Part shown: positions 1 to 64,000 of the stretch, piece after piece
Layout: the number at the start of each line of letters is the position of its first letter
Numbering within the stretch: the first letter of the stretch is position 1
Assembly: GCF_014203325.1 (NCBI RefSeq)
Contig: NZ_JACHIV010000001.1
Location: 372,001-436,000, forward strand
Direction: 5' to 3'
Source of the DNA: Saccharopolyspora gloriosae
Lineage (GTDB): Bacteria > Actinomycetota > Actinomycetes > Mycobacteriales > Pseudonocardiaceae
DNA: 64,000 bases
The notes under the pieces: model-generated
Databases searched by the model: none
The model's input: only the letters and a program-made list of their open reading frames with translations
Told to the model about the DNA's origin: nothing
Program-made: the position numbers and the translations under genes

Positions 1-301
1 TCTCGCCGCGCTTGACCAGCAGCAGGTCCACGTGCTCGATGTAGTTCTTGATCGGGTGCGCGGTGACGGTCTTGGTCAGCGCCAGCTCGTTGGCGGAGCC
101 GGCGACCTCGAGGGTCAGCACCGCGTTCTGCCCGTTGTCGCGGACGGCGCGGGCGAACTCGATCGCGGGCAGCGACAGGTGCTTGGGGTCGGAGCCGTGA
201 CCGTAGAGCACCGCGGGGATCTTGCCGGCGCGGCGGGTGCGGCGGGCGGCGCCTTTACCGAACTCGGTGCGCGGTTCGACGGAAATACGTACCTCGGACA
301 C
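1..301 (-). CDS. rplY: Ribosomal protein bL25 / general stress protein Ctc (3' end missing)
   Basis: 5S rRNA-binding protein of the large ribosomal subunit. The first 100 codons are present and the rest lies beyond the window edge. The N-terminus ([19 protein letters not shown], then KIPAVLYG) is the standard bL25/Ctc start, and [13 protein letters not shown] follows. The start is GTG at 301-299, preceded by GAGGAG about 10 nt upstream. In most actinobacteria rplY follows glmU-prs directly. Here four unrelated genes separate it from prs, so it must use its own promoter in the roughly 270-nt gap up to the HxlR gene. I expect the long Ctc form with a C-terminal TL5 domain, but that part is not visible. 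Confidence 0.93.
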
Positions 302-569
302 GGTGGTGCACTCCTCGTGACGTCGGGCGGAAATGAAACTGGTCGGCGGCCTGCGGCGGCGGGTGTGCCACTGGCGTGGGCGGCGCGTACCGGAATGGGG
401 CGGCACCTGGTGCGAACGGCACCGGCGGCGTCCTTCGCGTCCACGAGGGCGAACACCGAGCCGCCGCGTCGATCACGCCGGGTGGAAGGAACCCGGCCTC
501 GCCGAGGCAACCCGAACAGTTTAGAGCCTGCTTTCCTGGCGTGCGTTGCCCGGGGTGGCCCTGCGGCGG

Positions 570-947
570 TCAGCGCTCGTCGCGGGCCGCGTCGTAGTCG
601 GCGCGCGAGGCGACCACTTCGGCCATGTGCGCCTCGGCCCAGTCGGTGATGGCCTGGATCGGGGTGCGCAGCGAATGGCCGAGTTCGGTGAGCTCGTAGT
701 CCACCCGCGGCGGCACTTCCGCGTGCACGGTGCGGCTGAGCAGGCCGTCGCGCTCCATCGCGCGCAGGGTCTGGGTGAGCACCTTCGGCGCGACGCCGCC
801 GATGGCCGCGCGCAGCCGGGTGAAGCGCATCGGACCGGACGCCAGGTGCAGCACGACCAGCGACGTCCACCGGTCGCCGACGCGGTCGAGCACCGCGCGG
901 GTGGGGCAGGCGGGGTCGTACACGTTCGGGACCAGGTCGGTAACCAC
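570..947 (-). CDS. HxlR family winged-helix regulator
   Basis: DNA-binding repressor or redox sensor of the HxlR/YodB type, about 125 residues. The family signature DPACPTRAVLDRVGDRWT lies near the N-terminus and includes the conserved cysteine that senses electrophiles in YodB/HypR relatives. The winged helix continues through LRAAIGGVAPKVLTQTLRAMERDGL. It is divergent from a NAD(P)-binding oxidoreductase, a usual arrangement for this family, so that gene is the likely target. The frame is open to a GTG at 974, but a good -10 box (TATAAG, minus strand 959-954) lies inside that extension exactly 6 nt before the GTG at 947. I therefore chose 947 and infer a leaderless mRNA. Confidence 0.85.
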   Translation of the reverse strand: MVTDLVPNVYDPACPTRAVLDRVGDRWTSLVVLHLASGPMRFTRLRAAIGGVAPKVLTQTLRAMERDGLLSRTVHAEVPPRVDYELTELGHSLRTPIQAITDWAEAHMAEVVASRADYDAARDER

Positions 948-994
948 GAGGTACTTATAGCACGTTGAAGTCACTGATTACCAATGGTTACCGT
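939..994. promoter_or_regulatory. Divergent promoter with GGTAACC/GGTTACC inverted repeat
   Basis: GGTAACC (939-945) and GGTTACC (986-992) are exact reverse complements flanking both promoters. On the plus strand TTGAAG (965-970), 18 nt and TACCGT (989-994) fit a sigma-70-like promoter for the oxidoreductase. On the minus strand TATAAG (959-954) serves the HxlR gene. The repeat is a candidate HxlR operator (inference). Confidence 0.45.
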
Positions 995-1025
995 CGAGGT
1001 CAGGTTCTGGATCGAGGAGGTTTTC

Positions 1026-1673
1026 ATGCGGATCGTTCTGTTCGGTGCCACGGGTTACGCGGGTGGCCGGATCTTGGCGGAGGCCCTGTCGCGCGGCCAC
1101 GAGGTCGTCGGGGTCGCCCGCGACGTGAGCGGCCTCGCGGAGCGCCGCGGCCTCACGGCGCGCGCGGGTTCGATGCACGACGCGGACTTCGTGGTCGACG
1201 TGACGCGCGACGCGGACGCGGTGCTGATCGCGACGCCGGGGCGCCCGCTGGAGGGCGGCAAGAAGCTGCTCGACGCGGTGCCCGCGCTGTTCGACGCCGC
1301 GCGCAAGAACGGCTTCCGGCTCGGCGTCGTCGGCGGGGCGGGCAGCCTCCGGGTGGCCGAGGGCGGGCCGCGGGTGATCGACACCCCGGAGTTCCCGGAG
1401 GAGTTCAAGCCGGAGGCGAGCTCGCACGCGGAGGTGCTGGACGCGCTGCGCGAGGCCCCGCAGGAGGTGGACTGGTTCTACGTGAGCCCGCCCGCGGTGT
1501 TCGGCTCCTACGCGCCGGGTGAGCGCACCGGCGGCTACCGGGTCGGCGGGGACGTGCTGCTGTCGGACGCCGACGGGCGCTCGACGATCGGCGGGGACGA
1601 CTACGCGCTCGCCTTCGTCGACGAGCTGGACCGGCCCGCGCACCGCCGCACCCGGTTCACGGTCGCGTACTGA
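1026..1673 (+). CDS. NAD(P)-binding oxidoreductase (atypical SDR, YwnB-like)
   Basis: A 215-residue Rossmann protein of the atypical SDR type that includes YwnB and NmrA-like proteins. The N-terminal nucleotide-binding motif is MRIVLFGATGYAGGRI, followed by a short fold containing VVGGAGSL and DWFYVSPPAVFG. No classical YxxxK dyad is evident, so substrate and reaction cannot be assigned. The start is the ATG with AGGAGG 7 nt upstream; the longer open frame has no ribosome binding site. It is divergent from an HxlR regulator, which suggests induction by electrophilic or redox stress (inference). Confidence 0.85.
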   Translation: MRIVLFGATGYAGGRILAEALSRGHEVVGVARDVSGLAERRGLTARAGSMHDADFVVDVTRDADAVLIATPGRPLEGGKKLLDAVPALFDAARKNGFRLGVVGGAGSLRVAEGGPRVIDTPEFPEEFKPEASSHAEVLDALREAPQEVDWFYVSPPAVFGSYAPGERTGGYRVGGDVLLSDADGRSTIGGDDYALAFVDELDRPAHRRTRFTVAY

Positions 1674-1919
1674 TCCGACTCCGCTCCGGGGGAGGCGGAG
1701 GAGCACCGCCGCCGAGGGGCGCCGGTCCGGCCATGTTGATCGCGCTCAGGCATGGTTCCACCGGACCGGTGTCACTCGCGGCAGTGAGCGATCCGCGCGC
1801 CGTCGGCGGAAAGTGATCAGCCTCGCCGGACTCCACAGAACCGGGGAAAGCACAAGCCACCGTCACGGTTTGGTCGCTTGCGGATGACCGCCGCCCGACT
1901 CGGCGATAGTTTGACGCGC

Positions 1920-3236
1920 ATGTCCGCTGATACGAGCTCTGATCCCGGCTCCGAGAGCACCGCCGCCGGCCCCCCGGAGGTCGAACCGGCCACCGGCTGG
2001 GCCCGGTTCAAGCAGGTCGGTCCGGGCATCATGGCCGCCGCCACCGGCGTCGGCGCGGGCGACTTGGTCGCGACCATGGTGGCCGGAGCCCGCTACGGCT
2101 ACACGCTGTTCTGGGCGATCTTGGTCGGCACGCTCTTCAAGCTGGCGCTCGGCGAAGCGGTCGGGCGCTGGCACCTCGGCGGCGAGCGCACCATGCTCTC
2201 CGGCTGGCGTTCCCTCGGCCGGTGGGCCACCACCTACTTCGGCGTCTACATCGTGATCTGGGGCTTCGTCTACGGCGCCACCGCGATGTCGGCCTCGGCG
2301 CTGCCGCTGAACGCGCTGTTCCCGGTGCTGCCGGTCGGCGGCTGGGCCGTCGTGTGCGGGCTGCTGGGGATCGCGCTGGTCTGGTTCGGCCGCTACGCCG
2401 TGCTGGAGAAGATCATGACCGTGCTGGTGGGGGTCATGTTCGTGACCGTCGTCGGCACCGCGATCCTGGTCGGGCCGAACCTGCCCGCGCTGGGGGAGGG
2501 CCTGGTCCCGACGCTGCCGGACGGTTCGGTGGCTTACGTGCTCGGCCTGATGGGCGGCGTCGGCGGCACCATCACGATGGCCGCCTACGGCTACTGGACC
2601 TTCGCCAAGGGCTGGCGGACGCCGAAGTGGCTGCCGATCATGCGGATGGACAACGCGGTCGGCTACGTCACCACCGGGATCTTCGTGGTGGCGATGCTGG
2701 TGGTCGGTGCGGAGATCCTGCTCGGGCAGGACCTCACCGAGAGCGACAAGGGGCTGCTCAACCTCGGCGACGTGCTCGCCGCGGACTACGGCCAGTGGGC
2801 CCGGATACCGTTCCTGGTGGGCTTCTTCGCCGTCGCGTTCAGCTCGGTGATCGGCGTGTGGAACGGCGTGAGCCTGCTGTTCGCCGACTGGTGGCGGACC
2901 TGGCGGCTGCCGAAGGACGCGCCGGTGGAGACCGCGGCGGCCTACGACCACAAGGCGGGCATGCACAGCGCCCCGTACCGGATCTACCTGCTGTGGCTGA
3001 CGTTCCCGCCGATGCTCCTGCTGATCTTCAGCAAGCCGTTCCAGCTGACCTTGGTCTACGGCGTGCTCGGAGCGTTGTTCATGCCGTTCCTGGCGGGCAC
3101 GTTGCTGGTGCTGCTGAACTCGCGCTCGATGATGCCCGCCGCGCACCGCTCCCGGTGGCTGTCGAACACGTTGCTGACGTTGTGCCTGGTGCTGTTCGTC
3201 GGCGTGGCGGTCAACGAGCTGATCGGGCTGTTCTGA
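1920..3236 (+). CDS. Nramp-related metal ion transporter lacking the canonical metal motifs
   Basis: A 438-residue multi-pass membrane protein with the Nramp layout of about 11 helices after a polar N-terminus. The Nramp DPGN motif of helix 1 is replaced by TGVGAGD (about residues 42-48), and the helix 6 MPH motif is replaced by TMAAYGYW (about residues 215-225). It is therefore a divergent Nramp-related transporter rather than MntH, and Mn2+/Fe2+ specificity should not be assumed. The start is ATG 1920; TTG 1878 is also in frame. TAGTTT lies 7 nt before the ATG with no clear ribosome binding site, so it may be leaderless. It is part of the block that separates rplY from prs. Confidence 0.85.
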   Translation: MSADTSSDPGSESTAAGPPEVEPATGWARFKQVGPGIMAAATGVGAGDLVATMVAGARYGYTLFWAILVGTLFKLALGEAVGRWHLGGERTMLSGWRSLGRWATTYFGVYIVIWGFVYGATAMSASALPLNALFPVLPVGGWAVVCGLLGIALVWFGRYAVLEKIMTVLVGVMFVTVVGTAILVGPNLPALGEGLVPTLPDGSVAYVLGLMGGVGGTITMAAYGYWTFAKGWRTPKWLPIMRMDNAVGYVTTGIFVVAMLVVGAEILLGQDLTESDKGLLNLGDVLAADYGQWARIPFLVGFFAVAFSSVIGVWNGVSLLFADWWRTWRLPKDAPVETAAAYDHKAGMHSAPYRIYLLWLTFPPMLLLIFSKPFQLTLVYGVLGALFMPFLAGTLLVLLNSRSMMPAAHRSRWLSNTLLTLCLVLFVGVAVNELIGLF

Positions 3237-3321
3237 GCCGCGGATGTGATCCGGAGCGGGTTCCGGAATGCTGGAAGCTTCAAATACGTTGGGCGGAGAA
3301 ACCCCGAGCAAGGAAGTGATC

Positions 3322-3936
3322 ATGACTTCGACCGACGCCACCACCGGGCTCCAGCTCTCCGCGGAAGCCCAGGACCTGCTGTTCAGGGATGCCCGCACCG
3401 CCAACACCTTCAGCTCCGAAGACGTCACCGACGAGCAGCTGCGGGCCATCCACGACCTGGTCAAGTGGGGGCCCACCTCGATGAACCAGCAGCCGCTGCG
3501 GATCGTGCTGGTGCGGTCGGACGAGGGCAAGCAGCGCCTGCTGCCGCACCTGTCCGAAGGCAACCGCGCCAAGACGGAGAGCGCGCCGCTGGTCGCGGTG
3601 CTCGCCGCCGACACCGACTTCCACGAGAACCTGCCGCGGATGTTCCCGCACGCGCCGAACGCGAAGGACATGTGGGCCGGTGACGACGGCTTCCGCGCCG
3701 ACCACGCCAAGCTCAACGGCACCCTGCAGGTCGCGTACTTCATCCTCGGCGTGCGCGCCGCCGGCCTGGTGGCCGGCCCGATGACCGGGTTCGACGCGGC
3801 CGGCGTCAACGCCGAGTTCTTCCCCGGCGGGCGGGAGAAGGTGCTCGTGGTGGTCAACATCGGCAAGCCCGGCGAGGACCCCTGGTTCGACCGCCTCCCC
3901 CGCCACGACTACGACGAAATCGTCACCACCGTCTGA
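3322..3936 (+). CDS. Nitroreductase family protein, malonic semialdehyde reductase (RutE-like)
   Basis: A 204-residue FMN-dependent reductase, close to the usual length of RutE (about 196). The nitroreductase FMN contacts are visible in LVKWGPTSMNQQPLRIV and the later GLVAGPMTGFDAAGVNAEFF. RutE-type enzymes reduce malonic semialdehyde from pyrimidine breakdown to 3-hydroxypropionate with NADPH, but no rut genes are nearby, so the substrate is a family-based guess. The start is ATG with AAGGAAG 6 nt upstream. It is convergent with prs, with a dispersed repeat element between them. Confidence 0.88.
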   Translation: MTSTDATTGLQLSAEAQDLLFRDARTANTFSSEDVTDEQLRAIHDLVKWGPTSMNQQPLRIVLVRSDEGKQRLLPHLSEGNRAKTESAPLVAVLAADTDFHENLPRMFPHAPNAKDMWAGDDGFRADHAKLNGTLQVAYFILGVRAAGLVAGPMTGFDAAGVNAEFFPGGREKVLVVVNIGKPGEDPWFDRLPRHDYDEIVTTV

Positions 3937-3963
3937 AGCGCGCCCAGAACGGCCTGCGCAGCA

Positions 3964-4135
3964 GGTCGGGTAGCGGAACCTCAGCGGCTTCCTCGCTGCG
4001 GGATCGATTTCTCATGTAGCTGCCTACACAGCGAAATCGCTGTCCTCGCGAGGAAGCCGCTGAGAACCCGCCGGTGGTCTTCTTGCTCAAGCTGGTCACT
4101 GCTCAGCGGCTCCGCCGCTGACAAGACGACGACCA
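3964..4135 (+). repeat. Dispersed intergenic inverted-repeat element, copy A
   Basis: A nested palindrome shared in sequence with three other intergenic sites in the window. The outer arms (3980-3995 and 4049-4064) are a perfect 16-bp inverted repeat starting CTCAGCGGCTTCC. The inner arms CGATTTC/GAAATCG and GTAG/CTAC differ from the other copies. The left flank (GGTCGGGTAGCGGAACC) and the right flank (GAACCCGCCGGTGGTC, then the small hairpin CAGCGGCTCCGCCGCTG at about 4102-4118) match copies C and D. It lies between convergent genes. No coding capacity is evident. Confidence 0.8.
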
Positions 4136-4189
4136 ATAGATCGTTCTGCACGGACCCCGCGCGCAGCGGCGAGGGCCGGTCCGCGCGCG

Positions 4190-4226
4190 CGGAAGGCCCG
4201 GCCCCGAGGGGGGACCGGGCCTTCCG
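4190..4226 (-). terminator. Intrinsic terminator of the glmU-prs operon
   Basis: Strong stem GGAAGGCCCGG (4191-4201) with GGTCC-type pairing to CCGGGCCTTCC (4215-4225), about 15 bp with one mismatch, located 14 nt beyond the prs stop codon. There is no U-run, as is usual for actinobacterial terminators. Confidence 0.75.
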
Positions 4227-4239
4227 CGGCTGATCAGGC

Positions 4240-5226
4240 TCAGGCGTGGCCGTCGAACAGGCTCGTGACGGAGCCGTCCTCGAACACCTGGTGGATCGCT
4301 TCCGCGACCAGCGGGGCGATCGAGAGCACGCGCAGCGTGTCGAACTGGTGCTCGTCGGAGATCGGCAGCGTGTTCGTCAGCACGACCTCCTTCGCGCCGC
4401 AGGAGGACAGCCGCTCCACCGCGGGGCCGGACAGCACGCCGTGGGTCGCCGCGATGATGACGTCCTTCGCGCCGGACTCCAGCAGCTGCTCGGTGGCCTT
4501 GGTGATCGTGCCGCCGGTGTCGATCATGTCGTCGACCAGCACGCACAGCCGACCCTCGACGTCACCGACGACGCGGTTCGCGACGACCTGGTTCGGCTTC
4601 GTGGGGTCCCTGGTCTTGTGGATGAACGCCAGCGGTGTCCCGCCGAGGTTGTCCGCCCACTTCTCCGCGACCCGGACCCGGCCGGAGTCCGGCGAGACCA
4701 CGGTGATCTTCTCGTCGACGTAGGTCTGGCGGATGTAGTCCGACAGCACCGTCTGCGCGAGCAGGTGGTCGACCGGTCCGTCGAAGAAGCCCTGGATCTG
4801 GTCGGTGTGCAGGTCCACCGTCATGATCCGGTCGGCGCCCGCGGTCTTGAACAGGTCCGCCATCAGCCGTGCCGAGATCGGCTCGCGGCCCTTGTGCTTC
4901 TTGTCCTGCCGGGCGTAGCCGTAGAACGGCATGACCACGGTGATGCGCTTCGCGCTGGCGCGCTTGAGCGCGTCCACCATGATCAGCTGTTCCATGATGG
5001 CGTCGTTGAGCGGCGTGCAGTGCGACTGGATCACGAAGGCGTCGCAGCCGCGGACCGACTCGTCGTAGCGGACGAAGATCTCGCCGTTCGCGAACTTGTA
5101 TGCCGCCTGGGGCGTGACCGTCACGTCAAGTTGCTTGGCCACCTCCTCGGCAAGTTCCGGGTGGCTGCTCCCGGAGAAGAGCTTGAGGCTCTTCTTCGGG
5201 GTTGCAGACATGGCACTCACGGTCAT
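4240..5226 (-). CDS. prs: Ribose-phosphate pyrophosphokinase (PRPP synthetase)
   Basis: Makes phosphoribosyl pyrophosphate from ribose 5-phosphate and ATP for purine, pyrimidine, His, Trp and NAD synthesis. In actinobacteria it also supplies the precursor of decaprenyl-phospho-arabinose. The class I motifs are all present: FANGEIFVRYDESVRGCD, the flexible loop YGYARQDKKHKGREPIS, the catalytic VDLHTDQIQGFF, and the PRPP-binding loop LVDDMIDTGGTI. Length is 328 residues. The start is ATG 5226 with GGGAGGGA 3-10 nt upstream; 12 further in-frame codons upstream lack a site. It follows glmU after 22 nt, so the two are co-transcribed. Confidence 0.97.
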   Translation of the reverse strand: MTVSAMSATPKKSLKLFSGSSHPELAEEVAKQLDVTVTPQAAYKFANGEIFVRYDESVRGCDAFVIQSHCTPLNDAIMEQLIMVDALKRASAKRITVVMPFYGYARQDKKHKGREPISARLMADLFKTAGADRIMTVDLHTDQIQGFFDGPVDHLLAQTVLSDYIRQTYVDEKITVVSPDSGRVRVAEKWADNLGGTPLAFIHKTRDPTKPNQVVANRVVGDVEGRLCVLVDDMIDTGGTITKATEQLLESGAKDVIIAATHGVLSGPAVERLSSCGAKEVVLTNTLPISDEHQFDTLRVLSIAPLVAEAIHQVFEDGSVTSLFDGHA

Positions 5227-5248
5227 CGTCCCTCCCCGTTGACCCCCG

Positions 5249-6802
5249 TCATCGGGTGTCACTCATCGGATTGGTGGTCAGGTCAGATCCGGACCGCTCC
5301 TGCGCCTGCTGAGCGGCCTGGTCGGCGGCGGTGTCCGGGCGGCGTCGAGCCACCCAGCCTTCGATGTTGCGCTGCCTCCCGCGGGCGACCGCCATGGCGC
5401 CCGGGGGGACATCTTGGGTGATGACCGAACCGGCGGCGGTGTAAGCGCCGTCCCCGACCTCGACGGGCGCGACGAACATGTTGTCCGCCCCCGTCCGAGC
5501 GTGGGAACCGATCACGGTGCGGTGCTTGGCGACGCCGTCGTAGTTCACGAAGACGCTCGCCGCGCCGATGTTGCTGCCTTCACCGATCTCGGCGTCCCCG
5601 ACGTAGGTCAGGTGCGGCACCTTGCTGCCGGTGCCGATCTCGGAGTTCTTGACCTCGACGAAGGTGCCGATCTTGCCCTTCTCGCCGAGCCGGGCGCCGG
5701 GGCGCAGGTAGGCGAACGGGCCGACGGAGGCTCCGGGCCCCACTTCCGCGCCTTCGCCGTGCGTGCGCACGACGGAGGCGCCGGGGTGCACGGTGCAGCC
5801 GGTGAGCGTGGTGTCGGGGCCGATCAGCGAGCCTTCGCCGACGGTCGTCCCGCCGCGCAGCTGCACACCGGGCTCCAGCGTCACGTCGCGGCTCAGGGCC
5901 ACGTCGCAGTCCAGCCACACCGACGCCGGATCGGTGACGGTGACGCCTTCGCGCATCCAGCCGAGCACCAGCCTGCGGTTGAGCTCCGCGCCGAGCCGGG
6001 CCAGCTGCACCCGGTCGTTGACGCCCTCGACGAGCCAGGTGTCCGCGCACACCAGCGCGCCCACGGAGTGGCCGTCGGAGCGGGCGATGGAGAGCACGTC
6101 GGTCAGGTACAGCTCGCCCTGCGCGTTGTCGGTGGAGAGCCGGTCGAGCGCGTCGGAGAGCACGGTCGCGTCGAACGCGTAGACCCCGGAGTTGATCTCG
6201 CCGATGGCGGCCTGGGCCGCGGTGGCGTCCTTCTGCTCGACGATGCCGGTGACCTGGCCGGCGTCGTCGCGGACCAGCCGTCCGTAGCCGGTGGGGTCGT
6301 CGACCACCGCGGACAGCACGGTCACGGCGTTGCGGCGTTCGTGGTGCTCGGCGAGCAGCTCGGTGAGCGTGGCGGTGTCCAGCAGCGGTACGTCGCCGTA
6401 GCTGACCAGCACGGTGCCGTGGCGCTGGTCCGCCAGCGCGGTCAGCCCGCAGGCCACCGCGTGCCCGGTGCCGAGCTGCTGGTCCTGCACGACGGTGTGG
6501 ACCTTGCGGTCGAGGTCGTCGGCGACCCGCGCGAGGTGCTCGCCGACGGCGTCCCGGCCGTGGCCGATCACGACGACCAGATCATCCGGCCCGGTGCCCG
6601 CCGCGGCCCGCACCGCGTGCTCGACCAGCGGCCGGCCGGCGATGGGGTGCAGCACCTTCGGCGTGGCCGAGCGCATCCGAGTGCCCTCGCCCGCGGCGAG
6701 CACGATCGTGCTGACCGCGGAGCCGAGTGCGGAGTGGGAATCGGAGGAAGCCGCGCCGGACGTGCTGCGGGGGGCGGGCCGGGCGTTCTCGCCCTGAGGC
6801 AT
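5249..6802 (-). CDS. glmU: Bifunctional GlmU: glucosamine-1-phosphate acetyltransferase / UDP-GlcNAc pyrophosphorylase
   Basis: Catalyses the last two cytosolic steps of UDP-GlcNAc synthesis for peptidoglycan. The N-terminal nucleotidyltransferase carries LAAGEGTRMRSATPKVLH. The C-terminal left-handed beta-helix has hexapeptide repeats and the acetyltransferase signatures VKNSEIGTGSKVPHLTYVGD and GAASVFVNYDGVAKHRT. Length is about 517 residues, with a disordered 35-residue N-terminal extension. The start is ATG 6802 with AGGGAG 7 nt upstream; a GTG at 6844 is also in frame but has no site. It is the first gene of a glmU-prs operon. Confidence 0.97.
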   Translation of the reverse strand: MPQGENARPAPRSTSGAASSDSHSALGSAVSTIVLAAGEGTRMRSATPKVLHPIAGRPLVEHAVRAAAGTGPDDLVVVIGHGRDAVGEHLARVADDLDRKVHTVVQDQQLGTGHAVACGLTALADQRHGTVLVSYGDVPLLDTATLTELLAEHHERRNAVTVLSAVVDDPTGYGRLVRDDAGQVTGIVEQKDATAAQAAIGEINSGVYAFDATVLSDALDRLSTDNAQGELYLTDVLSIARSDGHSVGALVCADTWLVEGVNDRVQLARLGAELNRRLVLGWMREGVTVTDPASVWLDCDVALSRDVTLEPGVQLRGGTTVGEGSLIGPDTTLTGCTVHPGASVVRTHGEGAEVGPGASVGPFAYLRPGARLGEKGKIGTFVEVKNSEIGTGSKVPHLTYVGDAEIGEGSNIGAASVFVNYDGVAKHRTVIGSHARTGADNMFVAPVEVGDGAYTAAGSVITQDVPPGAMAVARGRQRNIEGWVARRRPDTAADQAAQQAQERSGSDLTTNPMSDTR

Positions 6803-7267
6803 CAACGCACTCCCTTGGGTCTCAAGCGGGTTCGACGCCGACACGCCGGAGTCGCCCTGGTCGGTGCGGTCACGGTGAGCATTCTCGTCGTGAACCGGCT
6901 GCTGGTGGCGTCCAAGCGGGTGAAGGGTAACCGGGGCGTTCCGTTCTCGCGCCGGTGGCCCTTGCCGCTTGTCCGGCGGAAGCCGATGCTACCCGTCCGG
7001 TCCACCGGCCTCCGGCTGCCACAGCCTTCCCGAGCTGCGGCTTTGTGATCAAGCGCCGTGAAACGTGGCGGGTTGTCGCCAGCCCGGCGGCGCGGTTTCC
7101 CCGGCCCGGCGGCGCCTCCCCGGCTCGGCGATACGACGCTCACGCAGAGTGCGCGCGCAAGCATCTCGTAGGCCGATCCGGGTGAATCGACCATTTCGCC
7201 TGACCGGGTTCGCGTGCCGTGTAACGAGGCTCACCGGGGAGCCGCGGCAGCGTTCGCGTCGAACCGA
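6803..7267. other. Intergenic region upstream of glmU, no gene seen
   Basis: About 465 nt between the ends of the minus-strand genes glmU and the GGDEF gene. No ORF with a plausible start and protein-like composition was found on either strand. It should hold the glmU-prs promoter, but I could not pick a convincing -35/-10 pair. Confidence 0.5.
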
Positions 7268-9088
7268 TCAGCGCGGTTGCGGGGGGATCCAGGACTCCTG
7301 GTCGTCGGGATCACCGGAGCCCGAGTCGACCGCGAACGTCGCCACCTGGTTCCCGCCGCCGCGTTTCGCCTGGTACATCGCCGCGTCCGCGCGGGCCTGC
7401 ACCTGCGCGCCGGACTCCTGCGGTCGCCGCGCGACCACGCCGATCGACAACGTCACCCCGCGCGAGAGCGCCTTGGGCAGCCGCGCGATCGCCTCCACGG
7501 TGCGCTGCAACGCCGACTCCGCCGCGTTCAAGGTCACACCCGGCAGCAGCACCACGAACTCGTCGCCGCCGTAGCGGGCCACGAAGTCGTCGACCCGCAG
7601 CGTGTCCCGCAGCGTGCTCGCCACGACCCGCAGCACGTCGTCGCCCTCGGCGTGCGAGCAGCGGTCGTTGACCTCCTTGAACCCGTCCAGGTCCACCAGG
7701 GCCACCGACAGCGGCTGGGACTCGGGCGTGTCCAGCAGCGAGTCCAGCCGCTCGTCGAGCGCCCGCCGGTTCGACAGCCCGGTCAGCGGGTCCTGCAGCG
7801 CCTGCTGGGTGATCGCGTCGTGGCGCAGGTTCAGCCGGGAGTTCTCCAGCCGGGTGCTCAGCGTCAGGTAGCGGCCTTCCCGCATGGCCCACAGCTCGTT
7901 CTCCAGGTCCAGCACGTAGTCGTGCACCGCGTCGCTGGTCGGCCGGTCCTGGTCCATCTCGGTGAGCTGCGCGTACTCGCGGGCGAGCGAGATCCGCAGC
8001 GTCGGATCGGCCGCGTCGCCGGTGACCTTGGAGCGGGTGTCCGAGAGCATCCGCACCGCCTCGGTCCGCTGCCCGGCGTTGACCAGGCAGCGGGCCAGCG
8101 CGATCGCCACGATGATCTTCTCGCGCGGGTGGATGGCGCGGTCCAGCGACCGCAGCCGCCGCAGCCGCTCGATGTGCTCCGAGCTCGGCTGGGCCAACGC
8201 GTGCGCCGCGCCGAGCACCGGGATCTGGTCGGCCGCGGAGCGGTCGGCGAGCCGCGGGAACAGCGACTCCCGCCACGGCACCTCCACGCCGAGCGCCAGC
8301 CCGGAGGCGGTGGCGAACCGCTCGCCCGCGGCGTCCTGCTGCCCGATGCGCTCCAGCCGCAGGCCCCAGCCCAGGAACATCCGGCAGCGGTTCATCATGT
8401 GCAGCGCGATCTCGTGCGGTCCGCCGCTCTCCCGAATGCGGTGCAGCGCGCGGGCCATCACCTCGTCGGCGGTCTCGTACACGCCGAGCTGCGTGAGCAC
8501 CGACCCCAGGTCGATCAGCGCCGTCGCCAGCAGCCGGTCCCAGGAGCGCCTGCCCAGCGCGGTGTCCGGGACGGGCTCGTCCTCCAGCATCGCGAGGCCG
8601 CTGGCCACCTCGGTGATCGCGTTGTCCTCGCTGCCGGTGAGCAGCGCGCGCCTGCCGCGCAGCGCGTAGGCGTCGGCCTCCAGCACGGTGAGCCCGTGCC
8701 GCCTGCTGTGCGTGAGGAGTTCGTCGAGCAGCGGTTCCGCGCCGTGCGCGAGCCCGGAGGTGGACAGCCGCATCGCGGCGCAGTGCCGCAGCAGCTGGGC
8801 GACGATGCGCGGCTCACCGCGCCGCTGCGCCTCGGCGAGCAGTCCGTCGGCTTCTCGGATGGTGCTGCGCTGGCCCAGGGCGTCGCTGTTCTGGCCGACG
8901 GCGTTGAGTTCGCGAGCGCGACCTACCAACCACGCGTCGCTGACCTCGCTCAGCGCGGTTGCCGCGTCGTCGCGTACGTCCGTCGTGTCCTCGCGCAGCG
9001 GCGCACACCCCCTGCTGGCATCCAGGCCCGGCCGGGGCCGGGAGGTCGGCGATCGACCACGGTTCCCACCGGGCATCCCGGTGACCAC
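7268..9088 (-). CDS. Diguanylate cyclase with N-terminal helical (TPR-like) sensor region
   Basis: Synthesises cyclic di-GMP from two GTP. The C-terminal GGDEF domain starts around DPLTGLSNRRALDERL, has the metal-binding LVDLDGFKEVND, and has an intact active site YGGDEF. The I-site RVDD lies exactly five residues before it, so product inhibition is expected. The N-terminal 400 residues are soluble and helical with repeated A/L-rich pairs, resembling TPR regions; no membrane helix or PAS domain is seen. The start is uncertain: GTG 9088 or ATG 9076, neither with a good ribosome binding site. The gene begins only about 38 nt after the 3' end of tRNA-Gln on the same strand, so read-through from the tRNA promoter is possible. 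Confidence 0.88.
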   Translation of the reverse strand: MVTGMPGGNRGRSPTSRPRPGLDASRGCAPLREDTTDVRDDAATALSEVSDAWLVGRARELNAVGQNSDALGQRSTIREADGLLAEAQRRGEPRIVAQLLRHCAAMRLSTSGLAHGAEPLLDELLTHSRRHGLTVLEADAYALRGRRALLTGSEDNAITEVASGLAMLEDEPVPDTALGRRSWDRLLATALIDLGSVLTQLGVYETADEVMARALHRIRESGGPHEIALHMMNRCRMFLGWGLRLERIGQQDAAGERFATASGLALGVEVPWRESLFPRLADRSAADQIPVLGAAHALAQPSSEHIERLRRLRSLDRAIHPREKIIVAIALARCLVNAGQRTEAVRMLSDTRSKVTGDAADPTLRISLAREYAQLTEMDQDRPTSDAVHDYVLDLENELWAMREGRYLTLSTRLENSRLNLRHDAITQQALQDPLTGLSNRRALDERLDSLLDTPESQPLSVALVDLDGFKEVNDRCSHAEGDDVLRVVASTLRDTLRVDDFVARYGGDEFVVLLPGVTLNAAESALQRTVEAIARLPKALSRGVTLSIGVVARRPQESGAQVQARADAAMYQAKRGGGNQVATFAVDSGSGDPDDQESWIPPQPR

Positions 9089-9125
9089 GAGCTCGTCGTA
9101 CCAGGTTCGCCCGCGGGGACCGTTG

Positions 9126-9196
9126 CTCCGCCGCCAGGACTCGAACCTGGACCATCAGAACCAAAATCTGAGGTGCTGCCTTTACACCACGGCGGA
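9126..9196 (-). tRNA. tRNA-Gln (anticodon TTG)
   Basis: A 71-nt cloverleaf on the minus strand. Acceptor stem TCCGCCG/CGGCGGA, D-arm GTGTAAAGGCAGCAC, anticodon arm TCAGA-TTTTGGT-TCTGA with anticodon TTG, T-arm CCAGG-TTCGAGT-CCTGG. CCA is not encoded. No duplicated tRNA end or integrase was seen nearby. Confidence 0.96.
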
Positions 9197-9406
9197 TCGG
9201 GCGATGTGGTCCGCGGACCCGGCGCCAGAGCTTACCGCCACGCCGGTCGACCGTGTCCGCCCAGTCGACATCGTGGCATGCCCGTCCAGCGTGATCGTTC
9301 CCACGGGTGCACGAACGATCAGCGCCGCCCGACCCGGACACGCCCGACAGGTAGCGACACGCCGTAATTCCGTCGCCGGGGGGTGACGATTGCGCATCCA
9401 CCAACT

Positions 9407-9433
9407 TACGCTTGCGTAGGTTACGGTCCCGTA
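9407..9433. promoter_or_regulatory. Two tandem 12-bp palindromes, operator of the desaturase gene
   Basis: TACGCTTGCGTA (9407-9418) and TACGGTCCCGTA (9422-9433) are each palindromes around a 2-nt centre and share the half-site TACG. Their centres are 15 bp apart. They lie about 80-105 nt upstream of the desaturase start. This looks like a paired TetR-type operator. The regulator is unknown, but a TetR gene follows the desaturase. The surrounding 9197-9511 stretch holds no other recognisable element. Confidence 0.6.
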
Positions 9434-9511
9434 GGATCTGCGGGGTCGACGCCGGATTCCCCCGGCTCTGCCGACCGTTTTCCACCACCCGACCCAGTTG
9501 AGGTAGTGAGT

Positions 9512-10480
9512 ATGACCGCAGCGACCGACGTTGCTCCCGAAGCTTCCGGAGCCGAGTCCGCCGGACCGAAACCCCTGACGGCGGGCGACCGTCCCAGGCT
9601 CGCCCAGTTCCTCGTCTACGTATTCGTCCTGGTCCCGTGCGTCGCGCTGGTCGCGGCCGTCCCGTTCGCCTGGGGCTGGGGTCTGGGATGGGTGGACGTC
9701 GGCTTGGCGGCGTTCTTCTACGTGTTCAGCGGGCTCGGCGTGACCGTCGGGTTCCACCGGCTGTTCACGCACGGCTCGTTCAAGTCCAACTGGCCGGTCC
9801 GCGCCACCCTCGCCATCGCGGGCATGACCTCGCTGCAGGGGCCGGTGATCACCTGGGTGGCCGACCACCGTCGCCACCACGCCTACTCGGACCGCGAGGG
9901 CGACCCGCACTCGCCGTGGCGCTTCGGCAGCACGCCGGGAGCGCTGGCCAAGGGCTTCTGGCACGCGCACATGGGCTGGCTGTTCGACCGCAGCATGACC
10001 AACGAGGAACGGTTCGCGCCGGACCTGCACAAGGAAGAGCGGCTGGTCCGCCTGAACAAGCTGTTCCCGTTGTGGACCTTGCTCAGCCTGGTGCTGCCCG
10101 CAGTGCTCGGCGGCCTGCTGACCTGGTCCTGGTGGGGTGCGCTGACCGGTTTCTTCTGGGCCGGGCTGGTGCGCGCGTCGCTGCTGCACCACATCACGTG
10201 GTCGGTGAACTCGATCTGCCACATGATCGGTGAGCGCCCGTTCAAGAGCCGCGACAAGGCGTCGAACTTCTGGCCGCTGGCGATCGTGTCGTTCGGCGAG
10301 TCCTGGCACAACTCCCACCACGCCGACCCGACCTGCGCCCGGCACGGGGTGCTGCGCGGGCAGCTGGACATCTCGGCGCGGGTGATCTGGTTCTTCGAGA
10401 AGGTCGGCTGGGCCTGGAAGGTCCGCTGGCCGAACGACAAGCGGCTGGCCCGGATCGCGGTGACCGACTACAAGGGCTGA
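9512..10480 (+). CDS. Membrane acyl-CoA desaturase (delta-9 type)
   Basis: A 322-residue di-iron fatty acyl desaturase that introduces a double bond into acyl-CoA, controlling membrane fluidity. The three histidine boxes are HRLFTH, HRRHH and HNSHH. Hydrophobic segments flank the boxes in the usual 2+2 pattern. The start is ATG 9512 after TTGAGGTAGTGAGT, with GAGG 7 nt upstream; the longer open frame would run through the operator. It is preceded by tandem palindromes and followed by a hairpin and then a TetR gene, so regulation by a TetR-type fatty-acid sensor is likely. Confidence 0.93.
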   Translation: MTAATDVAPEASGAESAGPKPLTAGDRPRLAQFLVYVFVLVPCVALVAAVPFAWGWGLGWVDVGLAAFFYVFSGLGVTVGFHRLFTHGSFKSNWPVRATLAIAGMTSLQGPVITWVADHRRHHAYSDREGDPHSPWRFGSTPGALAKGFWHAHMGWLFDRSMTNEERFAPDLHKEERLVRLNKLFPLWTLLSLVLPAVLGGLLTWSWWGALTGFFWAGLVRASLLHHITWSVNSICHMIGERPFKSRDKASNFWPLAIVSFGESWHNSHHADPTCARHGVLRGQLDISARVIWFFEKVGWAWKVRWPNDKRLARIAVTDYKG

Positions 10481-10521
10481 CGCCCTCGGCTCTGGCTCGG
10501 AACGGGGCGGGTGGCGAGACT

Positions 10522-10559
10522 CCGGGGTCCTTCGCGCGTGATCGCGTGGAGGGCCCCGG
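10522..10559 (+). terminator. Hairpin downstream of the desaturase
   Basis: CCGGGGTCC...GCGCG (10522-10538) pairs with CGCG...GGGCCCCGG (10543-10559) around a TGAT loop, with a few internal mismatches. It lies 41 nt after the stop codon, with no U-run. Confidence 0.55.
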
Positions 10560-10706
10560 ATTTCCGCGCCCACGCCGGTGGGAGCGGCGATCCACGCTCG
10601 CCGGCCCCGTCAGGACCGAGCCGTTGCACTGGTGAATCCCCCACGATGTGTGCGGCGATCCGGGGAGGTTCGGACTGCTCCCGGCCCGCACGGATAGGGT
10701 GAACTC

Positions 10707-11378
10707 GTGGCGGGACGGCGCAGGCGCAGCTCCCCGGACTCGGAGGCGAGGCGCAGCTCGGCGCGCACGACCCGGGTCCGGATGACCGGTGAGGAACGAC
10801 GGCAGCAGCTGCTCGACGTGGCCAGGGCGCTGTTCGCCGAGAAGGGCTTCGAAGCCGCCTCCATCGAGGAGATCGCGCATCGGGCGGGCGTGTCCAAGCC
10901 GGTCGTCTACGAGCACTTCGGCGGCAAGGAGGGCATCTACGCGGTCGTCGTCGATCGCGAGATGCGCGCGCTGCTGGACTCGATGGTCTCGGCGCTGTCC
11001 GCCGGGCACCCCCGGGCGCTGCTGGAGCAGGCCGCCGGGGCGTTGCTGGAGTACATCGACACGTCCACCGACGGATTCCGCATCCTCGTGCGCGACTCGC
11101 CGGTGGCCAGCACGACGGGCACGTTCTCGTCGCTGCTCAACGACATCGCCAGCCAGGTCGAGCACATCCTCGGGCTGCAGTTCAGCGCGAAGGGCTACGA
11201 CGCGAAGCTGGCCCCGCTCTACAGCCAGGCGCTGGTGGGCATGGTGGCGCTGGTCGGCCAGTGGTGGCTGGAGGCGCGCAAGCCGAAGAAGGACGAGGTC
11301 GCCGCGCACCTGGTCAACATCGCCTGGAACGGCCTCTCCCACCTGGAGCACAAGCCGAAGCTCGGCAGCTGGCGCTGA
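10707..11378 (+). CDS. TetR/AcrR family transcriptional regulator (Rv1019 position)
   Basis: A 223-residue repressor. The N-terminal 25 residues are basic and disordered. The HTH follows as ASIEEIAHRAGVSKPVVYEHFGGKEG, and then a helical ligand domain. It occupies the place of M. tuberculosis Rv1019, between glmU-prs and mfd. It also follows the desaturase, whose promoter has TetR-like tandem palindromes, so the desaturase is a plausible target. The start is GTG 10707. TAGGGT (10695-10700) ends 6 nt before it and no ribosome binding site is present, so a leaderless transcript is likely. Confidence 0.9.
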   Translation: MAGRRRRSSPDSEARRSSARTTRVRMTGEERRQQLLDVARALFAEKGFEAASIEEIAHRAGVSKPVVYEHFGGKEGIYAVVVDREMRALLDSMVSALSAGHPRALLEQAAGALLEYIDTSTDGFRILVRDSPVASTTGTFSSLLNDIASQVEHILGLQFSAKGYDAKLAPLYSQALVGMVALVGQWWLEARKPKKDEVAAHLVNIAWNGLSHLEHKPKLGSWR

Positions 11379-11509
11379 TCGGTGTCGGCCCAGGCGGGCC
11401 GGTGGTTCGAGCGGGCGCGTTGATCCGTTAACCGTCGAGCGAATGCGTAATATCAAGCGCAGGGCCGCGCCGACATGGGGTGATCACAGTGTGCAACAAT
11501 GATGACACT

Positions 11510-12106
11510 ATGAGTAGTGCACTCGCGTACGCTAGCGGCCCGCCCTTCACGCTGGCCGACTGGGAGTCGCTCGAACACGACCCGGACGGCAACCGGGTGG
11601 AGTTGATTGGCGGACATTTCCAGGTGACTCCCGCGCCCAGCTATGTCCATCAGGGCCTGAACGACGAACTGCGGCTCGTGTTGCGCCAAGCGTTGCGCGC
11701 GGAAGGGCGATCGGACCTCTTCGCGGTAAGCGGGATCGGGGTCAGCCTGTTCGAGGGTATGGGATTCATCCCGGACATCAGCGTCCTTCAGGCGCAGCGG
11801 GACGGAACGGTCAAGGTCGAGGCAGCGGAAGTGCTGCTCGCCGTGGAGATCGTCTCCCCGCGCACGCGGAAGGACGATCGCATGATCAAACCGGACGCCT
11901 ACGCGCAAGCGGGTGTCCCGTTCTACTGGCGGGTCGAACCGATCCCCGGCGATCCGCCGACGATCTTGTGCTTTGAACTGACCAACGGGGTCTACGTCAA
12001 GTCGTGCGTCGTTGAGTCCGGTGTTCCTGCCACGGTCAAGGCCGCGCCCGTTCCTGTGGACCTCGATGTGGATGTTCTGTACGACTTGGTCTTCGGCGGG
12101 GCGTGA
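11510..12106 (+). CDS. Uma2 family (DUF820) restriction-fold nuclease
   Basis: A 198-residue protein with the PD-(D/E)XK-like Uma2 core: RVELIGGHF, PDISVLQ, and the catalytic AVEIVSPRTRKDDRMIKPD. These proteins are numerous in Streptomyces-like genomes and cyanobacteria, and their biological role is not established. The start is ATG 11510. AGTGT and ACACT flank the 5' side as a short inverted repeat, and TAATAT at 11448-11453 is a possible -10 further upstream. Codon use is slightly less GC-biased than its neighbours. It is convergent with the sugar dehydrogenase gene with only 3 nt between the stops. Confidence 0.88.
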   Translation: MSSALAYASGPPFTLADWESLEHDPDGNRVELIGGHFQVTPAPSYVHQGLNDELRLVLRQALRAEGRSDLFAVSGIGVSLFEGMGFIPDISVLQAQRDGTVKVEAAEVLLAVEIVSPRTRKDDRMIKPDAYAQAGVPFYWRVEPIPGDPPTILCFELTNGVYVKSCVVESGVPATVKAAPVPVDLDVDVLYDLVFGGA

Positions 12107-12109
12107 GGC

Positions 12110-13297
12110 TCAGGCCGAGGTGATGCGCAGGATGCGGTCGTCGGTGCCGTTGGACGTGGTGACGTAGAGGGCGCCGTCGGGGCCTTGGCGGGCGGCGCGC
12201 AGTCGTCCGTGCAGGCCGTCGAGCTCCGGTGGCACCAGCACTTCCCGCACGGTCCCGTCCGGGCCGAGGCCGAACAGCAGCAGCTTCGAGCCCTTCAGCG
12301 CGGTGACCGCGAGCATCCCGTCGAACCGGTCCCACCGCGGCCCGGTGAGGAACGTCGCCGCGCACACCGCCTCCGTCGAGCGCCCCGAGGACCACACCGC
12401 GGGCACCGCGTCCGGGAACCGCCGCAGGTCCGTCATGGGCACCGACTCGTCGTAGGTGTCCGAGCGGCCGCCGCGCGACGGGTCCCAGCCGTGGTTCCCG
12501 CCCGCCCGCAGCAGGTTGATCTCGTCGTCGGAGTCCGGTCCGTGCTCGGCGACGAACACCTGCCCGCCGGGGCGCGGGGCGATGCCCTGCGGGTTGCGGT
12601 GCCCGTAGCTGAACAGCAACCGCTCGGCGGGGTTCGGCGCATCGAGGAACGGGTTTCCGGGCGCGGGCTCGCCGGTGCGGAGGTCCATCCGCAGGACCTT
12701 GCCGCCGAGTCCGGCGCGGTCCTGCGCGGCTCGCGGATCAGCCGCGTCACCCGTGGTGACCAGCAGCGATCCGTCCTCCGCCAAGGTCGGGCGGCAGCCG
12801 GAGTGCCTGCCGTTCGCGTTCACCGGAAGGCCCGTCAGCAGCGGAGGGCCGACGCGTTCGGCGCTGCCGCCGTCGTCGGCGAGGCGCCAGGTCACCAGCC
12901 GCACGTCCACGGCACGCCCGTCCTCCTGATGAGTCTGGCAGGTGACGAACCGCCTGCTGTCGGCGAAGTCCGGGTGCACCACCAGGCCCAGCAGGCCGCC
13001 TTCGCCTTCGGCGAGCACGTCGTCGAGGTCCGCGCGCACCGGGCGCAGCTGCGCGCCGGGGCTGGTGTCGGCGAGCAGCGCCAGCCTGCCGGGGCGCTGC
13101 GCGATCAGCGCCGTGCCGTCCGGGAGGAAACCCACGTCCCACGGGTGTTCGAGACCGCGGCCCAGGACCTCCACCCGCAACGTCGACGGGACCGGATCGG
13201 GCGCCCGGGTGCTCGGCGGGGGAGGTGCGCCGCCCGGTGCGCCGCACGCCGCGAGCAGGGTGACCAGGGCGAGGGCGGCGACTCGGCAAGCGCGCAT
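12110..13297 (-). CDS. PQQ-dependent sugar dehydrogenase-like lipoprotein
   Basis: A 395-residue exported lipoprotein with lipobox LLAAC (Cys18) and a Pro-rich linker. A six-bladed beta-propeller of the soluble glucose dehydrogenase (GSDH) family follows. Typical motifs are [36 protein letters not shown] and [12 protein letters not shown]. The family oxidises sugars outside the membrane with PQQ, but many actinobacterial members have no proven cofactor. The start is ATG 13297; GTG codons just upstream are alternatives and no clear ribosome binding site is visible. It lies between Uma2 and mfd, interrupting the conserved Rv1019-mfd neighbourhood. Confidence 0.9.
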
Positions 13298-13579
13298 CAC
13301 CACAGTGTGGCACCGGCCGGGCACCGCACGTGGTCATCTCGGCGCGGCGGGTGCGGGGCGGCCGGACGGTGTCGGTGCGGAGTCGTAGGCTGGACGACGA
13401 CTCCCGTCACCCGGCATCGCGTGGTCCGCCTGGGAAGAGCCGGTCCCGGCTCGGTCGCGAGCGGTCGCCCGGCAGGCCGGTCCCGCCGCGAGCCGGACAC
13501 GCCCGCGGACTCGTCAGCGGTCGTCCCGGGGACGGGTCCGTGCGCGTTCGGCGATGTTTTCTCGGTGCGAGGGATTGCG

Positions 13580-16500
13580 ATGACCCAGGCTGGTCCTGCC
13601 ACGGCGACGGATGCGGCTCCGGCCGCGTTGCACGGGCTGCTCGACGCGGTGCTGCGGGAGGAGACCTTCCGCCGCGTGGTGTCGTCGGCGGGCCGCCCGC
13701 ACCTGGAGCTGGAAGGCCCGGTCGCGGCTCGCCCGCTCGCGACGGCCGCGCTGGCCGCGGACTCCGGGGCGGCGGCGCCGGTGCTGCTGGTGACCGCCAC
13801 CGGCCGCGAGGCCGAGGAGACCGCGGCGGCGCTGGAGGACCTCATCGGCCCGGACGGCGTGGCGGTGTTCCCGTCCTGGGAGACGCTGCCGCACGAGCGG
13901 CTGTCCCCGCGCGCGGACACCGTCGGGCGCAGGCTCGCGGTGCTGCGCAGGCTCGCCCACCCGGAGGAGCACGCCGAAGGCCCGGTCCGGGTGCTCGTGA
14001 CGACGGTGCGCAGCCTGATCCAGCCGATCGCGCCGGGCCTGGGGGAGCTGGCCCCGGTGCGGCTCGCGCTGGGCGACGAACACGACTTCGAGCAGCTGGT
14101 GGAACGGCTCGCCGGCCTCGCCTACAGCCGCGTCGACATGGTGGAGAAGCGCGGTGAGTTCGCGGTGCGCGGCGGCATCGTCGACGTGTTCCCGCCGACG
14201 GTGGAACACCCGCTGCGCGTGGAGTTCTGGGGCGACGAGGTCACCGAGATCCGCCCGTTCTCCGTCGCCGACCAGCGGTCCCTGCCGGACGCCCCGGACG
14301 CGCTGCTCTACGCCCCCGCCTGCCGGGAACTGCTGATCACGCCCGAGGTAGCGGAACGCGCGGAGGAACTGGCGCGCCTGCACACGGCCGACGCGCAGCT
14401 CGCCGAGATGCTCGGCAAGATCGCCGGCGGCGCCGCCGTGGAGGGCATGGAGGCGCTGATCCCGGCGCTGTGCGAAGGCGAGATGCGGTTGCTCACCGAA
14501 CTCGTCCCGGACGGCACGCACGTGCTGCTGTCGGATCCGGAGAAGGTGCGGGCGCGGGCCGCGGACCTGGTGCGCACCGGCCAGGAGTTCCTGGAGGCGT
14601 CCTGGATGGTCGCCGCCGACGGCGGCAAGGCGCCCATCGACCTGGGGGCCTCGGCGTACCGCGGGCTCGCGGAGGTCGCCGAGCGCACCAGGGAGATCGG
14701 CCTGCCCTGGTGGACGTTGACCCAGCTCAGCAGCGACAGCGCGGACGACGGCGTGGTGCATCTGGGCCTCAAGCAGGTCGAGGCGTACCGCGGTGAGGTG
14801 GAACGCGCGTTCGCCGACCTGCGCGCGCACACAGCTTCCGGCGGCGCCGCCGTGCTGGTGGTTCCGGGGCAGGGAACCGCGCAGCGGGCGGTCCAGCAGT
14901 TCCGGGAAGGCGACCTGCCGGTGCGCCACGCGGCCGAGGGGATCGCGGGCGAGCCGGAGACCGGCGTGATCACCGTGGTGCGCGGCGACCTGGAGGACGG
15001 GTTCGCCGCACCGGGGGTGGGTCTGGTGGTGCTCACCGAGACCGACCTGACCGGCGGTCGCGGCGGCACGTCCACCAAGGACATGCGCCGGATGCCGTCG
15101 CGGCGGCGCAACGCGGTGGATCCGCTGGCGCTGAAGGCCGGTGACTTCGTGGTGCACGAGCAGCACGGCATCGGCAAGTACGTGGAGATGGTGCAGCGCA
15201 CCGTCGGTGGCGCGACCCGCGAGTACCTGGTGCTGGAGTACGCCTCCAGCAAGCGCGGCCAGCCCGGCGACCGGCTGTTCGTGCCGACCGATCAGCTCGA
15301 CGAGGTGTCCCGCTACGTCGGCGGCGAGCTGCCGACGCTGAACAAGCTCGGCGGCTCCGACTGGAAGAACACCAAGGCCAAGGCTCGCAAGGCGGTCAAG
15401 GAGATCGCCGCCGAACTGGTGCAGCTCTACGCCGCGCGCCAGTCCGCCCCCGGTCACGCGTTCGGCCCGGACACCCCGTGGCAGCGGGAGTTGGAGGACG
15501 CCTTCCCGTACACCGAGACCGGTGATCAGATGGCGGCGATCGACGAGGCCAAGTCGGACATGCAGCGGCCCGTCCCGATGGACCGGGTGATCTGCGGCGA
15601 CGTGGGCTACGGCAAGACGGAGATCGCGGTGCGCGCCGCGTTCAAGGCCGTGCAGGACGGCAAGCAGGTCGCGGTCCTGGTGCCGACGACGCTGCTGGCG
15701 CAGCAGCACCTGAACACCTTCGCCGACCGGATGCGCTCCTTCCCGGTGACGATCAAGGGCCTGTCCCGGTTCACCGATCCGCGGGAGTCGGAGCAGACGG
15801 TGCAGGGCCTCGCCGACGGTTCGGTCGACATCGTGATCGGCACGCACCGGTTGTTGCAGACGGGCGTGCGCTACAAGGACCTGGGCCTGGTCATCGTCGA
15901 CGAGGAGCAGCGCTTCGGCGTCGAGCACAAGGAGCACATCAAGGCGCTGCGCACCCACGTGGACGTGCTGACGATGTCGGCGACGCCCATCCCGCGGACG
16001 CTGGAGATGAGCATGGCGGGCATCCGCGAGATGTCCACGATCCTCACCCCGCCGGAGGAGCGGCACCCGGTGCTTACCTACGTCGGCGCCTACGACGAGA
16101 AGCAGGTCGGCGCCGCGATCCGCCGCGAGCTGCTGCGCGACGGCCAGGTGTTCTTCGTGCACAACCGGGTCTCGACGATCGAGAAGGCCGCCCGGTCGCT
16201 GCGCGAGCTGGTGCCGGAGGCGCGGATCGTCACCGCGCACGGCCAGATGAACGAGGAACGGCTGGAGAAGATCATCCAGGGGTTCTGGGAGCGCGAGCAC
16301 GACGTGCTGGTGTGCACCACGATCGTCGAGACCGGGCTGGACATCTCGAACGCGAACACGCTGATCGTGGAGCGTTCGGACATGCTCGGGCTCTCCCAGC
16401 TGCACCAGCTGCGCGGTCGCGTCGGCCGCGCTCGCGAGCGCGGCTACGCGTACTTCCTGTACCCGGGCGAGAAGCCGCTCACCGACACCGCGCACGACCG

Positions 16501-17200
16501 GCTCGCGACGATCGCGCAGAACTCGGAGCTGGGCGCGGGCATGGCCGTGGCGATGAAGGACCTGGAGATCCGCGGCGCGGGCAACATCCTCGGCGCCGAG
16601 CAGTCCGGGCACATCGCGGGCGTCGGGTTCGACCTGTACGTGCGGCTGGTCGGGGAGGCCGTCGAGGCGTTCAAGCAGCACGCGGGCGCGGAAACCGGTG
16701 ACTTGGAACGGGAATTGGCCGAGGTGCGGGTGGACCTGCCCGTGGACGCGCACATCCCGCACGACTACGTGCCGGGCGAGCGGCTGCGGCTGGAGGCGTA
16801 CCGCAAGATCGCCGCCGCCGCCGATCAGGAGGCGCTGGACGCGGTGCGCGCCGAACTGGAAGACCGCTACGGCCCGCTGCCGGAGCCGGTGCAGCGCTTG
16901 CTCAAGGTCGCCACGTTCCGGCAGGTGTGCCGCGAGCACGGCGTCACCGAGGTGACCTTGCAGGGCTCCTCGCTGCGCATCGCACCGGTGGAGCTGGCCG
17001 ATTCCCAGCAGATGCGGCTCAAGCGCCTGTACCCGAAGGCCGTCTACAAGGCCACGGTCCGCACGATCTCGGTGCCGCGCCCCACGGAAGGAGCCGCCGG
17101 TGGCCGCATCGGAGCTCCCGCACTGCGGGACGAGGCGTTGCTCGACTGGTGCGCCGACCTCCTCGCAGCCCTAGCAGGCCGCCCAGCCCTGACCGTCTGA
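13580..17200 (+). CDS. mfd: Transcription-repair coupling factor Mfd
   Basis: A 1206-residue ATP-driven translocase that removes stalled RNA polymerase and recruits UvrA. In order it has the UvrB-homology region ([14 protein letters not shown]), the RNA polymerase-interacting domain ([13 protein letters not shown], about residue 522), the RecG-like motor with Walker [10 protein letters not shown] (about residue 673) and DEEQRFG, the TRG region ([15 protein letters not shown]), and the C-terminal UvrA-binding domain. The start is ATG 13580 with GAGGG 7 nt upstream. The frame stays open upstream, but that part has the composition of intergenic DNA and runs under the sugar dehydrogenase gene. 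The gene order matches M. tuberculosis Rv1020. Confidence 0.98.
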
Positions 17201-17242
17201 CCAACCCCCCGCAGCACCCCCGCACCTCAACAAGCCCAAAAG

Positions 17243-17496
17243 GGGCGGACGAAGCCACGCCTGCCTCGCGGCCGAAGGCCGTGCTCTTGCGGCGAAGCCG
17301 TGCAGTGTGCGGGCGAAGCCACGCTTGCTTTGCGGCCGAAGGCCGTGCCTGTAATCGCGCAGCGATTAGCCCACGTCGAAAAGCCGACCACCCGCGGGTT
17401 CTCAGCGTTCTTCTCGCGAGGACGGCTTTTTCCCTCGTGGCGGAGCCACTCGGGAAAAAGATCCCGCAGCGAGAAGAACGCTGAGGTTCCGCCACC
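17243..17496 (-). repeat. Dispersed intergenic inverted-repeat element, copy B, with REP-like units
   Basis: The core is a perfect 17-bp inverted repeat (17401-17417 and 17469-17485, CTCAGCGTTCTTCTCGC and its complement). It encloses an inner stem CTTTTTCCC (17426-17434) / GGGAAAAAG (17452-17460) with a GTGGC/GCCAC tip. Flanks GAACCCGCGGGTGGTC and GGTCGGGTGGCGGAACC, read on the minus strand, match copies A and C. Beside it, at about 17245-17285 and 17309-17349, are two copies of a 40-nt unit containing GCGGCCGAAGGCCGTGC, each a small GAA-loop hairpin. No gene is seen in 17201-17697; the short ORFs here are products of the repeats. Confidence 0.8.
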
Positions 17497-17697
17497 CGAC
17501 CACACGCCCAAACCGACCGGGCGGGCCTGGCAAACCCCCGACCAACGGCGCATGATCGACCTGCGTTAAGACGGGGCCGATCGGTGGTCATCCTCCGCCA
17601 CGAGGCAACCAACGCGCCCGTGACGCGTCTGCATTCGTGGGTGGACTCGCCGGTTCGACGTGCCGCCTGGTTCTGCCGGTAGGGGAAAGGACGAGGT

Positions 17698-19332
17698 GTG
17701 GATCGTGCGAGAGGACAGCGGCGGCCGAGTGCTCCTCGTCGTCCGGGACCGTCCCGGCCGGGGGAGGAGACGACGGTCCGCAGGCCCGTCGTAGCGCGCG
17801 TGGACGAGCGGGATCACCGCAGGCCCAAGCCGAAGCGCCGCGCGGGGCGGGTGTTCGGCCGCGTGCTGATCGCTCTGCTGTCCGTCGCGGTCCTGAGCAC
17901 CAGCGCGTACGCGTGGGGCACGCTCAAGGGCTGGACCGGGGGGATCACCGGGAGCGACGTGATCGGCGGCGGGGTCAGCGCTCCGGACGGCGCCGTCGAC
18001 ATCCTGCTCGTCGGCAACGACAGCCGCACCGACGCGGAGGGCAACCCGCTGCCGGAGGACGTGCTGCGCGAGCTGCGCACCACCGATGACGAGGGCGGCG
18101 ATCTCACCGACACGATGATCCTGATGCGCATCCCCAACGGGGGTCAGCGCGCCAGCGCCGTGTCCTTCCCGCGCGACACGCTGGTCGGCCTCGGCAACGG
18201 GCACGGCGAGCACAAGCTCACGGAGGCCTTCAACACCGAGCGCATGGCCGCGTTGCAGGAGTTGGAGGACGACGGCGTGACCGATCCGAAGGAGCAGGAG
18301 CGGCAGGCGCGGACCGCGGGCCAGAAGTTCCTGATCGAGACGATCGAAGACCTTTCCGGCGTGACCATCGACCACTACGCCGAGGTGAACCTGCTCGGGT
18401 TCTACGAGATCACCAAGGCCGTCGGCGGCGTCGATGTGTGCCTGGTGGACGATGTGGACGACAGCAGGTTCTCGGGCGCGGTGTTCAACGCGGGCCCGCA
18501 GACCGTCGCCGGCGCCGACGCGCTGGCGTTCGTGCGCCAGCGCCACGGCCTGCCGCGCAACGACCTGGACCGCGTGGTGCGCCAGCAGGTGTTCATGTCC
18601 GGTCTGGCGAGCAAGATCTTGTCCGCGGGCACGTTGAGCAACCCGGTGCGGCTCGGCGAGCTGATGGCGGCGCTGCGCAAGTCGGTGGTGCTCGATTCGG
18701 GCTGGGACGTCGTGGACTTCGCGCAGAACATGCAGGGCATCGCGGGCGGCGACATCGATTTCCAGACCATCCCGGTGGAGCTGGTCGGGGAGTCCGGCAA
18801 GGAGGACGTGACGGTCGACGAGGCGGAGGTGCGGCGGTTCGTGGCGAACCTGCTGCTGTCCCCGCAGGAACGCGCGGTGCGCCAGCAGGCGGAGCGCGCT
18901 CCGCAGGAGCAGACCTCGCAGGCGGAGACCTCGTCGGAGGAGACGAGCCGGAGCCCGTCGAAGACGACGGTGAGCGTGTACAACGCTTCGAGCGTCACGG
19001 GGCTCGCGGCGAGCGTGCTGGAACGCCTCACCGGTGAGGGGTTCCGCTCCGGTGCCACGGGCAACGCCGAGGCGATGAGCTCGTCGTCGGTGCGGGTCGC
19101 GGCGGGTGAGGAGGCCGCGGGCGAGCAGGTCGCGGAGGCGCTCGGCGGCCTGCCGGTGCGCACCAGCGGCGCCGTGGAGTCCGGCAGCGTCGAGGTGTAC
19201 TTGGGCGCGGACTACGCGGGTCCGGGGGCGCAGAACTTCGCCGGTGCGCGTCCGCTGCGCCTCGACGGGCTCCAGCGGGCGCAGGTCCCGGACCAGCCGA
19301 TCACCGCGGCCGGTGTGCCGTGCGTGAATTGA
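17698..19332 (+). CDS. LCP (LytR-CpsA-Psr) family glycopolymer ligase with LytR_C domain
   Basis: Attaches polyprenyl-linked glycopolymers, such as arabinogalactan in this lineage, to peptidoglycan. It has 544 residues: a basic cytosolic N-terminus, one membrane helix at about 51-72 (VFGRVLIALLSVAVL), and an LCP domain starting DILLVGNDSRTD. Conserved acidic and arginine motifs are LTDTMILMRI, VSFPRD, and FVRQRHGLPRNDLDRV. A Glu/Ser-rich linker leads to a C-terminal LytR_C domain (TTVSVYNASSVTGLA). The start is GTG 17698 with AAAGGACGAGG upstream. It lies between mfd and mazG, where M. tuberculosis has none. Confidence 0.92.
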   Translation: MDRARGQRRPSAPRRPGPSRPGEETTVRRPVVARVDERDHRRPKPKRRAGRVFGRVLIALLSVAVLSTSAYAWGTLKGWTGGITGSDVIGGGVSAPDGAVDILLVGNDSRTDAEGNPLPEDVLRELRTTDDEGGDLTDTMILMRIPNGGQRASAVSFPRDTLVGLGNGHGEHKLTEAFNTERMAALQELEDDGVTDPKEQERQARTAGQKFLIETIEDLSGVTIDHYAEVNLLGFYEITKAVGGVDVCLVDDVDDSRFSGAVFNAGPQTVAGADALAFVRQRHGLPRNDLDRVVRQQVFMSGLASKILSAGTLSNPVRLGELMAALRKSVVLDSGWDVVDFAQNMQGIAGGDIDFQTIPVELVGESGKEDVTVDEAEVRRFVANLLLSPQERAVRQQAERAPQEQTSQAETSSEETSRSPSKTTVSVYNASSVTGLAASVLERLTGEGFRSGATGNAEAMSSSSVRVAAGEEAAGEQVAEALGGLPVRTSGAVESGSVEVYLGADYAGPGAQNFAGARPLRLDGLQRAQVPDQPITAAGVPCVN

Positions 19333-19385
19333 CGGGGCGGGGATGAGGGTTCACCCCGAGATGATCTCGTGAGAGGGTGATCGCT

Positions 19386-20318
19386 GTGAGCTCCGTCATC
19401 TCCCGCCTCCGTCCGCTCGCGTTGGTCGCGCTCTCGTGCGCGCTGCTCGCCGGTTGTGGTGTCGAACCCGGCCGGGTCGGTGCGGCGGCCTTGGTGGGCG
19501 ACGCGCGGATCCCGGTCAGCGAGGTGCAGGGCCGGTACCGCGCCGTGCTGGACAAGGAGCCGGAAGCCAAGGCGCAGCTCGCGGAGCAGGAGCAGCTCGG
19601 CGAGTTCGGCCGCAGGCTCGCCGGTGATCTGGCGCGCCGGGCGCTGGTGGACCAGGCCGCGAAGGACGAGGGCCTGCGGGTGGACGAGCGGCGGGTCCGC
19701 GAGGTGATCGACTCCGCGGGCGGCGAGCAGGCCGCCAGCGCCGGGCAGATCTACACCGCCGACGACATGGCGGCCGTGGTGCGCAGCAAGCTGCTGACCG
19801 CCGAGCTCGGCCGCCGCTACATCGACCGGGTCTCCATCACCTACGACGTCACGTCCGCCGCCACCCGCGGTGAGGCGGAGCAGAAGGCGCGGCGGATGGC
19901 GCGCGGCGACGCGGAGTCGACCGCCGTCGTCACGGCCGATCAGCAGGCCGGCCAGGGCGCGGCGGCGGATCAGCGGCTGCGTTCGGCGGATGTGCCCGAC
20001 TTGGCGGCGGGCACTCCGCTGTTCGGTGCGCGGGCGGGCACCGCGATGGCCTTCGAGCTGCAACCGCAGTCCGGCCAGTGGTCGGTGGTGCGGATCAAGC
20101 GGCGCGACGTCGCCCCGGCACCGCCCAAGCCGAGCGCGGCGGGTGCGGACGAGATGCGGATGCAGTCCTTCGGCGATCAGCTGCTGCGGGTGACCGCCCA
20201 GCGGGTCGGTGTCGAGCTGAGCCCGCGCTACGGAGTCTGGGACCAGCTCGCGCTGGGGGCGGCTCCGAACAAGGACGAGACGATCGGGTTCGTCTTCCCC
20301 GCCGCCGACCGCTCCTGA
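19386..20318 (+). CDS. SurA N-terminal domain lipoprotein (putative extracytoplasmic chaperone)
   Basis: A 310-residue lipoprotein with lipobox LLAGC (Cys24). After the signal it has the helical SurA/PrsA N-terminal fold (ISVSEVQ-like start IPVSEVQGRYRAVL, then LARRALVDQAAKDEGLRVDERRV). No clear parvulin PPIase domain is present, so a holdase-type role is more likely than isomerase (inference). The start is GTG 19386 with GAGAGG 10 nt upstream; a GTG at 19377 is too close to the site. It is placed directly before mazG with no obvious terminator, and expression may be coupled with the LCP gene 53 nt upstream. Confidence 0.83.
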   Translation: MSSVISRLRPLALVALSCALLAGCGVEPGRVGAAALVGDARIPVSEVQGRYRAVLDKEPEAKAQLAEQEQLGEFGRRLAGDLARRALVDQAAKDEGLRVDERRVREVIDSAGGEQAASAGQIYTADDMAAVVRSKLLTAELGRRYIDRVSITYDVTSAATRGEAEQKARRMARGDAESTAVVTADQQAGQGAAADQRLRSADVPDLAAGTPLFGARAGTAMAFELQPQSGQWSVVRIKRRDVAPAPPKPSAAGADEMRMQSFGDQLLRVTAQRVGVELSPRYGVWDQLALGAAPNKDETIGFVFPAADRS

Positions 20319-20507
20319 TCGCCGGTCCGCTGCCGGTTTCCGGGCGGCCGCGCCGATCTCGATGAGCCGCCCGACCACCGAAGATCACCCGCATGGGGTG
20401 ACGCGCCGGTGTGTCGGACGGGGTGCGCCGGTGCGCCGGGGGCAGGCTCGGCGATATGGATCAAGCGTTGCGGCGAGGGCGAGAATCGTGGTTGCGACAA
20501 TCGCACC

Positions 20508-21587
20508 ATGCAGAGTGCACGTTCGGCGGATCACGTGACCGGCGACCGTCCGAACACCCCGTCCGGGGCGTTCGGGACGAGCGCGGATTCCCCATCCCGG
20601 CCGGTGGTTCCGGGGTCGGCGGTGGTCGTCGTGGACGACCGGCTCGGGGACGTGATCCCGGCGGCGGCGGTGCCCGCGCTGCGCCGTGCGGCGGCGGTCT
20701 ACGTCGCACCGGGTCTGTCGGCGGCGACGGTGGAGGCGCTCGACGAACCCCCGGCTCCGGCCGTGGAGGCGTTGCTGGACCAGGCCGCGCGGGAGCCGAT
20801 CGTCCTGGTCGCGCCGGACCTGAAGTCGACGCAGGCGCAGGCGTTGCGCGAAGCCGGTGCGGCGTTGCTCGGTTCGCATCCGCCGGTGGGCGTCGAGCTG
20901 CTGGACGCGGTGACGGTGATGGATCGGCTGCGCTCTCCGGGCGGTTGCCCGTGGGACGCGCAGCAGGACCACGATTCGCTGCGCCGCTACCTGGTGGAGG
21001 AGACCTACGAGCTGCTGGACGCGATCGACCAGCGGGATCGCCCGTCGTTGCGCGAGGAACTGGGCGACGTGCTGCTGCAGGTCCTGTTCCACGCCCGGAT
21101 CGCGGCCGAGGACGCCGCCGATCCGTTCGGGGTGGACGAGGTGGCCGCCGACCTGGTGGGCAAGCTGGTGTCCCGGCACCCGCACGTGTTCACCGAGGTC
21201 GAGTCCGTGCACGACGCGGAGTCCCAGCAGCTGCGCTGGGATGAGCTCAAGCAACGGGAGAAGCAGCGGGAGTCCATCGTGGACGGTGTCGCGACCGGTC
21301 AGCCCGCCGCCGCGCTCGCGGCGAAGCTGGTGCAGCGGGCCGAGCGGGCCGGAGTGCCGCGCGAACTGGTCTCGGTCGGGGAATCACCCGGTGCGGTCTT
21401 GTTCGACCTCGTCGCCCGCGCCAGGCTGGCCGGAGATGATCCGGAGGACGACCTGCGCACCGCCGCGCTCGCCTTCGCCGGCCGGGTCCGGGACGCCGAG
21501 GCCGCCGCGCGCAACGACGGTCAGGACCCGCACGCGCTCGGCTCCGAGCAGTGGAGCCGCTACTGGAGCACGGCCGTCGGGGAGTGA
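20508..21587 (+). CDS. mazG: Nucleoside triphosphate pyrophosphohydrolase MazG
   Basis: House-cleaning enzyme that hydrolyses non-canonical NTPs to NMP and PPi. The metal-binding all-alpha MazG core has GGCPWDAQQDHDSLRRYL, then EETYEL and the ExxD motif LREELGDVLLQV. A second, degenerate half follows as in full-length MazG. About 140 N-terminal residues precede the core, as in mycobacterial MazG (Rv1021). Length is 359 residues. The start is ATG 20508. GACAAT (20496-20501) lies 6 nt before it and there is no ribosome binding site, so it may be leaderless; the 99 nt of open frame upstream look non-coding. Confidence 0.93.
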   Translation: MQSARSADHVTGDRPNTPSGAFGTSADSPSRPVVPGSAVVVVDDRLGDVIPAAAVPALRRAAAVYVAPGLSAATVEALDEPPAPAVEALLDQAAREPIVLVAPDLKSTQAQALREAGAALLGSHPPVGVELLDAVTVMDRLRSPGGCPWDAQQDHDSLRRYLVEETYELLDAIDQRDRPSLREELGDVLLQVLFHARIAAEDAADPFGVDEVAADLVGKLVSRHPHVFTEVESVHDAESQQLRWDELKQREKQRESIVDGVATGQPAAALAAKLVQRAERAGVPRELVSVGESPGAVLFDLVARARLAGDDPEDDLRTAALAFAGRVRDAEAAARNDGQDPHALGSEQWSRYWSTAVGE

Positions 21588-21852
21588 CGCGGAACGCGGG
21601 CTCCTTCGCGCCACGCCGCGGGAGGAGTCGGCTCGGCTTCGAGGATTGACGGGCCGATGGGTCGCCACCTGCGGAGATCGTTCCGATGTGTCCTCAGTGG
21701 ACAGATGTGGTCGCCTCCGCTCACGGAGCGAACCGCGAGGCCGCCGGAATCGTTGTCCTGGTCGGTGCTCGCATCGCAACGTGCGAAAAGTCCGGTTCGC
21801 CACTGAGCACGACCTGACATGTGCACACTGGAGTGGGAGAGGGAGGACATTC

Positions 21853-22671
21853 GTGTCGCAGCAACTGAGCACGTGCAGACCGTGGCGGCTCGCCGGAGTG
21901 GTACCGATCATCGCACTGCTCGTCTCGTGCGGCTCGGAACCGAGCAGTTCTCGCCAACAGACCCAGCCGAGCGTGCAGGCCGATCCCCCCACCGCGGTGG
22001 CGCCCCCGGACGGCGGCGTCACCCCGCCACCGCTGACGGTCCTGCCCGCGGGTACCCCGCCGCTGCCTACCACCGAGCGACCGCAGCTCCAGCTCGAAGC
22101 CTGGTCGGAGTCGATGTCCGACGAGCTCAACATCCCCCGGGCGGCATTGCAGGCCTACGGCTACGCGGCCCGCGCGGCCGAGGCCAGCCACCCGGGTTGC
22201 GGGCTGACATGGACGACGCTCGCGGGCATCGGCGCCATCGAATCCAGCCACGGCCGCTTCAACGGTGCTCGCCTGGACGAGACGGGCAGGCCCAGCGTGC
22301 CGATCATCGGCCTGCCGCTGGACGGCAGCCACGGCGTCAAGCGCATCGACGACACCGACGGCGGACTGCTCGACGGCGACCCGGTGTTCGACCGGGCCAT
22401 CGGGCCGCTGCAGTTCATCCCCACGACCTGGGAGCGGTGGGCCGCCGACGCGGACGGCGACGGCGTCGCGGACCCGCACGACATCGACGACGCGGCGCTC
22501 GCCGCGGCGCAGTACCTGTGCACCGTCGGCGGCGACATGAACGACCCGGACCGGTTCTGGGCCGCGTTGCTCGACTACAACGAGAGCCACGACTACGGCC
22601 AGGACGTGCTCGACCACGCCGACCACTACGGCAAGACCAGCCGGACCCTGAGCGCGGAGGGCGGACGATGA
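21853..22671 (+). CDS. Lytic transglycosylase lipoprotein (LpqU-like), first of three
   Basis: Peptidoglycan-cleaving lipoprotein of 272 residues: lipobox LLVSC (Cys26), a Pro/Thr-rich linker to about residue 85, then an SLT/lysozyme-like domain. The catalytic glutamate is in GIGAIESSHGRF. The family signature DGDPVFDRAIGPLQFIPTTW and the C-terminal YLCTVGGDM and LDYNESHDYG motifs are present. It corresponds to M. tuberculosis LpqU (Rv1022), between mazG and eno. The start is GTG 21853 with GAGGGAGGA upstream, one of the strongest sites in the window. Confidence 0.92.
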   Translation: MSQQLSTCRPWRLAGVVPIIALLVSCGSEPSSSRQQTQPSVQADPPTAVAPPDGGVTPPPLTVLPAGTPPLPTTERPQLQLEAWSESMSDELNIPRAALQAYGYAARAAEASHPGCGLTWTTLAGIGAIESSHGRFNGARLDETGRPSVPIIGLPLDGSHGVKRIDDTDGGLLDGDPVFDRAIGPLQFIPTTWERWAADADGDGVADPHDIDDAALAAAQYLCTVGGDMNDPDRFWAALLDYNESHDYGQDVLDHADHYGKTSRTLSAEGGR

Positions 22672-22780
22672 TCCCGTGGCGCGCGGAGGGACGGTTTCCG
22701 CTGGGTGCGGTCGTCTCCGGAAGTGGGTCGATTTGTGCTCGCTCCTAGTTCTCCCGGATACCGCCAAGTAACCTGATCGC

Positions 22781-23596
22781 GTGACCGTCCCCACCGCATC
22801 CCGGCTGCGTGGCGTAGTCGCCGCCGTCGGGCGGTTGGCCGTCGCGCTGGCCCTCGTAGCCGCGATGGGGGCCGGCGTCGCGCTGGCCTCGACCCTGAGC
22901 CGCCCGGAGGCCGCGCCCGAAGCCGGTCCGCCGCCGGAACAGGTCGTGGAACCGGCGCCGGTCCTGCCCGGCTCCGCCGCGCCGCTCGCGCAGGAACCCG
23001 CGCAGCAGCCCGCCCCCGTCGGTGAAGACCCCGTGCGGGAGTGGGCGGATCAGGTCGCCTCCGTGGTCGACGTGCCGTCCCGCGCGCTGCTCGCCTACGT
23101 CAACGCGGACCTGGCGATGCGCCAGTACAAGCCGGACTGCCGGATCTCCTGGGCCACCATCGCCGGGATCGGCCGCATCGAGTCCAACCACGGCCGCTAC
23201 GGGAACCGGGTGCTCGGCGACGACGGAATGCCCTCGCAGCCGATCATCGGGATCGCGCTGGACGGCACTCCCGGCGTGCGTGCCATCGGCGACACCGATG
23301 GTGGCGCGCTGGACGGTGACCCCACGCACGATCGCGCGGTCGGGCCGATGCAGTTCATCCCGTCGACCTGGCGGAAGTGGGCCACCGACGGCAACGGCGA
23401 CGGGCTCGGCGACCCGCAGAACCTCGACGACGCGGCGATGGCCGCCGGTCGGTACCTGTGCTCCAGCGGGCGCGACCTGACCACCGGTGACGGTTGGTGG
23501 GGCGCGGTGATGTCGTACAACAACTCCGTCGAGTACGGGCAGAAGGTCTACGCGATCGCCGAGAGCTATTCGAAGGCCGCCAGCAGGCGGCAGTGA
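22781..23596 (+). CDS. Lytic transglycosylase, membrane-anchored, second of three
   Basis: A 271-residue paralogue of the preceding gene. It has an N-terminal hydrophobic segment (about residues 16-36, GRLAVALALVAAMGAGVALA) but no lipobox cysteine, so it is anchored or secreted rather than lipidated. A Pro/Glu-rich linker precedes the catalytic domain with GIGRIESNHGRYG and DRAVGPMQFIPSTW. The start is GTG 22781. TAACCT (22769-22774) ends exactly 6 nt before it and no ribosome binding site is seen, so a separate leaderless transcript is likely despite the 109-nt distance from the upstream gene. It likely arose by tandem duplication followed by divergence. Confidence 0.9.
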   Translation: MTVPTASRLRGVVAAVGRLAVALALVAAMGAGVALASTLSRPEAAPEAGPPPEQVVEPAPVLPGSAAPLAQEPAQQPAPVGEDPVREWADQVASVVDVPSRALLAYVNADLAMRQYKPDCRISWATIAGIGRIESNHGRYGNRVLGDDGMPSQPIIGIALDGTPGVRAIGDTDGGALDGDPTHDRAVGPMQFIPSTWRKWATDGNGDGLGDPQNLDDAAMAAGRYLCSSGRDLTTGDGWWGAVMSYNNSVEYGQKVYAIAESYSKAASRRQ

Positions 23597-23671
23597 CCCT
23601 CCCGCGCGGAGGAGCACGCCGCGTCCGGATCACCGCGACCCGCCGGGCACGACGTGCTCGGCGGATCGCGG

Positions 23672-24049
23672 TCAGCCGTCGCGGCGGGCGAGCCTGGCGT
23701 TGATCTCGCCCAGCGCTTCCTGGTACGCGGGAACGGGGTGCATCGTGGCGGCCATCTTCACCTGGCTGCGGGCTTCCCGGAGCCGGCCCTGCCGCTGGAG
23801 CGTGCGGCCCAGGACCAGCCGGGCGTAGTGGTCGGACGGGTCGAGTTCGATCACCCGCAGGAACGCGAGCTCGGCCCGGCGGAATTGGGCGGAGAACAGG
23901 TAGGCCCTGCCGAGCAGCAACTGCACGGAGGGCTTGTCCTCGGCGATGTCGAGTACGGGTTGCAGTGCGCGGAGAGCTTCCCAAGGTCGGCGCTGGGCTA
24001 CCAGGCTCTCCGCCCGGCGGAACGCTTCAACGGTGCCTTCGCTGCTCAT
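23672..24049 (-). CDS. Small TPR-repeat protein
   Basis: A 125-residue soluble protein made almost entirely of tetratricopeptide helices: RPWEALRALQPVLDIAEDKPSVQLLLGRAYL, then AQFRRAELAFLRVIELDPSDHYARLVLG and GRLREARSQVKMAATMHP. The second unit has the typical PSDHYARLVLG ending. It is a probable protein-protein interaction module with no catalytic part. It is convergent with the transglycosylase upstream and divergent from eno, and is common at this position in Pseudonocardiales. Its partner cannot be read from the sequence. Confidence 0.88.
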   Translation of the reverse strand: MSSEGTVEAFRRAESLVAQRRPWEALRALQPVLDIAEDKPSVQLLLGRAYLFSAQFRRAELAFLRVIELDPSDHYARLVLGRTLQRQGRLREARSQVKMAATMHPVPAYQEALGEINARLARRDG

Positions 24050-24219
24050 GACCCGGACAACGGTACGTGCCGACCCCGGTGCGCATCGACGTCCGAGCGG
24101 ATGTTATCGCCCGCCGTCCCAGCATGTGGTGATCACGCCCCGTGGTGACCTGATCGATCACGACGGGCGGGGCGTACGACACACCAAGTCGGCCGCGTCG
24201 ACGCCGACGCCACCGATAG

Positions 24220-25602
<1,383 letters not shown>

Positions 25603-25658
25603 CATCCTGGTCACCAGCGGTCGGAACGGCCGGGTGACCACGACGACAGGTGCGGACG

Positions 25659-26210
25659 ATGCCGAGCGGGCGATCTTCTGATCGACAGCAGCGCCGTCGG
25701 GCAGGCACGGCCTCCTCGACGCGCGGGAACGGCGCGAAGCGCCGTTCGGATGCGCAGACCCCTGCGAAGCGGTCCGGGACGCGGCCGGGAACCCAAGCGG
25801 GTTCCCGGCCGCGGCCGAAGAACAAGTCCCGGTCGGAGACCGCGGGTGCGTTCAAGCTGTCGTCGACCAGGCGGGCCGCGCTGCTGGCGCTGCTGCTGTG
25901 CGCGATGGCGCTGAGCGTGTCCGTCCCGCTGCGCACCTACCTCAGCCAGCGCGGCGAGCTGGCCGCGCAGGAGCAGCACCGCGCCGAGCTCACCCAGCAG
26001 GTGCGGGAGCTGGAGATGCGCAAGGAGCAGCTTTCCGACCCGGAGCGGGTGGAAGCCGAGGCCCGCTCCCGGCTGGGTTACGTCCGGCCCGGCGAGACGC
26101 CGTACATCGTGGAACTGCCCGGCCGACCGACGGCGCCGCCGGCGACTCCGGCACCGGAGGACGACGGTGCCTGGTATTCGGATCTGTGGAAGTCGCTGAC
26201 AGGGAACTGA
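25659..26210 (+). CDS. Septum formation initiator, FtsB/DivIC family
   Basis: Bitopic division protein that bridges FtsQ and FtsL/FtsW-FtsI at the septum. It has 183 residues: a long basic, disordered N-terminal cytosolic tail to about residue 70, one membrane helix (AALLALLLCAMALSVSV), an extracytoplasmic coiled coil (ELAAQEQHRAELTQQVREL) and the FtsB C-terminal motif RLGYVRPGETPYIVELP. The tail is much longer than in E. coli FtsB, as is normal in actinobacteria. The start is ATG 25659 with an AGG 8 nt upstream; a GTG three codons earlier is less likely. It is downstream of eno and 1 nt before DUF501. Confidence 0.93.
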   Translation: MPSGRSSDRQQRRRAGTASSTRGNGAKRRSDAQTPAKRSGTRPGTQAGSRPRPKNKSRSETAGAFKLSSTRRAALLALLLCAMALSVSVPLRTYLSQRGELAAQEQHRAELTQQVRELEMRKEQLSDPERVEAEARSRLGYVRPGETPYIVELPGRPTAPPATPAPEDDGAWYSDLWKSLTGN

Positions 26211-26211
26211 C

Positions 26212-26712
26212 GTGATCAACACTTCGACGGTCGCCGCGAGCGACCGGGACAGCATCGCCCGCCAGCTGGGCAGGCCGCCGCGCGGTCTGCGCGCGGTCGC
26301 GGCGCGCGACGTGGCGGGGGAACCCACCGTCGTGCAGACCAACCCGCGGCTGGAGGACGGCACGCCGTTCCCGACCTTGTACTACTTGACCTCGCCGAGG
26401 TTGACCGGTCACTGCTCCACGCTGGAGGCGGAGGGCCTGATGCGGGAGATGCAGGACCGGCTCGCCGAGGACCCGGAGCTGGCGCGGCGCTACGCCGAGG
26501 CGCACGAGGCGTACCTGGCCGAGCGGGACGCGATCGAGTCGCTGGGGACCCGGGTCACCGCGGGCGGCATGCCGGACCGGGTGAAGTGCCTGCACGTCCA
26601 CGTGGCGCACTCGCTGGCCAAGGGCCCCGGCGTGAACCCGTTCGGCGACGAGGCGCTGGAGATCATCGAGCGGCGCTGGCCGGAGAAGCCGAGCACCGAT
26701 CCCGCGAGCTGA
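26212..26712 (+). CDS. DUF501 family protein
   Basis: A 166-residue protein of the actinobacterial family DUF501 (Rv1025 in M. tuberculosis), of unknown function. Recognisable parts are RQLGRPPRGLRAVAARD, FPTLYYLTSPRL, and GGMPDRVKCLHVHVAH with a conserved Cys and two His that could bind a metal (inference). It is soluble. The GTG start lies 1 nt after the ftsB stop, so translation is probably coupled. The conserved position between ftsB and ppx suggests a housekeeping role, although an acyl-CoA dehydrogenase and a third transglycosylase separate it from ppx2 here. Confidence 0.9.
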   Translation: MINTSTVAASDRDSIARQLGRPPRGLRAVAARDVAGEPTVVQTNPRLEDGTPFPTLYYLTSPRLTGHCSTLEAEGLMREMQDRLAEDPELARRYAEAHEAYLAERDAIESLGTRVTAGGMPDRVKCLHVHVAHSLAKGPGVNPFGDEALEIIERRWPEKPSTDPAS

Positions 26713-26727
26713 ACCGCCCTCCGGTGA

Positions 26728-28410
26728 TCAGCTCGCGGGCGTGACGCGGTCGAGCAGGTCGAGGCCGAGGCCGTCCGCGGCGGTGCCGAAGGAGCGTCCC
26801 ACGTCGGGGACCAGCCGCGTCGCCACGAAGGCGTCGGCGACCTCGTTCGGCGCGTGCCGCCGCAGCAGCGCGGCCTGCAGGGTCAGCGCGATCAGCTCGG
26901 CCAGGCGCCGGGCCCGGACAGGGCTCGGCGCGGCCAGTTCCGCCCGCAGCCGCGCCAGCGCCTCGTCGTAGCGGGCGTCGCCGCCGCGGGCGGTGTCGAG
27001 CTCGGCGAGCAGCGCCGCCGCCGACTCGGGCTGCTTCTCCAGCGCGCGCAGCACGTCGAGCGCGGTGACGTTGCCGGAGCCCTCCCAGATCGACATCAGC
27101 GGCGCCTCCCGGTAGAGCCGCGGAAGGCCCGACTCCTCGACGTACCCGTTGCCGCCGAGGCATTCCAGCGATTCGGCGACCGCGGTCGAGGCGAGCTTGC
27201 ACACGTGGAACTTCGCCGCGGGCAGCGCCAGGCGCAGCAGGGCGCGTTCGGCGGGGTCGGCCTGCCCGTCGACCGCCGCCGCCAGCCGCAGCGCGAGCAC
27301 CGTCGCCGCCTCCGACTCCAGCGCCAGGTCCGCGAGCACCGCCCGCATCAGCGGCGCGTCGGCCAGCGGTGCGCCGAACGCGCTGCGGTGCCGGACGTGG
27401 TGGGCGGCCTCGGACAGCGCGATCCGCACGTTCGCCGCCGAGCCGAGCACGCAGTCCAGCCGCGTCATCGACACCATCTCGATGATGCAGCGCACGCCGC
27501 GGCCCTCTTCGCCGACGAGGTGCCCGAGCGCGCCGGTGTACTCCAGTTCGGCGGAGGCGTTGGACTTGTTGCCGAGCTTGTCCTTGAGCCGCTGCAGCCG
27601 GATCTCGTTGCGCCTGCCGTCGGGCAGCACGCGGGGGAGCACGAAGCAGCTCAACCCGCCGGAGGTGCGCGCCAAGGTGAGGAACAGGTCGTTCATCGGC
27701 GCGGAGGTGAACCACTTGTGCCCGGTGAGCCGGTAGGTGCCGTCGGCGAGCGGTTCGGCCGCGGTGCTGTTGGCGCGCACGTCCGAGCCGCCCTGCTTCT
27801 CGGTCATCGACATGCCCGCCAGCAACCCGGCCTTGTTCGCGGCCGGCCGCAGCCCGAAGTCGTACGTCGTGGAGCGCAGCCCCGGCTCGTACTGCTGGGC
27901 CAGCGCGGGGGAGTGCCGCAGCGCGGGGACGGCGGCGAAGGTCATCGAGATCGGGCAGCCGTGCCCGGCTTCGGCCTGCGACCAGAGGTAGAACCCGGCG
28001 GCCCGGCGGGCGTGCGCGCCGGGCCCGGCGTCCGGTGCCCAGGGCGCGGCGTGCAGTCCGTGGTGGACGGCGCGCTCCATCAGGTGGTGCCAGGAGGGGT
28101 GGAAGTCGACTTCGTCGGCCCGGTGCCCGTAGCGGTCGTGGGTGCGCAGCGCGGGCGGGTTGTCGTTGGCGGCGCGGCCGTGCTCGCGGAGGGCGGCGGA
28201 ACCGGCTTCGGCGGCGATTTCCCGCAGTCCGGGCAGCGCGTCGGCCCCGGCGTACCGGGTGATCGCGTCGCGCAGCGCCGGGTCGCAGGCCAGCGGGTCG
28301 AAGCCGTCGAGCGGCGGCGGCTGGTTGGTCACCCGGTGGGTGGACCAGCGTGCGGCGTCCGGATCCGCGGGACGGGAGGAACTGGAGCGAGGCTCGCCGC
28401 TGAGCATCAT
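26728..28410 (-). CDS. Acyl-CoA dehydrogenase family protein, AidB-like
   Basis: A 560-residue FAD flavoprotein close to E. coli AidB (about 540). The N-terminal WSTHRVTNQPPPLDGFD segment, MSMTEKQGGSDVRANST (flavin-binding), LGNKSNASAELEY and the C-terminal ECLGGNGYVEESGLPRLYRE are typical of AidB and related isovaleryl-type dehydrogenases. AidB is tied to alkylation protection, but many actinobacterial members are probably catabolic. The start is ATG 28410. TACGCT (minus strand 28423-28418) ends 7 nt before it, so it may be leaderless. An 18-nt palindrome sits directly upstream of that -10 box. It is inserted in the otherwise conserved DUF501-ppx2 interval. Confidence 0.9.
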   Translation of the reverse strand: MMLSGEPRSSSSRPADPDAARWSTHRVTNQPPPLDGFDPLACDPALRDAITRYAGADALPGLREIAAEAGSAALREHGRAANDNPPALRTHDRYGHRADEVDFHPSWHHLMERAVHHGLHAAPWAPDAGPGAHARRAAGFYLWSQAEAGHGCPISMTFAAVPALRHSPALAQQYEPGLRSTTYDFGLRPAANKAGLLAGMSMTEKQGGSDVRANSTAAEPLADGTYRLTGHKWFTSAPMNDLFLTLARTSGGLSCFVLPRVLPDGRRNEIRLQRLKDKLGNKSNASAELEYTGALGHLVGEEGRGVRCIIEMVSMTRLDCVLGSAANVRIALSEAAHHVRHRSAFGAPLADAPLMRAVLADLALESEAATVLALRLAAAVDGQADPAERALLRLALPAAKFHVCKLASTAVAESLECLGGNGYVEESGLPRLYREAPLMSIWEGSGNVTALDVLRALEKQPESAAALLAELDTARGGDARYDEALARLRAELAAPSPVRARRLAELIALTLQAALLRRHAPNEVADAFVATRLVPDVGRSFGTAADGLGLDLLDRVTPAS

Positions 28411-28431
28411 GCTCCGCAGCGTAGGTCACGT

Positions 28432-28449
28432 GGCTACCGTTAAGTAGCC
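28432..28449. promoter_or_regulatory. Palindromic operator before the AidB-like gene
   Basis: GGCTACCGTTAAGTAGCC has perfect 6-bp arms around 6 nt. It lies just upstream of the -10 box of the minus-strand acyl-CoA dehydrogenase gene, in the -35 region, and is well placed for a repressor. The regulator is not encoded next to it. Confidence 0.5.
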
Positions 28450-28675
28450 TCCGCGATCTTGCCGGGTGGCCGCACGAGTGGAGATCCACTCCATCGTGTT
28501 CACGAGGACTCGATCAGTCGGCGTTGATCACAGTGCATGATCGAACCCGCTATTAATGCCACTCGATGGAGTGAGCGCGAGAGTCGCAACGCGCCGCTTC
28601 GTGCCACCGTAGTGACGGATCCACCGCTGGGAGCGATGCCCGAGCGCGGACGATCTCGTGGGGGCTGGAGGCACC

Positions 28676-30445
28676 GTGGCAGTTCGCAACACCCGTCCCA
28701 CCGCTCGCCGCCGGAACCGGCGCAGGTGGCGGGCGGCCACCGCGCTCACGCCCACGCTGCTCCTCGTCGCCGCCTCCAGCACCCTGCTGTCCTTGCCACC
28801 GCCCACCATTCGCGACGGTCGCGCCGAGTCCGCTCCGGACGGCGGCCTCTACGGAGCCAGCGGACACCTGCCGCAGACCAGGGAACCCGGCACGCACGTC
28901 CTCGACCTCGCCGGACGACCGCAGCGGATGCCGGGCCCGCCCGACGACGCGCCGCGCGGACGCCTCGACATCCCCGAACCGATGATGGCCGCCTACGTCG
29001 GCGCCGCCGACCGGCTCGCCGGATCCCATCCCGGCTGCGGAGTGCACTGGTCGGTGCTCGCGTCCATCGGCCGCATCGAATCCGGGCACGCCCGCGGCGG
29101 GGAGATCGACGTCAACGGCACCACCCTCTCGGCGATCCTCGGGCCGCGGCTCAGCGGTGGCCCCGGCGTCGCCGCCATCCCGGACACCGACGGCGGCACC
29201 CTCGACGGCGACCCGGTGTGGGACCGCGCGGTCGGAGCCATGCAGTTCATCCCGGGCACCTGGAACAAGTTCGCCATCGACGGCAACGACGACGGCGAGC
29301 TCAGCCCGCACAACGTGCACGACGCGGCGGCCACCGCGGGCGCCTACCTCTGCGACGGCGGCGGGGACCTGCGGGAACCGCGCGCGCTCGCCGAGGCGGT
29401 GTTCCGCTACAACCACTCCGACGACTACGTGCGCACCGTGCTGCGCTGGGCGGACGCCTACGCGGGCGGCGCGTTCCCGCTGCCGCTGGAACCGCTGCCG
29501 GAGGTCGACGGGCACGACGTGCTGGCGGGCAGCCGGTTGCCCGCCGCGCAGTCCGAGCGCCCGGTGGCGGCCTCGCCGGAGGCCTTCGGCTCGGGGGCGT
29601 CGGCGCTGAGCCCGCCGTCGCCCGCCGCGCCGCCGGAACCGACCGTGGACGCGCGCCCCACGTGGCCGGGTGCCTCGGCCGGGCCGGTGGACGTCGAACC
29701 GTGGCCCGGCGCGGCGCCTCCGCCGGCGAGCGGCGAGACCGTGCCGCCCGGCGACGCCGACCCGGTCGTGCCGCCCGGTGCGCAGGACCCGGTCCCGCCG
29801 CAGCCCCCGGCGAGCGAAGTGCCGCCGTCGGAGGGCGCACCGCCCGTCGAACGGCCGCCGTCCACCGAGGCACCGCCCGAGCCGCACCTCCCGCCGGCCG
29901 ATGGCGCCGCGCCTCCGGTGCCGCCCGCGTCCGAGGTGCCGCCCGCGTCTGAGGTGCCGCCGGAACCGGGCTCGTCGACCACGGCTCCCGGATCGGCGAC
30001 GACGCCACCTCCCGGCTCGCAGCAGCCGGAGCCGTCCGGCTCGCAGCCGGTCCCGCCTCCTCCGGCGGGCGCGGTGACGCCGCCGTCCGCGGAACCGAGC
30101 TCGCAGCCGTCTGCGACGTCCGAACCTTCGGAGTCGTCGGTGAGCCCGTCCACCGAGCCCTCGCACCTGCCCGGTTCGGTGCCGCCGAGCCAGAGCGGAA
30201 CCTCGACCCAGCCGAGCACGCCGGTCGCGACGGAGCCGGTGGCGCCGGTGCCGTGCGAGATCACCGCGCTCGACGAAGGCCGGTTCGTCCCGCGCGAGCA
30301 GGCCGAGACCGCGGGCACTCGCCTGGAGCCCGGCACCACCGACCCGCGCACCGCGGTCCCCGGCGAGGTCGTGTTCGTGGAGTCCGCGACGTCCGGACCG
30401 CTGGAGCCGTGCGAGATCCCCGCGGAGTTCAAGCCTGCCTCGTGA
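28676..30445 (+). CDS. Lytic transglycosylase with long Pro/Ser-rich tail, third of three
   Basis: A 589-residue secreted wall enzyme. A basic N-terminus is followed by one hydrophobic segment (about residues 26-44), and the transglycosylase domain at about 95-285 has SIGRIESGHARGG and DRAVGAMQFIPGTW. A low-complexity stretch of about 260 residues, rich in Pro, Ser, Glu and Thr (repeated PPASEVPP), likely spans the wall. The last 70 residues are less biased and hold two cysteines (PVPCEITALDEG, LEPCEIPAEF) that could form a disulfide. The start is GTG 28676 with GGAGG 5 nt upstream. Domain order is the same as in the two paralogues at 21.9-23.6 kb, but the tail is unique. Confidence 0.9.
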   Translation: MAVRNTRPTARRRNRRRWRAATALTPTLLLVAASSTLLSLPPPTIRDGRAESAPDGGLYGASGHLPQTREPGTHVLDLAGRPQRMPGPPDDAPRGRLDIPEPMMAAYVGAADRLAGSHPGCGVHWSVLASIGRIESGHARGGEIDVNGTTLSAILGPRLSGGPGVAAIPDTDGGTLDGDPVWDRAVGAMQFIPGTWNKFAIDGNDDGELSPHNVHDAAATAGAYLCDGGGDLREPRALAEAVFRYNHSDDYVRTVLRWADAYAGGAFPLPLEPLPEVDGHDVLAGSRLPAAQSERPVAASPEAFGSGASALSPPSPAAPPEPTVDARPTWPGASAGPVDVEPWPGAAPPPASGETVPPGDADPVVPPGAQDPVPPQPPASEVPPSEGAPPVERPPSTEAPPEPHLPPADGAAPPVPPASEVPPASEVPPEPGSSTTAPGSATTPPPGSQQPEPSGSQPVPPPPAGAVTPPSAEPSSQPSATSEPSESSVSPSTEPSHLPGSVPPSQSGTSTQPSTPVATEPVAPVPCEITALDEGRFVPREQAETAGTRLEPGTTDPRTAVPGEVVFVESATSGPLEPCEIPAEFKPAS

Positions 30446-30684
30446 TCATCCGATCAGGTGATCGAGTTCTGCCGCGGAGCCGGTGCGTCCGGTCCGCGGG
30501 ACCTGGTTGCGCAGGGGTCGACGGCGTTCACCCTGGTCGGTGATGATCTCGGTGGCACGCGGTGCCGACACGCCACCGGTGAGTCCGCGCACGTCGATTC
30601 GGGGCAGCCGCTAGCGTGGTCGCCGATCGAGGACGGGGCGCCCGCGCGCCGCCTCGGAGCACCGACCAGAGCAAGGAGTACCCC

Positions 30685-31638
30685 ATGTCACGGGTGGCCG
30701 CGATCGACTGCGGAACGAACTCGATCCGGCTGCTGGTGGCGGACGTGACCACGAGCTTCGACGGTGCCCGCGACCTGCGCGACGTGCACCGCGAGATGCG
30801 CGTGGTGCGGCTCGGCCAGGGAGTGGACGCCACCGGCAGGCTCGCCGAGGAGGCGCTGGAGCGCACCCGCGCGGCGCTCGTGGACTACGCCGCGATCGCG
30901 CGGCGCAAGGGCGTGGAGCGGGTCCGGATGGTCGCCACCTCCGCCACCCGCGACGCGGCCAACCGCGAGGACTTCTTCGCGATGGTCCGCGACACGCTCG
31001 GCGTGGACGCCGAGGTGATCACCGGCGACGAGGAGGCGCGGCTGTCGTTCATCGGCGCCGTCGGCGACTTCGACCCGTCCGACGGTCCGTTCGTGGTCAC
31101 CGACGTGGGCGGCGGCTCGACCGAGCTCGTCGTGGGCCGCTGGGACGGCGCGCGGGCCGAGATCGAGGCGGCGTACTCCGCCGACATCGGCTGCGTGCGG
31201 CTCACCGAGCGGTGCCTGCACACCGATCCCGCGTCCGAACAGGACGTCGCCGAGGCCGAGCGGGTCGCCCGCGCGATCCTGGACGACGCCTTCGCCGCGG
31301 TCGACGCCTCCGGTGCTCGAACCTGGGTCGGAGTGGCCGGAACGGTCACCACGCTCTCCGCAGTGGCGCAGAACTTGCCGGACTACGATCCGGCGGCAAT
31401 TCACCTTTCCCGTTTATCCCAGAAACAGCTCGAAGAAACGACTTCGGAGCTGTTGACGATGAGTCATGAAGAACGTGCCGCGATCGGTTCCATGCATCCC
31501 GGGAGAGTCGACGTGATCAGCGGCGGAGCGCTCGTCGTCAAGGTCATCGCCGACGAGCTGGCCGAACGCGCCGGTATCCGCGTGATGTCGGTCTCCGAGC
31601 ACGACATCCTCGACGGCATCGCGCTGTCTATCAGCTAG
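30685..31638 (+). CDS. ppx2: Ppx/GppA family exopolyphosphatase
   Basis: Hydrolyses polyphosphate or pppGpp. The actin-like ATPase fold shows AAIDCGTNSIRLLV and TDVGGGSTELVVG. It has 317 residues, the short Ppx form without an HD domain. It corresponds to Rv1026 by position and type; the mycobacterial family also includes proteins with weak activity, so the substrate is not certain. The start is ATG 30685 with AAGGAG upstream. The segment 31385-31475 is clearly less GC-rich than the rest and contains a TTA leucine codon (31414-31416). Confidence 0.93.
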   Translation: MSRVAAIDCGTNSIRLLVADVTTSFDGARDLRDVHREMRVVRLGQGVDATGRLAEEALERTRAALVDYAAIARRKGVERVRMVATSATRDAANREDFFAMVRDTLGVDAEVITGDEEARLSFIGAVGDFDPSDGPFVVTDVGGGSTELVVGRWDGARAEIEAAYSADIGCVRLTERCLHTDPASEQDVAEAERVARAILDDAFAAVDASGARTWVGVAGTVTTLSAVAQNLPDYDPAAIHLSRLSQKQLEETTSELLTMSHEERAAIGSMHPGRVDVISGGALVVKVIADELAERAGIRVMSVSEHDILDGIALSIS

Positions 31639-31681
31639 TTCTCACAGTGTGGTCGTCCGGCTCCGGGGCGTGGGTCCTGGG

Positions 31682-31701
31682 TTTCTGGACCGAACCAGAA
31701 A
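31682..31701. promoter_or_regulatory. Inverted repeat upstream of the peptide transporter operon
   Basis: TTTCTGGACCGAACCAGAAA has 7-bp arms around 6 nt. GTGAG/CTCAC (31730-31744) forms a second small inverted repeat. Both lie in the 205-nt region before the substrate-binding gene, which must hold its promoter. The regulator is unknown. Confidence 0.45.
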
Positions 31702-31843
31702 GTGACGGATTTGTGACAGGGCAACGCAAGTGAGGGTTTCTCACATATGTTTACGCTCGTCTATCGCGGCGGTGAACAACTCCGTCGTGCGTGATGCCCC
31801 CAAGAATGGTCCTCGGGGCAGGGGTGGAAGTGGGAGGGTATTG

Positions 31844-33475
31844 ATGCGTAAGCGACGTTTGACCGCCTGTGTGGCGGTCCCGCTGGCAGTCGGGCTGCTT
31901 GCCAGCGGTTGCGGCGGAGGGGGCAGCGCGACCGAGGAGGGCTTCATCTCGGTCAACTCCACGGAGCCCGAGAACCCGCTGGTTCCCGCCAACACCACCG
32001 AGACCGGCGGAGGCAACGTCGTCGACGCGATGTTCACCGGTCTGGTCGGCTACGACCCCGAGACCAGTGAGCCGTACAACGAGGTCGCCGAGTCGATCGA
32101 CACCCAGGACAACAAGGTCTTCACCATCAAGCTGAAGCCGGGATGGACCTTCCACGACGGAAGCCCGGTCACCGCGAACAGCTTCGTGAAGGCCTGGAAC
32201 TACGCCGCCTACGCGCCCAACGGCCAGTCCACGACCTCCTTCTTCGAGCAGATCCAGGGCTACCGCGACGTCAGCCCCGCCGACCCGGACGGCGACACCG
32301 GCCCGCAGGAGCCGCCGCAGCCGACCGCCCAGGAGATGTCCGGGCTGCGCGCCGTGGACGACAGCACCATCTCGGTCACCCTGGACGCGCCGTTCGCCAC
32401 CTGGCCGACGATGCTCGGCTACACGGCCTTCTCGCCGATGCCGGAGAGCTTCTTCGCCGATCCCGAGGCGTTCGAGGAGCACCCGGTCGGCAACGGGCCG
32501 TTCAAGTTCGAGTCCCGGCAGCCGAACACCGACATCAAGCTGGTCACCAACGACCAGTACGCGGGGCAGAACAAGCCGCAGATCCGCGGCGTCGAGTTCC
32601 GCATCTACAACGAGCTGGAGACCGCCTACCAGGACCTGGTCTCGGGCAACCTGGACTTCGTCGACCAGGTCCCGCCGTCGGCGCTGGTCGGTAACAAGTG
32701 GCGCACCGATCTGCAGGACCGGGTCGTGGACAAGGAGATGCTGAGCAACAACGCGCTCCAGCTCCCCCTGTACGACCCGAAGCTCAAGGACCCGCGCGTC
32801 CGCCACGCGCTGTCGATGGCGATCGACCGCAAGCAGATCACCGACACCGTCTTCGAGGGCTCCTACCTGCCCGCGACCGGCTGGGTGCCCAGCGGCCCGA
32901 TCAAGGGCTACGAGGCCGGCGGTTGCGGCCAGTACTGCGAGTACAACCCGCAGGAGGCCAAGAAGCTGCTCGACGAAGCTGGCGGCTTCAACGGTCCGCT
33001 GACGATCACCTCCAACGCCGACGGCGGGCACAAGGAGTGGGTCGAGGCGATCTGCAACCAGCTCAACACCAACCTCGGCGTCCAGTGCGCGTTCAACCCG
33101 GTGCCGACGTTCGCCGAGTTCCTGAAGATGCACGACGAGAACGCCCACACCGGCCCGTTCCGGTTCGGCTGGCTCGGTGACTACCCGGCGGCCGAGACCT
33201 TCCTCGGCAAGATCTACCGCACCGGCGCTTCGTCGAACTACATGCGCTACTCCAGCCCCGAGTTCGACGCGGCGATGAGCCGGGCCGACCAGGCTCCGAG
33301 CGAGGAGGAGGGCCTGCGGCTCTACCGCGAGGCGGAGAACATCCTGGCCAAGGACATGCCGTCGATCCCGCTGTGGAACCAGAAGGCCCAGTCCGGCTAC
33401 TCGGACCGGATCAGCGACGTGCACGTCAGCTTCGACCGGAAGCTCGACCTGGAACTGGTCAAGCTCAATCCCTGA
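31844..33475 (+). CDS. Peptide ABC transporter substrate-binding lipoprotein (DppA/OppA)
   Basis: A 543-residue cluster C binding protein that captures oligopeptides outside the membrane. It has a lipoprotein signal (LLASGC, Cys23) and an SBP_bac_5 domain with LKPGWTFHDGSPVTANSFVKAWNY, LKDPRVRHALSMAIDRKQI, and the C-terminal EAENILAKDMPSIPLWN. The start is ATG 31844 with GGGAGG 6 nt upstream; the longer frame is non-coding leader. It is first in a five-gene operon and separated from the permease genes by a strong hairpin, an arrangement that usually gives excess binding protein. Confidence 0.95.
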   Translation: MRKRRLTACVAVPLAVGLLASGCGGGGSATEEGFISVNSTEPENPLVPANTTETGGGNVVDAMFTGLVGYDPETSEPYNEVAESIDTQDNKVFTIKLKPGWTFHDGSPVTANSFVKAWNYAAYAPNGQSTTSFFEQIQGYRDVSPADPDGDTGPQEPPQPTAQEMSGLRAVDDSTISVTLDAPFATWPTMLGYTAFSPMPESFFADPEAFEEHPVGNGPFKFESRQPNTDIKLVTNDQYAGQNKPQIRGVEFRIYNELETAYQDLVSGNLDFVDQVPPSALVGNKWRTDLQDRVVDKEMLSNNALQLPLYDPKLKDPRVRHALSMAIDRKQITDTVFEGSYLPATGWVPSGPIKGYEAGGCGQYCEYNPQEAKKLLDEAGGFNGPLTITSNADGGHKEWVEAICNQLNTNLGVQCAFNPVPTFAEFLKMHDENAHTGPFRFGWLGDYPAAETFLGKIYRTGASSNYMRYSSPEFDAAMSRADQAPSEEEGLRLYREAENILAKDMPSIPLWNQKAQSGYSDRISDVHVSFDRKLDLELVKLNP

Positions 33476-33485
33476 TCGCATTGCT

Positions 33486-33521
33486 GCGGGTCCGGTCCGC
33501 GAAATCGCGGGCCGGACCCGC
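33486..33521 (+). terminator. Intercistronic hairpin after the binding-protein gene
   Basis: GCGGGTCCGGTCCGCG (33486-33501), AAAT loop, CGCGGGCCGGACCCGC (33506-33521): a 16-bp stem with one G-T pair. It lies between the substrate-binding gene and the permease genes, so it probably attenuates transcription or protects the upstream mRNA end rather than ending the operon. Confidence 0.65.
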
Positions 33522-33544
33522 CTGCGTCCTAGAGGAGGTTCGGC

Positions 33545-34471
33545 GTGGGGCGCTACGTACTGCGGCGGTTGCTGCAGCTCATCCCGGTGTTCATCGGGAC
33601 CACTTTCATCATCTACTGCCTGGTGTGGGCGCTCCCCGGCGACCCGTTCGCGGGTCGGTGCGGCGATCGGCCGTGCCCGCCCGCCTACATCGCGGAGATG
33701 ACCGAGAAGTACAACCTCAACGACCCCGTCTACGTGCAGTACTTCAAGTACCTGTGGCAGCTGCTGCAAGGCGACTTCGGCGACACGTACTCGGGGCTGG
33801 CGGTCAACGAACTCGTCGGCAACGCCTACCCGATCACCATTCGGTTGGCGATCGTCGCGCTGGTCATCGAAGCGGTGATCGGTATCGGAGCCGGCATCCT
33901 CGCCGGTCTGCGGGGACGCGGCTTCCTCGACAGCCTGGTGTTCATGTCGACGCTGTTCCTGATCTCGCTGCCGGTGTTCGTGACCGGCTTCGTGCTGCAG
34001 GTGCTGCTGGGCACCGAGTGGGGGCTCATCCGGCCGAGCGTCAGCTCGCAGGCCACCTGGGGTGAGCTGATCGTTCCCGGACTGGTGCTGGGCAGCCTGT
34101 CGATGGCCTACGTGTCGCGGCTGATGCGCACCTCGATGATCGAGAACAAGCGCGCCGACTACGTGCGCACGGCCACCGCGAAGGGCCTGCACCCGCGCCG
34201 CGTCGTCGGGGTGCACCTGCTGCGCAACTCGATGATCCCGGTGATCACGTTCCTGGGCACCGACCTCGGGGCGCTGATGGGCGGTGCGATCGTCACCGAA
34301 GGCATCTTCAACATCCGGGGCATCGGCGGGCTGATCTACGACGCGGTGCTCACCAAGGAGGGCACCACCGTCACGGGCATCGTGACCTTGCTCGTGCTGG
34401 TGTACCTGCTGATGAACCTGTTGGTCGACCTGCTCTACGCAGTGCTGGACCCGAGGATCCGATATGCCTGA
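33545..34471 (+). CDS. Peptide ABC transporter permease, DppB/OppB type
   Basis: A 308-residue inner membrane permease. It has the N-terminal GRYVLRRLLQLIPVFIGTTF helix typical of DppB and about six helices. The EAA loop YVRTATAKGLHPRRVVGVHLLRN contacts the ATPases. The GTG start has GAGGAGG upstream. Its last 8 nt overlap the start of the next permease gene, so translation is coupled. Confidence 0.96.
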   Translation: MGRYVLRRLLQLIPVFIGTTFIIYCLVWALPGDPFAGRCGDRPCPPAYIAEMTEKYNLNDPVYVQYFKYLWQLLQGDFGDTYSGLAVNELVGNAYPITIRLAIVALVIEAVIGIGAGILAGLRGRGFLDSLVFMSTLFLISLPVFVTGFVLQVLLGTEWGLIRPSVSSQATWGELIVPGLVLGSLSMAYVSRLMRTSMIENKRADYVRTATAKGLHPRRVVGVHLLRNSMIPVITFLGTDLGALMGGAIVTEGIFNIRGIGGLIYDAVLTKEGTTVTGIVTLLVLVYLLMNLLVDLLYAVLDPRIRYA

Positions 34472-35423
34472 ACCGACTGTCTCCGCCACCACCGCGCAGC
34501 CGACCGACTCCGAGCGGACGGCGGCCGAGCCTGCCTCGGCCGCTCGCCCCGAGAAGCCCCGCGGGCTCTGGGGCGATGCCTGGCAGGACCTGCGCAGGCG
34601 ACCGATGTTCCTCGTCGCCTCCGCGATCATCCTGCTGCTGCTGGTGATGGCCGCGTTCCCGCAGCTGTTCACCTCGCTGGACCCCACGCGGGGTTCGCTC
34701 TCGCACGCGCGGGAGCTGCCTTCGGCCGAAGCGTGGTTCGGCTACGACACCCAGGGGCGCGACATCTACGCGCGGGCGATCTACGGAGCGCGCGCCTCGA
34801 TCATCGTGGGTGTGCTCGCCACGGTCGTGACCGTGCTGATCGGCTCCATCTTCGGCCTGGTGGGCGGCTACCTGGGCGGCTGGCTGGACAACCTGCTCTC
34901 GCGGTTCGCCGAGATCTTCCTCGGCCTGCCGTTCGTGCTGGGCGCCATCGTCATCCTGACCACGCTGAACCCGGCCACGGGCATCCCGGACCCGGTGCGG
35001 ATCATCACGCTGGTGATCCTGTCGATCTCGGCGCTGTCCTGGCCCATCGCGATGCGGATCATGCGTTCGGCCGCGATCTCGGCCCGCGAGCAGGACTACG
35101 TGAAGGCCGCGCGAGCGCTCGGTGCGAGCCCGGCGCGGATCATCTTCCGGCACATGCTGCCGAACTGCCTGGCTCCCGTGCTGGTCTACGCGACCATCGC
35201 GCTGGGCGGTTTCATCGGCGCCGAGGCGACGTTGTCGTTCCTCGGGCTGGGCCTGCGCTCACCGGTGGTGTCCTGGGGCGTGATGATCGCGGATTCGCGC
35301 GATTACATCTCCGTCGCCCCGCACCTGCTGATGTTCCCCGCAGGCTTCCTGGTGGTGACCGTGCTGGCATTCGTGATGCTCGGTGACGCCGTCCGCGACG
35401 CGCTCGACCCGAAGCAGAAGTAG
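34464..35423 (+). CDS. Peptide ABC transporter permease, DppC/OppC type
   Basis: The 319-residue partner of DppB. A disordered 30-residue N-terminus is followed by the OppC N-terminal segment (AWQDLRRRPMFLVASAI) and the family signature HARELPSAEAWFGYDTQGRDIYAR. The EAA loop YVKAARALGASPARIIFRHMLPN is followed by GAEATLSFLGLGLRSPVVSWG. The ATG lies within the end of the upstream gene. It is cotranscribed with the ATPase genes. Confidence 0.96.
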   Translation: MPEPTVSATTAQPTDSERTAAEPASAARPEKPRGLWGDAWQDLRRRPMFLVASAIILLLLVMAAFPQLFTSLDPTRGSLSHARELPSAEAWFGYDTQGRDIYARAIYGARASIIVGVLATVVTVLIGSIFGLVGGYLGGWLDNLLSRFAEIFLGLPFVLGAIVILTTLNPATGIPDPVRIITLVILSISALSWPIAMRIMRSAAISAREQDYVKAARALGASPARIIFRHMLPNCLAPVLVYATIALGGFIGAEATLSFLGLGLRSPVVSWGVMIADSRDYISVAPHLLMFPAGFLVVTVLAFVMLGDAVRDALDPKQK

Positions 35424-35434
35424 GAGGTACCGCT

Positions 35435-36442
35435 GTGTCCGAGAAGGGCGACAACGCAGGCGGACGGCTGCTCGACGTCGAGGACCTGCACGTGGAGTTC
35501 CGCACCCGCGACGGCGTCGCGAAGGTGCTCAACGGCGTGAGCTACCACGTCAAGGCCGGTGAAACGCTGGCGGTGCTGGGCGAATCCGGTTCCGGCAAGA
35601 GCGTCACCGCGCAGACGGTGATGGGCATCCTCGACACCCCGCCGGGGTTCGTCACCGGCGGCGCGATCCGCTACGACGGCGAGGACCTGCTCACCGCCAC
35701 CGAGGACCGGCGCAGGCAGCTGCGCGGCGAATCGATGTCGATGATCTTCCAGGACGCGCTCTCGGCGCTGAACCCCGTCTACACGGTGGGGTTCCAGATC
35801 GCCGAGCAGCTGCGCACCCGGCGCGGCATGTCCCGCAAGGACGCCACGGCGCGCGCGGTGGAGCTGCTGGACCAGGTCAAGATCCCGAACGCCAAGCAGC
35901 GCGTGAAGGAGTACCCGCACCAGTTCTCCGGCGGCATGCGGCAGCGCGCGATGATCGCGATGTCGCTGGCGCTGGACCCGGAGCTGCTCATCGCGGACGA
36001 GCCGACGACGGCGCTGGACGTGACGGTGCAGGCGCAGATCATGGACCTGCTCGACGAGCTGCGCCGGGACCGCGGGATGGGCCTGATCCTCATCACCCAC
36101 GACCTGGGCGTGGTCGCGGAGGTCGCGGACCGGATCGTGGTGATGTACGCGGGTCGCATCGTGGAGTCCGCGGACGCCTACGGGCTCTACGAGCAGCCCG
36201 GCCACCCGTACACCGAGGGCCTGATGCGGTCCATCCCGCGCCTGGACCTCAAGGGCCAGGACCTGGAGACGATCAAGGGCCTGCCGCCGAACCTGATGAA
36301 GATCCCGAGCGGCTGCCCGTTCCACCCGCGTTGCCCGCGCGCCGAGGACCGCTGCCGCGAGCAGGTGCCCGAGCAGCACCAGCTGGGTTCGGGCCGGACC
36401 AGCGCCTGCCACTTCGCCGAGGAGCTGATGACCAGTGAGTGA
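35435..36442 (+). CDS. Peptide ABC transporter ATPase, DppD/OppD type
   Basis: A 335-residue cytosolic ATPase. Walker [10 protein letters not shown]-loop [13 protein letters not shown], signature [13 protein letters not shown], Walker [14 protein letters not shown] and H-loop ITHDLGVV are intact. The C-terminal oligopeptide/dipeptide extension has cysteines in [14 protein letters not shown], the region that holds an Fe-S cluster in some family members. The start is GTG with GGAGG upstream. Its end overlaps the next ATPase gene by 8 nt. Confidence 0.96.
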
Positions 36443-37436
36443 GCCGATCCTCGAAGTGCGGGACCTGGTCAAGCACTTCCCGATCAACCGGGGCGTCGTC
36501 TTCCAGCGGACCGTCGGGCACGTTCGGGCCGTCGACGGCGTGTCCTTCGACCTGAACAAGGGCGAGACGCTGGGCATCGTCGGCGAGTCCGGCTGCGGCA
36601 AGTCGACGCTCGCACAGGTGCTGATGCGGCTGGAGAAACCGACCAGCGGCACGGCCACCTTCGAGGGCCGCGACATGTTCAAGATGAGCGGTCCGGAGCT
36701 GCGCAAGTTGCGCCGCGACATGCAGATCGTGCTGCAGGACCCCTACACCTCGCTGAACCCGCGCCGCACCGTCGGCGACATCATCGGGGAGCCGTTCGAG
36801 ATCCACTCCGAGGTGGCGCCGAAGGGCGATCGGCGGCGCAAGGTGCAGGAGCTGCTGGACCTGGTCGGGCTCAACCCGGAGCACATCCAGCGCTACCCGC
36901 ACCAGTTCTCCGGCGGTCAGCGCCAGCGCATCGGCATCGCGCGGGCGCTGGCGCTGCGGCCTAAGGTGATCGTGTGCGACGAGCCGGTGTCCGCGCTCGA
37001 CGTCTCGATCCAGGCCCAGGTGATGAACCTGCTCGGTGAGCTGCAGCAGGAGCTCGGGCTGTCGTACGTGTTCATCGCGCACGACCTCGGCGTGGTGCGC
37101 CACCTGTCGGACCGGGTGGGCGTGATGTACCTGGGCAAGATGGTCGAGGTCGGCACCGACGAGCAGATCTACGAGCACCCGCAGCACCCGTACACGCAGG
37201 CGCTGCTGTCCTCTGTCCCGGTGCCCGATCCGACGTTGCGCGGCAAGCGCGAGGTCATCCGGCTCACCGGTGACGTGCCCAGCCCGGCGAATCCGCCGTC
37301 GGGCTGCCGGTTCCGCACCCGCTGCTGGAAGGCGCAGGACATCTGCGCGGAGAAGGTCCCGGAGCTGGAGGTCCGGCTGGGAGACCACCCGTCGGCCTGC
37401 CACTTCGCGGAGGAACACCCGCACGTCGTGGCGTGA
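36435..37436 (+). CDS. Peptide ABC transporter ATPase, DppF/OppF type
   Basis: A 333-residue second ATPase of the heterodimer. Walker [24 protein letters not shown] signature, Walker [14 protein letters not shown] and H-loop IAHDLGVV are intact. It has the C-terminal oligo_HPY motif and [14 protein letters not shown]. The start GTG overlaps the dppD end. A strong terminator follows, so the operon contains exactly five genes (binding protein, two permeases, two ATPases). Confidence 0.96.
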
Positions 37437-37444
37437 CGGTCCGG

Positions 37445-37495
37445 ACGGCGCCGGGTGGCGGGATCGAATCCCGTGCCCGGCGCCGTTCGTTTTCT
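37445..37495 (+). terminator. Terminator of the peptide transporter operon
   Basis: ACGGCGCCGGG (37445-37455) pairs with CCCGGCGCCGT (37476-37486). An inner GGGAT/ATCCC stem is present and TCGTTTTCT follows, so this is one of the few terminators here with a T-rich tail. Confidence 0.85.
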
Positions 37496-37517
37496 CCGGG
37501 GCGTTGAGCGGATCTGC

Positions 37518-38342
37518 TCAGCCGTCGAGCAGGCCCACTCCGCCGTAGGCGTTGGCCTGGGCGGCCTCGCCGAAGCTGATCTGGGTGTCCGGGCGCCACA
37601 GCGGTGAGAGCACCAGGCCCGGATCGGCGAGCCGGTAGCCGTTGAACAGGCTCGCGATGCGGTCGCGGTCGCGCCACAGCACGGGCGTCGGGGTGCGGCC
37701 CATCACCTCGTGCGCCACCCGCACCTGCTCGTCGGTGGCCGACACCTGCGAGATGTGCGAGATCGCCAGCCAGCTGCCGGGAGCGCTCACCGCGCGGTAG
37801 CTCGCGACCAGCGCGTGCGCTTCGGCGTCGTCGGGCACGAACGGCAGGATCGCGATGGCCAGCACCGCCACCGGGCGGGAGAAGTCGAGCATCCCGGCGA
37901 CTCCGGGCGCGGTGAGCACGCTTTCCGGGTCGCGCACGTCGGCTTGGGTGATCGTGACGTTCGACTGGCCGGCGAGCATGCGCTGCGCGTGCGCCACGGC
38001 GACCGGCTCGTGATCGACGTAGCCGACCTTGGCGGCCGGGTTGATCCGGTGCGCGATCTCGTGCACGTTGCCGACGGTGGGGATGCCGGAGCCGAGGTCG
38101 AGGAACTGGTCGACGCCCTGGGAGAGCAGGAAGCGCACCGCCCGGCCGAGGAACGCGCGGTTCGCCTTGGCGTACACCGCCGACTGCGGCAGGACTTCCA
38201 GCGCGTCGTCGGCGGCCTTCCGGTCGATCGCGAAATGCGCGGAGCCGCCCAGGTAGTAGTCGTACATGCGGGCCGAGTTGGGACGGTCGGTGTCCGGTAC
38301 CGAAGGCATCGACGGTGGCCCGGTGCGTTCGTTCTCGCCCAT
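37518..38342 (-). CDS. S-adenosyl methyltransferase family protein (DUF574)
   Basis: A 274-residue SAM-dependent methyltransferase-fold protein of the DUF574 family, highly expanded in actinomycetes. The N-terminal signature is RPNSARMYDYYLGGSAHFA. SAM-binding motifs are FLDLGSGIPTVGNVHE and VGYVDHEP, followed by ITQADVRDP. The substrate is unknown; many members sit near two-gene regulatory sets, but none is seen here. The start is ATG 38342; a second ATG 11 codons on is possible and neither has a strong ribosome binding site. The upstream DNA is unusually AT-rich for this genome. Confidence 0.9.
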   Translation of the reverse strand: MGENERTGPPSMPSVPDTDRPNSARMYDYYLGGSAHFAIDRKAADDALEVLPQSAVYAKANRAFLGRAVRFLLSQGVDQFLDLGSGIPTVGNVHEIAHRINPAAKVGYVDHEPVAVAHAQRMLAGQSNVTITQADVRDPESVLTAPGVAGMLDFSRPVAVLAIAILPFVPDDAEAHALVASYRAVSAPGSWLAISHISQVSATDEQVRVAHEVMGRTPTPVLWRDRDRIASLFNGYRLADPGLVLSPLWRPDTQISFGEAAQANAYGGVGLLDG

Positions 38343-38406
38343 ACCTTTGATGTTGCAACAAAAAATCGATCTTGACCATGCCGTGTTGGTCACTCCGCCG
38401 GGACCA

Positions 38407-38422
38407 TGGCGGATTTCCGCCA
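38407..38422. promoter_or_regulatory. 16-bp palindrome upstream of the DUF574 gene
   Basis: TGGCGGATTTCCGCCA has perfect 7-bp arms around a 2-nt centre, 65 nt from the start of the minus-strand gene. TTGACG (minus strand 38428-38423) adjoins it and could be a -35 element, though I see no matching -10. It is a candidate operator. Confidence 0.35.
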
Positions 38423-38522
38423 CGTCAACGCGGTGGTGCAACCGAATCGTCTTGATGCAATTCGTGATCGCATTTTCACGGAAAGTGAATAATGGTCGCG
38501 CGAAATGAGACCGCACCGTCGT

Positions 38523-38559
38523 CCGGGGCCGCCCGCGCATCTGCGGCAGGCGGCCCCGG
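38523..38559 (-). terminator. Terminator of the S10 peptidase gene
   Basis: CCGGGGCCGCC (38523-38533) and GGCGGCCCCGG (38549-38559) form a perfect 11-bp stem with a 15-nt loop. It begins 10 nt beyond the peptidase stop codon. Confidence 0.7.
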
Positions 38560-38568
38560 AATCGCCGG

Positions 38569-40038
38569 CTAGGAGTCCTGCCGGATGAATTCGGCCAGAT
38601 CAGCGGACTGCTGGAGCCGGGACGGCTCGTGCACGTACATCATGTGGCCCGCGTCGTAGTAGCGGACGTCGATGTTCGCGCGCAGCTCCTCCGGAATCGG
38701 CAGCCGGGCCAGCACGTGCTCCGCGGCGTAATACGGCGTCGCGCCGTCGGTGTAACCGGCGGCGACGTGCACCCGCAGATGCGGATTGGCGCGCATCGCG
38801 GCCCCCAGCTTGTCCACCACCGAGACCGAGGAACCTTCGAACTCCTTGTACGACCACGGCTGCACCCGATTGCTCAGCAATGCGTAGGGCAGGTCGTTGG
38901 CGTAGTCGAGTTCCTGACGCAGGTAGTGGTTGATCGCCGCCGAATAGGCGCCGATGATCCCGGACACGCTCGGATCGTCGGTGAGGCGTTCCCCCGCGGA
39001 GTCGGGTTCCCAGCCGAGGAAGCGCCCGTCCATGCGGCCCACGGTGCGCCGCTCGTCGCGCAGCAGCTCGGTGAAGAACCGCAGGTGCTCGATGCGCAGG
39101 TTCGCGCGGTCCACGTACTCCTCGGACAGGCCGGTGAGCTCCGCGGTGCGCCGGATGATGTCGGCGCGTTCGAACGCGGGCAGCCGCGCGCCGCGGGACA
39201 GCGCCCACGCGTAGTCCCCGGAGGCGAACTTCTCCGCCTCGTCCAGCACTTCCCGCAGCGGCCGGTCGCCGTGCCTGCCGTGGTGGTGCGCGATGGCCGC
39301 GTACGTCGGCAGGTACAGCTGGTACGGCAGGTCGTTGCCGTCGGTGAACCGGATCGTGCCCATGTCCAGCACGGACGAGATCAGCAGCAGCCCGTTGAGG
39401 TACAGCCCGTGGCGGTCCTGGAGGTGCTCGGCGAGCGCCGCCGCGCGCAGCGTGCCGTACGACTCGCCCGCGAGGTACTTCGGCGACAACCAGCGCCCGT
39501 TGCGCGAGGTCCACAGCCGGATGACCTCACCGACCGATTCGATGTCGCGCTGGTAGCCGTGGAAGTCGGCGGGTTCGCCGCCGTTGACCGCGCGGGAGTA
39601 CCCGGTGGAGACGGGGTCGATGAACACCAGGTCGCTGTGCGCCAGCAGGGTTTCCGGGTTGTCGGCGAGCCCGTAGGGCGGGGCGGCGAGCGACCCGGTG
39701 TCCCCGGACACCACTCGTCGCGGCCCCAGCACCCCGAGGTGCAGCCACACGCTCGCCGATCCGGGACCGCCGTTGAAGGCGAAGGTCACCGGGCGCGGCT
39801 CGGCGCTGTCCACGACGTAGGAGGTCAGGTGGACTTCGGCCTTCGCCTTGAGCCCGTCGAACTTGCCGTCGGTGGTCGCCTCTTCGCGCAGCACGATGCG
39901 GCCGGTCGTGGCCGTGTAGGAGAGCTCACCGCCGTCCGCGGTGATCGTGTGGTGCGTGCTGACCAGGTCATCCGCCGGCTCCGCCGGGGTCGTCGTTTCC
40001 TGCCCGGCTTCGCCGGTGCTCGTTTCGGTGGCTGCCAT
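38569..40038 (-). CDS. S10 family serine carboxypeptidase-like protein
   Basis: A 489-residue alpha/beta-hydrolase peptidase of the serine carboxypeptidase family. The oxyanion region TFAFNGGPGSASVW, the nucleophile elbow LAGESYGT, the Asp region VAAGYTDGATPYY and the His in YDAGHMMYVHEPS are all present, so it should be active at an acidic optimum like relatives. No signal peptide is visible (the N-terminus MAATETSTGEAGQETTT is polar), suggesting a cytosolic location, which is common for bacterial S10 proteins. Its ATG shares a CATG with the divergent uracil-DNA glycosylase start. Confidence 0.92.
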   Translation of the reverse strand: MAATETSTGEAGQETTTPAEPADDLVSTHHTITADGGELSYTATTGRIVLREEATTDGKFDGLKAKAEVHLTSYVVDSAEPRPVTFAFNGGPGSASVWLHLGVLGPRRVVSGDTGSLAAPPYGLADNPETLLAHSDLVFIDPVSTGYSRAVNGGEPADFHGYQRDIESVGEVIRLWTSRNGRWLSPKYLAGESYGTLRAAALAEHLQDRHGLYLNGLLLISSVLDMGTIRFTDGNDLPYQLYLPTYAAIAHHHGRHGDRPLREVLDEAEKFASGDYAWALSRGARLPAFERADIIRRTAELTGLSEEYVDRANLRIEHLRFFTELLRDERRTVGRMDGRFLGWEPDSAGERLTDDPSVSGIIGAYSAAINHYLRQELDYANDLPYALLSNRVQPWSYKEFEGSSVSVVDKLGAAMRANPHLRVHVAAGYTDGATPYYAAEHVLARLPIPEELRANIDVRYYDAGHMMYVHEPSRLQQSADLAEFIRQDS

Positions 40039-40858
40039 GACCGAACTCTACGTGCCGGAACCCGCGCCCCGGCGCGGATTCTGCGACGGTGGACGCGTGA
40101 TCCCCGAGCTGATCGACGACCCCGTCACCGACCCCGCCGGCGCGGCGCGCGGTGCCCGCGACCTCGGAGACCTCGACGACGCGGTGCCGCACTGCGCGGC
40201 GTGCCCGCGGCTGGTCGAGTGGCGCGAGCGGGTCGCGCGGGAGAAGCGGGCGGCGTTCCGCGGCGACACCTACTGGGGTCGCCCGGTTCCCGGTTTCGGC
40301 CTGCCGGACGCGGCGATCGCGATCGTCGGTCTCGCTCCCGCCGCGCACGGCGCGAACCGGACCGGCCGGATGTTCACCGGTGATCCTTCCGGTGACGTGC
40401 TCTACCAGGCCCTCTACGACGTCGGTCTCGCCTCGCAACCGGACGCGCACCGGCTCGGCGACGGATTGTCCTTGCGCGGCACCAGGATCACCGCGCCGGT
40501 CCGGTGCGCCCCACCGGAGAACAAGCCGACTCCCGCCGAGCGCGACACGTGCCGCCCGTGGCTGGCGCGCGAACTCCTGCTGCTGCGCGAGACGGTGCGG
40601 GTGGTGCTGGTGCTCGGCGGTTTCGGCTGGCAGGCCGTGCTGCCGGTGCTGGGGGCGGCGGCGTGGCAGGTGCCCGCGCCGCGCCCCAAGTTCGGGCACG
40701 CCGCCCAAGTCGTCCTCCCCGCCACCGACGGCGGCCGAGATCTCCACCTGCTCGGCTGCTACCACGTCAGCCGGCGCAACGTGCAGACCAAGCTGATGAC
40801 ACCGGCGATGCTGCGCACCGTCCTGGAACAGGCGAAAGACCTGGCGGGCCTCGGCTGA
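40037..40858 (+). CDS. Family 5 uracil-DNA glycosylase (UdgB-like, Fe-S)
   Basis: Removes uracil or other deaminated bases from DNA. The motif GLAPAAHGANRTGRMFTGD is that of family 5, with Ala-Pro where family 4 has Glu or Asp. A 4Fe-4S cluster is indicated by HCAACPRLVEWRE and the pair in VRCAPPENKPTPAERDTC. The C-terminal CYHVSRRNVQT fits motif B. Length is 273 residues from ATG 40037. That start overlaps the divergent peptidase start codon, so GTG 40097 (253 residues, beginning VIPELIDDP) is a serious alternative. Confidence 0.9.
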   Translation: MTELYVPEPAPRRGFCDGGRVIPELIDDPVTDPAGAARGARDLGDLDDAVPHCAACPRLVEWRERVAREKRAAFRGDTYWGRPVPGFGLPDAAIAIVGLAPAAHGANRTGRMFTGDPSGDVLYQALYDVGLASQPDAHRLGDGLSLRGTRITAPVRCAPPENKPTPAERDTCRPWLARELLLLRETVRVVLVLGGFGWQAVLPVLGAAAWQVPAPRPKFGHAAQVVLPATDGGRDLHLLGCYHVSRRNVQTKLMTPAMLRTVLEQAKDLAGLG

Positions 40859-40926
40859 TCGCGGTCGCTGGCCGACGGAGGCCGATCGATCCGGGCTGAT
40901 CTCCACGGCACCGCCGGGGGCACGTA

Positions 40927-41481
40927 TCAGGCGGAGTGGTCGTCAGCGGTGCGCAGTGCGGTGACGAACGCCGGGTGCGGGGCCGTCAGCACGACTTCGG
41001 AACCGTCCTCCGAGGTGCGCGCGCCGGTGATCCGGGGCAGCGATCCGAGCACGAACGGCACGACCGAGACGATCGCCGCGAAGAAGCCGCCGAGCAACGC
41101 CGCGCCGAGGGCAGGGCTCTGCACCCCGGTGATCAGCCGCGCCGCAAGCGCCCCGGCGATCAGCACCACCCCGCCCCAGAACAGCGCGTTCGCCAGCACC
41201 AGCCCGGCGGTCCGCTGCCGAGCGCACGTCGTGCACAGCGGCCAATCGCGCACTCTGGTGATCCGCACCTTCTGCGCGCGTTCACCGAGCCTGCCCGCCA
41301 CGCCGAGCGGGTTGGCGCTCATGGCTCGGCTGCCCTGTGGTTCGGCGCGCGACTGGAGGGCGAAATCGACCGAGCGGGCCGAATTCCGCCCGTGCCGAGC
41401 GCAGCACCCCGGCAGCGCGCCAGGGGTCTCCGCCACCTGCGCGGGCACTCTGACCTGCTCCGGCAGCTCGTTCTTCCGCAT
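40927..41481 (-). CDS. Two-helix membrane protein with paired cysteine motifs, next to type VII targets
   Basis: A 184-residue protein that I cannot assign to a named family. The cytosolic N-terminal half contains PGCCARHG and, about 50 residues on, WPLCTTC, which together look like a small zinc site. Two hydrophobic segments follow (LVLANALFWGGVVLIAGALA and ALGAALLGGFFAAIVSVVPF), then a short soluble tail. The start is ATG 41481; the upstream extension of the open frame is on the opposite strand of the EspC-like gene and is not coding. It is divergent from an EspC-like gene, and similar CxxHG membrane proteins often accompany ESX-type clusters in Pseudonocardiales (from memory). Confidence 0.72.
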   Translation of the reverse strand: MRKNELPEQVRVPAQVAETPGALPGCCARHGRNSARSVDFALQSRAEPQGSRAMSANPLGVAGRLGERAQKVRITRVRDWPLCTTCARQRTAGLVLANALFWGGVVLIAGALAARLITGVQSPALGAALLGGFFAAIVSVVPFVLGSLPRITGARTSEDGSEVVLTAPHPAFVTALRTADDHSA

Positions 41482-41622
41482 GTTGACCCCCGTACGACGA
41501 GACGGACATTTCACTCTATCGGTGTGGTAAAAAGCAGCCGCCAAGCGGTTTCCTGCGAGGGTGCGGCTGCCCGCCGGGCACTCGCGGGAGCGCACATCTG
41601 GGGGAAGGAGTACCGCGCTGAG

Positions 41623-41925
41623 ATGGGTTTCACCGCGGATCCGAAGAGCATCGGTGACTTCGCCAGCAGTCTTGGTGAACGCGTCAGCGACGCCAACAAG
41701 GCCGTCGACTACGTCGAGGAGTGGATCAGTTTCGGCTACTCCGAGGGGCGCATGTTCGTCACGGCGGTCGAGGCGGCAGAGGACGCGAAGGCGGCCTTGA
41801 CCGCCAACTACCGGAAGTTGGCGGAATTGCAGCGAACCGCGTCCTCCGAGGTGGACAAGGCCGCGCAGTTCTACCGGGACACCGACAGCGACCAAGCCGA
41901 GCGGCTCGACCGCTCCTACGAATGA
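41623..41925 (+). CDS. Type VII secretion target, EspC/DUF2580-like
   Basis: A 100-residue helical-hairpin protein without a signal peptide, starting GFTADPKSIGDFASSLGERV. Length and helix-loop-helix character fit the DUF2580/EspC family of ESX-secreted or ESX-associated proteins. A C-terminal YxxxD/E-type signal is not sharp: the end is FYRDTDSDQAERLDRSYE, where YRDTD could serve. The start is ATG 41623; AAGGAG is 12 nt upstream, rather far. It is the first of three same-strand genes with gaps of 18 and 1 nt, an apparent operon. Confidence 0.75.
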   Translation: MGFTADPKSIGDFASSLGERVSDANKAVDYVEEWISFGYSEGRMFVTAVEAAEDAKAALTANYRKLAELQRTASSEVDKAAQFYRDTDSDQAERLDRSYE

Positions 41926-41943
41926 GAATCAGAGGTTTCCGCG

Positions 41944-42663
41944 ATGGGGGATTCACCTGCGTCGGTGCTGACCGCGCCGACGCCGTCCGATCCGATACCC
42001 GACCTGGTCGAGAACGTGCTCGGGGCGAGCCAGTACATCAGCTTGTCCTACTGGGTCGGTCAGGCCGCGGACATGGTGTGCGGGACGAATCCGTGGGCCT
42101 GGGTCGCCGAGCAGTTCGCCGGTGACTGGGAAACCGTGCAGAAGGCCGGGGTGGCGCTGGAGAACTTGGCCGAGTTCAACGTCGAGTTCGCCCGTGCCAA
42201 CACCACCGGGATGGACGGGGTCGCGCACGACTGGACGGGTATCGCAGCCGACGGTGCTGCCGCCTACTTCGGTGAGTTGAGCAAGGCGATCAGCGCGCAG
42301 GAAGAGACGTTGCGCCAGCTCTCCTCGCAGTTCAACGACATGGCGGTCGGCATGTACGAGGCCGCGAACTCGATCAAGAGCTTCCTCGAGATGTTGTTGG
42401 ACCTGCTGATCGCGATGGGCCTGGAACTCGCCGCCGCGGCTGCGAGCAGCTGGACCGTCATCGGCCCGGTCCTGTCCGGGGCGGCGTTCGCGGCGACCTT
42501 GACCAAGGCGATGGGGGTGTGGGGTCAGGCACTGCAGGCGCACACGATCGCGTGGAACGCCGCCCAGGGTTTCGTCGGCCTGGTCGCGGGCTACGCCACC
42601 GCGCTGCGGGACCTGGACCAGCACGAGCTGCCCGAATCCGGCTACCACCACCCCGGGGTGTGA
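41944..42663 (+). CDS. WXG100-like type VII secretion substrate
   Basis: A 239-residue mostly helical protein. The W-x-G turn appears as HDWTGIAADGAAAYF in the middle of the sequence, preceded and followed by long amphipathic helices (SQFNDMAVGMYEAANSIKSF). A hydrophobic stretch (LLDLLIAMGLELAAAAASSW...GPVLSGAAFAATL) follows, as in larger PPE- or EspB-like WXG proteins. There is no signal peptide. It is probably secreted as a heterodimer with the EspC-like product next to it (inference). No ESX ATPase, EccB/D or mycosin gene lies in the window. Confidence 0.78.
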   Translation: MGDSPASVLTAPTPSDPIPDLVENVLGASQYISLSYWVGQAADMVCGTNPWAWVAEQFAGDWETVQKAGVALENLAEFNVEFARANTTGMDGVAHDWTGIAADGAAAYFGELSKAISAQEETLRQLSSQFNDMAVGMYEAANSIKSFLEMLLDLLIAMGLELAAAAASSWTVIGPVLSGAAFAATLTKAMGVWGQALQAHTIAWNAAQGFVGLVAGYATALRDLDQHELPESGYHHPGV

Positions 42664-42664
42664 C

Positions 42665-43054
42665 GTGCGGGAAGAGGACGAGGCCACGCTCGACGTGGCG
42701 CGTGGCGACGTGGCGTTGTCGAAGCACCTGAAGAACTCGCTGGGCGTGCTGCGGGACAAGGTCGACGACCCGAACTTCAAGCGTCTGGTCGACGACGTGC
42801 TGGCCGGGAAGCAGGGGCTTCGGGACGCGTTCACCTCGGATGCTTTCTCGGCCGCGCTCGACCCGCTGGTCCGCAAAGGTGCGGAGGACTACGACAAGCT
42901 CTCCGAGCAGGAACGCTCCGAGCTGGCCAAGACCGGCGAGCAGCAGTTCGCCGAACTGCGCGAGCAGGAGCGGACCGCGGCACCGCCGAACCGGTCGCGT
43001 CCCGAGGTGCCGGAGGAGGACGAGGACTTCAGCCAGCGAAGCTGGCTCGAATGA
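42665..43054 (+). CDS. Hypothetical charged protein of the type VII target operon
   Basis: A 129-residue highly charged, helical protein not recognised beyond its context. It has long heptad-like helices (HLKNSLGVLRDKVDDPNFKRL) and an acidic, Pro-containing tail (RPEVPEEDEDFSQRSWLE). No signal peptide, cysteine or catalytic motif. The GTG start lies 1 nt after the stop of the WXG-like gene, so it is translationally coupled. It could be an ESX chaperone (EspG-like role) or a further substrate; both are guesses. Confidence 0.65.
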   Translation: MREEDEATLDVARGDVALSKHLKNSLGVLRDKVDDPNFKRLVDDVLAGKQGLRDAFTSDAFSAALDPLVRKGAEDYDKLSEQERSELAKTGEQQFAELREQERTAAPPNRSRPEVPEEDEDFSQRSWLE

Positions 43055-43161
43055 TCCCCTCGCGCGCGGACGTGCCTGCGTCGGCTGCGTCAGCGACCGG
43101 GCGCACCTGACGGGCAGGTCTCGGCTCGAGGGGCGAGCAGCACGAACCCGGCAGGTCCGCC

Positions 43162-43263
43162 CCGGGAAGCACGGTGCTGGAGATGATCGGCGAGGGCTGG
43201 CCGCGGCTGCTCTCGGACCTCAAGACCCTGCTAGAGACCGGTGACGTCCTGCCGTTCGCTTGA
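43162..43263 (+). pseudogene. Relic: C-terminus of an SRPBCC/AHSA1 family protein
   Basis: The frame ending at TGA 43261 reads VLEMIGEGWPRLLSDLKTLL and then ETGDVLPFA. This is the standard last helix of SRPBCC/AHSA1 (START-like) proteins, where a GW precedes a long helix ending in LKxLLETG. Upstream in the same frame nothing else of that fold remains, and no start with a ribosome binding site exists. It is probably the 3' end of a decayed gene left by a rearrangement between the type VII targets and the toxin-antitoxin pair. A start at ATG 43183 would give only 26 residues. Confidence 0.55.
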
Positions 43264-43355
43264 TCGGAACGGCGCTGTCGACGCTGATCACTTGATGGGG
43301 TGATCTGCGGGTTCGGTGCTGGATCGGCGGTTACCACCGCCGGTAGCATCGAGTC

Positions 43356-43757
43356 ATGGATGCGGAGACGAACGGCGAAGGCGACCTGCGGACCCCTGCT
43401 CTGCAAGGGCGGAAGTTGCCCGAATTGGCGGATCGGCTGGCGGAGCTGCTCGACCGGTACCGGGCGGCGGATCCACCGCCGGGTATCGCCGATGTCGTGC
43501 TGCCCGCGGCGGCCGGTGAGATCCGGACGTCGGGTCGGGCGCGCAAGGTGAGCGTGTCGATCCCGGAGGACCTCACCGCGGCGGTGCAGCGCCGGGCCGG
43601 GCCGGGCGGGTTCAGCCAGTACGTCACGGACGCGGTGGCGCGACAGCTGGAACTGGACCTGCTCGCGGAGCTCGCCGACCTGATGGAGGGCGAACACGGC
43701 CCGGTTCCGGCGACGGCGTTGGCGGAGGCGAGGTGCGCATGGGCGGACCGCGAATAG
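43356..43757 (+). CDS. Antitoxin of a VapBC-like pair
   Basis: A 133-residue protein. A disordered N-terminal 60 residues is followed by a ribbon-helix-helix-like segment ARKVSVSIPEDLTAAVQRRA and GGFSQYVTDAVARQLELD. The tail (LMEGEHGPVPATALAEAR) would wrap the toxin. This architecture is common among actinobacterial antitoxins of PIN toxins. It overlaps the toxin gene by 19 nt. Autoregulation is expected, but no clear operator was seen in 43264-43355. Confidence 0.75.
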   Translation: MDAETNGEGDLRTPALQGRKLPELADRLAELLDRYRAADPPPGIADVVLPAAAGEIRTSGRARKVSVSIPEDLTAAVQRRAGPGGFSQYVTDAVARQLELDLLAELADLMEGEHGPVPATALAEARCAWADRE

Positions 43758-44305
43758 CGGCGGGCGGAACGCTGATCTTGGACGGATCCGCGGTGGCCGA
43801 GCTCGCCGCGGGTGGTGCACGAGTCCGCGCGCATCTGGAGATCGCTCGTGAGCGCCGAGCGCGGGTGGTCATCAGCGCGGTGACGCTCGCCGAGTCGTTG
43901 CGCGGGGATGCGGTCGGGGCGGCGCTCGACGAGGTGCTCGCTCGGATCACTGTGCTGCCCGTGACTTCGGAGATCGCTCGACTCGCGGGAAAGCGCTCGG
44001 CCCGCGGACCGGGTGATCAGGCCGAACGGTCAGGTGTCGATGTGGATGCGCGGACCGAGTCCACAGTGGACGCCATCGTTGCGGCGACCGCACTGCGGTG
44101 CGCCCGTCCGGTCGTGCTGCTCACCGCGGTGCCCGAGGTGATGCGTCGCCTGCTCGCGGAACTTGCGGTGCTCGGGGAAGTCGAGCCGTCGGGGATGTCG
44201 GAGACCGCGAAAGTGCAGGCAGGAGAGGAGATTTTCATGGACGAACGCGGCGGCGGGGCGGTCCGGCGAGCGGGTCGGCCACGGGTGGCCATCGCGCAGG
44301 CGTGA
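43739..44305 (+). CDS. PIN-domain toxin (VapC-like) with C-terminal extension
   Basis: A 188-residue PIN-fold ribonuclease. The first acidic residue is in LILDGSAVAEL, the glutamate in LAESLRG, and the third in ESTVDAIVAATAL. The usual fourth aspartate in the TxD motif near the end is not seen: the segment reads VVLLTAVPEVMRRLL. About 40 residues of polar C-terminal extension follow, so the length exceeds the typical 130-140. Activity may be reduced. The start is ATG 43739 with GAGG 5 nt upstream, or GTG 43733. Confidence 0.75.
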   Translation: MGGPRIAAGGTLILDGSAVAELAAGGARVRAHLEIARERRARVVISAVTLAESLRGDAVGAALDEVLARITVLPVTSEIARLAGKRSARGPGDQAERSGVDVDARTESTVDAIVAATALRCARPVVLLTAVPEVMRRLLAELAVLGEVEPSGMSETAKVQAGEEIFMDERGGGAVRRAGRPRVAIAQA

Positions 44306-44698
44306 CCGGTGTTCGTGACCGATGTTGCCGCGTCAGATGATCGGTACCGGTTCAGGTCGTCTGACCACTGGTGTTGTGATCGAAAGTCTGCGTGGTCTTC
44401 GGTCGAATCAGCGGCCGCGTTGATCAAGCTGGCAGTGATTCACCTGGTCAGTGCCGCTGAAAGCCGAACAATCGCCGAAGTCGCCGGAACGCGGGAGATG
44501 CTGCGGCGAGTTGGCTTTCCGGCCGCAAAAGTCGGTAGGGTGGCGATCACTCCGGCCCTCTCGTCCACCGCGCGATCCATACCGAGCGCAGCCGTCCGCG
44601 CACAGCCTGTTGATCGTGATCAGTGCCACGCGCGACTGGCGTCACATTAGGGGGGGTCTGCGGAGTGTGTCCCACTCCAGTGGTGCGACCATGTCGGC
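44306..44698. other. Intergenic region before ndh, no gene seen
   Basis: About 390 nt with lower GC than the neighbours. Short ORFs exist on both strands but show no protein-like composition or ribosome binding site. It must contain the ndh promoter. TTGATC at 44610-44615 is a possible -35, but I find no well-spaced -10. Confidence 0.4.
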
Positions 44699-46021
44699 AT
44701 GGCTGGTAAATCCGAACCCACCCGGATTCTCATCCTCGGCGGCGGCTATGTAGGCATGTACACGGCACTTCAGCTTCAGTCGAAGCTGGGGCGTCGCGAA
44801 GCCTCCGTCACCGTGGTCGACCCTCAGCCGCACATGACCTACCAGCCCTTCCTTCCGGAAGCGGCAGCGGGCTCGGTCGAGCCTCGCCACGTGGTAGCGC
44901 CACTGCGACGAGTCCTGAAGCGGTGCCATGTGATCACCGCCAGTGTCACCGAGATCAAGCACGCCGATCAGGTCGTGACGATCGAGAACCCGCAGACAGG
45001 CCCCGAAGAGCTTGCCTACGACGTCCTCGTCGTGGCGCTCGGTTCGGTGTCCCGACTTCTGCCCATCCCCGGCCTGGCGGAACAAGGCATCAGCCTCAAG
45101 ACCGTCGGTGAGGCCATCTACCTGCGCAACCACGTGCTGGCGAAGATGGACGCCGCGGCCAACACCTCCGACGAGGAGCTGCGCAAGCGGCTGCTCACCT
45201 TCACCTTCGTCGGCGGCGGATTCGCCGGCGCCGAGGCGTTGGCGGAGCTGGAGGACATGGCCCGCTACGCCACCCGCTACTACGAGTCCATCTCGCCGGA
45301 AGACATGCGGTGGGTCCTCGTCGAGGCCGCCGGGCGCGTGATGCCCGAGGTCAGCGAGAAGATGGGCGTCTACGTCGTTAAGGCCCTGGAAGAGCGCGGC
45401 ATTCAGGTCTACCTGAACACCTTCCTGAAGTCCGTCGAGGGCGGGCACGCCATGCTCTCCGACGGGACCGAGTTCGACACCGACACCTTGGTGTGGAACG
45501 CGGGCGTCAAGGCGAACCCGGTGCTCAAGAACACCGACCTGCCGCTCGACGAGCGCGGCCGGATCAAGTCCACCTCGCACCTCCAGGTCGAAGGCCTGCC
45601 GGGCGTGTGGGCCGCCGGGGACTGCTCCGCGGTCCCGGACCTGTCGAAGATCGACGACGACCCGAACGCGACCTGCGCCCCGTCCGCGCAGCACGCGGTG
45701 CGCCAGGCCAACCAGCTCGGCAAGAACCTGCTGGCGAGCCTGCGCAACAAGCCCACCAAGGAGTACCGCCACGCCTACGCCGGTTCGGTGGCGGGCCTCG
45801 GGCTCTACAAGGGCGTCGCCGACGTCTACGGCTTCAAGGCCAAGGGCTTCATCGCGTGGTTCATGCACCGCACGTACCACGTGAGCCGGATGCCCACGTT
45901 CAACCGCAAGATGCGGATCGTCATCGACTGGACGCTGGCGTTCCTGTTCAAGCGGGAAGCCGTGTCGATGGGTCAGATCCAGAACCCGAAGGCCGACTTC
46001 GAGCGGGCCGCTGCGAGCTGA
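44699..46021 (+). CDS. ndh: Type II NADH dehydrogenase (non-proton-pumping)
   Basis: A 440-residue FAD enzyme that transfers electrons from NADH to menaquinone at the inner face of the membrane. Two dinucleotide-binding motifs are present: ILILGGGYVGMYTAL for FAD and FTFVGGGFAGAEALAEL for NADH. WAAGDCSAVPD binds the FAD ribityl. The C-terminus has the amphipathic membrane-binding region (YGFKAKGFIAWFMHRTYHV). Length fits Ndh of mycobacteria. The start is ATG 44699; the ribosome binding site is weak. A strong terminator follows. Confidence 0.94.
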   Translation: MAGKSEPTRILILGGGYVGMYTALQLQSKLGRREASVTVVDPQPHMTYQPFLPEAAAGSVEPRHVVAPLRRVLKRCHVITASVTEIKHADQVVTIENPQTGPEELAYDVLVVALGSVSRLLPIPGLAEQGISLKTVGEAIYLRNHVLAKMDAAANTSDEELRKRLLTFTFVGGGFAGAEALAELEDMARYATRYYESISPEDMRWVLVEAAGRVMPEVSEKMGVYVVKALEERGIQVYLNTFLKSVEGGHAMLSDGTEFDTDTLVWNAGVKANPVLKNTDLPLDERGRIKSTSHLQVEGLPGVWAAGDCSAVPDLSKIDDDPNATCAPSAQHAVRQANQLGKNLLASLRNKPTKEYRHAYAGSVAGLGLYKGVADVYGFKAKGFIAWFMHRTYHVSRMPTFNRKMRIVIDWTLAFLFKREAVSMGQIQNPKADFERAAAS

Positions 46022-46036
46022 TCCGCACTCCGAGTG

Positions 46037-46067
46037 ATCACCGCGTGCTCCCTGAGCACGCGGTGAT
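46037..46067 (+). terminator. Terminator of ndh
   Basis: ATCACCGCGTGCTC (46037-46050), CCT loop, GAGCACGCGGTGAT (46054-46067): a perfect 14-bp stem, 15 nt after the ndh stop codon. Confidence 0.85.
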
Positions 46068-46112
46068 TCGCGTCCGAGTTGGGGACTGCTCCGTGCAGGC
46101 GATCAGGTGACC

Positions 46113-46150
46113 CGCTACCCTTGACAATGAGTAGCGAGTAATCGAAGACT
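46113..46150 (+). promoter_or_regulatory. Promoter with inverted repeat over the -35 box, before the peptide/ATP-grasp genes
   Basis: TTGACA (46121-46126) is a perfect consensus -35 element. AAGACT (46145-46150, 18-nt spacer) is the best -10. CGCTAC (46113-46118) and GTAGCG (46131-46136) form a perfect 6-bp inverted repeat centred on the -35 box, as expected for a repressor operator. Nothing else in this stretch is recognisable. Confidence 0.55.
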
Positions 46151-46203
46151 GACGGGGCGTCTTCACCTGAAAGGATGCCTCACGTGGGGAAGGGGTGAAT
46201 CCT

Positions 46204-46323
46204 TTGACTCTCCAGGAGTTAGCGGCTCTGCTGCGCAGCGGCGAAGTGCAGGACGGCCCGCTCGCCGATTTCGCGACCGAGTACCAGGCCGCGTCCGAGG
46301 TGTTCCGCAAGAAGGACGATTGA
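46204..46323 (+). CDS. 39-residue peptide, candidate substrate of the ATP-grasp ligase
   Basis: Short ORF with a TTG start. The product begins MTLQELAALLRSGEVQDG and ends FRKKDD; it is acidic, with a helical N-terminus and a C-terminal half rich in Glu, Asp, Thr, Tyr and Lys. GGGGAAGGGG precedes the start by about 9 nt. The stop lies 56 nt before the ATP-grasp gene on the same strand, downstream of a consensus -35. Graspetide precursors are usually longer and carry a recognisable Thr/Glu/Asp repeat and a PFG-type leader motif, which I do not see, so the role is inferred from context only. Codon 6 is TTA (46219-46221), very rare in this genome. A shorter ORF of 7 codons (46175-46198) just upstream could be a leader. 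Confidence 0.5.
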   Translation: MTLQELAALLRSGEVQDGPLADFATEYQAASEVFRKKDD

Positions 46324-46379
46324 CGCCGACCCGCATCACCGGCCACCGATGATCGCGGCATCGCAGGAGGACTGGGGCT

Positions 46380-47519
46380 ATGACCGAGGGGGCGGACGAC
46401 TTCGCGCACCCGTTCGGCCCCATCCCCGGCCCGTCCACCGCTGACTTCCGGCCCGGCCCGCTGCTGCTGCAGGGGCAGGACTACTTCTTCCGCTCCGACG
46501 ACACCAGCCTCGACTTCCAGGAACGCGTGCACAGCGCGGACCTGGTCAACGACGGCGACGGTGACCCGATCCCGTGCGTGCTGGTGCTGGCGCGGGCCGC
46601 GGACATGGAGATGAACGAGCTGTCGCTCGCCCTGGCCGAGCGCGGCATCCGGATGGTCCGCATCGACGCCGACCGCTGCCTGGACATCGCGCTCACCGTC
46701 TACACCGACACCCCGCTGATCGAGTTCGAGCGCTGGCTGCTGCGGCCCGTCGTGGTGTGGCGGCGGCACTTCGACATCACCGCGCTGCCGGTCGACCCGA
46801 CGACGGTGCACGGTGCCTACGTCCGCGAGCAGTGGCGCGCGGTGTCGAACTGGCTGTCCTGCCGGGCCGACTGGGAGCAGATCAATCCGGTGCGCTCCAG
46901 CTCGCACCTGGATCGGCTCACGCAGCTGCGCGACGCCACCGCGTTCGGTTTCCTGGTGCCGCGGACCGCGGTGACGACCCTGCCCGGGCGCAGCCGGCCG
47001 GGCGGTGGCCGGTGCATCGTCAAGACCGCCGGACACCACATGCTGGAGCCCGAACCCGGCGCGCTGCGCGGCCTTTTCCCGCGCCCGCTGGACATCCGCC
47101 ACTCCGCCGAGGCCAGGGAGCCCGCGCCGGTGCTGGTGCAGCAGTTCGTGGACTCCGAGCACGAGATCCGCGCGTTCGTGGTGGGCGACGAGGTCATCGG
47201 CTACCGGGTGGACAAGCTCGACCCGGCGCAGCTGTGGGTGGATCCGGATTCGGTCGTGGTGGAGCGGATCGAACTGCCCTCCGGCCTGGTGACGCGGCTG
47301 CTGGCGCTGTGCCGGTTCTGGCGGCTGCACGTGGCCGCGTTCGACCTGCTGGCCACCGGTTCGGAGCACGTGTTCCTGGAGGTCAACGTCAACTGCGATT
47401 GGCGCTGGTTCGAGCACCGGGCCCAGGACGACGCGGTCTCCACCGCGGTGCACGCCTGGGTCGGGGAGCGGTTCGAGCACCTCGCCGCGTCCGCTCCGGC
47501 GCCGCGGTGGGACCGATGA
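46380..47519 (+). CDS. ATP-grasp ligase of the graspetide (MvdC/MvdD, TgmB) type
   Basis: A 379-residue enzyme expected to activate a carboxylate as acyl-phosphate and form an ester or amide within a peptide. After a preATP-grasp domain (LALAERGIRMVRIDADRC; PVVVWRRHFD, matching the vWyRRP motif of this family) come INPVRSSSHLDRLTQLRDAT and FGFLVPRTAVTT, the nucleotide-binding lysine in GRCIVKTAGHH, QQFVDSEHEIRAFVV, and the metal-binding end HVAAFDLL with VFLEVNVNCDWRWFE. About 60 residues at the N-terminus (with AHPFGPIPGP) are an extension not typical of the family. The start is ATG 46380 after GGAGGACTGGGGCT. No transporter, N-acetyltransferase or methyltransferase lies next to it. Confidence 0.82.
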   Translation: MTEGADDFAHPFGPIPGPSTADFRPGPLLLQGQDYFFRSDDTSLDFQERVHSADLVNDGDGDPIPCVLVLARAADMEMNELSLALAERGIRMVRIDADRCLDIALTVYTDTPLIEFERWLLRPVVVWRRHFDITALPVDPTTVHGAYVREQWRAVSNWLSCRADWEQINPVRSSSHLDRLTQLRDATAFGFLVPRTAVTTLPGRSRPGGGRCIVKTAGHHMLEPEPGALRGLFPRPLDIRHSAEAREPAPVLVQQFVDSEHEIRAFVVGDEVIGYRVDKLDPAQLWVDPDSVVVERIELPSGLVTRLLALCRFWRLHVAAFDLLATGSEHVFLEVNVNCDWRWFEHRAQDDAVSTAVHAWVGERFEHLAASAPAPRWDR

Positions 47520-47696
47520 TCCGCGTCCGCGGTCGAGCACCGCGCGGACGGGGGCACGGCTTGCTCTGCTCGGCGGTTTTCGATCACCGGGAACCAGGTG
47601 CAGAGTCGGTGCGTCCGATCCGGCGACCGAGATCCGGCCCGGCGGTACCGAGCCGGCGTCCAGGACGCGCGTCCCCGGACGTGTGCTGAGGACCCA

Positions 47697-47773
47697 GCCC
47701 CCGTAGCCCAATTGGCAGAGGCAGACGACTTAAACTCGTCAGAGTGTCGGTTCGATCCCGACCGGGGGCACCA
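47697..47773 (+). tRNA. tRNA with anticodon TAA (nominally Leu), class I fold, CCA encoded
   Basis: Acceptor GCCCCCG (47697-47703) pairs with CGGGGGC (47763-47769), discriminator A, then CCA. The anticodon arm GACGA-CTTAAAC-TCGTC gives TAA, reading UUA. T-arm GTCGG-TTCGATC-CCGAC. The variable region is only 5 nt (AGAGT), whereas bacterial tRNA-Leu normally has a long variable arm. The charging identity is therefore uncertain. It lies 177 nt after the ATP-grasp gene. Confidence 0.88.
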
Positions 47774-48012
47774 CGAACCGCGCGTGCACCGCGCGGAACT
47801 CCGCGCCGCGCGGCGTGATCCGCGCCGGCTCGCCGGTCGCGCGGGATCCGCGTGCAGCGAACTCGCCGAGCCCCGGCCGCCGCCCACGAGAGGCCCGGTC
47901 CGGTCCCATTAGGGTCACTACTCCAAGTGATGCAACCGTTGCGCCCGTTCGGTCGTCGCCATTCTGCGGTGCGGTTTCGCCGTTCGGGTCGGGTCCGGTT
48001 TCCGGCAAGGCG

Positions 48013-48045
48013 GATACCCCGACCACCGTGGGTGGTCGGGGTATC
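48013..48045. terminator. Perfect 15-bp hairpin downstream of the TAA tRNA
   Basis: GATACCCCGACCACC (48013-48027), GTG loop, GGTGGTCGGGGTATC (48031-48045). It is very stable and 240 nt after the tRNA; it could end transcription from either side. It has no U-run. Confidence 0.6.
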
Positions 48046-48138
48046 TCCGCGTACTCTCGTGATCGTCGGTGGCGGTCGGTTCGATGCGGGTCGTGACGGG
48101 TCGGACTTCGCCTGCTATCGGCGAGGCCATGTGGTGTG

Positions 48139-48179
48139 GTGTGCCGCTGACGAAACCCCCAGGCACCTCAGCGGCACAC
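48139..48179. other. 12-bp stem-loop in the leader of the nSTAND gene
   Basis: GTGTGCCGCTGA (48139-48150) and TCAGCGGCACAC (48168-48179) form a perfect stem with a 17-nt C/A-rich loop. TTGACT (48190-48195), 18 nt and ACGATT (48214-48219) follow as a possible promoter for the nSTAND gene, so the hairpin may be a second terminator or an operator. The whole interval 47774-48381 contains no convincing ORF. Confidence 0.5.
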
Positions 48180-48381
48180 CTCCCGCCACTTGACTGCTGT
48201 CCGGATCCTTCGGACGATTCGCGCGCTCGACCGTCCGTGGCCCGTTCGGCGCAGCATGTGACAGAGCATGGCAGGCAACGGAGCGGACGTGGACCAGCTC
48301 GCGTCCGGAGCTCGGTGAAGTACCTGCTCAACGGCGGGTACCGGATTTTCCGGTCCGGATCTGGACCGGAGGAGGACGGGG

Positions 48382-51300
48382 ATGACGGACCGGAAAGCGG
48401 GAACTTCGGCGGCGGGCTCCGGCACTCGTGCGCTGTTCGCGGAACGGTTCGCCCTGCTCTACGTCACGGCCGGAGATCCACCGCTGAAGCGGGTCGCCGA
48501 CGCCGTGGAACGGGTCCGGCGGCTCGACGAGCGGGGCAGGCCGATCCGTTCGACGGCCCAGCGGATCAGCGACTGGCGCCGGGGACGCAACGTGCCCGCC
48601 AGGTTCGCGGCCCTGTCGGTGGTGCTGGAGATCCTGATCGGCGAGGCGCGGAAGAACCAGCCGCAGCCCCCGGTGGACGGACTCTACGACCTGGCGGTGT
48701 GGCGGGCCCGGTGGGAGGAAGCGCTGACCAGCCCGCTGGCCGCGCCGGAGGCGCCACCTGCGGCCGAAACCGGTGAGACGAACGGGACTCGGCCGGACGG
48801 CGGCCTGCCGACCGACGAAGGGCTCTGCCCGTACCGCGGGCTGGCCGCGTTCCACGAGGGCGACTCCGGATGGTTCTTCGGCCGGGAACGCGCCACCACC
48901 ACGCTGGTGGAGCGGCTCGCCACCGCGGCCGACGACGGCGGCATCACGATGCTCGTCGGCGCTTCGGGAGCGGGGAAGTCCTCGCTGCTGGGGGCGGGCC
49001 TGCTCCCAGCGCTGACCGGTGGGGCGCTGGCGGACCAGGGGTCCTCCTCGTGGCCGGTGCGGACGATGACGCCGGGCGAGGATCCGCTGCGCTCGCTGAC
49101 CGAGCTGATCCCCGAGCTCAACGAGGTCCTGGCTGCAGCGGAGCGTGACGACGCGGAATCGGACGACGACGACTCCGACGCGGAATTCCGGTTCGCGGAG
49201 TCGGTGCGCGACGCGGTCGCCGGGCACGTGCGGGACGCGGTCGGTGACGAGGCCCGGCTGGTCCTGGTGGTGGACCAGTTCGAGGAGACGTTCACGGTGT
49301 GCCGGGACGAGCACCGGCGAGCCCTGTTCGTGCGGGTCCTGCAGGCCTGCTGCACCACGGGATTCGCGGGCGGCACCTCGCCGGGGCTGGTGGTGCTGGG
49401 GTTGCGCGCCGACTTCTACGCGCGGTGCCTGGACTTCCCCGAGCTCGCGGAAGCGCTGCAGCACCGGCAGATGGTGCTCGGCGCGATGACCGTCGCCGAA
49501 CTGCGCAAAGCCATCACGGGCCCCGCGAAGGCCACCGGGCTGCAGATCGAACCGGGCCTGGTGGACGTGCTGCTGCGCGACCTCGGGGTGAGCGTGGGCC
49601 GCGCCTACGGCAAGCCGTCGCAGCGGGCGTACGACGCGGGGGCGCTGCCGCTGCTCTCACACGCGCTGCTGGTGACCTGGCAGCGCAGGCAGAGCGGCAA
49701 GCTCACCATCGCCGGGTACCGCGCGGCGGGCGGCATCCAAGGTGCGGTGGCCGCCACCGCGGAACGGGCGTGGGCGGAGCTCGCCGAGGACGGGCAGGCC
49801 GCGGCGCGGCAGGTGCTGCTGCGGCTGGTGCACGTCGGCGAGGACACCCAGGACACCCGTAGGCGCGCGACGTACGCGGAGATCGTCGAGCACGCCGAGA
49901 ACCGCGAAGCGGCCCGGCAGGCGCTCAACGTGCTGACGGCGGCGCGGCTGGTGACGCTGGACTCCGAATCGGCCGAGATCAGCCACGAGGCGCTGCTGTA
50001 CGCGTGGCCCCGGTTGCGCGGCTGGATCGACCAGGACCGCGCGGGGAACCTGGCGCGGCAGCGGCTGGAACGCGACGCGGAAGCGTGGCGCCAGGAAGAT
50101 CGGGACGTCTCGCTGCTCTACCGCGGGGCGCGGCTGGAAACCGCCCGGCACTGGGCGGCGCAGGTGGATTCGGCGGAGCTCTCGGCGGTCAGCCACGAGT
50201 TCCTCGCCGCCTCGCTGCGGCACCTGCGCCGGACGGGCTGGTTCCGGCGGGCCACGGCGGCGGCGGTGTGCGTGTTCGCCGCGGTGGCCGCGGTGGCGGC
50301 GGTGCTGGCGGTCCGCGAGCGCGACGACGCCGAGTTCCGCCAGGTGCTCGCGCAGGCCGACCGGTTACAACCGGTCGATCCCTCCGCGGCGGCGAAGCTG
50401 GACCTGGTGGCCAAGCGGCTCCGGCCGGACGACCCGGCGGTGGACACCCGCCTGCTGTCCACCCAGAACTCCGCGCTGGGCACGCCGCTGCACGGGCACC
50501 AGAGCTCGATCTACCTGACCACGTTCAGCCCGGACGGCCGGACGCTCGTGACCGCCGGCTACGACCGGACCGTGCGGCTGTGGGACGTCACCGACCGGAA
50601 CCGGCCGAAGGCCCTGGGCGAGCCGCTGCGGGACTTCGGCAGCTGGGTGACGTCGGCCGTGTTCAGCCCGGACGGGCGGACGCTGGCGGCGGCGGGCGAC
50701 GACCACCGCGTCCGCCTCTACGACGTGGCCGATCCCGCTCGCCCGAAGCCGCTCGGAGCCCCGCTGAGCGCCGACGACGGCACGATCTACCTGATCGAGT
50801 TCAGCCCGGACGGGCGCACCCTGGCCACGGCGAACGAGAACAAGACCGCGCGGTTGTGGAACGTCGCCGACCCGGCCCACCCCGCACCGCTGGGCGGCCC
50901 GCTGACGGGGCACACCGCGCAGGTGCGGACCTTGGCCTACAGCCCGGACGGGCGGACGCTGGCGACCAGCGGTGACGACCGGACCATCCGGCTGTGGAAC
51001 GTGGCCGACCCGGCTCGGCCGGTGCCGATCGGGGCGCCGCTGGAAGGGCACACCGAAGGCATGCACTCGGTGGCGTTCAGCCCGGACGGGCGGACGCTGG
51101 CCTCCGGCAGCGTCGACAAGACGATCCGGCTGTGGGACGTGCACGACCCGGGCGACGTGCGCCAGCTCGGGCCCGCCCTCATCGGGCACGACGCGCCGGT
51201 GTGGTCGGTGAAGTTCAGCCCGGACGGGCGGACGCTGGCCTCCGGCAGCGCGGACAGCTCGGCGTTGCTGTGGAACGTGACCGACCCGTCGAACGCGACG

Positions 51301-52479
51301 CAGATCGGGCAGAGCCTCAGCGCGGGCAGCAGCACGGTGTTCGCCGTCGGCTTCAGCCCGGACGGGCGCACGCTGGCCACCGGCGGCGACGACGGGGCAG
51401 TGCGGTTGTGGTCGGTGCCGGAGCAGGTCCTCGCCGGGCACAGCTCGAGCGTGAACGACGCGGTGTACCGCCCGGACGGCAAGGTCCTCATCACCGCGAG
51501 CGAAGACCGCACGGTGCAGGTGTGGGACACGACGAACCCGCGGCTGCCGCGTCCGCTGGGCGCTCCGCTGACGGTCTACTCCGGCCCGGTCGGTTCGGTG
51601 TACGCGGCGGCGTTCAGCCCGGACGGGCAGGTGCTGGCGACCGGCGGCGGAGCCGGGACGGTGCGGTTGTGGGACATGCGCGATCCGGCGGCGCCGAAAC
51701 CGCTCGGCGCCCCGCTGGAGGTCGGCACCCGGTACATGGGGGAGGTGGCGTTCAGCCCGGACGGGCGGACGCTGGTCACCGGCAACGACGACCTCAGCGC
51801 CCAGCTGTGGAACGTCGAGGACCCGGCGCACCCGGTGCGGGTCGGGACTCCGCTGCTCGGGCACCGCGGCTACATCAACAGCGCCCGGTTCAGCCCGGAC
51901 GGGCGGCTGCTGGCGACCGCCAGCAGCGACGGCACCGTCCGGTTGTGGAACGTCGCCGACCGGGAGCACCCCGCGCTCGTGGGGCGGCCGTGGGACATGG
52001 ACGACTCGGCGACGTACTCCGCGGTGTTCAGCCCGGACGGGCGGACCCTCGCCACCACCGGTGGGGACAAGGCGGTGCGGCTGTGGAACATCGAGAACCC
52101 GGCCGCACCGGAAGAGCTCGGATCGCCGCTGCTCGGGCACTCCCAGAACGTCAAGTCGGCCGAGTTCAGCCCGGACGGCAAGACCCTGGCGACCGGTAGC
52201 GAGGACCGCACCGTCCGGTTGTGGAACGTCGAGGACCCCGAGCACGCCGAGCCGATCGGCATCTCGCTCAGCGCGCACCGCGCGGCGGTGCATTCGGTGG
52301 CGTTCAGCCCGAACGGCGGGTTCGTGGCGTCCGCCAGCGGCGACAACACCGCCTACCTGTGGGACCTCGACGTCGACCGGGCCGTGGAGCGGATCTGCGA
52401 CACCACGCGGGGTGTGCTGACGCGCGCCCAGTGGGAGCAGATGATCCCGCAGGTACCGTACGCACCGCCGTGCGAGTGA
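48382..52479 (+). CDS. nSTAND1 NTPase with HTH-like N-terminus and 14 WD40 repeats
   Basis: A 1365-residue multidomain protein. Residues 1-100 form an HTH-like domain (TAQRISDWRRGRNVPARFAAL). The nSTAND signature CPYRGLAAFHEGDSGWFFGRE starts at about 150, with Walker A GASGAGKSS at about 195 and Walker B LVLVVDQFEE at about 300. A winged-helix/helical region follows with ISHEALLYAWPRLRGWID, then one membrane helix at about 622-648 (AAAVCVFAAVAAVAAVLAV). The C-terminus has 14 WD40 repeats (FSPDGRTLA...VRLWNV), enough for two seven-bladed propellers. STAND ATPases act as ligand-triggered switches in signalling or defence. The start is ATG with GGAGGAGG upstream. TTA codon at 50365-50367. Confidence 0.92.
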   Translation: MTDRKAGTSAAGSGTRALFAERFALLYVTAGDPPLKRVADAVERVRRLDERGRPIRSTAQRISDWRRGRNVPARFAALSVVLEILIGEARKNQPQPPVDGLYDLAVWRARWEEALTSPLAAPEAPPAAETGETNGTRPDGGLPTDEGLCPYRGLAAFHEGDSGWFFGRERATTTLVERLATAADDGGITMLVGASGAGKSSLLGAGLLPALTGGALADQGSSSWPVRTMTPGEDPLRSLTELIPELNEVLAAAERDDAESDDDDSDAEFRFAESVRDAVAGHVRDAVGDEARLVLVVDQFEETFTVCRDEHRRALFVRVLQACCTTGFAGGTSPGLVVLGLRADFYARCLDFPELAEALQHRQMVLGAMTVAELRKAITGPAKATGLQIEPGLVDVLLRDLGVSVGRAYGKPSQRAYDAGALPLLSHALLVTWQRRQSGKLTIAGYRAAGGIQGAVAATAERAWAELAEDGQAAARQVLLRLVHVGEDTQDTRRRATYAEIVEHAENREAARQALNVLTAARLVTLDSESAEISHEALLYAWPRLRGWIDQDRAGNLARQRLERDAEAWRQEDRDVSLLYRGARLETARHWAAQVDSAELSAVSHEFLAASLRHLRRTGWFRRATAAAVCVFAAVAAVAAVLAVRERDDAEFRQVLAQADRLQPVDPSAAAKLDLVAKRLRPDDPAVDTRLLSTQNSALGTPLHGHQSSIYLTTFSPDGRTLVTAGYDRTVRLWDVTDRNRPKALGEPLRDFGSWVTSAVFSPDGRTLAAAGDDHRVRLYDVADPARPKPLGAPLSADDGTIYLIEFSPDGRTLATANENKTARLWNVADPAHPAPLGGPLTGHTAQVRTLAYSPDGRTLATSGDDRTIRLWNVADPARPVPIGAPLEGHTEGMHSVAFSPDGRTLASGSVDKTIRLWDVHDPGDVRQLGPALIGHDAPVWSVKFSPDGRTLASGSADSSALLWNVTDPSNATQIGQSLSAGSSTVFAVGFSPDGRTLATGGDDGAVRLWSVPEQVLAGHSSSVNDAVYRPDGKVLITASEDRTVQVWDTTNPRLPRPLGAPLTVYSGPVGSVYAAAFSPDGQVLATGGGAGTVRLWDMRDPAAPKPLGAPLEVGTRYMGEVAFSPDGRTLVTGNDDLSAQLWNVEDPAHPVRVGTPLLGHRGYINSARFSPDGRLLATASSDGTVRLWNVADREHPALVGRPWDMDDSATYSAVFSPDGRTLATTGGDKAVRLWNIENPAAPEELGSPLLGHSQNVKSAEFSPDGKTLATGSEDRTVRLWNVEDPEHAEPIGISLSAHRAAVHSVAFSPNGGFVASASGDNTAYLWDLDVDRAVERICDTTRGVLTRAQWEQMIPQVPYAPPCE

Positions 52480-52480
52480 G

Positions 52481-53275
52481 TTAGCGGCCGAACAGCCGCC
52501 GCACCCGATCGCCGAAGTCGAGCACCGTCTCGCGGCATTCCCGCAGCGCGTCGGGGTGCGTCCGGGTGTCGGCGAGCGCGGCGCGCCAGCCGTCCCCGGA
52601 CACGACCGGCACGGGGTGGTGGAAGCCGAAGAACTTCGAGGCGAACGGATCGACGACCACGACCCGGCGGCGCATCAGGGTCGCCCAGTAGGCGCCGTGG
52701 TACGAGTTCGTCAGCACCGTCGCGCCGGAGGCGAGGAACGCCAGCGTTTCGCCCAGGTCGTGGTGCTGGTTGGTCAGCAGCGGCAACCCGTCGATGTCGG
52801 CGGGGAACGGGAGCTTCCGGTCGCGGTGGCGGTAGGCGACGATCTCGTGCCGCGGTTCACCGGGGTCGGCGAGCTGCGGCAGCAACGCGCTCACGCACGG
52901 CACCCACTCGTACGGGCCGGGCCCGGTCCGGTCGCGCAGGCCGACCAGGTCGAACCGGTCCAGGTACCCGGGGTCGGTGATGGTGTGGTGCTCGTTGTTG
53001 TTGTGCCCGGCGCCCCAGACGACGAGCTTCGGCGGGCGCAACCCCATCAGCTGGTCGAGCTGGCGGTCGAAGAACCCGGTGCCGATGAGCCCGCCGCCGC
53101 CGTAGATGACGTGGGCGTGGCGCAGCCGGTCCGCGTAGCGCGGGATGTCGTGCTCGATGTCGATCGTGGTGGCGTCGGCCAGCCACGGGAAGTGCTCGGG
53201 GTGGTTCGACGGCGGGCACGCCATGTCGCCGATGTTGTCCGGGTCGCGCCGATGCACAACGAAAATCTCGGTCAT
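52481..53275 (-). CDS. Polysaccharide pyruvyl transferase family protein
   Basis: A 264-residue protein of the CsaB/WcaK-type family, which transfers pyruvate from phosphoenolpyruvate to form ketals on cell-surface sugars. Visible parts are FVVHRRDPDNIGDMACPPSN, YGGGGLIGTGFFD, LVVWGAGHNNNEHH, VGLRDRTGPGPYEWVPC, and TNSYHGAYWATLMRRRVVVVDPF. It is short for the family (usually 300 or more), mainly at the N-terminus. The stop is TAA, only 1 nt from the stop of the convergent nSTAND gene. The start is ATG 53275 with a weak ribosome binding site. The glycosyltransferase upstream on the same strand suggests a shared surface-glycan role. Confidence 0.85.
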   Translation of the reverse strand: MTEIFVVHRRDPDNIGDMACPPSNHPEHFPWLADATTIDIEHDIPRYADRLRHAHVIYGGGGLIGTGFFDRQLDQLMGLRPPKLVVWGAGHNNNEHHTITDPGYLDRFDLVGLRDRTGPGPYEWVPCVSALLPQLADPGEPRHEIVAYRHRDRKLPFPADIDGLPLLTNQHHDLGETLAFLASGATVLTNSYHGAYWATLMRRRVVVVDPFASKFFGFHHPVPVVSGDGWRAALADTRTHPDALRECRETVLDFGDRVRRLFGR

Positions 53276-53308
53276 GGCTTGATTCTGGGGTCGGGGTCTT
53301 TTTGCCTT

Positions 53309-53482
53309 GGTGGTCGGGTGGCGGAACCTCAGCCGGTCTCTCGCTGCGAGATCTTTTTCCCGAGTGGCTCTCCGCCACGAGGGAAAAAGCTGTCCTCGCG
53401 AGAAGAACGCTGAGAACCCGCGGCGGTGCCGGTTGCTCTGGTGGTCGCTGCTCAGCGGCTTCGCCGCTGACAGGACTAGTGA
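53309..53482 (+). repeat. Dispersed intergenic inverted-repeat element, copy C
   Basis: GGTGGTCGGGTGGCGGAACCTCAGC (split here as positions 53310-53334) opens the element. An inner stem CTTTTTCCC (53353-53361) / GGGAAAAAG (53381-53389) with a GTGGC/GCCAC tip follows, then the right outer arm GCGAGAAGAACGCTGAG (53398-53414). The left outer arm has diverged. The right end carries the CAGCGGCTTCGCCGCTG hairpin (about 53452-53468), also seen in copy A and, inverted, in copy D. It lies between two minus-strand genes. Confidence 0.8.
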
Positions 53483-53499
53483 CAACGGCCGGCGTGGGC

Positions 53500-54612
53500 T
53501 CAGGCCGTGGTGGGGCGGGTTCGGGACTGGTGGATGAGGTCGGTGAGGACGGTGGGGAGTTCGGCCGCGTCGAGGTGGGTGCGCACGGCGGTGTGGTTGG
53601 CGTCGAGCCGTGCCTCCGTCGCGGCCGGGTCGCGCAGCAGCTCGGCGATGTCCGCCACGTCGTCGGGGGAGGGGACGTGCAGGCCGAGGGCGCGGAGTTC
53701 GTCGAGCACCGGGTACGGGCCCGCGACGACGAGCCGCCGGGCGGCGGCGGCCTCGGCGACCGGCAGGCCCCAGCCCTCCCACGTCGACGGCAGCAGCACC
53801 AGGTCGGATGCCGCGTACATGTCGGCCTGCTCGGCGACGTGGCCGCGCAGCGGACCGGGCGCGGCGGCGAGCGCGTCCGCCACCGGTCCGGCGGGAGCCG
53901 GGGTGGCGTCGGTGAGCCAGTAGCGCACCGGGGAATCCCACTGCCGGTCGAGGGCGCCGGCGAACGCGACGGCGCCGGGGATGTTCTTGTTCGGTCCCTC
54001 CACCCGAGCCGGGTGCACGATCAGCAGTTCGCCCGGTGCGACCCCGAGCCGCGAGCGGGTGCCGTCGCGGTCGCCGCCGCCGAGCCCGTCGACGTCGACG
54101 CGGTTGTGCACCACGCGCAGCGCCCCGGCCCGGTCCAGTTCGGGCCAGCGCTCCGCGAATTCGCGCGCGGTCCGCTCGTTGATCAGGACGTGCAGGTGCG
54201 CCGGGTGGTGCAGCGGCACGGTGTCGCCGTCGACCGCGCGCAGCGGGGTGCCCTGCCAAGCCGGGTCGTGGTGTCGCAGGATCACCGGGATCGCCGCGTC
54301 GAGCGCGTGCCGCTGCCAAGCGGCGGAGGCGTCGGGGGCGCTCCAGAGCGAACCCGCGTTGTCCAGCACCAGCAGGTCGTGCTCGGCGCAGAGCCGTCGG
54401 ATCGTGCCGTGCGCGACGGGCGGCGGGTCGCCGCCGGGGCGGTCCGCCCACATGCCGGTGACCTCCACGTCACCCGGTTCGTGGTCGACGAAGTGGCCGG
54501 CGGCCCGGGTGACCCGATGCCCCAGGGAGCGCAATGCGGAGATCCACTTGGCGGCCTCGATGCTCACCCCGTCGAACCCGCCCAACCGGTGCGAGACCAG
54601 GCACACCCGCAT
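53500..54612 (-). CDS. Glycosyltransferase, GT4-like (GT-B fold)
   Basis: A 370-residue cytosolic glycosyltransferase. The N-terminal acceptor domain begins MRVCLVSHRLGGFDGVSIEAA. The C-terminal donor domain has LLIVHPARVEGPNKNIPGAV and the GT4 signature YAASDLVLLPSTWEGWGLPVAEAAAA with its EX7E-like end. The sugar donor and acceptor cannot be told. The ATG has GGAGG 5 nt upstream. It precedes the pyruvyl transferase gene on the same strand, with a dispersed repeat between them that may uncouple transcription. Confidence 0.9.
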   Translation of the reverse strand: MRVCLVSHRLGGFDGVSIEAAKWISALRSLGHRVTRAAGHFVDHEPGDVEVTGMWADRPGGDPPPVAHGTIRRLCAEHDLLVLDNAGSLWSAPDASAAWQRHALDAAIPVILRHHDPAWQGTPLRAVDGDTVPLHHPAHLHVLINERTAREFAERWPELDRAGALRVVHNRVDVDGLGGGDRDGTRSRLGVAPGELLIVHPARVEGPNKNIPGAVAFAGALDRQWDSPVRYWLTDATPAPAGPVADALAAAPGPLRGHVAEQADMYAASDLVLLPSTWEGWGLPVAEAAAARRLVVAGPYPVLDELRALGLHVPSPDDVADIAELLRDPAATEARLDANHTAVRTHLDAAELPTVLTDLIHQSRTRPTTA

Positions 54613-54713
54613 GTTTCCTCCGTTGTCCGTCCGATGCCGGTGTCCAGCATGGAGTATTGCGATAGCAGCACGTAAAGGGTCTCGTCACCGGAACCTTGCG
54701 TACAGTCCGCCGC

Positions 54714-55232
54714 ATGCGTCTTCTGGCAACGTTGGGGAGTCTGCGCGCGGTGATCACGGTGATGGTGGCCATCTCCGCCGTGCAGATGGGGCTGGTCGCC
54801 TTCGGCAACCTCACGGACTTCGGAACCAATGCGGAGTTCGTGCAGCACGTGTTCGCAATGGACACGACTTTCAATTCACCCGACGCGATGTGGCGGTCGA
54901 TCACGCATCCCGGACTGGGGACGACCGCGTACATCCTGGTGATCGGATGGGAGGTTCTGATCTCGGTGGTGCTCATCGCGGCGCTCGTCGCGTGGGTCCG
55001 CCCGCACGCCGACGCGCGGGCCGTCGAACGCGCGCGGCAGCTGGCCAGCTTCGGCTGGCTGCTGGAGGTGCTGCTGTTCGGCGGCGGATTCATCGTCATC
55101 GGCGGTGAGTGGTTCATGATGTGGCAATCGGACAAGTGGAACGGTCTGCAGCCCGCGCTGCAGAACCTGATCATCGCGTCGATCGGTTTGCTGCTGGTTC
55201 ACCTGCCGGACAAGGAGAAGGCCGCGGCCTGA
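54714..55232 (+). CDS. DUF2165 family membrane protein
   Basis: A 172-residue small integral membrane protein with four hydrophobic segments (AVITVMVAISAVQMGLVAF; ILVIGWEVLISVVLIAALVA; LLEVLLFGGGFIVIGG; NLIIASIGLLLVHL). The family motif FVQHVFAMDTTF and the C-terminal GEWFMMWQSDKWNG are typical of DUF2165, whose function is unknown. The start is ATG 54714. TACAGT (54701-54706) ends 7 nt before it and there is no ribosome binding site, so it is probably leaderless. It is divergent from the glycosyltransferase with 101 nt between. Confidence 0.88.
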   Translation: MRLLATLGSLRAVITVMVAISAVQMGLVAFGNLTDFGTNAEFVQHVFAMDTTFNSPDAMWRSITHPGLGTTAYILVIGWEVLISVVLIAALVAWVRPHADARAVERARQLASFGWLLEVLLFGGGFIVIGGEWFMMWQSDKWNGLQPALQNLIIASIGLLLVHLPDKEKAAA

Positions 55233-55422
55233 CCTTCGACGGCTCCACCGCGGCGGTCGTGCCGCGGTTTCCGCACTGGGGGCCGGGTGATCGTGGCAGG
55301 AGGGCCGCGATCACCCCGGCTCGAATCAGATTCGCCGGGGCTTTCCGGTCATTTCGGAATGCGGGCGCCGCTTTCGCGCGGAATTCGCCGCGCACCTGCG
55401 CGCGGCGACTAGTGTCGGCTTC

Positions 55423-56568
55423 GTGCGCATTCTCCTTTCGAGCCTGTCCGCTCATGGTCACGTGTTTCCACTGGTCCCGTTGGCGCGCGCCGCACGCGCG
55501 CACGGACATGAAGTCCTCTTCGCCACGGGCGCGCAGTTCGAGCCGACGTTGAGCGGTCTCGGACTGCGAACGGAAGCGGTGGGCGTGCCCATCGGCGCGG
55601 GTTTCGCCGCCGCGAGCGGGAATTCCCCGACCCGGCCGGAACCCGGTTCGGACGAGTGGCTCTCGTTGGTGGTGCGGGTGTTCGGCGCCGAGCTGCCGCG
55701 CAGCTACGCCGCCGATCTGCTGCCGGTGCTGGAGGGCTTCACCCCGGACCTGGTGGTGCACGAGGCGGGCAACCACGGCGCCGCCCTGGCCGCGCGGCAC
55801 GCCGGGATTCCCGGCGTCTGCCACGGGTTCGGGAAGCAGAACCCGGCGCACTTCCCCGGTTTCGACGCGGCGCTGCGCGGTATCGCCGACGAGTTCGGGA
55901 TCGCGCTGCCCGCGGGAGATCTGCGCACCGTCGGCAATCCGTACCTGGACATCTTCCCGGCTTCGCTGCAGGACGCCGAATTCCTCGCCGCGGTGGATCG
56001 GACGCCGCTGCGCCCGGTGCCGTTCGCGGGCGGGGGCGAGCTGCCGCCGCAGGCGGTGGGGCCGCGGACGCGCCCGCTGGTGTACCTGACGCTGGGCACG
56101 GGTTTCGGCGACCCGGCGGTGCTGCGCGCGGCGATCGGCGGGCTCGCCACCCTCGACGTGGACGTGATCGTGGCGGCGGGTCCGAGCGTGGCGGCGGACG
56201 CGCTGGGCGGGCTGCCCGCGAACGTGTCGGTGCACGAATGGGTGCCGCAGGCCGAGCTGCTGGACCACGTCGACCTGGTGGTGCACCACGGCGGCAGCGG
56301 AACGACGCTGGCCGCGCTGGGCGCGGGACTGCCGCAGCTGGTCTTGCCGCAGGGCGCGGACCAGTTCGGCAACGCGGAGACGATCAGCTCGGCCGGCGCG
56401 GGGGCGCAGCTGCTCGGCGCGGAGGTCACGGCGGAAGCGGTGCACGACGCGGCGCGGGCCCTGCTGGCCGACGAGAAGCCCCGCGAAGTCGCCGAGCGGG
56501 TCGCCGCCGAGATCGCCGCGATGCCCTCCCCGGAGGAGATCGCCGCCCGCCTCGCGGACTTCACCTGA
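55423..56568 (+). CDS. Glycosyltransferase, GT1 / macrolide UGT type
   Basis: A 381-residue GT-B enzyme that glycosylates small molecules from NDP-sugars. The N-terminus is MRILLSSLSAHGHVFPLVPLARAARAHGHE. The donor-binding signature VHEWVPQAELLDHVDLVVHHGGSGTTLAAL with LVLPQGADQFGNAE is diagnostic. No polyketide or aglycone genes lie nearby, so the acceptor may be a xenobiotic, as for macrolide-inactivating relatives (inference). The start is GTG 55423. TAGTGT (55410-55415) ends 7 nt before it, which suggests a leaderless mRNA. A perfect 14-bp terminator follows. Confidence 0.9.
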   Translation: MRILLSSLSAHGHVFPLVPLARAARAHGHEVLFATGAQFEPTLSGLGLRTEAVGVPIGAGFAAASGNSPTRPEPGSDEWLSLVVRVFGAELPRSYAADLLPVLEGFTPDLVVHEAGNHGAALAARHAGIPGVCHGFGKQNPAHFPGFDAALRGIADEFGIALPAGDLRTVGNPYLDIFPASLQDAEFLAAVDRTPLRPVPFAGGGELPPQAVGPRTRPLVYLTLGTGFGDPAVLRAAIGGLATLDVDVIVAAGPSVAADALGGLPANVSVHEWVPQAELLDHVDLVVHHGGSGTTLAALGAGLPQLVLPQGADQFGNAETISSAGAGAQLLGAEVTAEAVHDAARALLADEKPREVAERVAAEIAAMPSPEEIAARLADFT

Positions 56569-56573
56569 TCCGC

Positions 56574-56613
56574 AGACGGCCGCACGTCACCCCCAGCGGA
56601 CGTGCGGCCGTCT
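56574..56613. terminator. Terminator after the GT1 gene (bidirectional)
   Basis: AGACGGCCGCACGT (56574-56587) and ACGTGCGGCCGTCT (56600-56613) form a perfect 14-bp stem with a 12-nt loop, between the convergent GT1 gene and the maleylpyruvate isomerase-like gene. Confidence 0.85.
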
Positions 56614-56642
56614 CCGGTTCCGACGGTGCGCGCGGGCGGGAT

Positions 56643-57206
56643 TCATCGCGGGTCGCGGCCGAGGAAGCCCAGCAGGCGGTCCGGTGCGCTCGCGCCCGGC
56701 GGCAGCGCGATCGGCGCCTCGAACCGGCCCGGCCGGTCCTCGTCGGCGACGAGCAGCGCGACCAGCGGCAGCAGGTCGTCGGCGAGCGCCGTCGGCAGCG
56801 GCCGGTGTTGCCCGCTGGAGCGGGCGATGTCCCAGCCGTGCACCGCGATCTCCAGCGCACCGGTGCCGACGACGACGCACCGGGGCACTTCTGCGCCGAA
56901 CACCGCCACCGGGTCGACGTCGACCGCCGCGTTCCACGCCCCGAGCAACCGCCTGGAGCGGTCCCGCAGCGACCGCGTCGGATCCGCTTCCGGCTGAGCC
57001 TGCGCGGCGAGCCCGATCCGGCCGCCGACGGCCTCGCCGAGCACCGCGACCGAGTCGTCCAGGTGCGCCAGCAGCGCCCGCAGGTCCCATCCCGCGCACG
57101 GCGTCGGCCTGGTCAGCGCCGCCACCGGCACCTCGTGCAGCACGCCTGCCAAGTAGTCCACGGCGCGTTCCAGCAGGGCGACGCCGCCGAGCACGCGCGG
57201 CGCCAC
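56643..57206 (-). CDS. TIGR03086-type mycothiol-dependent enzyme relative (MDMPI_N fold)
   Basis: A 187-residue DinB/MDMPI-fold protein. The signature TPCAGWDLRALLAHLDD holds the first metal histidine, and the later ALEIAVHGWDIARSSG holds the others. Such proteins resemble mycothiol-dependent maleylpyruvate isomerase, but the substrate is unknown. The start is GTG 57206 with GGAGGGG 6 nt upstream; a GTG five codons earlier overlaps that site. It lies 22 nt after the sigma factor gene on the same strand, so it is cotranscribed and may be a target or modulator of that sigma factor (inference). Confidence 0.85.
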   Translation of the reverse strand: MAPRVLGGVALLERAVDYLAGVLHEVPVAALTRPTPCAGWDLRALLAHLDDSVAVLGEAVGGRIGLAAQAQPEADPTRSLRDRSRRLLGAWNAAVDVDPVAVFGAEVPRCVVVGTGALEIAVHGWDIARSSGQHRPLPTALADDLLPLVALLVADEDRPGRFEAPIALPPGASAPDRLLGFLGRDPR

Positions 57207-57228
57207 CGGATTCCCCTCCACGGCGCGG

Positions 57229-58227
57229 TCAGCGCGCCGCGCGGATGTCGGCGAGCAGCTGCGCGGGCAGGCCGAACGTCTCGAACAGTGCGGCGTCGAA
57301 GAACGCCGCGACGTGCTCGACGAGGTCCCCGCGCATCGTGAGCACCTGCAGCTGGAACGGCTGGAAATCGCCGCGCTCGTCGCGCATGTACACGCCGAAC
57401 GCGGGCTGGCCGTTCGCGGCGGTGCGGACCAGCCGCATGTCGCCGGGGCCCGCGGGGCAGCGCTGCGCGATGAGCCTGCCGATCGGTTCCGGCCCCTGGT
57501 ACCAGCCGGTGAACGGCGGCATCTCCCACACCGCGTCGGAGGTGAACAGCTCGACGATGGTCGGCACGTCCTTCGCCTCGAACGCGGTGACCCACTGCTC
57601 CAGCAGGGCGCGCTGGTGCGGCGTGGCCGGACCGGTGGTGCTCTCCGGAGCGGGCGCGACCTGGTCGAGCTGGGCGCGGGCGCGTTGCAGGCTGCTGTTG
57701 ACCGACGCGGTGCTGGTGCCGAGCAGCTCGGCGACCTCCGCCGCGCGCCAGCGCAGCACCTCCCGCAGCAGCAGCACCGCGCGTTGCCGCGGCGGCAGGT
57801 GCTGCAGCGCGGCGACCAGCGCCAGCCGGGTGTGCTCCCGGGAGGTCACCACGTCGGCCGGGTCGTTCCCGGCGGGCAGCATCGCGTCCGGCACCGGTTC
57901 CAGCCAGGGCACTTCGCCGCGTTCCACCAGGTCCTCCGCCGGATCGGAGCTGGGATTGCCGAGCCCGGTGGGCAGCGGTCTGCGTCCCCTGCTCTCCAGC
58001 GCCGTCAGGCACGCGGTGGTCGCGATCCGGTGCAGCCAGGTGCGCAGCGACGACCGGCCTTCGAACCGGTCGTAGGCGCGCCAGGCGCGCAGGTAGGTCT
58101 CCTGCACGAGGTCCTCGGCGTCGTGCACCGACCCGAGCATCCGGTAGCAGTGCGCCAGCAGTTCCCGCCGGAACGGGTCCGCCTGCCGCAGGAATTCGTC
58201 GTCTTCGAGGTGCTTCGCCATGGTCAT
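57229..58227 (-). CDS. ECF-type sigma-70 factor with C-terminal SnoaL-like domain (TIGR02960/SigG-like)
   Basis: A 332-residue sigma factor. Region 2 (FRRELLAHCYRMLGSVHDAEDLVQETYLRAWRAYDRFEG) binds the -10 element; region 4 (HLPPRQRAVLLLREVLRWRAAEVAELLGTSTASVNSSLQRAR) binds the -35. From about residue 205 a SnoaL/NTF2-like domain follows (ALLEQWVTAFEAKDVPTIVELFTSDAVWEMPPFTGWYQG). Families with this tail lack a conventional anti-sigma factor, and the domain itself modulates activity. No anti-sigma gene is adjacent here. ATG 58227 or ATG 58221, GGAGG 9 nt upstream. Confidence 0.92.
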   Translation of the reverse strand: MTMAKHLEDDEFLRQADPFRRELLAHCYRMLGSVHDAEDLVQETYLRAWRAYDRFEGRSSLRTWLHRIATTACLTALESRGRRPLPTGLGNPSSDPAEDLVERGEVPWLEPVPDAMLPAGNDPADVVTSREHTRLALVAALQHLPPRQRAVLLLREVLRWRAAEVAELLGTSTASVNSSLQRARAQLDQVAPAPESTTGPATPHQRALLEQWVTAFEAKDVPTIVELFTSDAVWEMPPFTGWYQGPEPIGRLIAQRCPAGPGDMRLVRTAANGQPAFGVYMRDERGDFQPFQLQVLTMRGDLVEHVAAFFDAALFETFGLPAQLLADIRAAR

Positions 58228-58411
58228 GGCCTTCCGCCTCCAACAGGGAGTTCCACTGTAGGTGGGTCGGAAATCGCCTACGAGGTGTTCGGACCGGATC
58301 GGGCCGCGGAACTCATCGCGGATGCGACGGAAGTCGTGAAGCAGGTGACGAAAGTAGTCGAGCGCGCGCCGAACCGGCCGGTGCGGGCGGCCGGGTGCCT
58401 ATCCTCTCCGC

Positions 58412-59614
58412 GTGGTCACCAGCGATGAGCCGCCCCGCACCGACGAGGCACGAATCCGCCGCGCGCACCGGGTGCTGTTCCGGCTCACATTGGCGCTGGC
58501 GGTGCTGGGCGCCGCGTTCGGCTACCTGGTGCTGTCCGGCGATCCGGCGCAGGGCGGTTTGCCGGTGGCGCTGCCGCTGGGCGTGGTCGCGCAGCTCGCC
58601 GCGACGGTCGTGATCGGCCGCTCCGGCTCCCGCCCGCACCTGGGGCTGCTCGCGGTGCTCCTGGTGGCGGCGCTGATGTACCTGCTGGACACGCCGTGGC
58701 GCGCGCTGATGGTCGCGGGCGCCGTGCTGTGGGTGCCGCTGGCGCTGTCCTGGGCGGCGGCGCGCGTGGCCGAGCGGGCCCGCGCGCGGTGGGAGATCGC
58801 GACGTCCGCGGTGGCGGTGCTGGCCTACGCGGTGGTCGCGGGCGCGGGGACCGAGTCGTTCGGGCCGGCCGCGTCGCTGGCGGCGATCGCCCCGGTGCTC
58901 GGCGGCATCGCGACGGTGCTGGCGCGGCGGCTCGCCCAGGCGCGCCGCGATCGGGCGGAGGCGCTGACCCGGGAGCGGGTCGCGGTGGCCCGCCAGGAGC
59001 AGGCGGCGGAGCGGGAACGGCTGTCCGCGGACATGCACGACAACCTCGGGCACGTGCTGACCTTGCTGGTGCTGCACGCCAACGCGCTCGCCGTGAGCAG
59101 TTCGGATCCGGCGGCGCGGGAGGCGGGGCGGCGCATCGGCGAGCTCGGCGGCTCGGGGATGACCGAGCTGCGCCGGTTGCTGGCGCTGCTCGACGACCCC
59201 GATTCGGCGACCGAGCGCCATGCCGCCGGGGAGTCCGAATCGGTGTCCGACCTGGTGGAGCAGGTGCGCGACGCCGGTCAGGCGGTGGAGTTCACCGACG
59301 CCGGAGCGGAACGCGACCTGCCCGCCGTGCTCGCCCGGACCGCGCACCGGGTGGTGCAGGAGGGGCTGACCAACGCCCGCAGGCACGCGCCGGGAGCGAC
59401 GGCCGAGGTGGAGGTGCGCGACGAGGACGAGGCGGTGCGCGTCTGCGTCCGCAACGGTCCGGGCGGTCCGGGCGAACGGGGCGCGGGGCGCGGTCTCGAC
59501 GGCCTGCGCAGGCGGGTCGAGCTGCTCGGCGGCGAGCTGCGCGCCGAACCGCACGAGGACGGCGGGTTCACGCTGCGCGCCACGCTGCCGGTGACGGCGG
59601 CGGCGCGGAGTTGA
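58412..59614 (+). CDS. Orphan sensor histidine kinase, NarL-type (HisKA_3)
   Basis: A 400-residue membrane kinase. Four to six hydrophobic segments lie in the first 165 residues, and there is no extracytoplasmic loop large enough to bind a ligand. The phosphoacceptor is in ERLSADMHDNLGHVLT (His at about 211). The ATPase domain has the N-box VVQEGLTNARRHAPG and the G-box GRGLDGLRRRVELLGG. Kinases of this class normally lie next to a LuxR-type response regulator, but none is within the window. The start is GTG 58412. TATCCT (58400-58405) ends 6 nt before it, so it is leaderless. Confidence 0.9.
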   Translation: MVTSDEPPRTDEARIRRAHRVLFRLTLALAVLGAAFGYLVLSGDPAQGGLPVALPLGVVAQLAATVVIGRSGSRPHLGLLAVLLVAALMYLLDTPWRALMVAGAVLWVPLALSWAAARVAERARARWEIATSAVAVLAYAVVAGAGTESFGPAASLAAIAPVLGGIATVLARRLAQARRDRAEALTRERVAVARQEQAAERERLSADMHDNLGHVLTLLVLHANALAVSSSDPAAREAGRRIGELGGSGMTELRRLLALLDDPDSATERHAAGESESVSDLVEQVRDAGQAVEFTDAGAERDLPAVLARTAHRVVQEGLTNARRHAPGATAEVEVRDEDEAVRVCVRNGPGGPGERGAGRGLDGLRRRVELLGGELRAEPHEDGGFTLRATLPVTAAARS

Positions 59615-59691
59615 TCGCGGCGCGAGCCCGTCCGACACACCGGTGCACGATGGCCCGGATCCGGTCGGGGGCCGCTTCGTAGAATCGCCGG

Positions 59692-61542
59692 GTGACTTCC
59701 GCGCAGAGCAGTCCCGTCGCCGATCCTGCCGCGCCCGACGCGCTGGGGGTGTTGAACCGCGTCTTCGGCTACGACTCGTTCCGGGGGCCGCAGCAGGACA
59801 TCGTCGAGCACGTCATCGCCGGCGGTGACGCGCTGGTCCTGATGCCCACCGGTGGCGGGAAGTCGCTGTGCTACCAGGTTCCGGCGCTGGTCCGGGACGG
59901 TGTCGGCGTGGTCGTGTCGCCGCTGATCGCGCTGATGCAGGACCAGGTGGACGCGCTCACCGAGGTCGGCGTGCGAGCCGGGTTCCTGAACTCCACGCAG
60001 GACGCGGGGGAGCGCCGCGCCGTGGAGGCCGCGTTCCTCAACGGGGAGCTGGACGTGCTCTACCTGGCGCCGGAGCGGTTGCGCGTCGAGTCGACGTTGT
60101 CCTTGCTGGACAAGGGGAACATCTCGCTGTTCGCGATCGACGAGGCGCACTGCGTGGCGCAGTGGGGCCACGACTTCCGCCCGGACTACCTCGCGCTGTC
60201 CATGCTGCACGAGCGCTGGCCGGACGTGCCGCGCATCGCGCTGACCGCCACCGCCACGGAGGCCACCCGCGGTGAGATCGCGACCAGGCTGGACCTGACG
60301 CAGGCGCGGCACTTCGTGGCGAGCTTCGACCGCCCGAACATCCAGTACCGGATCGTCGGCAAGAACGATCCGAAGAAGCAGCTGCTGAACCTGCTGCGCA
60401 CCGAGCACGCCGGGGACGCGGGGATCGTCTACTGCCTGTCGCGGTCGTCGGTGGAGAAGACGGCGGAGTTCCTCAGCCAGAACGGGATCCCGGCCGTGCC
60501 GTACCACGCGGGCCTGGACGGGCGGACCCGCGCGACGCACCAGTCCCGGTTCCTGCGCGAGGAAGGGCTGGTGGTGGTCGCCACCATCGCGTTCGGCATG
60601 GGCATCGACAAGCCCGACGTGCGGTTCGTCGCGCACTTGGACCTGCCGAAGTCGGTGGAGGGCTACTACCAGGAGACCGGCCGAGCGGGGCGCGACGGCC
60701 TCCCGTCCACCGCGTGGCTGGCCTACGGCCTGCAGGACGTCGTCCAGCAGCGCAAGATGATCAACAACTCCGAGGGCGACGACGCGCACCGCAGGCGGCT
60801 GGGCACGCACCTGGAGGCGATGCTCGCGCTGTGCGAGACGGTGGAGTGCCGCCGGGTGCAGCTGCTGGCCTACTTCGGCCAGGACGGCGAGCCCTGCGGC
60901 AACTGCGACACCTGCCTGGCTCCGCCGGAGTCCTGGGACGGCACGATCGCGGCGCAGAAGCTGCTGTCGGCGGTGTACCGGCTGCAGAACGAGCGGCGGC
61001 AGAAGTTCGGCGCCGGGCACGTCATCGACATCCTGCTCGGCAAGCGCAACGACAAGGTCGACCAGCACCGCCACGACGAGCTCACCGTCTTCGGCATCGG
61101 CACCGACCTGCGCGAGGCGGATTGGCGCGGAGTGGTGCGCCAGCTGCTCGCGCAGGGCCTGCTGGCGGTGGAGGGCGACTACGGCACGCTGGTGCTCACC
61201 GCGGCCAGCGGCGAGGTGCTGGGCCGGGAGCGCTCGGTGCGGTTGCGCCGCGAACCGGAGAAGCCCGCGAAGCAGCCGAAGGCCGCCAAGGCGCGCAAGG
61301 CGGACCAGGTCGAGATGCCCGCCGAGGCGGCACCGCTGTTCGAACGCCTCCGCGCCTGGCGCGCGGCCACCGCGAAGGAGCAGGGCGTGCCCGCGTACGT
61401 GATCTTCCACGACGCGGTGCTGCGCCAGGTCGCGGCGCAGCGTCCGTCCACACTGGACGAACTGGGGACCATCAGCGGAGTCGGCCAGAACAAGCTGGAC
61501 AAGTACGGCGAAGCCCTCCTGGGCGCCCTCGCCGAGGAGTGA
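59692..61542 (+). CDS. recQ: ATP-dependent DNA helicase RecQ
   Basis: A 616-residue 3'-5' helicase for recombination and fork repair. Walker [31 protein letters not shown], aromatic loop, and motif VI GRAGRDG are present. The RecQ-C zinc site uses cysteines in CETVECRR and CGNCDTC. A winged helix and a C-terminal HRDC domain ([25 protein letters not shown]) complete it. The start is GTG 59692. TAGAAT (59680-59685), a near-perfect -10, ends 6 nt before it with no ribosome binding site: a clear leaderless candidate. Confidence 0.96.
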
Positions 61543-61778
61543 GTCCGCGCACTTCCCGCGGTGCCGGCCGCGGCGGTGCGCGCAGTGGGGCGGACGGGGC
61601 TCGTGGGGTGGACGCTCCGCGTCGGGGCGATCACGCTGCGTGGTAATGCCCCGCCGCGGCTCGTCCGGGTGCGCGGGCATGGCACCCTGGTAGGGCTGAG
61701 GCCGGTACGCACAGGGCGGGCGCGGCCGTGCAAGCGGGCCCGGGGTTTGACTGCCGGGCGATGACCAGGAGTGGTTGA

Positions 61779-62846
61779 GTGTTCGACTTTATCCTCTATC
61801 CCGTGTCGGCCATCTTGTGGTTCTGGCACAGGGTTTTCGGCACCATGCTGGGGCCGGACAACGGGTTCGCCTGGGCACTGTCGGTGTTCTTCCTGGTGTT
61901 CACGCTGCGCGTGGTGCTGCTCAAACCGGCGATCAGCCAGATGCGCGCCGGCCGGAAGATGGCGAAGTTCTCCCCGCAGATCCAGAAGCTGCGGGAGAAG
62001 CACAAGAACGACAAGCAGCGCATGGCGCAGGAGATGCAGAAGCTGCAGTCCGAGCACGGGGTCAACCCGATCGGTGGCTGCCTTCCCGCTCTGCTGCAGA
62101 TCCCCGTGTTCCTGAGCCTGTTCCACGTCCTGCGCGGGTTCACGCCGCAGGCGCCGAACAACTACATCTTCGACCGCGCCGGGGTCGAGTCGTTCATCAA
62201 CGCCGACATCTTCGGCGCGAAGCTCGGCAACTGGCTGAGCCAGCCCACCGCGGTGCTCGAAGCGTTCGGGACCACGCGGCTGAACATGATCTCGGTCGGC
62301 CTGCCGCTGATGGTGATCGCGTCCATCGCGACGTTCGTCACGATGCGCATGTCGATGAAGCGCCAGACCGACGCCTCCATGGCCAACCCGCAGACGGCCA
62401 TGATGGGCAAGTTCATGATGTACGTCGCGCCGATCGGCACCTTGTTCTCCGGCTGGGTGCTGCCGATCGCGATCGTCCTGTACTTCATGGCGAACAACAT
62501 CTGGACGCTGGGCCAGCAGCACTTCCTGAGCAACAAGATCGACCGCGAGCAGGAGCGGGAGAAGCAGAAGGAGATGGCGGCGAAGAAGGACGCGCCGCGC
62601 CCGAAGCCCGGCCAGAAGCCCGGCCAGGTGGTCAAGAAGGACGCCGAGGACGACGCCTCCGATGACGAGGCCGCGTCCGAGGAGGAGACCGGTTCCACCG
62701 CCACCAACGGCTCCACGCCCGGCAAGGCCACCGCGGCAGCCGGGCAGCGCACCGACGGCCGACAGGTCAACCGGCGCCCGCAGCAGAAGAAGCGACCGGG
62801 CAAGCAGGCCGCGTCGGCGAAGAAGAGCCAGAAGAAACGCCGCTAG
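61779..62846 (+). CDS. yidC: Membrane protein insertase YidC/Oxa1 family (paralogue away from oriC)
   Basis: A 355-residue insertase. The Gram-positive type lacks the large P1 domain. The cytosolic helical hairpin after the first core helix (SQMRAGRKMAKFSPQIQKLREKHKND) and core helices (GCLPALLQIPVFLSLFHVLRGF) are present, with the hydrophilic-groove Arg likely in TLRVVLLKPA. The C-terminal 95 residues are an extremely charged cytosolic tail (acidic, then rich in Lys/Arg/Gln) that could bind the ribosome. The usual oriC-linked genes (rnpA, jag, rsmG) are absent, so this is a second or relocated copy. The start is GTG 61779 with AGGAG upstream. Confidence 0.93.
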   Translation: MFDFILYPVSAILWFWHRVFGTMLGPDNGFAWALSVFFLVFTLRVVLLKPAISQMRAGRKMAKFSPQIQKLREKHKNDKQRMAQEMQKLQSEHGVNPIGGCLPALLQIPVFLSLFHVLRGFTPQAPNNYIFDRAGVESFINADIFGAKLGNWLSQPTAVLEAFGTTRLNMISVGLPLMVIASIATFVTMRMSMKRQTDASMANPQTAMMGKFMMYVAPIGTLFSGWVLPIAIVLYFMANNIWTLGQQHFLSNKIDREQEREKQKEMAAKKDAPRPKPGQKPGQVVKKDAEDDASDDEAASEEETGSTATNGSTPGKATAAAGQRTDGRQVNRRPQQKKRPGKQAASAKKSQKKRR

Positions 62847-62863
62847 CGGCTAAGCAGTCGAAC

Positions 62864-62905
62864 GAAGAGCGGGGCCCCCGACATGGGGACCCCGCTCTTC
62901 TCTTT
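62864..62905 (+). terminator. Terminator of yidC
   Basis: GAAGAGCGGGG (62864-62874) pairs with CCCCGCTCTTC (62890-62900), with further GGCCCC/GGGGAC pairing inside. TCTTT follows. It is a typical intrinsic terminator. Confidence 0.8.
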
Positions 62906-62920
62906 CCAGCTCTTCATCTC

Positions 62921-63010
62921 GTCAGCGGCGAAGCCGTGCCTCGTGGCGGAGCCACTTGGGAAAAAGATCCCGCAGCGACAGACCGACCGAGGTTCCGCTA
63001 CCCGACCACT
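62921..63010 (-). repeat. Dispersed intergenic inverted-repeat element, truncated copy D
   Basis: Read on the minus strand it starts GGTCGGGTAGCGGAACC, continues to GGGATCTTTTTCCCAAGTGG and CTCCGCCACGAGG, then jumps directly to CACGGCTTCGCCGCTGAC, lacking the second half of the inner stem and the right outer arm. It therefore looks like a copy with an internal deletion. It lies between convergent yidC and the sortase gene. Confidence 0.75.
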
Positions 63011-63026
63011 ACGCAGCTCATCCGCG

Positions 63027-63665
63027 TCATGCCGGAGTAGCCACGACGATGCGGTTTTCGTCGTATCCGAGGTCGCCGCCGACGTACCGGCCACCGCAGG
63101 TGACCAGCACGAGCCGGTGCTCGCCGCCTTGGCCGAACAGGTCCGCCGCGCGGGCGGGCAGTTCTTCCTTGGTCAGCGTGACGATCTCGGAGACGCGGTA
63201 GCGCCACTCCGTGCCGTCGTCGTCGACGACGGTGACCTCCTGGTCCGGAGCGGAGTCCCACAGCTCTTCGAACGGTCCGACGGCGCCCTTCCAGTTCACG
63301 TGCCCGGCCAGCACCGTCGCGCCCTTGGGGGAGTCCAGACCGGCACCCCACCAGGTGGCTTCGCCGACGCCGTCCGGCACCGGGAGGGTCCCGGACCGGT
63401 CGATCTCCTTGCGCACCAGCTCCGCCTGGCCGCCCTGCGGCAACCGGACGGTGCCCGGCGGTTGGCCCGCCGGGACGTGCACCGGCTGCGGCGGCAGGTC
63501 CGCGACCTGCACCGGAGCCGGTTGCGCCGGTGGTGGTGCCGCGGCCGGGGCCGACTGCTCAGCGCCACCCCGGAGCAGCGTGCCCGCCACGACGGCGACC
63601 ACCGCGACCAGCCCGACCACGCCGGCCAGGACCAGCGTGAGCAGGCGCCGCCGCTGCGCGATCAA
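63027..63665 (-). CDS. Class F sortase
   Basis: A 212-residue transpeptidase anchored by one N-terminal helix (LLTLVLAGVVGLVAVVAVVAG) and followed by a Pro/Ala-rich spacer. The catalytic triad is His in ATVLAGHVNW, Cys in LVLVTCGG, and Arg in YDENRIVVA. Class F enzymes in actinobacteria attach surface proteins with LPXTG-like signals; a few act on other motifs. The start is TTG 63665, whose TTGA overlaps the TGA of the upstream gene, so translation is coupled. Confidence 0.9.
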   Translation of the reverse strand: MIAQRRRLLTLVLAGVVGLVAVVAVVAGTLLRGGAEQSAPAAAPPPAQPAPVQVADLPPQPVHVPAGQPPGTVRLPQGGQAELVRKEIDRSGTLPVPDGVGEATWWGAGLDSPKGATVLAGHVNWKGAVGPFEELWDSAPDQEVTVVDDDGTEWRYRVSEIVTLTKEELPARAADLFGQGGEHRLVLVTCGGRYVGGDLGYDENRIVVATPA

Positions 63666-64000
63666 CGCTCACCCGCCGATACGAGCCGCTTGCGCCACGC
63701 CGCGCCACCGGCCACCGCGGCGCCGGTGAGCGTCAGCGCACCGAGTCCGAGCAGTCCGGGGGACAGGGCGCCGGTGTCCTCGGCGGCCACGACGCCACCG
63801 CTGACACCCGGGTCACCGGCCGGGATGAAGATCGGCACGGTGGGGGTGTTGGCCTTGTTCGTCACGGTCAGCGTCAGGGTGCCGCCGGGTTCGACGGTGC
63901 CCACGACCGACGGCGGGTTCGCCGCGTCGAACGCTTCCTCGTAGCCCTGCGCGGGAGCCACCTCGGTGATCTTGATCTCTTGCGGGGTGCGCAGGTCCGC
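63662..64000 (-). CDS. Membrane-anchored surface protein upstream of the sortase (5' end missing)
   Basis: At least 112 residues are visible; the 5' end lies beyond the window. The sequence runs from ADLRTPQEIKITEVAPAQGY through a beta-rich segment (VVGTVEPGGTLTLTVTNKAN) to a C-terminal helix (LLGLGALTLTGAAVAGGAAW) and a basic end RKRLVSAGER. This is the layout of a wall-anchored protein (sorting-signal region, helix, positive tail), but no clear LPXTG is seen: EDTGALSP lies where it would be expected. Likely a substrate or partner of the class F sortase whose TTG start overlaps its stop. Confidence 0.7.
   Translation of the reverse strand, partial: ADLRTPQEIKITEVAPAQGYEEAFDAANPPSVVGTVEPGGTLTLTVTNKANTPTVPIFIPAGDPGVSGGVVAAEDTGALSPGLLGLGALTLTGAAVAGGAAWRKRLVSAGER

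Follow-up and report, generated by a model that had tools for sequence, protein, structure and literature searches.

Background

Excerpts from two reviews describe leucine tRNA as a class II molecule with a long variable arm and mention organelles as the exception (PMC9976931, PMC7609411), and an excerpt from a tRNA-seq paper places the serine, leucine and tyrosine tRNAs of bacteria in type II (PMC6297222). The terms "actinobacteri", "mycobacteri" and "streptomyces" have zero occurrences in the main text of either review, and no title devoted to class I tRNALeu in actinobacteria was found by a literature search with most subscription journals and bioRxiv outside its scope. According to an excerpt of PMC9976931, the long arm is dispensable for the leucyl-tRNA synthetase (LeuRS) of E. 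coli, whose recognition of tRNALeu depends on A73, the Levitt pair A15-U48, G18G19 and A20a. The same excerpt describes the human mitochondrial tRNALeu(UUR), which is without a long arm and is charged by its LeuRS, with A73 and A14 being of importance; that tRNA is organellar and has a floppy fold, whereas the tRNA reported here is a normal bacterial tRNA. A tRNA gene cluster of Mycobacterium carries a tRNALeu(TAG) with a short variable loop (PMC6582537), which resembles the present tRNA in combining a leucine anticodon with a short variable loop, but which is described as a copy borne on the cluster beside an isoacceptor whose larger loop is normal, whereas here the class I form is the only UAA tRNA found. 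For M. tuberculosis, tRNALeu-2, -3 and -5 are named as long-variable-loop tRNAs in an excerpt of PMC11541572, which suggests that the remaining leucine tRNAs of this species are short-looped.

The tRNA gene reported here lies in a window of 64,000 nucleotides, the whole stretch of DNA that was analysed (G000:C1:372001-436000 of the 6.83-Mb chromosome of Saccharopolyspora gloriosae). It is almost certainly the genome's UUA-reading leucine tRNA in class I form, one of a short-loop set (UAA, CAA and UAG) found in many lineages of the Actinomycetota in which the CAG and GAG tRNAs are as a rule long-armed and the genetic code is standard. The bldA tRNALeu(UAA) of Streptomyces, to which it is alike in being the UUA-reading leucine tRNA of an actinobacterium, is a class II tRNA.

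Features of the tRNA gene and its surroundings

A tRNA-Leu(taa) was called by ARAGORN at exactly 47697-47773 on the forward strand, and the Rfam model RF00005 matched positions 47697-47770 with a score of 60.3 bits (gathering score, 29; E 1.5e-10). The fold comprises an acceptor stem of 7 bp, a D stem of 3 bp, an anticodon stem of 5 bp and a T stem of 5 bp, with A73 as discriminator (47770, forward strand) and an encoded CCA. The complete cloverleaf, encoded CCA, A discriminator and 5-nt variable loop described in an earlier note on this DNA were thus confirmed by ARAGORN, Rfam and the fold. The D arm (47706-47722, forward strand; GCCCAATT-GGCAGAGGC) has a 3-bp stem, A14, A15, G18G19, CAGA and a non-canonical 13/22 combination (C.A), features that are the mark common to the three class I leucine tRNAs of the genome. 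The anticodon TAA (positions 34-36 of the tRNA; 47731-47733, forward strand) is given by the sequence and by ARAGORN, which reports the anticodon at position 35, and such an anticodon reads UUA, plus UUG by wobble. The variable loop, AGAGT (47741-47745, forward strand), ends in G47-U48, and U48 is expected to pair with A15 as the Levitt pair. As this loop is only 5 nt long, the tRNA is not a class II tRNALeu; the long arm is missing, and the leucine anticodon, A73, A15-U48, G18G19 and A20a expected of a leucine acceptor are all present.

Compared with bacterial class II tRNALeu (that of E. coli and the genome's own CAG and GAG tRNAs), the tRNA shares A73, A15-U48, G18G19 followed by CAGA, a 3-bp D stem with a non-canonical 13/22 combination, and G-U just 5' of the T stem. 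It differs in being without the long arm, in having C13 instead of G13 and one more base in the D loop, and in a D stem of GCC/GGC against GCG/CGC in the class II form.

The gene is flanked by a RimK-like ATP-grasp ORF (46380-47519), whose Pfam match is just below the cut-off, and by an nSTAND1/WD40 ORF (48382-52479). The latter, downstream of the tRNA on the forward strand, encodes an nSTAND1 NTPase with WD40 repeats of 1365 aa. The sole other tRNA found within the window by ARAGORN and Rfam is a tRNA-Gln(TTG) at 9125-9196 on the reverse strand. Promoter and terminator scans around the tRNA gene found none, a result of little weight for an actinobacterium.

Leucine tRNA complement and identity elements

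RF00005 gave 50 matches in the genome, and ARAGORN, run on stretches covering all 50, gave 48 distinct tRNAs, five of which are leucine tRNAs (UAA, CAA, UAG, CAG and GAG). The UAA, CAA and UAG tRNAs each have a 5-nt variable loop, and the CAG and GAG tRNAs have loops of 15 nt and 18 nt, respectively. The UAA tRNA is present in one copy, and a second UAA, CAA or UAG tRNA was not found among the 48; the class II tRNA-Leu(TAA) that the earlier note had suggested looking for is therefore not among the tRNAs found in this genome. Because only short-loop UAA, CAA and UAG tRNAs were found, tRNAs of this type are taken to read UUA, UUG and CUA in this genome.

Within the genome, the combination of A73, A15, U48 and GGCAGA with a 3-bp D stem occurs only in the five leucine tRNAs. 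A wider identity survey covered 330 distinct tRNAs, taken from the window and from loci no longer than 10 kb. The full identity set (A73, A15-U48, G18G19 and A20a) was carried by 143 of the 147 distinct class I UAA tRNAs, a figure in which the conservation of A20a, like that of GGCAGAGG, is overstated, since GCAGA or GGCAGAGG was fixed by the retrieval patterns for most of the 147. Only A15, U48 and A73 are therefore independent evidence; A73 is present in 147/147 and A15:U48 in 143/147. Variable loops ending in G-U, as in class II UAA tRNAs, were found in 134/147. The full set was also carried by 13 of 14 class I leucine tRNAs with other anticodons and by all nine class II leucine tRNAs, and by none of the 15 serine and tyrosine tRNAs. 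Three class I UAA tRNAs are without U48 (L042, L096 and L196); L196 has G15 together with C48, a compensatory change of the Levitt pair. Another of the exceptions, L209, probably reflects a spurious second ARAGORN call.

The short variable loop had led to the proposal in the earlier note that either the LeuRS here tolerates a class I tRNA or the tRNA carries another amino acid, with UUA reassigned in this genome. The class I shape, atypical for a bacterial leucine tRNA, speaks for reassignment; against it, the full leucine identity set was absent from 145/145 tRNAs for amino acids other than leucine, serine and tyrosine (one of these with a 25-nt loop), and with the codon alignments and synthetase described below this makes another amino acid at UUA an unsupported and extremely improbable reading.

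Distribution in related genomes

Five genomes of the same genus were searched, and the tRNA was identical in two (one being G001) and near-identical in three; this conservation is far beyond chance. The identical tRNA is present on a contig of Saccharopolyspora sp. NFXS83. For the surveys of the order and phylum, the class was assigned by a pattern across the D loop, anticodon and T loop, a tRNA-like match of 41-42 nt being taken as class I and one of 47-54 nt as class II. The pattern requires GCAGA, so that leucine tRNAs with other D loops escape it. Of the 101 genomes of the order, 69 gave a class I match for UAA, 16 a class II match and 16 no match. For CAA, 68 genomes had a class I and 13 a class II tRNA, two of them having both, and 22 gave no match; for UAG the numbers with class I, class II and no match were 40, 19 and 42, respectively. 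CAG and GAG gave a match in 99 of the 101. With matches unlike leucine tRNA set aside, at least seven short CAG or GAG leucine-tRNA-like matches were seen in at least five genomes (G047, G063, G071, G080 and G089), and each of those listed is accompanied in its genome by a class II tRNA with that anticodon. The extra class I CAG, GAG or CAA tRNAs beside class II ones lie at G047:C1:8928991-8929988, G071:C2:494653 and C3:2395-2525, G080:C8:81532-81747, G063:C4:585977 and G089:C57:2525; some are close together, which suggests tRNA clusters.

Across 149 genomes of the phylum, the UAA tRNA was class I in 28 and class II in 36, with no tRNA-like match in 85 (69 rows in all, the remaining five being chance-like). 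The short form was found at no fewer than 119 loci in public genome records, with Mycobacterium, Nocardia, Gordonia, Corynebacterium, Nocardioides, Microbacterium, Arthrobacter and Streptosporangium among the matches listed. Also among the matches listed, at least five short-form records come from other phyla (Planctomycetota, Rokuibacteriota, Chloroflexaceae, Deltaproteobacteria and Cylindrospermum). In Mycolicibacter sp. MYC123 and Mycolicibacterium sediminis, the UAA and CAA tRNAs belong to class I and the CAG and GAG tRNAs to class II. A class I tRNALeu is unusual against the textbook and ordinary within its phylum. An exception this wide would seem worth building into tRNA isotype models and annotation pipelines.

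In 20 of 29 3-kb loci of relatives, one of two upstream genes was found near the UAA tRNA, the RimK-like ORF in 12 and an oxidoreductase ORF (in the window at 44699-46021) in eight others, and this retention of an upstream gene points to vertical descent. It bears on the suggestion that the gene is a defunct copy or belongs to a mobile element while a class II UAA tRNA elsewhere does the work. Such a suggestion draws on class I-size leucine tRNAs in dense arrays of other bacteria (L158, L144, L219 and L214), and is opposed by the single UAA anticodon among the 48 distinct tRNAs, by an intact tRNA conserved across the order and by the upstream gene in the 20 loci; it is hardly credible beside the reading as the working leucine tRNA for UUA. 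The arrays themselves pack 21-27 predicted genes into 8 kb or less; one array is from a genome of Cylindrospermum, one from a MAG of the Chloroflexaceae and the other two from further records. In L158, the leucine anticodons UAA, CAA, UAG, CAG and GAG are all on tRNAs of 74-78 nt, and in L144 the UAA and CAA tRNAs are short and the GAG and CAG tRNAs long.

Decoding of UUA, UUG and CUA

The meaning of the codons was examined in IMCC26103, a low-GC relative, by alignment of E. coli K-12 ORFs from nine 49-50-kb stretches with 0.80 Mb of its genome, with ORFs over rRNA and overlapping matches removed and an E-value limit of 1e-15. This genome gave 38 RF00005 matches, one of them unread (73 nt, too short for class II), and has two class I UAA tRNAs, the only ones with this anticodon that were found, one GAG and one UAG, with no CAA or CAG tRNA found by the pattern. 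Its UAA genes lie at G278:C1:76655-76727 and 89582-89654; in the first, the acceptor stem contains a mismatch and the D stem is altered.

In the IMCC26103 alignments, UUA stood opposite leucine in 278/618 columns (45.0 %), followed by isoleucine and valine at 10.2 % each, and UUG in 238/517 (46.0 %). The leucine share was 45.9 % for CUG, 50.8 % for CUC, 51.8 % for CUU and 46.9 % for CUA, and 49.5 % (1019/2059) for the pooled CUN codons, above the 45.0 % of UUA. In conserved context the share for UUA was 51.9 % (70/135), the lowest of the six leucine codons, with methionine next at 12.6 %, and those for UUG and the CUN codons were 55.9 % and 54.4-66.9 %, respectively. For the six valine, isoleucine, methionine and phenylalanine codons listed, the leucine share was at most 24.2 % (ATA) and otherwise at most 16.9 %; at ATA leucine (30) and isoleucine (29) were level among 124 columns. 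The alignments make a strong case that UUA corresponds to leucine in this relative, and the 45.0 % over 618 columns weighs against a reassigned UUA.

For the window genome, the same comparison with E. coli gave leucine in 97/208 columns for UUG (46.6 %), 44.8 % for CUG and 44.4 % for CUC, and in conserved context 23/44 (52.3 %), 62.0 % and 58.1 %, respectively. The rare codons supplied two columns for UUA (A and M; leucine 0/2) and six for CUA (I, I, I, A, H and F; leucine 0/6); the absence of leucine speaks for reassignment, but on too few columns. More sites came from a mixed-partner comparison with other actinobacterial loci, IMCC26103 and E. coli at an identity of at least 35 %, in which each site was weighted once and first codons were dropped. 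Leucine was the top residue for UUG, CUA, UUA, CUG and CUC, with shares of 56.5 % for UUG on 597 sites, 59.0 % for CUG and 57.5 % for CUC, and of 50.5 % for CUA on 31 sites and 48.8 % for UUA on nine, many of them with a single partner; the last two figures count against a reassignment. As judged from these alignments, there is a strong case for UUG as leucine in the window genome, and UUA and CUA lean weakly the same way on few sites.

Leucyl-tRNA synthetase

TIGR00396 matches were present in 41 of 41 genomes of the order, 40 of them above the cut-off. Among the matches listed for the window genome, one LeuRS frame is above the cut-off, and the weaker ones below it are taken for related synthetases. 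The LeuRS (L252, 978 aa) is 36 % identical to that of E. coli over a 973-column alignment that includes the C-terminal domain and leaves a 47-residue gap in the E. coli protein. Its solved relatives (24 sequences, E up to 1e-30) are leucyl-tRNA or aminoacyl-tRNA synthetases by name, and the comparison suggests nothing pointing to an altered specificity. One canonical LeuRS is a further argument against another amino acid at UUA.

LeuRS profile matches in the order (for example L252 and L232) break either near profile position 142 or around 568-604, the latter presumably the leucine-specific domain; the break near 142 is an insertion of about 50 residues in the window genome. The form of the break was considered as a cause of class I acceptance and rejected, because both forms co-occur with class I UAA tRNAs: the window genome has the early-break form and G041, G043, G044 and G051 the other, and all have class I UAA tRNAs.

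Of the two possibilities raised for this tRNA, acceptance of a class I tRNA by the LeuRS is the one that fits, given the identity elements kept and the correspondence of UUA to leucine in IMCC26103, and the tRNA very probably receives leucine from the ordinary LeuRS. The single LeuRS would recognise it through A73 and the elbow (A15-U48, G18G19, A20a and contacts between the D and T loops); by analogy with what is reported for E. coli LeuRS it would not need the variable arm, and the ribosome would then insert leucine at UUA. Nature thus seems to confirm that bacterial LeuRS relies on A73 and the elbow and not on the arm.

Codon usage and comparison with bldA

Codons were counted in the homology-supported parts of 417 ORFs (137,557 codons), which contain 15 TTA, 47 CTA, 18 ATA and 836 TTG. 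Relative to positional base composition, the deficit is roughly tenfold for TTA, roughly eightfold for CTA and roughly sixteenfold for ATA. The rarity of TTA noted earlier thus holds, but these counts do not show a special set of TTA codons, since ATA is under-used more strongly and TTA is therefore not singled out.

These counts also bear on a role like that of bldA, in which TTA would be kept rare so that the supply of the tRNA switches on a set of genes. The tRNA is the sole UUA reader found in the genome, and the tenfold deficit of TTA (15/137,557) would suit such a role. The comparable or stronger deficits of CTA and ATA show that UUA is not avoided more than other rare codons, and the structures differ: in the Streptomyces-like genomes G156 and G257 (f18, taken to be Streptomyces by the bldA sequence) the UAA tRNA is class II with a long arm, against the 5-nt loop here. 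A UAA pattern match was not found in the third Streptomyces-like genome, G236. With neither the class II structure nor a TTA-specific avoidance in place, a regulatory role of this kind appears improbable.

Origin of the class I leucine tRNAs

A tree of 85 tRNAs did not decide on the origin: the class I leucine tRNAs share their node, of support 0.498, with many other tRNAs. In two genera the UAA and CAA tRNAs of class I have a likeness of 79-83 % and stand side by side in the tree listing, and the class I UAG tRNA is closest to class II leucine tRNAs and to tRNAHis (69 % each). One conceivable scheme, offered tentatively and more doubtful than not, is that many Actinomycetota split their leucine codons, reading CUC and CUG with long-arm tRNAs and UUA, UUG and often CUA with short-arm ones, and that the UAA/CAA set may have arisen from a class I tRNA that gained the leucine elbow rather than from a class II tRNA that lost its arm. 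The split might persist because enzymes, toxins or regulators that recognise the variable arm miss the short-arm tRNAs, or because it allows tuning of UUR apart from CUN. The distribution also raises the question of why the compact form serves the rarer leucine codons but not CUG and CUC. A 40-nt pattern match at G115:C68:44740-44779 resembles part of a class I tRNA, with a loop that can be read as the anticodon TCA.
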